Shown: positions 1-29,315 of the stretch, piece after piece | Layout of the letters: each line of letters starts with the position of its first letter | Numbering within the stretch: the first letter of the stretch is position 1 | Origin: a virus | IMG/VR virus record: IMGVR_UViG_3300031951_000896 | Coordinates: 1 to 29,315 of that record | Length of the DNA: 29,315 nucleotides | Reading direction: 5' to 3' (one strand) | The notes under the pieces: model-generated | Databases searched by the model: none | What the model saw: the letters and a program-made list of their open reading frames with translations, nothing else | What the model was told of the DNA's origin: nothing | Program-made: the position numbers and the translations under genes

Positions 1-11
1 GGTAGCCACCA

Positions 12-950
12 ATGGCCTCAGTTCTGACACGCCGGCGCTTGATTCTGGCGAAGATTGAATCGACCTACGGCACGGATTCCACTCCGACCGGCGCTAGCAA
101 TGCGATCCTGGTTCGGAACCTGGAGATTCAGCCACTGGTCGCCGAGACTGTGAACCGCGATCTGGTTCGCCCTTACATGGGGCAGGCCGATCAATTGCTG
201 GCACAGACTCGCGTTGAGGTGAGCTTCGAGGTTGAACTGGCTGGCTCTGGTACTGCTGGCACTGCCCCGGCCTACGGTCCGGTGCTGCGTAGCTGCGGCT
301 TGAGCGAGACGCTGGTCACCAGCACCAGCGCCACCTACGCACCCGAGAGCAGCGGCTTCGAGAGCGTCACCATTTACTACCACGAAGATGGGATTCGCCA
401 TAAGGTGACCGGCTGCCGCGGCACCTTTGAGATCACTGGAGAGGTTGGCCAGGTGCCCGTGATCGCCTTCACCATGACGGGCATTTACAACGCCCCGACT
501 GACGAAACCCTGCCGACTCCTACCTACGCCAACCAGGCCACCCCGCTGATCTTCAAGCAGGGCAACACCACCAACTTCTCCGCCTTCTCCTACAGCGGCT
601 GCCTGCAGTCCTACAACTTCAGCATCGCCAATGATGTGATCTACCGCGAGCTGGTGGGTTGCACCAAGGAGATCATGATCACCAACCGCGCCCCCAGCGG
701 CACGATCGTGATCGAAGCTCCGACCATCACGGCCAAGGACTTCTTCACCATTGCCACCGGCAGCAGCACTGGCAGCATCACCTTCCAGCACGGCACCACC
801 GGCGGGAACATCTGCACGGTGACCACTGCTCAGTCCGACCTGGGCAACCTGACCTACAGCGATCAGGACGGGGTGCAGATGCTGAACATGCCGTTCATTG
901 CAGTTCCGACCAGTTCGGGCAATGATGAGCTGAGTCTTGTTTTCACCTGA
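12..950 (+). CDS. Major tail tube protein (gpV-like)
   Basis: A 312-residue protein, probably the subunit that stacks into the tail tube of a long-tailed phage. The N-terminus (MASVLTRRR.L..KIE..YGTD..P) resembles phage tail tube proteins, and the sequence is rich in short Gly/Thr/Ser-rich beta segments. There is no signal peptide or membrane segment. Position is the strongest evidence: it comes directly before the tail assembly chaperone pair and the tape measure, which is the lambda order V-G/T-H. The ATG at 12 is the first start in frame and lies close to the window edge, so the ribosome site is barely visible. The family call is by pattern and synteny, without an alignment. Confidence 0.75.
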   Translation: MASVLTRRRLILAKIESTYGTDSTPTGASNAILVRNLEIQPLVAETVNRDLVRPYMGQADQLLAQTRVEVSFEVELAGSGTAGTAPAYGPVLRSCGLSETLVTSTSATYAPESSGFESVTIYYHEDGIRHKVTGCRGTFEITGEVGQVPVIAFTMTGIYNAPTDETLPTPTYANQATPLIFKQGNTTNFSAFSYSGCLQSYNFSIANDVIYRELVGCTKEIMITNRAPSGTIVIEAPTITAKDFFTIATGSSTGSITFQHGTTGGNICTVTTAQSDLGNLTYSDQDGVQMLNMPFIAVPTSSGNDELSLVFT

Positions 951-952
951 CC

Positions 953-1297
953 TTGGCTTTTGTACTGAAGCAGTCGGACACCTACAGCTGGCCGATTGCC
1001 TTTGATATCCCCGTCGACGGTGGCCGTATGCAACGGCAAACCTTCGATGGGGAGTTTCGTCGGTTGAGCCAGTCTCGGATCACTGAGATCGGCCAGCAGA
1101 TCAAATCTGAAGAAATCACTGACGCTGACTTGGCGGCTGAGGTGCTGGTCGGCTGGTCTGGTGTGACCGATGGCGATGGCAAGGATGTGCCCTTCAGCCA
1201 GAAGGCGCTAGAGCAACTGCTCGATGTGCCGATGTTGGCGAGTGCCATCACGGTTTCTTACTTCGAGAGCCTGCAGGGGGCTAAGCGAAAAAACTGA
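953..1297 (+). CDS. Tail assembly chaperone, gpG-like upstream half
   Basis: A 114-residue protein at the position of lambda gpG, between the tail tube and the tape measure. In lambda-like phages this chaperone binds the tape measure and recruits tube subunits, and it is absent from the virion. The start is TTG at 953, two bases after the tail tube stop; the first in-frame ATG would remove the first 25 residues. The last codons read CGA AAA AAC TGA, which places the canonical slippery heptamer A AAA AAC immediately before the stop. A -1 slip there enters the downstream frame without meeting a stop. The zero-frame product is acidic in the middle and ends in a short Lys/Arg-rich tail. No enzymatic motif is visible. 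Confidence 0.72.
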   Translation: MAFVLKQSDTYSWPIAFDIPVDGGRMQRQTFDGEFRRLSQSRITEIGQQIKSEEITDADLAAEVLVGWSGVTDGDGKDVPFSQKALEQLLDVPMLASAITVSYFESLQGAKRKN

Positions 1298-1363
1298 TGG
1301 AGGCCGCTGAGCATTGGGCAGGCGGTGGCGTTGTAGACGAAACCGCCGACGATGCCGCGGCCT
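1288..1363 (+). promoter_or_regulatory. Programmed -1 ribosomal frameshift signal
   Basis: The heptamer A AAA AAC occupies 1288-1294 in the correct phase (A1288, AAA 1289-1291, AAC 1292-1294) and abuts the zero-frame stop at 1295-1297. After a six-base spacer, AGGCCGC at 1301-1307 can pair with GCGGCCT at 1357-1363. A smaller stem, GGCGGT 1321-1326 with ACCGCC 1342-1347, could nest inside. Heptamer, spacer and stem together form the standard -1 frameshift architecture. The predicted product joins 953-1294 to the frame starting at CTG 1294 and ends at 1623, giving about 223 residues. Folding energy was not computed. Confidence 0.8.
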
Positions 1364-1623
1364 TTGGCCTTCCGTTGCCGGAGTTGCCACAACCGCCGGA
1401 TGAGGATTTTGGAATCTGGCCGGAGAACTGGCCGGTGGTCGAGATGTTCCTGCGGGTCCAAACGCAATGGCGCACCACGATGAGTGGCGTGATTGGTTTG
1501 GACTATGCAGCGGTGCGTTGGCTGTTTAAGCTGTATGACGTAGAGGAACCGCGTGCGCTGCTGGAGGATCTTCAGGTGATGGAGGCCGCAGCGATGTCGG
1601 TGATCAATAAGCAGGGGGCATAG
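1297..1623 (+). CDS. DUF1799-like protein, downstream half of the G-T frameshift fusion
   Basis: A 108-residue reading frame. The segment GIWPENWP.VEMFLRVQTQWR and the following GLDYAAV match what I recall of DUF1799 (PF08809), a phage family encoded next to the tape measure. The ATG at 1297 overlaps the upstream stop as TGATG, so the frame could be reached by translational coupling. It also continues upstream, open, into the slippery heptamer at 1288-1294, so it can be made as the C-terminal half of a gpG-T-type fusion. The second route is the established one at this position in lambda-like phages. The N-terminal 35 residues are a Gly/Asp/Pro-rich linker. No enzyme motifs are present. Confidence 0.72.
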   Translation: MEAAEHWAGGGVVDETADDAAAFGLPLPELPQPPDEDFGIWPENWPVVEMFLRVQTQWRTTMSGVIGLDYAAVRWLFKLYDVEEPRALLEDLQVMEAAAMSVINKQGA

Positions 1624-1625
1624 CC

Positions 1626-3845
1626 ATGAATATGGATGCTGTGCTCAAGATCACCGCGAGTGTGGCAGGTGAGAACAATATCCGGCGGCTCGGCAACTCC
1701 ATGCAGGGGTTGGAGGGCAGGATCAAGAATGCAAGCCTAGCCACCAACATTCTCTACACCGGCCTCAAGAGTCTTGCCGCTGTTGCCGTTACCGGCGGCG
1801 TTGTGGCAATGGCCAAGAGCGCGATTGATCTTGCCGACAACATGCGCGACCTATCGCAGCGCACTGGCGTCGGCATCGAGACACTTGGCCAGTTCAAGGT
1901 GGCAGCCGAGCTGAGTGGCACCAGTCTTGAGGGCGTCGCCAAGGGGTTGACGCTGCTGAACAAGAACATGGTTGCCGCGGCCACTGGTGGTGAAGGCGCA
2001 GCAGCTGCATTCAAAACAATCGGCGTGGCTACCACTGAGGTGGATGGCACGCTGCGGAAAGCCGATAAGGTGTTCCTCGATGTTGCCGATCGCTTTGCCG
2101 CGATGCGCGATGGTCCTGAAAAGGCCGCGCTGGCAATGAAGATCTTCGGCAAATCTGGCGCCGAACTGATCCCGATCTTGAATCTGGGTAGCAAAGAGAT
2201 CCAGCGCTTCGGCCTGGGCATCGGTCCAGACTTTGCTAACAAGGCCGACGCCTTCAATGATTCGCTGGGGATCATGAAGGCGCAGGTGACTGTGCTCACC
2301 GTGCAGATCGGCTCGGCTTTGCTGCCTGTGCTCAGCGGTCTGGTGACTGTGGTCGCGCAGGGCGTCACCTTTGTCGGCAATCTTGCAGCTGAGTTCTACA
2401 AGGCGATCGGTGGTGCGGCTGGGTTGCAGCAGATCGCTGCCACATTGATCAAGACGATGGTGGTTTTGGGCAGTGTGACTGCTGGGGTCTTCATCGCCAC
2501 CAATGTGACCACCTTCGCAACGGCGCTGCGCGGTGTGCTTACAGTGCTGCGCCCGATGGTGATCCTGCAGCGCACGCTGCTTGCGATCGAGACTGCTCGC
2601 GCTTCGGTATTGGGTGTGATCGCTGCACTGCAGACTCCTGGACCTGCGCAGACAAAAGCGATCGCTGCCGTTGCTGCTGGCACGCTTGGCACCTTCGCGT
2701 TGGTTGCTGGTGTCGGCAAGATGATCGACGATCTCACCAAGCGGATCGGCGACACGCTGGGCAAGGGATTGCAGATGCCCAACATCCCGACGCCTGCGCC
2801 CGGCGCAACGCCGGATCTGACTGGCCTGCGGACTGGTGATGGCGGCAAGCAGAAAGCAAAGGATGAAGCCGCACGCCGAAAGGAAGCATTGCTGGCTTCG
2901 CAGGAAGCGTTAAAGCAATCGAGGGGCGAACTTGCTGTCACTCGTGAAACCAACCCAGTCAAGAAGATTGCGCTGGATTATGAGGAGAAGCGCCGCGCTT
3001 TGATTGCTGCATCTGATAAGGCCTTTCGTGAAGCCTTGAGTGGTGAGCAACAGGCAAACATCCAGCGGAAGCTCTCCATCGATCTGCGTAAACTCGAAAT
3101 CCAAGGGATCAATGAAGGCACTCAAGCCTTTAAGGACTTCTATGGCGCTGGCTTCGAAGCCGGAATGAGCGGTGAACTGTTTTACGTCTCAGTCGAAAAG
3201 ACAACCAGCGCGATGCAGGATTTTAATCTTGGCATCACTGGTTATATCGAAAGCATCGGAACGCTAGGCACCAACCTGAGCAACCTGGCTCAAAGCGGAT
3301 TCAAGGGTTTGGAGGATGCAATCGTCAGCATGACGACTACTGGCACATTCAACTTCCAACAGTTTGCGCTTTCGATCGTCGAGGAAACCACTCGCATGGT
3401 GACTCGGTTGTTGGTTATTGCTCCAATGCTGTCATTTATTCAGAGCCTGCTGCCAGGTGGCGGTGGCGGCCTTGGTGGTTTATTCAAGAGTCTTGGTGGT
3501 TTGAATCCATCTGTTGGTTTCGGATCAGGCATCACTGGCTTCGCCAATGGCGGTGTTGTGAATCGCCCAATGATGTTTGCCTACGCCAATGGTGGGACAG
3601 GTCAGTTCGGCTTGGCTGGCGAGGCCGGACCGGAGGCAATCATGCCCCTGCGCCGCGGCCGTGACGGGCGACTGGGCGTTCAATCCGCTGGTGGTGGTGC
3701 CGTGAATGTGACGGTAAATGTCGATGCCAGCGGCACTCAAGCGCAGGGCAACAATCCGAAGGCCAATGCTTTTGGCAAAGCCATCTCGGCTGCTGTGCAA
3801 GCTGAGATCATCCGACAGAAACGTCCAGGAGGCGCACTGAGCTAA
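1626..3845 (+). CDS. Tail tape measure protein (gpH-like)
   Basis: A 739-residue protein that should set tail length and leave through the tail during DNA injection. The N-terminal third is helical with a Lys/Asn-rich start and Ala/Gly-rich segments. Several hydrophobic stretches lie around residues 235-350, and a Lys/Glu-rich helical segment lies around 405-500. The C-terminus carries the Gly-rich module FANGGVV..PM.F...G..GL.GEAGPEAIMPL.R, which is diagnostic of lambda-family tape measures. Using the general rule of about 0.15 nm per residue, the tail would be near 110 nm; this is inference. It starts three bases after the previous stop and overlaps gpM as TAATG. Confidence 0.93.
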   Translation: MNMDAVLKITASVAGENNIRRLGNSMQGLEGRIKNASLATNILYTGLKSLAAVAVTGGVVAMAKSAIDLADNMRDLSQRTGVGIETLGQFKVAAELSGTSLEGVAKGLTLLNKNMVAAATGGEGAAAAFKTIGVATTEVDGTLRKADKVFLDVADRFAAMRDGPEKAALAMKIFGKSGAELIPILNLGSKEIQRFGLGIGPDFANKADAFNDSLGIMKAQVTVLTVQIGSALLPVLSGLVTVVAQGVTFVGNLAAEFYKAIGGAAGLQQIAATLIKTMVVLGSVTAGVFIATNVTTFATALRGVLTVLRPMVILQRTLLAIETARASVLGVIAALQTPGPAQTKAIAAVAAGTLGTFALVAGVGKMIDDLTKRIGDTLGKGLQMPNIPTPAPGATPDLTGLRTGDGGKQKAKDEAARRKEALLASQEALKQSRGELAVTRETNPVKKIALDYEEKRRALIAASDKAFREALSGEQQANIQRKLSIDLRKLEIQGINEGTQAFKDFYGAGFEAGMSGELFYVSVEKTTSAMQDFNLGITGYIESIGTLGTNLSNLAQSGFKGLEDAIVSMTTTGTFNFQQFALSIVEETTRMVTRLLVIAPMLSFIQSLLPGGGGGLGGLFKSLGGLNPSVGFGSGITGFANGGVVNRPMMFAYANGGTGQFGLAGEAGPEAIMPLRRGRDGRLGVQSAGGGAVNVTVNVDASGTQAQGNNPKANAFGKAISAAVQAEIIRQKRPGGALS

Positions 3846-4180
3846 TGGCCACCTTCACCTATACCCCTAGTTTCAGTGCTGATCTAGAGGAGAAACCTCT
3901 AGTCCAGCGCATTCAGTTTGGCGATGGCTACGAACAGCGCGTAGCCTTTGGCATCAATACGCAGCCTAAAATCTGGAGCCTGCGTTTCAATAATCGTAAC
4001 GACACTGAGCGCGATAACATCCTTACCTTCTTGCGTGCAAGGGGTGGTGTCGAGGCTTTCGACTGGACTGATCCCAATGGCTACGCCGGTAAATGGGTTT
4101 GCGACCAGTGGAACACAAGCCAGATCAGTTGCAACTTTAACGAAATAACTGCAACGTTCCGACAGGTGTTTGAGGCATGA
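3845..4180 (+). CDS. Minor tail protein M
   Basis: A 111-residue protein of the phage minor tail protein family (PF05939, lambda gpM). Typical features are the early F.Y.P....... E.KP, the RIQFGDGYEQR motif near residue 22, the W.L.F.NR...E..... FL..RGG.EAF.W..P block, and the closing V......F....N.......F..VFEA. In lambda gpM acts at the tail tip after tape measure assembly. The ATG overlaps the tape measure stop by one base, and its own stop overlaps the gpL start as ATGA, so translation is coupled through the tip genes. Confidence 0.92.
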   Translation: MATFTYTPSFSADLEEKPLVQRIQFGDGYEQRVAFGINTQPKIWSLRFNNRNDTERDNILTFLRARGGVEAFDWTDPNGYAGKWVCDQWNTSQISCNFNEITATFRQVFEA

Positions 4181-4890
4181 CGACGCCTACGTCAATCCAG
4201 CAGCAGATCCAATCGCTGGAACCATCAGCGGTTATTGAACTGTTTCAACTGCAACTGACTGCCGCCGTCAACGGCATCGACACCACGTTCTACTACCACG
4301 CTGGCACCAACGGCTTGACCGCCAATGTGGTGTTTGCCGGCATCACCTACACAGCAGCGCCGATTGAAGTCGACGGTTTTGAGCTGAACTCCAAGGGCAC
4401 GTTGCCACGTCCAACCATGCGGATCGCCAACGTCACTGGCGCCATTTCCGCCCTGCTGCTGGCGTACAACCCGTTGCAGGCAAAGGTCACCCGCATTCGC
4501 ACCTGCAAGAAATTCTTGGATGGCGTCAACTTTACTGGTGGCACCAACCCGACCGCTGATCCGACTGCCAAGTTTGAAGATCAGATCTGGTACATCGACC
4601 GCGTATCCAAGGAGAACATTCAGCTCGTTGAGTTTGAATTAACCAGCAAGCTGGATCTCACCAACCTGCAACTGCCCGGTCGTCAAGTTCAGGATTATTG
4701 CCCGTGGGTTTATCGCGGCGCAGAGTGCGGCTACACGGGCGGCAGTTACTTTGACGTGAACGACAACGCCACCAGCGCGGCTAACGATGTATGCGGCAAG
4801 CGGTTCAATAGCTGCAAGATCCGCTTCGACACCCTTGGCGTTTCCGACTATCCGCATGGCGGTTACCCTGGCTCCCGCATCCAAACTTGA
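4177..4890 (+). CDS. Minor tail protein L, iron-sulfur tail-tip protein
   Basis: A 237-residue homologue of lambda gpL (PF05100). Four cysteines lie in the C-terminal third at residues 175, 184, 206 and 213. Their spacing (9, 22, 7) is nearly that of the lambda gpL cluster ligands, which are known to bind an iron-sulfur cluster, so this protein probably does too. The motif DYCPWVYRGAECGYTGG is characteristic. The gene overlaps gpM by four bases at its start and the JAMM gene by 35 bases at its end. In lambda gpL joins the tip complex with gpM, gpK, gpI and gpJ. Confidence 0.93.
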   Translation: MTTPTSIQQQIQSLEPSAVIELFQLQLTAAVNGIDTTFYYHAGTNGLTANVVFAGITYTAAPIEVDGFELNSKGTLPRPTMRIANVTGAISALLLAYNPLQAKVTRIRTCKKFLDGVNFTGGTNPTADPTAKFEDQIWYIDRVSKENIQLVEFELTSKLDLTNLQLPGRQVQDYCPWVYRGAECGYTGGSYFDVNDNATSAANDVCGKRFNSCKIRFDTLGVSDYPHGGYPGSRIQT

Positions 4891-5191
4891 CGCCGAAGCC
4901 CACGCCCGTGAGGTTGCGCCATGGGAAGCGTGCGGTCTACTGGTACAGGTCGGCGCTGAGCAGAAATACTTACGGTGCCGCAATTTGTGCGAAAAACCAG
5001 AGCAGCACTTTGTCCTTGATCCGCGAGACTACCTGCGGGCAACACTGAGCGGAACCATTGTCGCCATCATCCACAGCCACCCCGAAGGACAGGACGCCAG
5101 CGAACTGGACCGCAAAGCCTGCCAGCAAAGCAAGCTGCCCTGGCTCATCTACCAACTGCCGCAGGACAAATGGCTGACCATCAACAACTGA
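4856..5191 (+). CDS. JAMM/MPN-domain peptidase, first half of a split tail protein K
   Basis: A 111-residue protein corresponding to the N-terminal Mov34/JAB1 domain of lambda gpK. The metalloprotease signature is visible: Glu24 in WEACGLL, His73 and His75 in HSHPEG, then Ser82 and Asp85. The stretch between HSHP and SxxD has five residues where the usual JAMM pattern has six. The ATG at 4856 is preferred because family members begin just before the Glu loop; upstream codons in this frame only extend into the gpL overlap. The NlpC/P60 domain that normally follows in the same polypeptide is encoded by the next gene in another frame, overlapping by 22 bases. Confidence 0.87.
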   Translation: MAVTLAPASKLDAEAHAREVAPWEACGLLVQVGAEQKYLRCRNLCEKPEQHFVLDPRDYLRATLSGTIVAIIHSHPEGQDASELDRKACQQSKLPWLIYQLPQDKWLTINN

Positions 5192-5559
5192 TCGGCAAGC
5201 CCTGGATCTACGGCGAGCAGGACTGCTACACGATGGTGCGGTCGTACTTCCAGTTGCAGGGGATCGACCTACCGGACTTTGAGCGCCCGGACGACCTTGA
5301 GACCAGTTCCAGTATTTACATGCGGCAGGCGTTGGGGCTTGGTTTTGAGCGGGTGGAATTTGAGCAGCGCCGAGTTGGCGATGTGGCGATCATGAAGCTG
5401 GGGACACGGGAGCCGATGCACGCAGCGATCTTCGTTGCGCCCTGGGAAATCCTGCATCACATGCGGGACCGGCTCAGTGGTGTGGAGTGGTTATCCAGCT
5501 ACTATGTAAAAAGCATTGCTGCGGTGTTCCGATATGCAGCGGGTTCGTCTGCTGGGTGA
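5170..5559 (+). CDS. NlpC/P60 peptidase, second half of a split tail protein K
   Basis: A 129-residue protein matching the C-terminal NlpC/P60 cysteine-peptidase domain of lambda gpK. The likely nucleophile is Cys19 in EQDCYTMVR, the general base is His84 in MHAAIFV, and a third polar residue is His96 or His97 in ILHHM. Such domains cleave peptidoglycan peptide links or act in tail tip assembly. The gene overlaps the JAMM gene by 22 bases at its start and the gpI-like gene by 26 bases at its end, so the two K halves and I are probably translated together. Confidence 0.88.
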   Translation: MADHQQLIGKPWIYGEQDCYTMVRSYFQLQGIDLPDFERPDDLETSSSIYMRQALGLGFERVEFEQRRVGDVAIMKLGTREPMHAAIFVAPWEILHHMRDRLSGVEWLSSYYVKSIAAVFRYAAGSSAG

Positions 5560-6832
5560 GCTGGGCGAACGGTTTGGCGCTGAGCATACCTACTACAACC
5601 TGCGTACACCGGCGGACGCGATCAAAATTCTGTGCATCAACAAGCCTGAATTCAAAGACTTCTTGCTGAAGTCAGAGGAGAACGGCATCGGCTACCAAGT
5701 GCTGCAGGGCGGGCAAGACTTTACCTACGAAGAGCTACTGCTGCCATTCGGTGAGAAGGATCTGGTCATCGTTCCGGTACTTAGCGGATCCGGTGATGCA
5801 GGTGGTCAGATTCTGGCTGGCATTGGCCTGATTGCTTTGACGATCATTACCGGAGGTCTTGCCACAGGTTTTGCTGCGGGCGGTCTTTTTGGTATTGGCA
5901 CTGTTGGTACTGCTGTTGCTGGTATTGGCGCATCATTAGTTTTAGGTGGTATTGCTCAAGCCTTAGTCCCTCAACCGCAAGTTCCTACCCTTGGCGGTTT
6001 TGGTTCTTCTTTGGGTGGCGCCGGCAATCGCATGGGCAGCCGGAACCGCACGAACGGACCCGAAAACGTCACCTCGGGCATCGACGGTCAGCAGTCCTAT
6101 GCCTACACCGGTGCTGCAAATACGGTGGGCGTTGGCGCAACAGTGCCACTGGCTTACGGCAAGGTGCTCGTCGGCAGCCACCTGCTCAAGTCCAAATTCC
6201 AGATTGCCGATGAGTCTGACCCGGTGCTGACCTCACTGCGTTCTCCTGGGGTTGACACCATCCGCTTTGGCAACGAAATCCTTACGGATGACTTTTCGGA
6301 CAAGTCGGGCGTCATTGCCAAGCGCGTCTACAAGACTGCGTTTAATTCGCCGGCATACTTTGATCCGGTCGGTCAATACGGCGTCACCAACAGCACGCAA
6401 CTCATCCGCGTTGATCCCACGGTTAGCCGTTGCGTGGCTTCGCTGAATGTCTACGGCGGTTACATGGCAAGCACCGCTCAATATCAAGACTTCAACGTCG
6501 CCCTGTCACTGGAGAACGGACTGTACGATTATGCCGGTGGACCTGGAACAACATTTGTCGATGGTTATATCACTTACGAGTTGAAAGTTTTCCGCGATTA
6601 TTTCACCACCGATGATTATCTAATTGCAGCCGATCAGGCAACAATTCAAGGTTTGATCTTTGGCGGACAGTTCTTTGGATGGATGCACCGCTTGGAACTG
6701 CCGGACATCAACACCGAAAGCATCGTAACCGTCCAGGTTGAAGTGATCGCGGCTGGCGCAGTGGCTAACGGCAGCGAAGGCACCAACCCGATCTACCTGC
6801 GGCTCAATAGCATCGGGTATCAGCTCTACTGA
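5534..6832 (+). CDS. Tail assembly protein I homologue with a long C-terminal extension
   Basis: A 432-residue protein. Residues 1-95 match the ubiquitin-like N-terminus of lambda gpI (VRLLGELGERFG, then a PEF..FL block and IVPVLSGSGDAGG). A Gly/Ala-rich hydrophobic segment follows at about 95-150 (ILAGIGLIALTIITGG and AGIGASLVLGGIAQAL), as in gpI. The next block, with VPLAYGKVLVGS, corresponds to the gpI C-terminus. Lambda gpI ends near residue 223; here about 210 further residues follow, rich in Tyr, Phe and beta-type segments, which I do not recognise. The start is ATG 5534 (MQRVRLLG); an in-frame TTG six codons earlier lies further inside the preceding gene. Confidence 0.85.
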   Translation: MQRVRLLGELGERFGAEHTYYNLRTPADAIKILCINKPEFKDFLLKSEENGIGYQVLQGGQDFTYEELLLPFGEKDLVIVPVLSGSGDAGGQILAGIGLIALTIITGGLATGFAAGGLFGIGTVGTAVAGIGASLVLGGIAQALVPQPQVPTLGGFGSSLGGAGNRMGSRNRTNGPENVTSGIDGQQSYAYTGAANTVGVGATVPLAYGKVLVGSHLLKSKFQIADESDPVLTSLRSPGVDTIRFGNEILTDDFSDKSGVIAKRVYKTAFNSPAYFDPVGQYGVTNSTQLIRVDPTVSRCVASLNVYGGYMASTAQYQDFNVALSLENGLYDYAGGPGTTFVDGYITYELKVFRDYFTTDDYLIAADQATIQGLIFGGQFFGWMHRLELPDINTESIVTVQVEVIAAGAVANGSEGTNPIYLRLNSIGYQLY

Positions 6833-6833
6833 G

Positions 6834-9800
6834 ATGGCACTTAACTCCGTCACCACTATCAAAGTTCTTGACCTCCTGTGTGAAGGTCCGATTGGTGGCG
6901 TGATCAACGGGCTGCAAGGCGTCTACCTCAACGAAACACCGATACAAAACAGCGACGGTAGTTATAACTTTCCACAGGATCAGATCGCTGCCAACTCGCT
7001 AATTGGAGCTGCACAGCAGGGCAAGACTGCATGGTTCAACGACGGCACATCTGAGATCGTTGAGGTCAACCAAGAGATCGGTGAAAACTACAGCGAAGAC
7101 CTGAACAGCAATAACGAAGTCGTCAACCGTAAATACGGCGCTGGAACGATCACGCGCCAGATTACTGACCCAACTGTTGATTACGTCGAGCTGCTATTTA
7201 CAATCCCCAAGCTGTATTCCGTAGCACAGGAAAGCCTTGCCAAGGGTCAACTATTTGGTGGCACGCTACAAGTTCGCGTCTATGTGCAAGCCAAGGGCAG
7301 CAGCACCGGCTTCATCCTGGCATCCGACAGAAGCATCAGCGGTGTTTCCACCAACAACTATCAGTACAGCACTGGTCTGATCAATCTCAAAACCTTTGGC
7401 GCTGGTCCCTGGAATATCAAAGTTGAAAAGGTCGATCTAGGCGAAGGTCATTTTGAGATTAAATACACCAGCTTCAAAGAAACACCGCAGAACACACCGC
7501 TCGCCAATAATCGCGGCAACCAGATTATTTGGTCTTCGTATTCACAGACGATTGCCCAGAACGTCAACTACAACTATTCGGCACTCAACGAACTGTCGAT
7601 TTCAACTAAGGCGTTCAGCAGCCTGCCGTCACGGGCATATCTGATCAAAGGTCGCCTGGTCAAGATCCCAACTGGCGCCATAGTGCAATCCAGTGGCTAC
7701 CTGACTTTTGACGACGCCAGCTTCAACGGTGCGCTCCAAACCGCCGAGAAGTGGACAACCTGTCCAGTCTGCTGTTTCTACGACATCCTTACCAACCGCC
7801 GCTATGGCGCTGGTCAATTCGTCACTGCCGCCAACCTGAACTGGGTCGATTTGTACCCCATCGCCAAATACGCGAACCAGCTAGTCACCAATCCTGACGG
7901 TACCCGCGAGCCGCGCTTCGCCTGCAACGTCGTCATCGGTGATCGCGCCGAGGCTTACAACGTCTTGATGGACATGGCTTCGGTATTCCGGGGCATCCTG
8001 TTCTGGTCAAACAATGTCATCCAGGTCGCAGCAGATCACGGCAACCTTGATGGCAGCGAGCTTGGCGTCTCACATATCTACAACAACTCCAACGTTGTCG
8101 GCGGCGTCTTTGAATATTCCGGCAGCTCGCTCAAAACCCGTAGCACCAGCGTTCACGTCCGCTACAACGACCCAGAGAATTTCTACAAGCCGAACGTCGT
8201 TGTTGTTGAAGACGCGTCGCTGATCGCCAAATACGGCTACATCGTCAAAGAGCTGATCGGTTTCGGCTGCACCTCCAAGTGGCAAGCCCAGCGCGTGGGG
8301 CTATGGACGCTGAAGACGGAAGCCCTGGACGATGAGGTGGTGTCGTTCTCCACGGGTCTGCAGGGTGCAGTGGTGCTGCCCGGTCAGATTTTTGCGGTCT
8401 GCGATGAACTGCGCCAAGGCACGCGGATCTCCGGTCGCATCTCCTCGGCTACGACGACTGCCGTTGTTGCGGATCAGGCGATCACGTTGCCTGCTGGATC
8501 CAGCCCCAAGCTGACCTGCCTGCTGCCCAACGGCACGGTTGAAACCCGCGACATCAGCAGCGTTGCCGGCAGCACGATCAACGTCAGCAGCGCCTTCACT
8601 ACTGCACCCAACGCCCAGTCGATCTGGAGCATTACAACCTCAGGCGTTGCCAATCAGAAGTTCCGTTGCATCAGTGCTGCCGAAGGTGCCGATGGCACTT
8701 ACACGATCACCGGCATTGTCCACAACGACAGCATCTATGCCTCGGTTGATAACGGACAGGCGCTCCAGTTCCCGGACATCACAACGTTTGATTCGGCGCC
8801 GCCTGCAGTCAAGAACATTGCGTTCAGCGCCGGTCAAGTCCGCGATGGCACAGTGCTCACCACGCAGGTGAATGTGTCCTGGGCAAAGGGTTCTGGTGGT
8901 GCAACCTTTGGCTACGACGTTTCGTACAACACCGCCCAAGGCAATAGCCGTACGGTTCGCACAACCAATCCCAATATTGAAATCATCGGTCTGCCGGAGA
9001 ACTTCGACCTCAATGTTTCGATCATTGCCTACGGCTTGGGCTTCAAAAAGAGTTCACCGATTGCCCGCGAATCGTTCCGCGTTCCATCATTTGCATCAAC
9101 AGCAAATCCAACTGGCAGCGTTCAGCAGCTACCGGAAGACGCGCAAAGCGTCACGTTGGAACAGATTGCCAATAACCAGATCATGCTGCGCTGGGCAAAA
9201 CCAGTGGGCGTTGGATCTGACTTCCTAACGGCAATCATCCGCCACAGCACCAAGACTGATGGCACTGGCGAGTGGGCTGATTCCACGCTGCTAGCAGACC
9301 GCATTGGCGCCAACACCACCTACGCCCTGGTGCCCAAACTCAACGGCGAATACCTGCTGAAGTTTGAAGATCCAGCCGGACTGCGTAGTGAAAATGCCAC
9401 CAGCGCGATCTTCAATCAGCCCGATCAAATTCCGGTCCTATCCGTCACCACCGTCCGCGAAGACACTACCAGCCCGCCATTCCAAGGCACATTCCTCAAT
9501 AGCCGCTATTCAGACGAATACGACGCCATCGTGATTGATGGCACGGCAACGATTGACGAGATCCTTGATTTTGATGCCATCGGCGCGATGGATTTCACTG
9601 GGCAACAGCGCCTCAGTGGTGAGTATTACTTCACCAACATCGTTGACCTTGGCGCCAAATTTACGGTTGATTTCCGCCGCATCCTGACCACACGCGGGTT
9701 GTACCCAGCCGACAACATTGATAGCCGCACCGAGGATCTTGACCGCTGGAGCGATTTTGATGGCGCCTTGGCTGATGACACCAGTGCCGACATTTACTTC

Positions 9801-10286
9801 CGTAGCAGCGATCAGGCAACCGTTAGCGAATTTGTGTTGCTGGAAGACGGCGACAAACTGCTGATGGAAGCCACGCCGGATCGGTTCCAGTTGGAGTCCA
9901 ACATCAACTTTGGAACATGGCTGCCCATGTACAACGGCAGTTACGCCGGTCGCCAGTTCCAGTTCAAGGCGGCACTCAGCAGCGCCCGCACCGACCAGAC
10001 CCCGCTGGTGGACGAACTGGGCTTTGAGCTGGTGTTGCGTTCCAGAACCGAAAACAGCGCCACGATCACCAGCGGTGCGGCGTCCTACGCGGTGACCTAC
10101 TCCAAAGCGTTCTATGCAACGCCAGCCATTGGCATCACTGCGTTCAACCTTGCCACAGGGGATTACTATGAAGTGACTTCTGCTAGCAGGACTGGCTTTA
10201 CGGTGACGTTCCGCAACAGTGCTGGCACTGCTATCAGCCGGAACTTCCAGTACATCGCCAGTGGCTACGGCACTGAACAGGCTTAA
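6834..10286 (+). CDS. Tip attachment / host specificity protein J
   Basis: A 1150-residue central tail-tip protein, close to the 1132 residues of lambda gpJ. The N-terminus (VLDLLCEGPIGGVINGLQGVYLNETPIQN) is the classic gpJ opening. The middle carries the conserved tip core, including RRYGAG and the MASVFRGILFW block. A fibronectin type III-like domain lies at about 655-742. The last 75 or so residues (FYATPAIGITAF...GFTVTF...FQYIASGYG) resemble H-type-lectin-like modules found at phage tail ends, which suggests a surface-binding end. In lambda the C-terminal part contacts the receptor. The start follows the gpI-like stop after one base. Confidence 0.9.
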   Translation: MALNSVTTIKVLDLLCEGPIGGVINGLQGVYLNETPIQNSDGSYNFPQDQIAANSLIGAAQQGKTAWFNDGTSEIVEVNQEIGENYSEDLNSNNEVVNRKYGAGTITRQITDPTVDYVELLFTIPKLYSVAQESLAKGQLFGGTLQVRVYVQAKGSSTGFILASDRSISGVSTNNYQYSTGLINLKTFGAGPWNIKVEKVDLGEGHFEIKYTSFKETPQNTPLANNRGNQIIWSSYSQTIAQNVNYNYSALNELSISTKAFSSLPSRAYLIKGRLVKIPTGAIVQSSGYLTFDDASFNGALQTAEKWTTCPVCCFYDILTNRRYGAGQFVTAANLNWVDLYPIAKYANQLVTNPDGTREPRFACNVVIGDRAEAYNVLMDMASVFRGILFWSNNVIQVAADHGNLDGSELGVSHIYNNSNVVGGVFEYSGSSLKTRSTSVHVRYNDPENFYKPNVVVVEDASLIAKYGYIVKELIGFGCTSKWQAQRVGLWTLKTEALDDEVVSFSTGLQGAVVLPGQIFAVCDELRQGTRISGRISSATTTAVVADQAITLPAGSSPKLTCLLPNGTVETRDISSVAGSTINVSSAFTTAPNAQSIWSITTSGVANQKFRCISAAEGADGTYTITGIVHNDSIYASVDNGQALQFPDITTFDSAPPAVKNIAFSAGQVRDGTVLTTQVNVSWAKGSGGATFGYDVSYNTAQGNSRTVRTTNPNIEIIGLPENFDLNVSIIAYGLGFKKSSPIARESFRVPSFASTANPTGSVQQLPEDAQSVTLEQIANNQIMLRWAKPVGVGSDFLTAIIRHSTKTDGTGEWADSTLLADRIGANTTYALVPKLNGEYLLKFEDPAGLRSENATSAIFNQPDQIPVLSVTTVREDTTSPPFQGTFLNSRYSDEYDAIVIDGTATIDEILDFDAIGAMDFTGQQRLSGEYYFTNIVDLGAKFTVDFRRILTTRGLYPADNIDSRTEDLDRWSDFDGALADDTSADIYFRSSDQATVSEFVLLEDGDKLLMEATPDRFQLESNINFGTWLPMYNGSYAGRQFQFKAALSSARTDQTPLVDELGFELVLRSRTENSATITSGAASYAVTYSKAFYATPAIGITAFNLATGDYYEVTSASRTGFTVTFRNSAGTAISRNFQYIASGYGTEQA

Positions 10287-10288
10287 TC

Positions 10289-11764
10289 ATGGCAACGCAC
10301 GACTACATCATCAGCAATGCCTCTGGCGCGGCTGTCCGTGCTGACCTGAACAACGCCCTGGCGGCAATCGCCACCAACAACAGCTCCGCCACGGAGCCAA
10401 CCACAACCTACGCCTATCAGTGGTGGGCAGATACGGGCAGCTCGCCCACGGTGATGAAGCTGCGTAATGCGGCAAACAGCGGCTGGATCACCCTGTTCCA
10501 ACTGGATGGTGAGTGGACGGTTGTTCCGTTTGAGAACGGTACGGCTGCTGCCCCATCGATCTATTTCAAGGATAGCGGGACCGATACAGGTCTATTCAGC
10601 GGCGGCACTGATCAGGTCAATATTTCAACTGGCGGCACTGAGCGGGTTGAGTGGGGCACCAGTGAAGTGGTATTTAACGATGTTGGAAACAACTACGACT
10701 TCCGCGTAGAGGGTGATACAAACGCAAACCTATTTTTTGTTGATGCGTCGGCAGATCGTATAGGGATTGGCACAGCGAGCCCTAGCGTTGAACTTGACGT
10801 TCGCGGCGAAATCAAAGCTGGAAATGGGACCGTGGTTCCGATTGTTAGCTATAGCTCTACGAACACAATCTTTGGCTCCAGCAGTGGTCACCCGCTTGCT
10901 TTTGTAACTTCAAATACTGAAAGAGCGCGGCTGGATACATCGGGTCGCCTCCTAGTGGGCACGTCTTCGAGCATTGAGAGCACTTCAAAACTGCAAGTCA
11001 AAGATGGTTCGCTAAATATCTACCACGCAAGTGCTGCTGCAGGTGCTGGCTATGCCATCTTTTTCACTACCGATGGCAGCTCATCTGCTTTAGCTCAAGC
11101 AAAAATTGAAGGCTTGCAGGAAACAGCTAACACAAGTGGTGGGCGTCTTGTTTTTTCCACATCTGCGTCGGGGTCGGGTTCTCCGACGGAGCGGATGAGG
11201 ATTGCAAATGATGGGTCAATCACGTCAACCATTGCCGCCACTAATACTGCCAACAGTGTTTTTAACGCTACAAGCACTTCGTACATATCTACTCAAATAA
11301 GCATCAATAACTACACGGCAGCAGGCACGGGATTTAATTTTCTCCAATGCTGGTCGGGGAACTTTAGTTCTGAAAGATTAAAAATTATTGGCAACGGCAA
11401 CGTCCAAAACGCAAACGGCAGTTACACGACTCTTTCTGACGCCAAATTAAAAGAAAACATTGTTGATGCCAGTTCCCAATGGGATGATCTAAAAGCAATT
11501 CAAATCCGCAACTGGAACTTCAAAGAAGAGACTGGACACGAAACTCACCGTCAGATCGGTCCCATTGCTCAAGAGTTGGAGATCGTTTGCCCTGGATTGG
11601 TATTTGAAACTCCAGACCGCGATGAAGATGGCAACGAGACCGGCGAAGTTACTAAAGGAGTCAACCAGTCCGTGCTCTACATGAAGGCAGTCAAGGCGCT
11701 GCAGGAAGCAATGGAGCGCATCGAAACCCTAGAAGCCAAAGTCGCCGCCCTGGAAAGCGCGTAG
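10289..11764 (+). CDS. Tail fibre with C-terminal S74 intramolecular chaperone
   Basis: A 491-residue fibre protein. The N-terminus (MATHDYIISNASGAAVRADLN and YQWWADT) resembles attachment domains of cyanophage fibres. The middle has beta-helical repeat modules of the type G..APSI.F.DSGTDTG.FSGG.DQV.IS. A peptidase S74 chaperone domain starts near residue 383 with SDAKLKENI; Ser383 and Lys388 match the catalytic pair of this family, which trimerises the fibre and then cuts itself off before the Ser. It would release about 109 residues ending in a coiled coil (YMKAVKALQEAMERIETLEAKVAAL). The gene starts two bases after gpJ. Confidence 0.88.
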   Translation: MATHDYIISNASGAAVRADLNNALAAIATNNSSATEPTTTYAYQWWADTGSSPTVMKLRNAANSGWITLFQLDGEWTVVPFENGTAAAPSIYFKDSGTDTGLFSGGTDQVNISTGGTERVEWGTSEVVFNDVGNNYDFRVEGDTNANLFFVDASADRIGIGTASPSVELDVRGEIKAGNGTVVPIVSYSSTNTIFGSSSGHPLAFVTSNTERARLDTSGRLLVGTSSSIESTSKLQVKDGSLNIYHASAAAGAGYAIFFTTDGSSSALAQAKIEGLQETANTSGGRLVFSTSASGSGSPTERMRIANDGSITSTIAATNTANSVFNATSTSYISTQISINNYTAAGTGFNFLQCWSGNFSSERLKIIGNGNVQNANGSYTTLSDAKLKENIVDASSQWDDLKAIQIRNWNFKEETGHETHRQIGPIAQELEIVCPGLVFETPDRDEDGNETGEVTKGVNQSVLYMKAVKALQEAMERIETLEAKVAALESA

Positions 11765-11795
11765 TCCCCTTCACTAATACACAGCAGGAGAAACC

Positions 11796-13040
11796 ATGGC
11801 TGACCGCAAAATCACAGACCTCGCGGAACTTACCTCACCAGTAGCCGCTGACCTGCTGCCCATCGTTGTCGCCGCAGAACCCACTGCCGCTAACAAAAAC
11901 AAAAAGATCCAATACGGCACCTTCCTCCGCAACATACCTAGCGGCACGGTTGGCGCACCCAGCATTGCCTGGACTGCTGACACTGGCGTCACGGGCTTTT
12001 ATCGCTCAGCCGCCAACGAGATTGCCTTCACCACCAACAGCACCTTCCAAGGCAAGTTCACCACACAGGGCTTGCAGCTCGGCACTGGCACCGCTGCTGC
12101 TCAACTGCATCTCTTCAGCGCCGACACGACCGATCAGGTCATCATTGAAAACACCGATGCAGGCTTAGACACGGCACCTGATGTTGTCCTGTATCGCAAC
12201 AGCGCCAGCCCTGCCAATAACGACAACCTCGGCAACCTGGAGTTTCGCGGTAAGGACAGTGCCGGCAACGATCAGACCTACGCCCAGATCCTGTCCACGA
12301 TCTCAACGGTCACCAACACGTCTGAGGTCGGCATCCTTGATCTGATGACTGCCGATGCGGGCGCCAGTGCCATGCGTTTGCGGCTGAAGGGTTCCAACGT
12401 CGGCATCAGCGAAAGCAACCCGATCTACCCGCTGCACGTCAGCAACACGGTTTCCAGCACCACGCTGCAACTGCAATGCACGGTGAACGATGCCAGCAGT
12501 GGCGCTGATATCACCATGTATCGCCGGCGTGGGGCTACCACTGTCGGTCAGAACAATGACCTGCTGAGCACCATCTACTGGCGCGGTCATAACAACAATG
12601 CCACCACTGAGCAGGTGGATTATGCCGCCATAGAAGGCATTATCATTGACGTTACGAACAACGCCGAATACGGGCAGCTCGCCTTCAAGGTTCAGAACGC
12701 TGGCACCCTCAGCACCAGGCTCACCCTGCAGGCTGGCACGCTGACGCTGGCTGATGCGGTGAACATCGCTGTCAACACCACGACCGGCACCAAGATCGGC
12801 ACCGCCACCACACAGAAAATTGGCTTCTACAACGCCACGCCAGTGGTGCAGCCTGCTGCTATCCCTGACCTAACGGTTACTGCCACTACCGGCACACTGC
12901 CCACGGCGAATGGATCGGTCACGATTGCAAACGCAGCTACCCCAACTGTTGTGGAGTTGCTTGAATACTGCACGGAGCTGGAAGCCAAATTAGAGGCTGC
13001 CCTGGCTCGCCTCCGTTCACTCGGTCTCATCGCCACGTAA
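11796..13040 (+). CDS. Second tail fibre / structural protein
   Basis: A 414-residue modular fibre-like protein. It opens with MADRKITDLAEL...V...DLLPIV, a start I associate with marine and freshwater cyanophage structural proteins. A module GTVGAPSIAW..DTGVTGFYRS follows, the same type as in the preceding fibre, then repeats such as LHLFSADTTDQVIIENTDAG and a further beta-rich region. The C-terminus is a short coiled coil (ELLEYCTELEAKLEAALARL) without an S74 domain. A good ribosome site, CAGGAG, lies seven bases before the ATG. A 31-base gap separates it from the first fibre gene. Function as a fibre or baseplate decoration is inferred. Confidence 0.72.
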   Translation: MADRKITDLAELTSPVAADLLPIVVAAEPTAANKNKKIQYGTFLRNIPSGTVGAPSIAWTADTGVTGFYRSAANEIAFTTNSTFQGKFTTQGLQLGTGTAAAQLHLFSADTTDQVIIENTDAGLDTAPDVVLYRNSASPANNDNLGNLEFRGKDSAGNDQTYAQILSTISTVTNTSEVGILDLMTADAGASAMRLRLKGSNVGISESNPIYPLHVSNTVSSTTLQLQCTVNDASSGADITMYRRRGATTVGQNNDLLSTIYWRGHNNNATTEQVDYAAIEGIIIDVTNNAEYGQLAFKVQNAGTLSTRLTLQAGTLTLADAVNIAVNTTTGTKIGTATTQKIGFYNATPVVQPAAIPDLTVTATTGTLPTANGSVTIANAATPTVVELLEYCTELEAKLEAALARLRSLGLIAT

Positions 13041-13046
13041 ACACTG

Positions 13047-13214
13047 ATGCCCTGCACTAAGGAACAACTGGTTTTAGCCGTCAACAGTTACGCCGCCGCC
13101 CGCGTCAGCAATGATGCAACGCTGATTCAGGTGGCTGCTCAAATCCTGAGCGGTGTTGTTGACACCCTGGAATTTGCGGAGCCTGAGGCTGAGGAAGATG
13201 GCGGTCAAGAGTAA
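13047..13214 (+). CDS. Small acidic-tailed protein of unknown function
   Basis: A 55-residue frame starting six bases after the fibre stop. The N-terminal 40 residues are Ala/Val/Leu-rich and probably helical (EQLVLAVNSYAAARVSNDATLI), and the last 15 are strongly acidic (EFAEPEAEEDGGQE). No membrane segment or known domain is visible. It overlaps the next gene by 17 bases, which supports both being real. It could be a small accessory of the fibre genes. Confidence 0.5.
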   Translation: MPCTKEQLVLAVNSYAAARVSNDATLIQVAAQILSGVVDTLEFAEPEAEEDGGQE

Positions 13215-13335
13215 GACAGGAACTGCACGGATCGAGCATCAGCCTGGTCCGCCTAAAACCACGCGCCAGGGATATGGTCAACAGTCACGCCCCAGGCGCC
13301 GCGGCCGCAAGCCACTCAGGGGGCAGGGGCGCTGA
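13198..13335 (+). CDS. Short basic protein ending in RGQGR
   Basis: A 45-residue, very basic, Pro/Gly/Arg-rich peptide (MAVKSKTGTARIEHQPGPPK.TRQG...RPRRRGRK). I recall similar short basic proteins with a GPPK.TRQG core and a closing R(Y/G)RGQG(K/R) in cyanophage genomes; their function is not known to me. Charge and lack of hydrophobic core suggest nucleic-acid binding or disorder. It overlaps the preceding gene by 17 bases, and the next starts one base after its stop. Confidence 0.55.
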   Translation: MAVKSKTGTARIEHQPGPPKTTRQGYGQQSRPRRRGRKPLRGQGR

Positions 13336-13336
13336 T

Positions 13337-13510
13337 ATGGATCCCGACACACGCGAAAACTGGCGCAAGATACGCGACCACCTCGAAGCAGTCGGGAAGA
13401 CAAATAACCACTACTACCGCCGCGCGGTGGCAATCCTGCAGGGCAGGCCGGACCCGTTCGATCGCTATTCTGGATTTGAGCCAGGTGCTGCCGGTGAGCG
13501 ACGAAACTAG
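13337..13510 (+). CDS. Small hypothetical protein
   Basis: A 57-residue charged protein (MDPDTRENWRKIRDHLEAVGKTNNHYYRRAVAILQGRPDPFDR), mostly helical by composition. The ATG at 13337 is chosen because it sits one base after the preceding stop; longer in-frame starts would run inside that gene. The family is not recognised. Its 3' end overlaps the next frame, fitting the compact layout of the block. Confidence 0.5.
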   Translation: MDPDTRENWRKIRDHLEAVGKTNNHYYRRAVAILQGRPDPFDRYSGFEPGAAGERRN

Positions 13511-13727
13511 GAGCGTGAGTGAGGTGCTCACCCAGTCGCTGCCGGCTGCCCTGGCTGCTGGGATGGTGGCTATCGGCGGCCTGCTGATTTCGATGCAGGT
13601 TCAGTCCGCACGGATCGAAGCCACAATCGTGCAGATGGCCAAGTCTTTGGATGAGCTTAAGGTCGACGCCCGCGCGCAGCTCACCGAACTCGACCAGCGT
13701 GTGCGCGCCCTTGAGATGCGCCCATAA
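13476..13727 (+). CDS. Small membrane-anchored protein, holin- or spanin-like candidate
   Basis: An 83-residue protein if started at TTG 13476; GTG 13494 and GTG 13515 are alternative starts and none has a convincing ribosome site. One membrane segment lies at about residues 22-40 (SLPAALAAGMVAIGGLLISM). A heptad-like helix follows (IVQMAKSLDELKVDARAQLTELDQRVRALEMRP). The layout is a single membrane anchor plus a soluble coiled coil. The position just upstream of the endolysin suggests a lysis role, but no family signature supports this. Confidence 0.5.
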   Translation: MSQVLPVSDETRSVSEVLTQSLPAALAAGMVAIGGLLISMQVQSARIEATIVQMAKSLDELKVDARAQLTELDQRVRALEMRP

Positions 13728-13750
13728 TCGGGAAGCCAGACGCTATTGCT

Positions 13751-13891
13751 ATGTCTGCTGAAACCGTTGCGATCATCGCGATCATCGTTGCCGCTGGCAG
13801 CGAGATCATCGGCATGTCGAGCCTTAAATCAAATAGCTGGATCCAGCTGCTGCTCCAGGCGCTGAAGATCATGTTCCCGAAGCGTCGCTGA
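13751..13891 (+). CDS. 46-residue membrane peptide next to the endolysin
   Basis: A short peptide with an N-terminal hydrophobic segment (ETVAIIAIIVAAGSEIIGM), the phrase SSLKSNSWIQLLLQALKIMF, and a basic end (PKRR). Similar small proteins with the AAGSEII.(M/L)S.LK.NS..QL pattern are, from memory, recurrent in cyanophages. It ends four bases before the endolysin start, which makes a holin-like role attractive but unproven. No clear ribosome site is present. Confidence 0.55.
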   Translation: MSAETVAIIAIIVAAGSEIIGMSSLKSNSWIQLLLQALKIMFPKRR

Positions 13892-13895
13892 CCAC

Positions 13896-14978
13896 ATGGC
13901 CAACACGGCACCGATCACGCTGCAGGCTCTGTTTCGGTATTACAAAGGCCTCCCGCATCAGGCCGCGGCGATCAGCTTGCTAGAGCAGGACCTGGCCGCC
14001 AATGGATACCAGAGTGCGATGCGGCGTGATCGGCCGTGGTTCGAGGCCTGGAGCCAGGATGGCAAGCAACTGGACCTCAGTGCTGGCATCAACCTGATCA
14101 AGCAGTTCGAGGGCGTTCATCTCTCGGCCTACCCTGATCCGCTGAGTGGTGGCGACCCATGGACCATCGGCTATGGCACCACCCGCTATAGCGGCGGCGT
14201 GCCGGTGAAGCGCGGCGACAAGATCAACATGATCGAGGCCGACATGCTGCTGCGCCTTGAGGTCGATCGGATTGCGGACAAGCTGGGCAGGACCATTCCG
14301 TACTGGAAGCTGATGGATGACAACCAGCGGTCAGCGCTGGTGAGCTTTGCCTACAACCTGGGCGAAGATTTCTACGGTGCGACCGGCTTCGAGACCATCA
14401 GCAAGGCGCTCCGCGATCAGGCCTGGGACCAGGTGCCCAAGGCTATGGAGCTGTACCGGAACCCTGGCAGCAACGTGGAGGCCGGCCTGCTGCGGCGGCG
14501 ACTGGCCGAAGGCGAACTGTGGGGTGATCATCGGCCGAAAGCTGAACCGATGCCAGCCAAACTGACGCCCGACTCATCGTTCAGTGCTCGGATCACGCCG
14601 CACATCCGACTGGGCGAGTTCGCGCTGGATCAGGAGGCCAGGCGCTTTCGGCATCAGTATCAGGTAAATACCGCTGCAGAGCTGGCAGCGTTCCTAGAGC
14701 GCGTGCGCCAGCAGTTCGCTGGCAAGGGCATCATCATCACCTCCGGCTATAGGCCGGCTGCGATCAACGCCTCAGTCGGTGGCGCCACCAATAGCGAGCA
14801 CCTCTACTCCGCTCCTGGCGTCGGTGCTGTCGACTTCGTGATCGATGGGGTTGATATGAAAGCTGTCGAGAAGTGGTGCGATGAGAACTGGCCGCATAGC
14901 CTCGGCTACGCTGCTCCAGCCTTCATCCACCTCGGCCGCCGTGCTGATGGCCAACGGCGTCGCTGGAATTACACCTGA
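13896..14978 (+). CDS. Two-domain endolysin: GH24 muramidase plus M15 peptidase
   Basis: A 360-residue lysis enzyme. Residues 1-58 are a short N-terminal region of unknown role. Residues 60-210 are a T4-type lysozyme (GH24) with the triad Glu72 (QFEGVHL), Asp81 (YPDP) and Thr90 (WTIGYGTT), and the later SFAYNLG and RRLAEGELW motifs. Residues 235-360 are a peptidase M15A-type domain with ITSGYRP, Ser-Glu-His302, Asp313 in GAVDFVID and His345 in AFIHLG as zinc ligands. It should cut both glycan and peptide bonds of peptidoglycan. There is no signal peptide, so a holin would be needed. The stop overlaps the next ATG by one base. Confidence 0.92.
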   Translation: MANTAPITLQALFRYYKGLPHQAAAISLLEQDLAANGYQSAMRRDRPWFEAWSQDGKQLDLSAGINLIKQFEGVHLSAYPDPLSGGDPWTIGYGTTRYSGGVPVKRGDKINMIEADMLLRLEVDRIADKLGRTIPYWKLMDDNQRSALVSFAYNLGEDFYGATGFETISKALRDQAWDQVPKAMELYRNPGSNVEAGLLRRRLAEGELWGDHRPKAEPMPAKLTPDSSFSARITPHIRLGEFALDQEARRFRHQYQVNTAAELAAFLERVRQQFAGKGIIITSGYRPAAINASVGGATNSEHLYSAPGVGAVDFVIDGVDMKAVEKWCDENWPHSLGYAAPAFIHLGRRADGQRRRWNYT

Positions 14979-15493
14979 TGTTGCTTCCTGATCATGAGAT
15001 CGCCCGCCTGTGCAAGCAGGAGGCGATGGTGACGCCGTACAACGATGACAACCTCAACCCCGCCAGCCTGGATGTCACCCTGGGCGATCGGATCATGATC
15101 GAGGTGGCCGGGCACCCTGAGCTGCAGATCCTGGGCATCACTGGCCATACCGAGGAGGATCCGTTCTGGATCCAGCCGGGGGAGTGGTTCTTGGCGGAAA
15201 CCAGGGAGATCTTCAATCTGCCCGACCACATAGGTGCGCAGTTTGTTCTTAAGTCGAGTCGCGCTCGCGAAGGCTGGGATCATGCCGAAGCCGGCTGGTG
15301 TGATCCGGGGTGGTATGGCTCCAGGCTGACCATGGAGCTGAAGAACAGCCGCCGGATGCACCCGCTACCGATCTGGCCTGGCCTAAAGATCGGGCAGATG
15401 AAGTTCCTGCTGGTCAGTGGCCGCCCGGATCGCAGCTACGCCCAGACCGGAAGATATAACGCAGATTTGGGCGTGACCGCCAGCAAGGGCTAG
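14978..15493 (+). CDS. dcd: dCTP deaminase-like protein
   Basis: A 171-residue member of the dCTP deaminase/dUTPase trimer superfamily. Motifs in order are NPASLDVTLGD, the FLAET strand, LKSSRAREGWDHAEAGWCDPGWYG (residues 91-114) and LTMELKN, with Glu120 at the position of the catalytic Glu, then GQMKFLLV and YNADLGV. Length fits Dcd rather than dUTPase. The product dUMP (via dUTP) feeds dTTP synthesis, useful during phage replication. The motif HAEAG replaces the more common HPTAG. It overlaps the endolysin stop by one base and is the last gene before a terminator. Confidence 0.88.
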   Translation: MLLPDHEIARLCKQEAMVTPYNDDNLNPASLDVTLGDRIMIEVAGHPELQILGITGHTEEDPFWIQPGEWFLAETREIFNLPDHIGAQFVLKSSRAREGWDHAEAGWCDPGWYGSRLTMELKNSRRMHPLPIWPGLKIGQMKFLLVSGRPDRSYAQTGRYNADLGVTASKG

Positions 15494-15513
15494 CGTCAAT
15501 CGGGAGACGCCCA

Positions 15514-15541
15514 GACCTCAGCGGGACGGCTGGGGTCTTTT
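15514..15541 (+). terminator. Intrinsic terminator closing the tail-lysis-dcd transcript
   Basis: GACCTCAGC at 15514-15522 pairs with GCTGGGGTC at 15529-15537 over nine base pairs, including one G-U, around the loop GGGACG. TTTT follows directly. It lies 20 bases after the dcd stop. The 3' end of the convergent minus-strand gene runs through the same hairpin, so it may stop both transcripts, though the minus side lacks a U tract. Confidence 0.85.
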
Positions 15542-15721
15542 CATTGGATGCACCAATGGCGCCATCCGTAGCCGATGGATCATGCCAGGCGCCTCGGCCG
15601 GATCATCCATCGGGATCATCGTGTAATCATCGCAGCCATGCTGCTCGGCGAAGGTGGTCGCCGCGATGTGCGTATCGAACGGTCCGACGTGCCAGGGACC
15701 GATTCGGAGGATGTAGGTCAT
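15518..15721 (-). CDS. Small hypothetical protein
   Basis: A 67-residue protein (MTYILRIGPWHVGPFDTHIAATTFAEQHGCDDYTMIPMDDP). The pattern of a short beta strand, GPW.VGPF, then a helix with AA.TFAEQHG suggests a compact alpha/beta fold. The family is not recognised. The ATG at 15721 is preferred over a longer start that would include a GC-rich palindrome. No clear ribosome site is seen. It converges on the plus-strand terminator and is separated from the upstream minus gene by a perfect inverted repeat. Confidence 0.55.
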   Translation of the reverse strand: MTYILRIGPWHVGPFDTHIAATTFAEQHGCDDYTMIPMDDPAEAPGMIHRLRMAPLVHPMKRPQPSR

Positions 15722-15734
15722 GGGCAGAAGGATA

Positions 15735-15752
15735 GGGGCGCTGGAGCGCCCC
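15735..15752. repeat. Perfect 8-bp-arm inverted repeat between two minus genes
   Basis: GGGGCGCT-GG-AGCGCCCC, 18 bases, lies between the stop of the minus gene ending at 15760 and the start of the one beginning at 15721. On the minus strand it is followed by TATCC rather than a U tract, so it looks more like an mRNA-stabilising or attenuating hairpin than a full terminator. Confidence 0.6.
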
Positions 15753-15759
15753 GGTGGGG

Positions 15760-16005
15760 TCAGCGCCCGAGGCACCGATTGGCAGGCTGCTCAGAAACCC
15801 AACCGCCTTCTTCGCCAGGGTTGGGCACTGCTGCTGTAGGCAGCTGACGAACCCACACCATGCCTGGCTGGGGCTCACGGTGGCCTTCAATCACCTCCGC
15901 CCACATCACGGCGCCTGGAAACCAGCTGGCCATGTGAGGCATGTCCACCCAGACCTTTTGGCCGACGGTGAGAATCTCGCCGATCTGATCGAGGAGTTGA
16001 AGCAT
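15760..16005 (-). CDS. Small hypothetical protein with Trp-rich beta segments
   Basis: An 81-residue protein beginning MLQLLDQIGEILTVGQKVWVDMPHM. The segments QKVWVDM, GAVMWAEVIEGH and GMVWVRQLP suggest a small beta barrel of SH3 type; this is inference from pattern only. The ATG at 16005 has a good ribosome site (GGAGGA, six bases upstream on the minus strand). It is the first gene behind the tandem palindromes at 16037-16071, so it is the likely target of that control element. Confidence 0.65.
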   Translation of the reverse strand: MLQLLDQIGEILTVGQKVWVDMPHMASWFPGAVMWAEVIEGHREPQPGMVWVRQLPTAAVPNPGEEGGWVSEQPANRCLGR

Positions 16006-16036
16006 GGCGTCCTCCGCCTGAACTGAAGTAACTGTA

Positions 16037-16095
16037 CCCCGCCGACGGGGCACACTCCCCCGCATACGGGGCACCTTTACAAACCGTCACACTGC
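16037..16095 (-). promoter_or_regulatory. Tandem palindromic operators plus GCAGTGTGA element
   Basis: Two palindromes of the form CCCCG-N4-CGGGG followed by CAC lie at 16037-16050 and 16058-16071, exactly 21 bases apart, or two helical turns. On the minus strand the leader reads GGCAGTGTGA, then GGTGCCCCG(TATG)CGGGG, then GTGCCCCG(TCGG)CGGGG and TACAGT, which could be a -10 box. The same GCAGTGTGA and GTGCCCCG elements recur upstream of the large minus operon at 21428-21483. This is most likely a repressor or activator site controlling the gene starting at 16005, and perhaps the divergent gene at 16144. Confidence 0.65.
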
Positions 16096-16143
16096 CTGCT
16101 CGGGTTGCGCTCGCTACCGTTTAGCAAGCCGGGGCTATCGCCC

Positions 16144-16329
16144 ATGCGGGCGTACATCGTGGAGATCACCGCCAAGGTGCTGGTGCGCTCCGAAACCGAT
16201 CCCGACGAGCTGCCGGCTGATATTTACTCCCAGATCGCAGAGTTCGTCCATAGCGAGGACGATCTGCTGGAGCTGGGCATCGAGCTGTTCACCCTCCCCG
16301 TGGACCTCTGTGGATCAACACCGGATTGA
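16144..16329 (+). CDS. Small acidic protein
   Basis: A 61-residue protein (MRAYIVEITAKVLVRSETDPDELPADIYSQIAEFVHSEDDLLELGIELFTLPVD). It has an N-terminal beta strand and an acidic helical remainder, without a recognised family. The ATG at 16144 is preferred over an upstream TTG at 16105. Its last 20 bases overlap the start of the HNH gene, suggesting coupled translation. It is transcribed away from the tandem palindromes. Confidence 0.5.
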   Translation: MRAYIVEITAKVLVRSETDPDELPADIYSQIAEFVHSEDDLLELGIELFTLPVDLCGSTPD

Positions 16330-16639
16330 GGAGACACGGCTGATCACCCGGCGATCCGCCCGTGATCAGATCCACCTGGCGTGGAACTGGTGCTGTGCAT
16401 ACTGTCGCGAGCCACTAGGGCGCTCGCCAACGCTGGATCACGTCATCCCTAAAGCGCATGGCGGCCTCACCGTACGAGAGAACCTGGTGAGCTGCTGCTT
16501 CATGTGCAACAGCCAGAAAGGTCACAAACCATGGGTCGACTGGTATCGCGCCCAACCCTTCTGGTCTGCACTCAGCGAGTGGGCGATCGCAACCTGGCTA
16601 CATGGTGAGCAGGATTGTGACCACCAGGATGCCGCCTAG
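16310..16639 (+). CDS. HNH endonuclease
   Basis: A 109-residue HNH nuclease. A CxxC pair (WNWCCAYCREPLG) is followed by TLDHVIPKAHGG, in which Asp-His is the catalytic H of the motif, then ENLVSCCFMCNSQKG with the second Cys pair and the closing Asn and Lys. This is a complete beta-beta-alpha-metal HNH core. The start is GTG 16310, inside the preceding gene. Such free-standing small HNH proteins occur as homing-like or packaging nucleases in phages; the packaging role is unlikely here because no terminase is adjacent. The 3' end overlaps the last peptide of the convergent minus operon. Confidence 0.85.
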   Translation: MDQHRIEETRLITRRSARDQIHLAWNWCCAYCREPLGRSPTLDHVIPKAHGGLTVRENLVSCCFMCNSQKGHKPWVDWYRAQPFWSALSEWAIATWLHGEQDCDHQDAA

Positions 16640-16678
16640 CCAGGTCAATCCAAACACCACCACGGGAGGGATATTCAT
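16598..16678 (-). CDS. 26-residue membrane peptide, last gene of the minus operon
   Basis: A tiny frame encoding a single hydrophobic segment (MNIPPVVVFGLTWLGGILVV). It is coupled to the upstream gene through an ATGA overlap and ends inside the 3' end of the convergent HNH gene. The clean hydrophobic profile and the start/stop overlap support expression; nothing indicates a specific function. Confidence 0.45.
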   Translation of the reverse strand: MNIPPVVVFGLTWLGGILVVTILLTM

Positions 16679-16845
16679 CGCGCCAGCAGTTGATCGAGGT
16701 AGATCTCAGCCTGGAAGTGATCCGAGCTATAGCGGCAGATGCCACCGACGCAGCTCCGGTAGTAGATCTCCATCCCTTCGCGGAACAACGTCTCGACATA
16801 GCCGCCATCACGCTCTGCGCGAGCGATCACTTCAACTTCAGCCAT
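16675..16845 (-). CDS. Small hypothetical protein
   Basis: A 56-residue protein (MAEVEVIARAERDGGYVETLFREGMEIYYRSCVGGICRYSSDHFQ). A GAGGAG ribosome site lies about six bases upstream of the ATG on the minus strand. Two Cys residues (SCVGGIC) with a GG between could bind metal, but there are only two. It overlaps the preceding gene by eight bases and the following peptide by four. The family is not recognised. Confidence 0.6.
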   Translation of the reverse strand: MAEVEVIARAERDGGYVETLFREGMEIYYRSCVGGICRYSSDHFQAEIYLDQLLAR

Positions 16846-17035
16846 TGCGCTCCTCGCGATGAATCCAAATCTTCAGGCCAGCTACATAGTCACGCAACAC
16901 CTGCGCCTGCTGCAGGTGCCAGTCCTCGCCAGAGTCGAACCAGAGCCGGTTATGGCGATCGATAGCCTGCAATGACTGGTGGATCATCACATTCCAGGGC
17001 TCTCTGATTGGCGTGTTGAACTCACGCTTGGACAC
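16838..17035 (-). CDS. Small hypothetical protein
   Basis: A 65-residue protein with GTG start at 17035 (MSKREFNTPIREPWNVMIHQSLQAIDRHNRLWFDSGEDWHLQQAQVLRDYV). It is helical and rich in Trp, His and Arg. The GTG is chosen because it follows a short 19-base gap after the preceding stop; an ATG at 16990 is a shorter alternative. No known domain is seen. It overlaps the next gene by eight bases, in line with the operon. Confidence 0.55.
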   Translation of the reverse strand: MSKREFNTPIREPWNVMIHQSLQAIDRHNRLWFDSGEDWHLQQAQVLRDYVAGLKIWIHREERNG

Positions 17036-17054
17036 GGCGACCGGGCGGCCTTTA

Positions 17055-17393
17055 TCAGTCTGGCGCTGGCAATGCCCGATGGAACATCTCGCAGCTGGCG
17101 CCGTATCGCCCGCCACTGCGCTTCGATTCCGGGATCATCAATTCACACCGATGCTTGTCCATATCCCACTGCAGGCAGTCCCAGCACATCACTCCGGCCT
17201 CTCGTGGCCTGATGCTGGCTAGCGCCGCCTGGAAGACCGTCTCGGCGCGAAGCATCGCTTCCTGCAACTGGATGGTGCCAGTGTCGACATCCAACTGATG
17301 CTCAGGCTTCGGTCCGAGCGTGATCTGTGCGTGCCAAGTCCGATCAGCGCGATCGCATACCAACAGCAACCGACCGGACTTGAGACGGATCAT
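17055..17393 (-). CDS. Cysteine-rich hypothetical protein, possible metal binder
   Basis: A 112-residue protein. The N-terminal half is beta-rich (MIRLKSGRLLLVCDRADRTW). The C-terminal half has four cysteines arranged CWDC, then KHRCEL, then GASCEMF, which could hold Zn or an iron-sulfur cluster. The ATG overlaps the upstream stop as ATGA. A binding role is inferred from the Cys pattern alone. Confidence 0.6.
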   Translation of the reverse strand: MIRLKSGRLLLVCDRADRTWHAQITLGPKPEHQLDVDTGTIQLQEAMLRAETVFQAALASIRPREAGVMCWDCLQWDMDKHRCELMIPESKRSGGRYGASCEMFHRALPAPD

Positions 17394-17608
17394 TCATCTT
17401 CGCCATAACTCGGCTGGTGATACAACCGCTCCAGCTGCATTGTGATCGGCTCGCCTTCCACAATGTCCACCGGATCGGTCATATCCTTTGCGACGAATAC
17501 CAGCCGCGATCCGTGCGGCTTGATCACCAGCAGGCCGATCCGCGGCGATTTAGCGAGCAGTCGCAGGGCGATCCGCTCTAGCCAGGTCAGCTGCAGGTGT
17601 TCGAGCAT
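17390..17608 (-). CDS. Small hypothetical protein
   Basis: A 72-residue protein (MLEHLQLTWLERIALRLLAKSPRIGLLVIKPHGSRLVFVAKDM). An N-terminal amphipathic helix with basic residues is followed by two beta strands. The start at 17608 lies 22 bases inside the upstream gene; the longer in-frame start would overlap almost the whole end of that gene. The family is not recognised. Confidence 0.55.
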   Translation of the reverse strand: MLEHLQLTWLERIALRLLAKSPRIGLLVIKPHGSRLVFVAKDMTDPVDIVEGEPITMQLERLYHQPSYGEDE

Positions 17609-17829
17609 GACTCCATCTTGGCGATCAATCGATTCAGATACCACTCCGCCTTGCGGGCGTCCTCCAGGGCATTGCCCTTGAGCCACATGCGGATCATGTA
17701 CTTCAGCGCCTGCCCCTGTAGGTATGCAGGAACCATATGCGGCGCATCGGTGATCACCGATTCGATGAAGTCGATCGCCTCGACGGTGCCGGCTTGATAG
17801 TGCGGGGGATGGTTGACCAGATCAGACAC
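17587..17829 (-). CDS. DUF3310 / SaV-like protein
   Basis: An 80-residue protein matching the small phage family DUF3310 (PF11753): VNHPPHYQAGTVEAIDFIES near the N-terminus, then ALKYMIRMWLKGNALEDARKAEWYLNRLI. As I recall, the T7 nucleotide kinase gp1.7 contains this type of domain, so nucleotide metabolism is possible, but the enzymatic role of short members is not established. The start is GTG 17829 with a GAGGAG ribosome site nine bases upstream on the minus strand. It overlaps its neighbours by 8 and 22 bases. Confidence 0.82.
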   Translation of the reverse strand: MSDLVNHPPHYQAGTVEAIDFIESVITDAPHMVPAYLQGQALKYMIRMWLKGNALEDARKAEWYLNRLIAKMESCSNTCS

Positions 17830-18061
17830 GGGATGGTGCTCCTCGTTTTGGTTGGCGTTCAAGGTCGGCGGCCATTTCTGCAGCAGCTCGCAGCATGGTG
17901 CTGAGAGGGATGCCACTGATGGATCGCTCGGCCATCCAACGAATAGCCAGGCGATAGCCGTGGCTGGCGTTGCCGTTGCCGATCTGCCGCGCCATTGCTA
18001 CTTCTTCGTCCGTAACTCGGATGTTCAGCGTCCGATTTCGCACGCGCTTGGCTATCGCCAC
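17822..18061 (-). CDS. Ribbon-helix-helix DNA-binding candidate
   Basis: A 79-residue protein whose N-terminus (KRVRNRTLNIRVTDEEVAMARQIGNGNASHGYRLAIRWMAE) has the arrangement of Arc/MetJ repressors: one basic beta strand followed by two helices separated by a Gly/Asn turn. A further helix (STMLRAAAEMAADLERQ) may dimerise. The start is GTG 18061 with GGGGGA upstream. It is the only clear transcription-factor candidate in this operon and might bind the palindromic operators upstream; that link is inference. Confidence 0.6.
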   Translation of the reverse strand: MAIAKRVRNRTLNIRVTDEEVAMARQIGNGNASHGYRLAIRWMAERSISGIPLSTMLRAAAEMAADLERQPKRGAPSRV

Positions 18062-18318
18062 TTATCCCCCAGCAGCACCTGGCGGCAGACCTCGATGGCC
18101 TGCTGCGCCTGCTTCTCGGTCATCACCGACTCGGTTTCATCCATGGCCTTGATCACACGGGCGAACAGGTCGGGGTAGTAGGTATCCCGGAAGTTGGCGC
18201 CGATGTCCAGGCAGAACTCCTGCCACAGGCCGGTGTAGGTGCCGCAGGTGCGGCCGCTGGCGGCATAGAGCGCGTCCATCATGTCGGCGCGCTGCTGGTC
18301 GAGCTGAACGCGGTTCAT
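18052..18318 (-). CDS. Small hypothetical protein
   Basis: An 88-residue helical protein (MNRVQLDQQRADMMDALYAASGRTCGTYTGLWQEFCLDIGANFRD). The segment DALYAASGR...GTYTGLWQEF resembles conserved cyanobacterial or cyanophage hypotheticals I have seen, without assigned function. The ATG at 18318 overlaps the upstream stop as ATGA, which fixes the start. Confidence 0.6.
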   Translation of the reverse strand: MNRVQLDQQRADMMDALYAASGRTCGTYTGLWQEFCLDIGANFRDTYYPDLFARVIKAMDETESVMTEKQAQQAIEVCRQVLLGDKWR

Positions 18319-18521
18319 TGGTGTGGGTGCATGGCTTGGCGGATCGTAAGCAGTTCTTCCCGGCGTGCCGAGATGTGCGGGTGACTGGGCAGCCCAGCCA
18401 GCTGGTCGAGCCGTGCATCGATCAGCGCGCATAGCCTCAGCCGCTCTTCACACTGGCCGGCGTGGAACATGCCCGAATCGCTGATGAGCGCTTCGAGTTT
18501 GGCGCGGATGTGGTCAGTCAT
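18315..18521 (-). CDS. Small hypothetical protein, MTD-type N-terminus
   Basis: A 68-residue helical protein (MTDHIRAKLEALISDSGMFHAGQCEERLRLCALIDARLDQL). It begins with ATGACTGAC, and its first bases carry the stop of the upstream gene in another frame (eight-base overlap AATGACTGA). The same junction recurs at 18779-18786. A coiled-coil or helical-bundle fold is likely; no function is recognised. Confidence 0.58.
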   Translation of the reverse strand: MTDHIRAKLEALISDSGMFHAGQCEERLRLCALIDARLDQLAGLPSHPHISARREELLTIRQAMHPHQ

Positions 18522-18786
18522 TGGAACCCTCCAGCTCGGCGGCGATGGCGAGGAGGTCATTACGCATCTCAGCCCGTTCTTCCCTGAGCACTCGTTCGCA
18601 GCAACTACCGGGAGAAAAGTCGAGTTCATCGATCAGACGGATTGGCACCACCTGATCCGCAGCAGCACGCAGGGCGGCAACGGCATTGGCACGAGCCCAG
18701 TACCGCTCTGGACCCGTTGAGTTTTCTGTGTGCAGGGCATCCAGCACTGCCTGCGCGGCGGGGCTCAGTGGGGTAGTGTCAGTCAT
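18514..18786 (-). CDS. Small hypothetical protein, MTD-type N-terminus
   Basis: A 90-residue helical protein (MTDTTPLSPAAQAVLDALHTE, later AVAALRAAADQVVP and EERAEMRNDLLAIAAELEG). The N-terminal SPAAQAVLDA and AVAALRAAADQ phrases are, from memory, common in short cyanobacterial and actinobacterial phage hypotheticals. Starts at ATG 18786 inside the upstream gene by eight bases. Two adjacent Cys residues (SCCERV) are present. Confidence 0.58.
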   Translation of the reverse strand: MTDTTPLSPAAQAVLDALHTENSTGPERYWARANAVAALRAAADQVVPIRLIDELDFSPGSCCERVLREERAEMRNDLLAIAAELEGSND

Positions 18787-18961
18787 TGAGTAGACCTCCA
18801 TCAACGAGAGCATCACACCATTCCTTGAATGGTGCTTCGATCTGAGCCATGGTTTTATTGTCCACGGCGCTTGGATCGCGGATCATGGCAATGGCAAGGC
18901 CAAGAGCATCACCGAGGCGATTCTCAAGGCTGTTTAGTGGCACAAATTTGAAGTCAGTCAT
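18779..18961 (-). CDS. Small hypothetical protein, MTD-type N-terminus
   Basis: A 60-residue helical protein (MTDFKFVPLNSLENRLGDALGLAIAMIRDPSAVDNKTM). It starts with ATGACTGAC and overlaps the preceding stop as ATGA; its own stop lies inside the next start through AATGACTGA. Nothing known is recognised. Confidence 0.55.
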   Translation of the reverse strand: MTDFKFVPLNSLENRLGDALGLAIAMIRDPSAVDNKTMAQIEAPFKEWCDALVDGGLLND

Positions 18962-19479
18962 TGATTTGCTTGGTCATAAAGAGCATTGACAATGATGCCG
19001 CGATCACCGGGGTAGAGATCAAAGGGAGTTTCGTTAAGCCACAAGGCCACCGTGCGGATCGCAGCGCGGGCTTCTTCCTCCCAGTTGATGGGTTCATCGT
19101 CTCGACCGATAGCGCGGGCTACCTGATCAACCAGCGAATTACCAACTTGGTTTGAAGTAGAAGTTGGCGTCATGCCAACCCTAAGATCGGGCGTCAGTAA
19201 TGCTTTTAACTCTGCCTGCTGCTTTGCAGTAAGTTTCAGAGGTTTGCTGATCTGGTGGACTTTTGATGCTTGGCATTCAGCAGCTTCTAACGATTCAACC
19301 CGGCTAAATAAAGCCACAATGTTTGAATTCGTTTCGACAATGTGCTTTTGAACCGTATCTTCTAGCGTCTTGACCCTGGCGCGGAGTTCAAGGATGCAGG
19401 TTTGAGGAGCGTAGCCGTATTCATCAGACCAATGCACTATTTCGGCCCATTGCTTGGGCGTTGCTGTGTAATCAGTCAT
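18958..19479 (-). CDS. Modular hypothetical protein with a central coiled coil
   Basis: A 173-residue protein. Residues 1-30 are a short N-terminal module (MTDYTATPKQWAEIVHWSDEYG), residues 28-70 a coiled coil (CILELRARVKTLEDTV...NIVALFSRVESLEAAE), then a linker with LTAKQQAELKALLTP, and a C-terminal module NSLVDQVARAIGRDDEPINWEEEARAAIRTVALWL. Both end modules resemble pieces recurring in many Synechococcus hypotheticals I recall. The start at 19479 overlaps the upstream stop by eight bases (GATGACTGA). Function is unknown. Confidence 0.62.
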   Translation of the reverse strand: MTDYTATPKQWAEIVHWSDEYGYAPQTCILELRARVKTLEDTVQKHIVETNSNIVALFSRVESLEAAECQASKVHQISKPLKLTAKQQAELKALLTPDLRVGMTPTSTSNQVGNSLVDQVARAIGRDDEPINWEEEARAAIRTVALWLNETPFDLYPGDRGIIVNALYDQANQ

Positions 19480-19861
19480 CGAGCTGCTCCAGGGCGCGGC
19501 GGATAATTTCTACCAGAGCTGTGTCAAATACTATTAATTCTTTCATGTCATCAGACTCTGGCTCTTCTTCAAGAATTTTTAGCGCTTGCTTCTTTAAGGA
19601 CATACGTCCGGGGCGGCGATAGTTGTAGAACTCGGTCACATCTTCTTCTTCCCATGCGGCACAATGCTTTAAGTAATTACCACACGCTAGTAATTCAGTG
19701 TCCGCGCCCCACTGCGAGGCTCTAGTGGCGATGTCTTGTAATTTTTCGGTTGAAAGCGTAACCATAACAAGTTTTCGTTTTCCGTCAGTGTATTCAGGAG
19801 AATCACGCCATTGCTGCACTAACTCAGGGGATGGGATGATTGGATGTTGTTGGTCAGTCAT
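19472..19861 (-). CDS. WGAD-family hypothetical protein, AT-rich copy
   Basis: A 129-residue protein with HPIIPSPELVQQW at the N-terminus, TRASQWGADTELLACGNYL in the middle, RRPGRMSLKKQALKILEEE, and a final ALEQLDD. It is clearly paralogous to the gene at 20230-20535. Its DNA is AT-rich in places (the 60 bases from 19501 are 35 percent GC), unlike most neighbours. The family is, from memory, common in Synechococcus and its phages, without known function. The ATG overlaps the preceding stop as TAATG, with a purine-rich ribosome site (GAGGAAAGG). Confidence 0.68.
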   Translation of the reverse strand: MTDQQHPIIPSPELVQQWRDSPEYTDGKRKLVMVTLSTEKLQDIATRASQWGADTELLACGNYLKHCAAWEEEDVTEFYNYRRPGRMSLKKQALKILEEEPESDDMKELIVFDTALVEIIRRALEQLDD

Positions 19862-20211
19862 TAGTCCTTTCCTCTAATGGATTCATCGAGTTTCAACTCG
19901 CCTTCAGCACGTTTTAGTAATTGAAAACTAGCTTCTTCTTTGTCTGGATAATCTGAAGGCTTACAATCACCTTCAAGCCACCACGCAAGATCATCTACAA
20001 GCTCTTTACACAAATCTTTCCAGTTGCTGTGTCCCATTTCATACATTACCTCTTTGAACAAACGATGAACTTCTCCGGCGTCATCTACAAACTTGCCTTT
20101 GTAGTAGAAACCGTCTTCAGTAAACTTGGCGATTTCTTTGGTGTCCCTTGTGTTAAGGATGATGGAATTGGGCTGAAGGTCTTGTCCAGCCACACGGAAT
20201 TGGTTAGTCAT
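19861..20211 (-). CDS. Hypothetical protein, AT-rich
   Basis: A 116-residue acidic protein (MTNQFRVAGQDLQPNSIILNTRDTKEIAKFTEDGFYYKGKFVDDAGEVH). The N-terminal half looks like a small beta-sheet module (residues 16-47), and the C-terminal half is helical with LCKELVDDLAWWLEG. The gene is AT-rich (the 60 bases from 19861 are 40 percent GC) and probably came from another source than the GC-rich genes around it. The start at 20211 follows an 18-base gap with CGGAGC upstream. Confidence 0.6.
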   Translation of the reverse strand: MTNQFRVAGQDLQPNSIILNTRDTKEIAKFTEDGFYYKGKFVDDAGEVHRLFKEVMYEMGHSNWKDLCKELVDDLAWWLEGDCKPSDYPDKEEASFQLLKRAEGELKLDESIRGKD

Positions 20212-20229
20212 GGTGATTAGTTGCTCCGT

Positions 20230-20535
20230 TTAATCAGGCAGGGATTCGAGAACAGAGCGGATGAGCTTGTAATTCTGGATTTGCATGTCTGCGTGCTCTT
20301 CGTCCAGAGCCTCCAGCGCCTGCTCCTTCAAGCTCGGCGGCTTGGGGCGGCGGGTCGCGCGAAGGTCGTCAACCACGTCAAACCCCTGCTGTCGCAGCAG
20401 ATGGCAACACGCCTCCAGCTCCTGGTCGGCGCCCCAGCGGGCGGCTTGGGTGAACACATAGGTGTCTGTGTCCGTGGCAAGCATGTGCGCCCAGTCACTT
20501 ACCAGCTCCGGCGGTGGAGGGATTGGGTGCTCCAT
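20230..20535 (-). CDS. WGAD-family hypothetical protein, GC-rich copy
   Basis: A 101-residue paralogue of the gene at 19472-19861: HPIPPPPELVSDW, TQAARWGADQELEACCHLL, RRPKPPSLKEQALEALDEE, and a closing VLESLPD. The DNA is GC-rich (the 60 bases from 20281 are 63 percent GC). The start is ATG 20535, overlapping the upstream stop as TGATG with GAGGTG as ribosome site. The Trp-Gly-Ala-Asp core and the Pro-rich SLKEQAL motif define the family; its role is not known. Confidence 0.68.
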   Translation of the reverse strand: MEHPIPPPPELVSDWAHMLATDTDTYVFTQAARWGADQELEACCHLLRQQGFDVVDDLRATRRPKPPSLKEQALEALDEEHADMQIQNYKLIRSVLESLPD

Positions 20536-20765
20536 CACGCCACCTCCACTTCAGCGCCCGGCCAGCGGTTCTGGGCGTACCGGATGGCGGCGCCTACATT
20601 CTCAGCGCGAGTGATCCAGAGCATTGGCCTGGCGCCACTGGGATAGATCAAGAGGCGATACTCCTTAGTGCGAGCACCATGGCGCGGCCTGCTGATGCCT
20701 TCGCCATAGACACCCTGATCCTCCGGGTCAGTGCGCCACTGGAAGGCGACGGGTGAATTACTCAT
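20535..20765 (-). CDS. Small hypothetical protein
   Basis: A 76-residue protein (MSNSPVAFQWRTDPEDQGVYGEGISRPR, later YRLLIYPSGARPMLWITRAENVGAAIRYAQNRW). It has beta strands followed by a C-terminal helix. The start at 20765 is fixed by the eight-base overlap AATGAGTAA with the upstream stop, the same geometry as the MTD junctions. No known family is recognised. Confidence 0.58.
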   Translation of the reverse strand: MSNSPVAFQWRTDPEDQGVYGEGISRPRHGARTKEYRLLIYPSGARPMLWITRAENVGAAIRYAQNRWPGAEVEVA

Positions 20766-20928
20766 TGGGCAAGTCGGTAACAGTTTCGGGATTGAGCCAT
20801 TCGAGTTGATTCCAATAGGGCAACCACTCATCGGCCGCGATCAGCTTGGCCTCGGTCAGGCTGTGCGCCATTACGCATTCACAAACGTTGGCGTCCTTGA
20901 TCGTGAAGTAGAAGCGGCGAGGGGTCAC
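20758..20928 (-). CDS. Small hypothetical protein, GTG start
   Basis: A 56-residue protein (MTPRRFYFTIKDANVCECVMAHSLTEAKLIAADEWLPYWNQ). A GGAGGT ribosome site precedes the GTG at 20928, and the start overlaps the upstream stop as GTGA. A short beta hairpin with CEC is followed by a helix. The downstream gene starts inside its last codons. The family is not recognised. Confidence 0.6.
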   Translation of the reverse strand: MTPRRFYFTIKDANVCECVMAHSLTEAKLIAADEWLPYWNQLEWLNPETVTDLPNE

Positions 20929-21053
20929 TTGCGCACCTCCAGCTGGGTGCCGGAGTGGGTCATGCCTGGCTGGTTGCCGGCTTCGATGCCGATCATCGCG
21001 AACACGGCCGCGACGATCAGAAAACAGATGGCGTTGTTGATTTGGTTAATCAT
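20925..21053 (-). CDS. 42-residue membrane peptide
   Basis: A short frame with one hydrophobic segment (ICFLIVAAVFAMIGI) and a soluble C-terminal tail containing GNQPGMTHSGTQLEVRK. It starts at ATG 21053, overlapping the upstream stop as ATGA, with ACCTCC-complementary purines poorly represented upstream, so coupling probably drives translation. An inner-membrane location is likely; function is unknown. Confidence 0.5.
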   Translation of the reverse strand: MINQINNAICFLIVAAVFAMIGIEAGNQPGMTHSGTQLEVRK

Positions 21054-21220
21054 TGGAGGTGCTGGTTAGCCCAGCGGATTAGTTGATCTCTGGTGAATGG
21101 TCCCCGCGGCTCGGCGTTGGGGAGGTAGACGGTGTGGAGGCAATCGTGGGAGCTGATGGTGCCGCCCTGCTTGCGGACGGCGTAAAGGATCAGCTTGATG
21201 GTGCGGAAGCGGGTGGGCAT
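21050..21220 (-). CDS. Small hypothetical protein
   Basis: A 56-residue protein (MPTRFRTIKLILYAVRKQGGTISSHDCLHTVYLPNAEPRGPFTRDQLIRWANQ). A basic N-terminal strand or helix is followed by a short C-terminal helix. The ATG at 21220 lies one base beyond the upstream stop; a longer start would enter the upstream gene. It resembles small DNA-binding proteins in charge, but no motif supports that. Confidence 0.52.
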   Translation of the reverse strand: MPTRFRTIKLILYAVRKQGGTISSHDCLHTVYLPNAEPRGPFTRDQLIRWANQHLQ

Positions 21221-21221
21221 A

Positions 21222-21392
21222 TCACCCAGCCACGAAGGCCGCGACTTGCTGGGCGTTGTACCAGCGATCGCCGTTGCCAGCGCGCTCAACGATCAGCAGA
21301 TCACCCCAGAAAGCGGTGAACTCCTCAAAGGTCAGGCCGGCTTTTTCGAGGGTGTAGGAAACGTTGCAGCCGTGGATCAGGTTCATGGTCAT
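21222..21392 (-). CDS. First gene of the small-gene operon, hypothetical
   Basis: A 56-residue protein (MTMNLIHGCNVSYTLEKAGLTFEEFTAFWGDLLIVERAGNGDRWYNAQQVAAFV). The C-terminal part (LTFEEFTAFWG...DRWYNAQQVAAFV) looks helical and could be a small HTH-like fold. The start is ATG 21392, or ATG 21386 two codons later; neither has a clear ribosome site. It is the promoter-proximal gene behind the element at 21428-21483. Confidence 0.58.
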   Translation of the reverse strand: MTMNLIHGCNVSYTLEKAGLTFEEFTAFWGDLLIVERAGNGDRWYNAQQVAAFVAG

Positions 21393-21427
21393 CAGTAATG
21401 AAGTGGCGCCCCTTCGTGCGTGACCTA

Positions 21428-21483
21428 AGTATGCCCTGCCGGCGGGGCACCTGCCATAGGCGTGTGACAGTTCTTCACACTGC
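21428..21483 (-). promoter_or_regulatory. Promoter and operator of the small-gene operon
   Basis: On the minus strand: GCAGTGTGA (21475-21483), then TCACAC completing a spaced inverted repeat (GTGTGA at 21462-21467 and TCACAC at 21475-21480 on plus), then a possible -35 ATGGCA (21452-21457), an 18-base spacer GGTGCCCCGCCGGCAGGG, and a -10-like CATACT (21428-21433). The spacer holds a palindrome of the same type as the two at 16037-16071. A repressor bound there would block the promoter. The -35 and -10 matches are four of six each, so the promoter call is tentative, while the shared palindrome is clear. Confidence 0.6.
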
Positions 21484-21702
21484 ACCCTCGCCCACTGCTA
21501 GCTCCACCGGCACCCGTAGCACCGGCAGGCTTTTGCCTGTCTCCCTGCTCCAACCGATCACTGCCACATGCACCGGCAACTCAACCGTGAACCAGCTATG
21601 GCCGCAGTCCACACAACGGCGCTTCCGTGTCGTGAGACTAGCCTCCTTGCCATTGGTCGCCACTGCCCGGATCGTGCTGCTGGAGCATCGGGGACACTGC
21701 AT
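21475..21702 (-). CDS. NrdR-like zinc ribbon protein without ATP-cone
   Basis: A 75-residue protein starting MQCPRC, with cysteines at 3, 6, 30 and 33 (CPRC and CVDC) and TTRKRRC before the second pair. This is the layout of the NrdR zinc ribbon, which binds NrdR boxes of ribonucleotide reductase genes. The ATP-cone domain that makes NrdR about 150 residues long is absent; the rest is a short beta-rich tail. It may be a phage regulator or an mRNA/DNA-binding adaptor. Starts at 21717 or 21726 in frame are alternatives. Its stop codon overlaps the control region of the next minus operon. Confidence 0.68.
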   Translation of the reverse strand: MQCPRCSSSTIRAVATNGKEASLTTRKRRCVDCGHSWFTVELPVHVAVIGWSRETGKSLPVLRVPVELAVGEGAV

Positions 21703-21738
21703 CGGTACTATGTGCATGTACCCCACTGGTCTAGCACA

Positions 21739-21936
21739 ATGCAGTTCGGTGAGTGGATGCTCGTCGAGTTATCGACCGAAGAACGCTTCGAGCTAGAAAA
21801 GCAGGCCAGAAGCCTGCTCTCTAGCCCAGACGCTGGTCCGATGGCCGCGGCGTTGCTGAAGCAGTGCCGCTATCAGCAGCAACTACTCCAGCAGGCCGTC
21901 AATGAAATCGCTCGCCTCGAATGCGAGCTGATGTGA
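21739..21936 (+). CDS. Small helical hypothetical protein
   Basis: A 65-residue protein (MQFGEWMLVELSTEERFELEKQARSLLSSPDAGPMAAALLKQCRYQQQLLQQAV). It is almost entirely helical, with Gln-rich YQQQLLQQAVNEIARLE forming a likely coiled coil. I recall similar short proteins in Synechococcus. It diverges from the zinc ribbon gene with only about 36 bases between the starts. Its stop touches the stop of the convergent gene at 21937. Confidence 0.6.
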   Translation: MQFGEWMLVELSTEERFELEKQARSLLSSPDAGPMAAALLKQCRYQQQLLQQAVNEIARLECELM

Positions 21937-22254
21937 TCAGAACATATCCCCGCTGTCGATTGTGACCACCACCCCATCAGTGGCGTTGGCCAGGCTCTGC
22001 GCAGCATTGCCAGGATCCACCCAGTCGCGCGGCGGTTGCCCCACTGCACTGATGTAGTTCAGGCCGGACTTGGCCTGCTTCTTCCAGCCGCTGATCGGCA
22101 CCTGGACGCTGCCGTACTGGTCCGGGGTCTGGCTCATCACAAAGCGGCAGAAAGCGTCCAGCTCCTCCACTTTGATGTTCATCATCCCGCTGAAGTCCAC
22201 CTTGCTCTCAGGTTTGGTGGACTTGAAGATGCTCAGATTCAGCTTGAAGCTCAT
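21937..22254 (-). CDS. Hypothetical protein of the recombination operon, ssDNA-binding candidate
   Basis: A 105-residue protein, last in the recE-recT operon (MSFKLNLSIFKSTKPESKVDFSGMMNIKVEELDAFCRFVMS, later VQVPISGWKKQAKSGLNYIS). The N-terminal KLNL.IFK and the strand-rich GWKK.AKSGL.Y.S phrase suggest an OB-like fold, and the C-terminus is acidic with a terminal Phe (TIDSGDMF), as in many single-strand binding proteins. With RecE/RecT neighbours an SSB role is plausible, but I did not recognise the family with certainty. The start overlaps the HTH gene stop as ATGA. Confidence 0.55.
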   Translation of the reverse strand: MSFKLNLSIFKSTKPESKVDFSGMMNIKVEELDAFCRFVMSQTPDQYGSVQVPISGWKKQAKSGLNYISAVGQPPRDWVDPGNAAQSLANATDGVVVTIDSGDMF

Positions 22255-22442
22255 TGGTCCTCGTTGGTAACGGTGTTGGCCTGTTCGTATTGCTCTACCC
22301 CGGCCAATGGGTAGAGCACGAAGCCCGGTGTCTTGAAGTACGCCGGACCTTTGCCAGCCTTTCGCCAGCGCATCAGAGTGTCCCGATGGATACCCCAGCG
22401 CTCAGCAAGCTGGCTGGCAGTTAGGTATTCAGAAGAGTTCAT
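22251..22442 (-). CDS. Excisionase/AlpA-type helix-turn-helix protein
   Basis: A 63-residue protein with the HTH_17 (MerR-like/excisionase) pattern: YLTASQLAERWGIHRDTLMRWRKAGKGP, then a wing F...P....Y and the closing helix GVEQYEQ. These small proteins act as excision factors or transcription regulators. No integrase is in the window, so regulation of the recombination genes is equally likely. The ATG at 22442 lies 14 bases inside recT. The longer in-frame start would reach further into recT and is less likely. Confidence 0.78.
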   Translation of the reverse strand: MNSSEYLTASQLAERWGIHRDTLMRWRKAGKGPAYFKTPGFVLYPLAGVEQYEQANTVTNEDQ

Positions 22443-23088
22443 CGCTCTCCGGCTCAGGTGCTGGGGCAGGCTGGGCGATCGCAGCATTGAGATCCGCCAC
22501 CGTGGCCGCAGGTGCCTCGGTCACGCTCACCGGCTCGATGTCGACCACCTCCTCTTGGCTCTGGATGCCCACCAGCAGATCGGGGACATAGAGCCGGCCG
22601 AACATCGCCGCCGCTCGATAGCGCAGCATCAGCTCCGGCATCGTCTTCCATTTTGATCCCGATTTGCTCGACCATCCTTCTGCCCGCGCCATACTCATGC
22701 TCACGGCAGGTCCGGTCACCGTCTTGCCGGTTGCTTTCTCCACCGCTGAGCACCTGCAGGCCATCTCCTCGCCTTTGCCGGCCAGCTCATACTGCAGCGG
22801 CTCAAAACGGCCGCAGCCATTGATCAGGGCAATGATGAACTGGCTGCTCCAGCTCGGTCGGCCGTGGATGATGTGCAGGTTCTGCATCACCTGGAAGGGA
22901 CTCATCCGCATCCGGTTGGCGATTTCCAGTGCGACCAGGCAGTTCGCGAATCCTTGTTGCCCTTGAAACTGTGGCGGAATGAGCGTGCTCTGCGCCAGTG
23001 CCTTCGCGATTCGCTGAGCATCCTCGAAGGCGGCGATGCCGCTGAATACTGATCCGGTGGTGGTGGTGAGTGCTGTGCTGTCTGTCAT
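22429..23088 (-). CDS. RecT-like single-strand annealing protein
   Basis: A 219-residue protein. The blocks FANCLVALEIANRM.MSPFQVMQNLHIIHGRPSWSSQF, ALINGCGRFEPL, GWSSKSGSKWKTMPELMLRYRAA.FGRLYVPDLL.G are typical of a phage protein family usually annotated as RecT or a related annealase. The last 45 residues are a Pro/Ala-rich, acidic linker ending ESDELF. It would coat and anneal ssDNA exposed by the exonuclease encoded directly upstream. The start overlaps the upstream stop by one base. The family call is by memory of motifs. Confidence 0.8.
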   Translation of the reverse strand: MTDSTALTTTTGSVFSGIAAFEDAQRIAKALAQSTLIPPQFQGQQGFANCLVALEIANRMRMSPFQVMQNLHIIHGRPSWSSQFIIALINGCGRFEPLQYELAGKGEEMACRCSAVEKATGKTVTGPAVSMSMARAEGWSSKSGSKWKTMPELMLRYRAAAMFGRLYVPDLLVGIQSQEEVVDIEPVSVTEAPAATVADLNAAIAQPAPAPEPESDELF

Positions 23089-23930
23089 CAGTAGGTCTCG
23101 ATTTCAGGTGGTTGTTGCGTGCTGCCATCAGGCCGCGACCGCAGCCAGTTGGGCAGGCTGATCATCTCGATCTGATCGGAGTAACCAGGCCACCTCTGAG
23201 CAGTGCGGCACTCGGCTATCCGTTGTAGATCCCGCATGGCAGTCTCCATGCCGAGCTGGATCATCTCCTCATCGGCGGCATAGCAAGCGACGGCATACGG
23301 CGCCTTCTTCTCCACGGCGATGAAGATGAACTGCGATGGCCGGATGCCACTGGCCTGCTCCAGCGAGTGGAGATACCAGGCCGCTTGCACCCCATAGCGC
23401 CATTGGCCGATCGACTTACGGAACCCAGCGGGACTGGCGTCCTCTGTGGTCTTGAGATCGACAACGATTGAGCCATCATTTGTCAACCAATCCGGTCGAC
23501 ATTTACAACCCAGGCCGGTGCCAGAGTCGGTCCACATGTGAGTGGTCTCCGCCTCTCCGGGCAGGTTGAGCAGCATCGCGGCAGCGGGATGACTGTGGAT
23601 CGCTCTGCCCATGTGCATCACATGGTCAGCTTCATCTCGGCTCAGCACGGTCTTGCCGGCGGACTCGGCCTCGAATGCTGCCCAGGCCTCCTTGCCGGCT
23701 TTGGTGCGGCGATCAATGCCATCAGGGGCAACGACATATTCCCGATCCCATTTGTGCAGCTCCAGCACATGGGTATGGAGCGCACTGCCTAGGCGCATGG
23801 CCGGAGTCGGTTCGGGGATGACTCGCTTCGGATCGATGTACCGCGCCCAATAGTGCAGCGGTGATCGCGCGATGAGATCCAGATGTGACTTTGAGATCGC
23901 AGGGTGTGCGTGATAGTCGGCGTTCTCCAT
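23088..23930 (-). CDS. RecE-like PD-(D/E)XK exonuclease
   Basis: A 280-residue protein of the RecE C-terminal/DUF3799 type (PF12684). It has YHAHPAISKSHLDLIARSPLHYWARYID at the N-terminus, LGSALHTHVLE, then the nuclease core CRPDWL...SIVVDLKTTEDASPAGFRKSI in which Asp and Lys of VDLKT are the catalytic residues, and YGVQAAWYLHSLEQA. It should resect double-stranded ends 5' to 3' to give ssDNA for the RecT-like partner. It is the first gene of the minus operon, and its start codon lies within an inverted repeat shared with the divergent helicase gene. Confidence 0.87.
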   Translation of the reverse strand: MENADYHAHPAISKSHLDLIARSPLHYWARYIDPKRVIPEPTPAMRLGSALHTHVLELHKWDREYVVAPDGIDRRTKAGKEAWAAFEAESAGKTVLSRDEADHVMHMGRAIHSHPAAAMLLNLPGEAETTHMWTDSGTGLGCKCRPDWLTNDGSIVVDLKTTEDASPAGFRKSIGQWRYGVQAAWYLHSLEQASGIRPSQFIFIAVEKKAPYAVACYAADEEMIQLGMETAMRDLQRIAECRTAQRWPGYSDQIEMISLPNWLRSRPDGSTQQPPEIETY

Positions 23931-23980
23931 AGGGTGTGGCGACTTGCGTCACCCTATAGCCTGTTGCTATCAGATGCAAC
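23929..23980. promoter_or_regulatory. Divergent control region with nested inverted repeats
   Basis: The 53-base gap between the RecE-like gene (minus) and the helicase gene (plus) holds ATAGGGTG (23929-23936) and CACCCTAT (23950-23957), a perfect inverted repeat with a 13-base centre. ATAGC (23956-23960)/GCTAT (23966-23970) and GTTGC (23963-23967)/GCAAC (23976-23980) follow. The first repeat overlaps the recE start codon. A factor bound there could block both genes. A further AGGGTGTG half-site lies inside recE at 23901. Confidence 0.55.
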
Positions 23981-23983
23981 CCC

Positions 23984-25354
23984 ATGCGGCTTCGCGGTTA
24001 CCAGCAGCAGACGATCGATGATCTCCGCAACGCCTATCGCGCTGGTAGCCATGCGCCCTTGCTATGCCTACCAACCGGCGGCGGCAAGACCATCATCTTC
24101 TCCGTTATCGCTAACTCGGCCGCGGTGCGTGGCAAGCAAGTGCTGATCCTGGTGCACCGCCGTGAGCTTCTCCATCAGGCCAGCCGCAAGCTCACCGACA
24201 TCGGACTGGACCATGGCCTGATCGCTGCTGGTACTCCAGCCAGTGATCACCCTGTACGGATCGCGTCCGTACAGACCCTGGTGCGGCGGCTGCCCACCAT
24301 GGACTGGCAGCCATCGCTGATCATCATCGATGAGGCGCATCACGCCTCCGCTGGATCATGGGCAGCAATCCTGGACAAGTGGCCTGATGCCTTCCGCCTG
24401 GGCGTCACCGCCACACCCTGCCGGCTCGACGGCCGCGGCCTGGGCACCGCCTTCGACCACCTGGTGCTTGGTCCATCCGTATCTGATCTGATCTCGGCCG
24501 GCTTCCTCTCGCCTGCCCGTATCTATGCCCCACCAGTGGTCGCTGATCTCACAGGCCTGCGCCGCCGTGCTGGTGACTATGCAGCCGATCAGGCCGCCAC
24601 TGCCATGGATCGCCCTACCGTCACCGGCGACGCCATCGCTCACTATCAACGGCTTGCCCCAGGCCAGCGTGCGATCGCTTTCTGTTGCTCCATTGATCAC
24701 GCCAGCCACGTCGCTGCATCCTTTAATGCAGCCGGCATCCCAGCCGCCACACTTCTCGGCAACACCACCGATCGCGATGCTGTCGTTGCAGCATTTGACG
24801 CCGGCTCAGTGCAGATTCTGGTGACCGTGGATGTGGTCTCCGAAGGCTTCGACATCCCAGCCGCCAGTTGCGCCATCCTGCTCAGGCCGACGCAATCGCT
24901 TGGCCTCTATCTGCAGCAGGTTGGCCGTGTACTCAGGCCTGCGCCAGGGAAGGCCGCGGCGATTGTGCTCGATCACGTCGGCAACGTCCACCGCCATGGC
25001 TTCCCCGATGATCTCCGCGAATGGAGCCTGACCGATGGTGCCCGCCGTGCCACCGGCACAGCAGCGCCATCAGTGCGCACCTGCCCGGAATGCTTCGCCG
25101 CATTCAAGCCAGCGCCAATCTGCCCGGCATGTGGCGCAGCGTGTGCACCGATCAAATCGCGCAAGATCCAGCAGCTAGCAGGTGAACTCGCCGAGCTACG
25201 CCGCGAAGCAGTCCGCCAACGGATCGAGGAGCGCACAGCTAGTCGCCGCGAACAAGGCAAAGCCCGCACCCTTCCCCAACTGCTCGCCCTAGCCAAGGAG
25301 CGCGGCTACAGTCCCGGCTGGGCATATCGGATCTATCACGCCAGAACGGGCTAA
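23984..25354 (+). CDS. SF2 DEAH-box DNA helicase with C-terminal zinc motif
   Basis: A 456-residue helicase. Motif Q region RGYQQQTIDDL, Walker A CLPTGGGKT (residues 28-36), motif II DEAH (116-119), motif III TATP (142-145), and motif VI QQVGRVLRP (311-319) are all intact. A CPEC...CPAC pair (Cys 367, 370, 380, 383) forms a zinc ribbon after the helicase core, and a basic coiled coil follows. Members of this RadD/phage-replication type unwind or remodel DNA. It starts at ATG 23984, just after the divergent control region, and is the first gene of the replication module. Confidence 0.9.
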   Translation: MRLRGYQQQTIDDLRNAYRAGSHAPLLCLPTGGGKTIIFSVIANSAAVRGKQVLILVHRRELLHQASRKLTDIGLDHGLIAAGTPASDHPVRIASVQTLVRRLPTMDWQPSLIIIDEAHHASAGSWAAILDKWPDAFRLGVTATPCRLDGRGLGTAFDHLVLGPSVSDLISAGFLSPARIYAPPVVADLTGLRRRAGDYAADQAATAMDRPTVTGDAIAHYQRLAPGQRAIAFCCSIDHASHVAASFNAAGIPAATLLGNTTDRDAVVAAFDAGSVQILVTVDVVSEGFDIPAASCAILLRPTQSLGLYLQQVGRVLRPAPGKAAAIVLDHVGNVHRHGFPDDLREWSLTDGARRATGTAAPSVRTCPECFAAFKPAPICPACGAACAPIKSRKIQQLAGELAELRREAVRQRIEERTASRREQGKARTLPQLLALAKERGYSPGWAYRIYHARTG

Positions 25355-25357
25355 GTT

Positions 25358-25376
25358 GGGGCGCCCCTGCGCGCGC
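25358..25376. repeat. GC-rich palindrome after the helicase gene
   Basis: GGGGCGCCCC (25358-25367), a perfect ten-base palindrome, is followed by GCGCGC. It sits four bases after the helicase stop in the short gap before the mini-frame at 25390. It is too short and lacks a U tract to be called a terminator; it might slow transcription between helicase and the mobile intruder. Confidence 0.35.
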
Positions 25377-25389
25377 TAACGCCAAGGGC

Positions 25390-25413
25390 ATGACCACCCG
25401 AACTACCGAGTGA
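25390..25413 (+). pseudogene. Seven-codon frame, possible orphaned start of the VRR-NUC gene
   Basis: ATG ACC ACC CGA ACT ACC GAG TGA encodes MTTRTTE and ends in TGATG, so its stop overlaps the start of the homing endonuclease. The VRR-NUC gene 500 bases downstream starts MNAETEIQQRI; joining TTRTTE to ETEIQQ or EIQQ gives a plausible uninterrupted N-terminus. I infer that this is the original 5' end, separated by insertion of the nuclease gene. Alternatively it is a chance short frame. Confidence 0.4.
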
Positions 25414-25919
25414 TGACTAAGGCTAACCTGTTGCCATCTTTGCAACGGATCAAAGAATTATTGCATTACGACCATGAATCAGGGTGTTTTTTTTGGAAGC
25501 AGAATAAAGGAAAATTTTTAGCAGGGTCAAAAGCTGGGACCATATGTAAGGGATACGTTGCAATAAAAATTGATTACAAGATATATGCTGCTCACAGGAT
25601 TGCTTGGTTCTTGCTGACAGGCGAAGACCCGATGAATAAGCATATAGATCATATTGACAATGACAGGTCTAACAACCGACCATGGAATCTACGGTTAGCA
25701 ACTAATAGTCAAAATATGTTCAATCAGCCTGCGCCCCAAAGCAATACGAGCGGTTTTAAGGGCGTTTCTTATAGAAAAACGCGCAGAAAGTGGATTGCGA
25801 CAATCCAGAAAGATGGAAAGCAGCATTTTTTAGGGCATTTCAATACCCCCGAACTAGCCCATATGGCCTACTGCAAGGCCGCGGCAGAATTGCATGGGGA
25901 GTTTGCCCGTGGGCAATGA
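25413..25919 (+). CDS. HNH homing endonuclease with AP2 DNA-binding domain
   Basis: A 168-residue protein. The N-terminal half has a beta-rich module (residues 15-60) leading to HRIAWFLLTGEDP, then the HNH core with HIDHIDNDRSNNRPWNLRLAT.SQN. Residues 110-165 form an AP2 domain (SGFKGVSYRKTRRKWIATI...FLGHFNTPELAHMAYCKAA). This HNH-AP2 layout is typical of free-standing phage homing nucleases. The gene is strongly AT-rich (two 60-base lines from 25501 are about 38 and 37 percent GC) against GC-rich neighbours, a sign of recent arrival. It starts at ATG 25413 overlapping a mini-frame stop, and its stop overlaps the next ATG. Confidence 0.9.
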   Translation: MTKANLLPSLQRIKELLHYDHESGCFFWKQNKGKFLAGSKAGTICKGYVAIKIDYKIYAAHRIAWFLLTGEDPMNKHIDHIDNDRSNNRPWNLRLATNSQNMFNQPAPQSNTSGFKGVSYRKTRRKWIATIQKDGKQHFLGHFNTPELAHMAYCKAAAELHGEFARGQ

Positions 25920-26263
25920 ACGCTGAGACCGAAATCCAGCAGCGCATCCGCCTAGCAGTTGGCACTCGCTCCGATCTGCGCCTGTTCCGTAATCAGGTCG
26001 GTCAACTCCCAGATCCCCGCACCGGCCGCCCCGTTCAGTTCGGCCTTGCCCGTGGCTCCGCTGATCTCATCGGTTGGCGGACCGTGGTGGTGACTCCAGA
26101 GATGGTTGGCCAGCGCCTGGCCGTATTCACCAGCATCGAAGTCAAGACACCCACAGGCCACCTCACCCCCGCACAATCCGCCTGGCTCGGCACGGTCCGT
26201 GGCGCTGGTGGCATCGCTGGCATCGCTCGCTCAGTGCGCGACGCAGAAGAAATCCTGAGATAG
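25916..26263 (+). CDS. VRR-NUC domain nuclease
   Basis: A 115-residue nuclease of the VRR-NUC type (PD-(D/E)XK superfamily). Visible features are FRNQVG near residue 25, the catalytic region FGLARGSADLIGWRTV (Asp), FTSIEVKTPTG (Glu-x-Lys), and the helix LTPAQSAWLGTVRGAGGIAGIARSV. In phages this stand-alone domain sits in replication modules next to helicases and probably resolves or trims branched DNA. The start ATG 25916 overlaps the stop of the homing endonuclease, and the encoded N-terminus (MNAETE) may be substituted for an original one now found upstream. Confidence 0.88.
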   Translation: MNAETEIQQRIRLAVGTRSDLRLFRNQVGQLPDPRTGRPVQFGLARGSADLIGWRTVVVTPEMVGQRLAVFTSIEVKTPTGHLTPAQSAWLGTVRGAGGIAGIARSVRDAEEILR

Positions 26264-26265
26264 CT

Positions 26266-26283
26266 TGCCAACCTTGCCTACCT
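26266..26283. repeat. 18-base repeat, copy 1 (before primase)
   Basis: TGCCAACCTTGCCTACCT, identical to 28096-28113. It lies between the VRR-NUC stop and the GTG start of the primase. The TTGCC.ACCT core recurs at the primase stop and downstream, so it may be a protein-binding site linked to replication or control. Confidence 0.55.
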
Positions 26284-26317
26284 CCTCCACACTCTGTCGG
26301 CTATCCGTCAGAGCCAA

Positions 26318-28348
26318 GTGGCTGCCATCGTCGATCAACTTTCATCCATCCCAGATTCATGGGCACTCGTCGCAGTCGGTAACGACAAGCGCCCCTATCA
26401 GCCTGAGTGGCAGAAGAACCCCCTCGGCAAGCGCCAAGTCGAAGCCGAACTATCAGCCGGCCGTGCCGTAGCCGTTGGCGTGCTCGCGGGTCCACCATCC
26501 GGCGGTCTCCTGTTCGTTGATCACGATGGCCTCGGTGCCTCGGAGGTGCTCCAATCGCTCGGCACATCCCTGCGCGAACTTCCCAAATCCTGGGCAGTCA
26601 CCTCCGGCCGTGATGGTCGCCTGCAGATCATTTACAAAGTCCCCGAACCCTTCTGGGATCAGATCAAGACAACCAAGCTCAAGTCCTCAGTCAAGGGCGA
26701 GCAGCTCGAACTTCGCTGGACCGGCTGCCAGTCCGTTGTTCTCGGCAAGCATCCCATCACCGGCTCCTATCGCTGGCTCAATGGACGCGCACCTGGCGAC
26801 CTGCCCATCGCTGAAGCTCCATCGGTTCTGCTTCAGCAGATGCAACGTCCGATCGAGACGCCACCACTCCTCCCATCCAACCCGACAGACGAAACCGATC
26901 GCGCTCGCACATACCTCGCCAACATCCCCGCCGCCGTCGCTGATGACTACGACGAATGGCTCAAGGTCGGCATGGCGCTCCACAGCGTCGGCAATGATTC
27001 GCTCCTCGGCGACTGGATCCAGTGGTCCACAGCATCCGGCAAGTTCAAGGCCGGCGAATGCGAGGCCAAGTGGAAGTCCTTCAAGTCCGACTCAGGCGGC
27101 GTAGGCCTCGGCACCCTGTTCCACCTCGCCGGTGGCGTTTCTCCCCGCGAGCAGGCCATCAAAGCGCTCAAGTCGGTGCTCGGTCCAGAGGTCGCACAAT
27201 CAGCCGGTGCAGCCAAACCCATCAAGCTCGAAACCGGCGAGCTGCTCACCCTCCTCCGTCAGCAACTCGGTGATCGACTCCGCTTCAACATCTACAACCA
27301 GGCCGTGGAACTTGATGGCAAGGCCGTCACCGACCTGGAGCACTACTACCTCCAGCTCGCGCAGCTGAACATCAAGGTCTCCAAGGAGCTGGCCGCTGAT
27401 GCCTTGGTGTTCGTCGCCAAGGAGAACCAGTTCGATCCCGTTCGCGAATACCTCGATCGCGTGGCTGATGAAGTGCCACCTGTGCCGATCGATCACCTCG
27501 CCACCAGTTACCTCCGCCCAGCCGATCAGCCAGGCAGCCTGTTCGACGCCATGCTCCGCTGCACCCTGATCGCAGCCGTCAGGCGCATCTATGAACCAGG
27601 TGCCAAGCACGATGCTGCCTGCGTGCTCATGGGACCACAGGGATGCGGCAAGTCCACCTTCTGGCGCAACCTCGGCGGTCCGTTCTTCTCCGATGCCCTA
27701 GGCGACATCAACAACAAGGACGACCTGCTCCTGGTCGGTAAGGCCTGGATCCACGAGTGGGGCGAGATCGATCGCATCACCGGCAAGAACCACGCCGGCA
27801 AGATCAAGGCCTTCCTTTCCCGCCAGACCGACTCCTATCGCGTGCCCTATGGCAAGGCTATGGAGGACTTCCCCAGGCGCTCGATCATCGTCGGCTCCAC
27901 CAACCGCGACACCGGCTTCCTGATCGATGACACCGGCAACCGTCGCTTCTGGGTCATCCCCGTGGACGTGAAGACCATGATCGAGGTGGATGGCCTGCTG
28001 CTCGAACGCGATGCCATCTGGTCAGCAGCAGTGGCTGCCTATCGCGCTGGAGAGGCGAACCACCTGCCGCGTGAGCAGGAGCAGCAGGTCTCAGATGCCA
28101 ACCTTGCCTACCTGGTGGAATCTCCTTGGCTTGCTCCAGTGCGCGAATGGCTTGCATCGCCTCGAAACGCTGGGATCCCAGTCACCACCGAAGGTTTGCT
28201 CACTGATGCCATCGGTAAGCCTGTCGAGCGCCAGTCTCGTGCGGATCAAATGCAGATCGCGTCCATCTTGAGAGAGCTGGGACTCATAAAGAGACGCCGT
28301 TTGGTCGGAACGGTCCAGAAGTGGGTTTATTGCCAACCTCACGATTGA
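26318..28348 (+). CDS. Primase-polymerase with SF3/VirE-type ATPase
   Basis: A 676-residue replication protein. Residues 10-175 resemble the bifunctional AEP primase/polymerase N-terminal domain, with acidic VDHD at 67-70 and TSGRDGRLQIIY as the second motif. Residues 195-260 match PriCT-2 (RTYLANIPA..ADDYDEWLKVGMALHSVG...W..WS). Residues 420-560 form a VirE-like P-loop ATPase: GPQGCGKST at 439-447, acidic HEWGEID at 479-485, IVGSTNR sensor, then DDTGNRRFWVIPV. It probably primes and unwinds phage DNA. GTG 26318 is the start, with no strong ribosome site. The stop is inside a 12-bp inverted repeat. Confidence 0.88.
   Translation: MAAIVDQLSSIPDSWALVAVGNDKRPYQPEWQKNPLGKRQVEAELSAGRAVAVGVLAGPPSGGLLFVDHDGLGASEVLQSLGTSLRELPKSWAVTSGRDGRLQIIYKVPEPFWDQIKTTKLKSSVKGEQLELRWTGCQSVVLGKHPITGSYRWLNGRAPGDLPIAEAPSVLLQQMQRPIETPPLLPSNPTDETDRARTYLANIPAAVADDYDEWLKVGMALHSVGNDSLLGDWIQWSTASGKFKAGECEAKWKSFKSDSGGVGLGTLFHLAGGVSPREQAIKALKSVLGPEVAQSAGAAKPIKLETGELLTLLRQQLGDRLRFNIYNQAVELDGKAVTDLEHYYLQLAQLNIKVSKELAADALVFVAKENQFDPVREYLDRVADEVPPVPIDHLATSYLRPADQPGSLFDAMLRCTLIAAVRRIYEPGAKHDAACVLMGPQGCGKSTFWRNLGGPFFSDALGDINNKDDLLLVGKAWIHEWGEIDRITGKNHAGKIKAFLSRQTDSYRVPYGKAMEDFPRRSIIVGSTNRDTGFLIDDTGNRRFWVIPVDVKTMIEVDGLLLERDAIWSAAVAAYRAGEANHLPREQEQQVSDANLAYLVESPWLAPVREWLASPRNAGIPVTTEGLLTDAIGKPVERQSRADQMQIASILRELGLIKRRRLVGTVQKWVYCQPHD
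28096..28113. repeat. 18-base repeat, copy 2 (inside primase)
   Basis: An exact copy of the 18 bases at 26266-26283, here within the primase coding sequence where it encodes part of ANLAYL. Being coding, it may be coincidence of sequence pressure, but an exact 18-mer 1.8 kb away, sharing a core with three further motifs nearby, is unlikely by chance. Confidence 0.5.
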
Positions 28349-28357
28349 GGTAGGCAA
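28330..28357. repeat. 12-bp inverted repeat over the primase stop codon
   Basis: TTGCCAACCTCA (28330-28341) and TGAGGTAGGCAA (28346-28357) pair with one mismatch around a CGAT loop. The primase stop is at 28346-28348. There is no U tract, so it is a weak terminator at best; the sequence carries the same TTGCC(A/T)ACCT core as the other repeats. Confidence 0.6.
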
Positions 28358-28478
28358 CCCGAGATCCATTGCAGCCAGTGGCTTCTTCTACCCTTTCCTA
28401 CCTTCCTACCTTCTAAAAAGAGTAAAATAAATAGAGAGGAGAGGAGGGGAGGGGGAGAAAAACCCTTATATAGGAAAC

Positions 28479-28495
28479 GGTAGGCATTGCCTACC
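28479..28495. repeat. 17-base palindrome GGTAGGCA-T-TGCCTACC
   Basis: Perfect eight-base arms around one central base. Each arm is the core of the repeats at 26266, 28096 and 28330, now in inverted orientation, so this looks like a full dimer site where the others are half or direct sites. Confidence 0.65.
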
Positions 28496-28521
28496 TAGGT
28501 TGGAATCGGCGCCCATCGCAT

Positions 28522-28552
28522 GGCCGTCTCACTTGAGACGCTTGAGACGGCC
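28522..28552. repeat. 10-bp inverted repeat with two tandem CTTGAGACG units
   Basis: GGCCGTCTCA (28522-28531) pairs with TGAGACGGCC (28543-28552). The centre contains CTTGAGACG twice in tandem (28532-28540 and 28541-28549), so two alternative stems can form: GTCTCA with the first or with the second TGAGAC. A frame ATG...TGA at 28520-28555 (MAVSLETLETA) runs through it. No U tract follows. It lies 27 bases before the next gene, suggesting control of its expression. Confidence 0.6.
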
Positions 28553-28582
28553 TGAGGCTGGCGATCCGCCTACCCTTGGGAC

Positions 28583-29251
28583 ATGACCACCCTGCGCCTG
28601 GATATCAAGTCGGAGCTGCCCACCGCCATCCGGTGGACCGACACCATGACGAAGCAGCTTCCGTTCGCCATCAGCCAGGCCTTGAACAAGACCGCCTTCG
28701 ATATGCGGGAGGCGATGAACGGCGCCACCCGCCAGTACTTCAAGAACCCGGTGCCCTTCACCCAGCGGGCATTCCTGGTCAACAGGTCCAGCAAGCGCGA
28801 CCTGACCGCTGAGGTGTACGCCGAGCGTCGCCGGGCTCGATACCTGCGCACGCTGATCACTGGTGGTGATCGCGGGCAGAAGCCGGTGGAGCTGCGCTAC
28901 CTGGCCAAGGCTGAGGCGACCATGCCGAGGGGCTCTGTGCTGGTCCCTGCAGCGATCAACCTCACGGCCGCTGGCAACGTCTCCCTGGCCACGCTGAAGC
29001 GCATCGAGAGCCAGATAGCTACCAAGGGGCGCAACAGCGTCTTCCTTGGGCGTCCAGACGGTGCTGGCAGGCCTCCTGGTGTGTACCAGCGCACGGCTAA
29101 GGGCAAACTGCGTCCGCTGATGATCGCGGTGCCACGCGCCCGCTACGGCAAGATGTTCCCCATGGAGGAGATCGGGCAGAAGGTGATCACCCGACGCTTC
29201 GGTGATTATTTGCGCAGCTCGCTGGAGCGTGCGGTGGCTACTGCCCGATAG
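28583..29251 (+). CDS. Phage structural protein, gpZ-like tail/head completion candidate
   Basis: A 222-residue basic protein. The N-terminal QLPFAISQALNKTAFDMREAMN, the middle ARYLRTLITGGDRGQKPVE, the PRGSVLVPAAINLTAAGNV block, and the C-terminal LRPLMIAVPRARYGKMFPMEEIGQKVITRRFGDYLRSSLERAV match a widespread phage family often compared with lambda minor tail protein Z. I recognise the pattern but not a proven function. It is unusual in lying directly behind the replication module and not near the tail genes visible here. The ATG at 28583 has no strong ribosome site. Confidence 0.6.
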   Translation: MTTLRLDIKSELPTAIRWTDTMTKQLPFAISQALNKTAFDMREAMNGATRQYFKNPVPFTQRAFLVNRSSKRDLTAEVYAERRRARYLRTLITGGDRGQKPVELRYLAKAEATMPRGSVLVPAAINLTAAGNVSLATLKRIESQIATKGRNSVFLGRPDGAGRPPGVYQRTAKGKLRPLMIAVPRARYGKMFPMEEIGQKVITRRFGDYLRSSLERAVATAR

Positions 29252-29265
29252 GGGGAGGGGGGGGG
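29251..29265 (+). other. G-rich run before the next frame
   Basis: The tract is GGGGG-A-GGGGGGGGG, beginning at the last base of the preceding stop. It contains a GGAGG core and may serve as the ribosome site of the gene that follows. A nine-G homopolymer is also a site prone to length errors. Confidence 0.5.
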
Positions 29266-29274
29266 TGCCCTTCA

Positions 29275-29315
29275 ATGGGTCCTTCTGGGGGCGTTTATCG
29301 CGGGTCGTCCAAACG
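29275..29315 (+). CDS. Partial frame at the window edge
   Basis: ATG 29275 opens a frame (MGPSGGVYRGSSK) that runs off the window. An alternative is GTG 29265 in another frame (MPFNGSFWGRL), also open to the edge. Either could be the start of a packaging or head gene, given the structural gene before it, but the fragment is too short to identify. Confidence 0.25.
   Translation, partial: MGPSGGVYRGSSK

Follow-up and report, generated by a model that had tools for sequence, protein, structure and literature searches.

The segment at 28330–28505 of this tailed phage genome is probably its replication origin, an iteron origin of the SaPI/PICI type that lies 3′ of the initiator gene and whose repeats are predicted to be bound by a winged helix at the C terminus of the primase. 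The window, meaning the whole stretch of DNA that was analysed, corresponds to one linear virus record of IMG/VR, 29,315 bases long. Its primase has Pfam matches to Prim-Pol (5e-17), PriCT_2 (7e-23) and a VapE-like helicase (2e-63), and the helicase core matches PDB entry 7pds, ‘Similar to D. nodosus vapE’, with E values of 2.4e-24 for the single sequence and 7.6e-37 with the family profile. We take 7pds to be the primase-Rep of a staphylococcal island (SaPI-type). The gene 3′ of the primase, starting at 28583, encodes a minor tail protein, and the record also carries tail tube, tape measure and other tail genes, an endolysin and recombination genes; in relatives, a terminase-side head module was assigned from gene order. 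No polymerase able to extend primers was seen in the window. Among named phages, Synechococcus phage S-LBS1 (MG271909) is the nearest, with a primase identity of 47%. Between the helicase and VRR-NUC genes, an HNH endonuclease with an AP2 domain (25410–25919), absent from the ten long relatives tested and from S-LBS1, is probably a homing endonuclease insertion. The elements of the region are as follows.

26266–26283, plus strand: 5′ iteron pair TGCCAACCT+TGCCTACCT, about 50 bp upstream of the primase start.
26318–28348, plus strand: primase/VapE-type helicase gene, 676 amino acids, with Prim-Pol, PriCT_2, VapE-like helicase and (predicted) C-terminal winged-helix domains.
28088–28345, plus strand: predicted iteron-reading winged-helix domain, primase residues 591–676, from co-variation and AlphaFold2.
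28096–28113, plus strand: second exact copy of the 18-mer, within the primase gene, encoding ANLAY.
28330–28357, no strand: inverted iteron pair (hairpin) over the primase stop, conserved in position in most lineages, with a sequence that is specific to the lineage.
28386–28411, plus strand: left array TTCTACCCT, TTCCTACCT, TTCCTACCT, direct repeats with an 8–9-bp period seen in the sequence.
28411–28433, no strand: AT-rich segment, a candidate melting element, from the AT profile over 24 lineages.
28433–28462, plus strand: 30-base polypurine tract, from the purine profile over 24 lineages.
28478–28505, minus strand: right array CGGTAGGCA(−), TGCCTACCT(+), AGGTTGGAA(−), mostly inverted relative to the left array.
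28567–28575, plus strand: iteron-like CGCCTACCC before the minor tail gene, present as (C)CTACCCTTGG-ATG or TTACCCTTGG-ATG in most relatives.

Iterons of 8–9 bp occupy the gap after the primase gene (28349–28582), and the hairpin covers the stop codon. The original prediction, which had proposed a candidate origin from the letters of the window, described most of these repeats accurately: TGCCAACCTTGCCTACCT occurs exactly at 26266–26283 and 28096–28113, as claimed; the 12-bp hairpin at the primase stop has arms at 28330–28341 and 28346–28357, with one A·A mismatch and a CGAT loop, and the TGA stop (28346–28348) falls inside it; the tandem units at 28395–28410 are two copies of TTCCTACC (28395–28402 and 28403–28410); and the 17-base palindrome at 28479–28495 reads GGTAGGCA-T-TGCCTACC, with perfect 8-bp arms around one central base. 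The GCCTACC placed at 28569 is present one base away, at 28568–28574, and the AT-rich segment and 30-base polypurine tract are found at about 28411–28433 and at 28433–28462. Two iteron copies had been overlooked, the inverted AGGTTGGAA at 28497–28505 and the degenerate TTCTACCCT at 28386–28394. GCCTACC occurs 8 times in the window against 2.2 expected, a number reached in 0 of 100 shuffles, and an in-sample profile of the sites gives 11 matches in 29.3 kb, of which the origin region accounts for 7 and the 26266 pair and the 28096 copy for 2 each.

The 28096 copy, which had been counted among the origin repeats, was dropped. It is not a conserved part, because it codes for ANLAY, is not found outside the window’s clade and lies where synonymous variation is not reduced; it is probably a coding coincidence or clade-specific. 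The iteron-like CGCCTACCC at 28567–28575 may belong instead to the leader of the tail gene. Just 5′ of that gene, the stretch 28522–28552 holds a perfect 9-bp inverted repeat, GGCCGTCTC/GAGACGGCC, with CTTGAGACG repeated; GTCTCA/TGAGAC repeats recur there only within the window’s clade.

The layout is conserved among relatives. Primase relatives were drawn from 78 IMG/VR loci, with 25 loci examined site by site and 24 representative lineages used for lineage statistics. Reading 3′ from the primase stop, most relatives have the same order: inverted pair over the stop, direct array, AT-rich segment, purine-rich segment, mostly inverted array and tail gene, with the iteron cluster spanning the stop codon to about +160 bp in most lineages. 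The left direct set spans +37 to +63 after the stop, with the counterpart of the left array at +37 to +57 in nearly all lineages, and the right set comprises two or three inverted copies at +108 to +168 in relatives and four in S-LBS1. Over the 24 lineages, mean AT content is 0.73–0.74 at +60 to +85, against about 0.4 in the flanks, and mean purine content is 0.84–0.86 at +80 to +105. A tandem pair sits 50–73 bp 5′ of the primase start (99 bp in lineage L048) in 20 of the 24 lineages, and is absent in the other 4. The repeat score 3′ of the primase exceeds that of every shuffle in most, not all, of the 25 loci. When long records were scanned, each with a profile of its own, all had their densest iteron cluster in the origin region, with 5–8 matches where 0.01–0.08 are expected per 250 bp. 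In clade C, synonymous variation in the primase gene is minimal at the 3′ end. When two exact array patterns were searched against 2.9 million viral contigs, 18 of 18 and 11 of 15 matches adjoined this primase family. Contigs L104, L109, L113 and L114, considered as satellites with the array pattern and no detected primase, proved on inspection to be single chance or low-complexity matches.

The same layout occurs in a Cyanobium relative with 45% primase identity; locus L071 (53%) is without it. S-LBS1, which matches the window in gene neighbourhood and origin anatomy, carries the layout at 34239–34530, as three direct CCTAACCTA units, an AT-rich stretch, purines and four AGGTTGGGC units, and no 5′ iteron pair is recognisable in the stretch examined. 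It differs from the window in its primase and in its iteron, GCC[CT]AACC, and in the duplication of an origin-side segment of about 110 bp, seen at 34275–34385 and again at 34530–34641, the last bases of the record, which is possibly an assembly overlap or a terminal repeat.

Iteron types differ by lineage (TGCC[AT]ACCT, TCC[CT]AACCT, GCC[CT][CT]ACCT and a GTTCC type), and the copies agree within one genome. The 5′ pair fits the 3′ arrays of its own genome better than those of others, a fit reached in 0 of 10,000 permutations across 20 lineages (p < 1e-4), as against p = 0.85 for an equally long control flank. In permutation tests covering 20–24 lineages, with no explicit phylogenetic model, divergence of primase residues 591–676 tracks divergence of the iteron profiles once the rest of the protein is accounted for (partial Mantel rho 0.80, p = 0.001), and the signal persists when clade B, clade B plus L043, or clade A is left out. 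Elsewhere in the primase a weak signal appears for residues 1–90 only (0.20, p = 0.02), and none of the remaining PriCT or helicase segments tracks the iterons; nor do the following gene and the 5′ pair’s own flank. Iteron profiles were extracted by a generic motif, so that divergent iterons, such as those of L042, were left out. At the level of sequence, this co-variation shows a coupling of the iterons with the C terminus, not the job done at the site.

The C-terminal domain is predicted to be a winged helix. AlphaFold2 modelled residues 585–676 as helix–helix–helix–strand–strand, with a mean pLDDT of 86.7 and about 92–97 in the core; the whole-protein model, of low confidence (64.9), served only for the secondary structure of the C terminus. 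As a PDB fold search with the domain gave nothing at E ≤ 0.001, we assign it no named relative. Clade B, L043 and S-LBS1, the three lineages whose iterons have C at position 2, carry Arg667 in the wing, and 0 of 19 others compared do. The pairing of Arg667 with this C is a first candidate, picked post hoc and unadjusted for relatedness. Lineages L032 and L042 read as a natural swap of the C-terminal domain together with the iterons: they are 98% identical in Prim-Pol, 94% in PriCT and 99% in the helicase, but 64% in the C-terminal domain, and their iterons are TTCCTACC and the GTTCC type, respectively.

Other explanations of the repeats were weighed against the origin. The one that survives best, although we consider it unlikely, is that the repeats are operators only, through which the primase C-terminal domain or another regulator controls the primase and the following late genes, while replication starts elsewhere. 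Such a role would fit the iteron pair that precedes the primase start by about 50 bp and the cluster between the primase gene and its downstream neighbour, and autorepression by initiators is common; yet six to eight copies in two opposed sets, with an AT-rich core, directly 3′ of the initiator gene, exceed what an operator needs. The array layout also matches the published plan of PICI origins (PMC6092414), and no sigma-70-type promoter was found at 26150–28700, with the proviso that cyanophage promoters may differ.

A good deal less probable is recognition of the repeats by some other DNA-binding protein of the phage. One such candidate, encoded at 22251–22487, has an HTH_17 domain and homologues in most long relatives. 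This protein was rejected on its distribution and absence of tracking: it was not detected in S-LBS1, where the iterons are clear, its identity is 84% in G006, which has other iterons, and 77% in G001, which has the same iteron type, and the iterons track the primase C terminus instead.

We give very little credence to the idea that the co-variation arises as a side effect of recombination in which the 3′ end of the primase gene and the repeats beside it travel together as a unit. Linkage is a confounder, because residues 591–676 are encoded beside the 3′ arrays, and the differences between L032 and L042 do form a single block that begins with the C-terminal domain and extends across the next gene. 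However, the 5′ pair, 2 kb away beside the conserved N terminus, by itself follows the primase C terminus (rho 0.76, p = 0.001) and not Prim-Pol (−0.22); linkage therefore does not explain the co-variation. Nor does the spacer DNA of the same intergenic region track the iterons (rho 0.16–0.17, p about 0.09). In the alignment of L032 (5800–7000) with L042, the low-identity block is sharply bounded, taking in the primase C terminus, the origin and the minor tail gene, and the flanks are about 90% or more identical on both sides, the pattern of a modular exchange.

Just as improbable is that the repeats are packaging elements (cosB-like) of a nearby cohesive-end site: conserved contig ends, very probably cos, do lie about 0.9–1.9 kb to the right, but the distance to them varies with what lies between, a tail gene and in some cases also an HNH gene; 3 kb separate one iteron pair from cos, and the motif tracks the primase C terminus.

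The contig ends are of interest in their own right. Twenty-eight contigs, the window’s included (29303–29315), end within a couple of bases of one conserved motif, which lies about 0.9–1.9 kb after the primase and is internal in 12 other contigs. The same 13 bases stand at both ends of G003 (L070) and of G005 (L035), GGTCGTTCGTTCG and GGTCGTCCAAGCG. These shared ends look like 13-base cohesive ends (cos), in contrast to the headful packaging reported in the S-LBS1 paper.

The reading as an initiator-dependent iteron origin, the core of the original prediction, gained from the conserved anatomy, the concerted change of the iterons and their co-variation only with the C-terminal domain, and gave up the 28096 copy as a member. 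In the GC-skew check proposed with it, the cumulative minimum falls 0.4–2.8 kb to the right of the site in the ten longest records, but third-position skew flips nearer cos and the terminase gene than the repeats. The gene immediately to the right of the repeats keeps a negative third-position skew, the change of sign coming only in the terminase region, so that GC skew is not used here as proof of the origin.

The closest known systems are the SaPI/PICI origins, which lie 3′ of rep, with two iteron sets flanking an AT-rich region and a Rep C terminus that reads them (PMC6092414, PMC7581432). As in SaPI5 Rep and its relatives, the origin here would stand directly 3′ of the initiator gene, with two iteron sets around an AT-rich region, and a primase is fused to a VapE/Rep-type helicase whose core is homologous to 7pds; reading of the iterons by the C-terminal domain is here predicted from co-variation and the winged-helix model. 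Unlike these islands, the element is no satellite but a complete tailed phage, equipped with tail, lysis and recombination genes of its own, and it has in addition a conserved 5′ iteron pair, an iteron hairpin over the stop codon and a conserved polypurine tract. Its own virion genes make it a phage and not a PICI: the tail tube, tape measure, other tail genes and endolysin rule out a helper-dependent satellite without structural genes.

Phage P4, with its alpha protein, ori and crr, similarly combines primase, helicase and C-terminal winged helix in one polypeptide and has octamer-like repeats at two separated sites, here the 5′ pair and the 3′ cluster (see also PMC4234260). However, the P4 primase is of the TOPRIM type, as opposed to the archaeo-eukaryotic Prim-Pol here, and P4 requires both iteron sites for replication; in the window the second site, which precedes the gene by 50 bp, is only a candidate replication element. 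ORF904 of plasmid pRN1 (PMC4234260) likewise joins a Prim-Pol, a helicase and a C-terminal winged helix, with its origin in noncoding DNA just downstream, but that origin is a 100-nt stem-loop without iterons. A pRN1-type origin was rejected for the window, where short iterons are present and the only hairpin has 12-base arms and a 4-base loop. In PLE RepA and its origin (PMC8263062), iterons and the initiator’s DNA-binding domain also co-vary and are swapped as a module; that initiator is an unrelated protein of the RepA_N type, with iterons of about 30 bp and an N-terminal DNA-binding domain. A DnaA-dependent origin was also rejected: as had been claimed, there are no DnaA boxes nearby and no DnaA-box cluster, and the single TTWTNCACA in the window, at 11153, compares with 1.05 expected by chance.

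The computed evidence consists of the repeats, their conserved anatomy, concerted change and co-variation, the C-terminal fold and the homology of the helicase to SaPI-type Rep. For the working of the origin, we infer iteron binding, melting, helicase loading, initiation and autoregulation, with loading, melting and autoregulation modelled on the families named above; precedent for the mechanism is published (PMC6092414, PMC7581432). The primase-helicase would bind the 8–9-bp iterons through its C-terminal winged helix (residues about 591–676), and initiator molecules would gather on the left array and the oppositely oriented right array. The AT-rich segment between the arrays would then melt, and two helicase rings would load and travel apart. 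The N-terminal Prim-Pol domain would make primers, to be extended by another polymerase. The same C-terminal domain would probably bind the 26266 pair as well, whether to repress the primase gene or, in the manner of P4 crr, at a second element for replication; an operator for self-regulation or a second origin element is thus its probable role.

Similar clusters appear beyond the immediate family. In a survey of distant VapE-type genes, nearly all at 31–45% identity and mostly in bacterial genomes, with two named phages, a short-repeat cluster that exceeded all 20 shuffles lay within 280 bp 3′ of the gene in 41 of 76 loci, as against 4 of 71 control windows 900 bp further on; this excess is a lead only, because the controls were unmatched as to intergenic position and the loci are not independent of one another. 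The motifs vary widely, for example CTGGTCCT, GGTAACGA and TTGTCCCA. Dense and quite different short repeats stand directly 3′ of VapE-type genes in L135 (after 3676), L136 (after 3591), L143 (after 3035) and L139 (after 5223), a set made up of Acutalibacter phage Fontainebleau, Corynebacterium phage SamW and Cyanobium contigs, and are candidate origins.

It is possible, if on balance somewhat doubtful, that the C-terminal winged helix and its iterons form a swappable, selected specificity cassette and that origins with short iterons 3′ of VapE-type helicases make up a general class in phages, one that mostly goes unannotated. Swapping of such a cassette could provide, for example, escape from origin-directed nucleases, from origin-parasitising satellites or from incompatibility with co-infecting relatives. 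In the passages searched, the S-LBS1 paper names no origin, and our literature search turned up no cyanophage iteron origin; the site described here offers a concrete candidate origin and initiator for the widespread, uncultured S-LBS1-like siphoviruses. The PICI origin layout has been stated to occur in no other known bacterial replicon (PMC6092414), and the present reading would mean that complete phages use it as well. Given the clusters 3′ of distant VapE-type genes, the same rule may predict origins in many phages and prophages, and the co-variation of iterons with the primase C terminus would serve as a naturally occurring code with which to study changes in the target sites of initiators.
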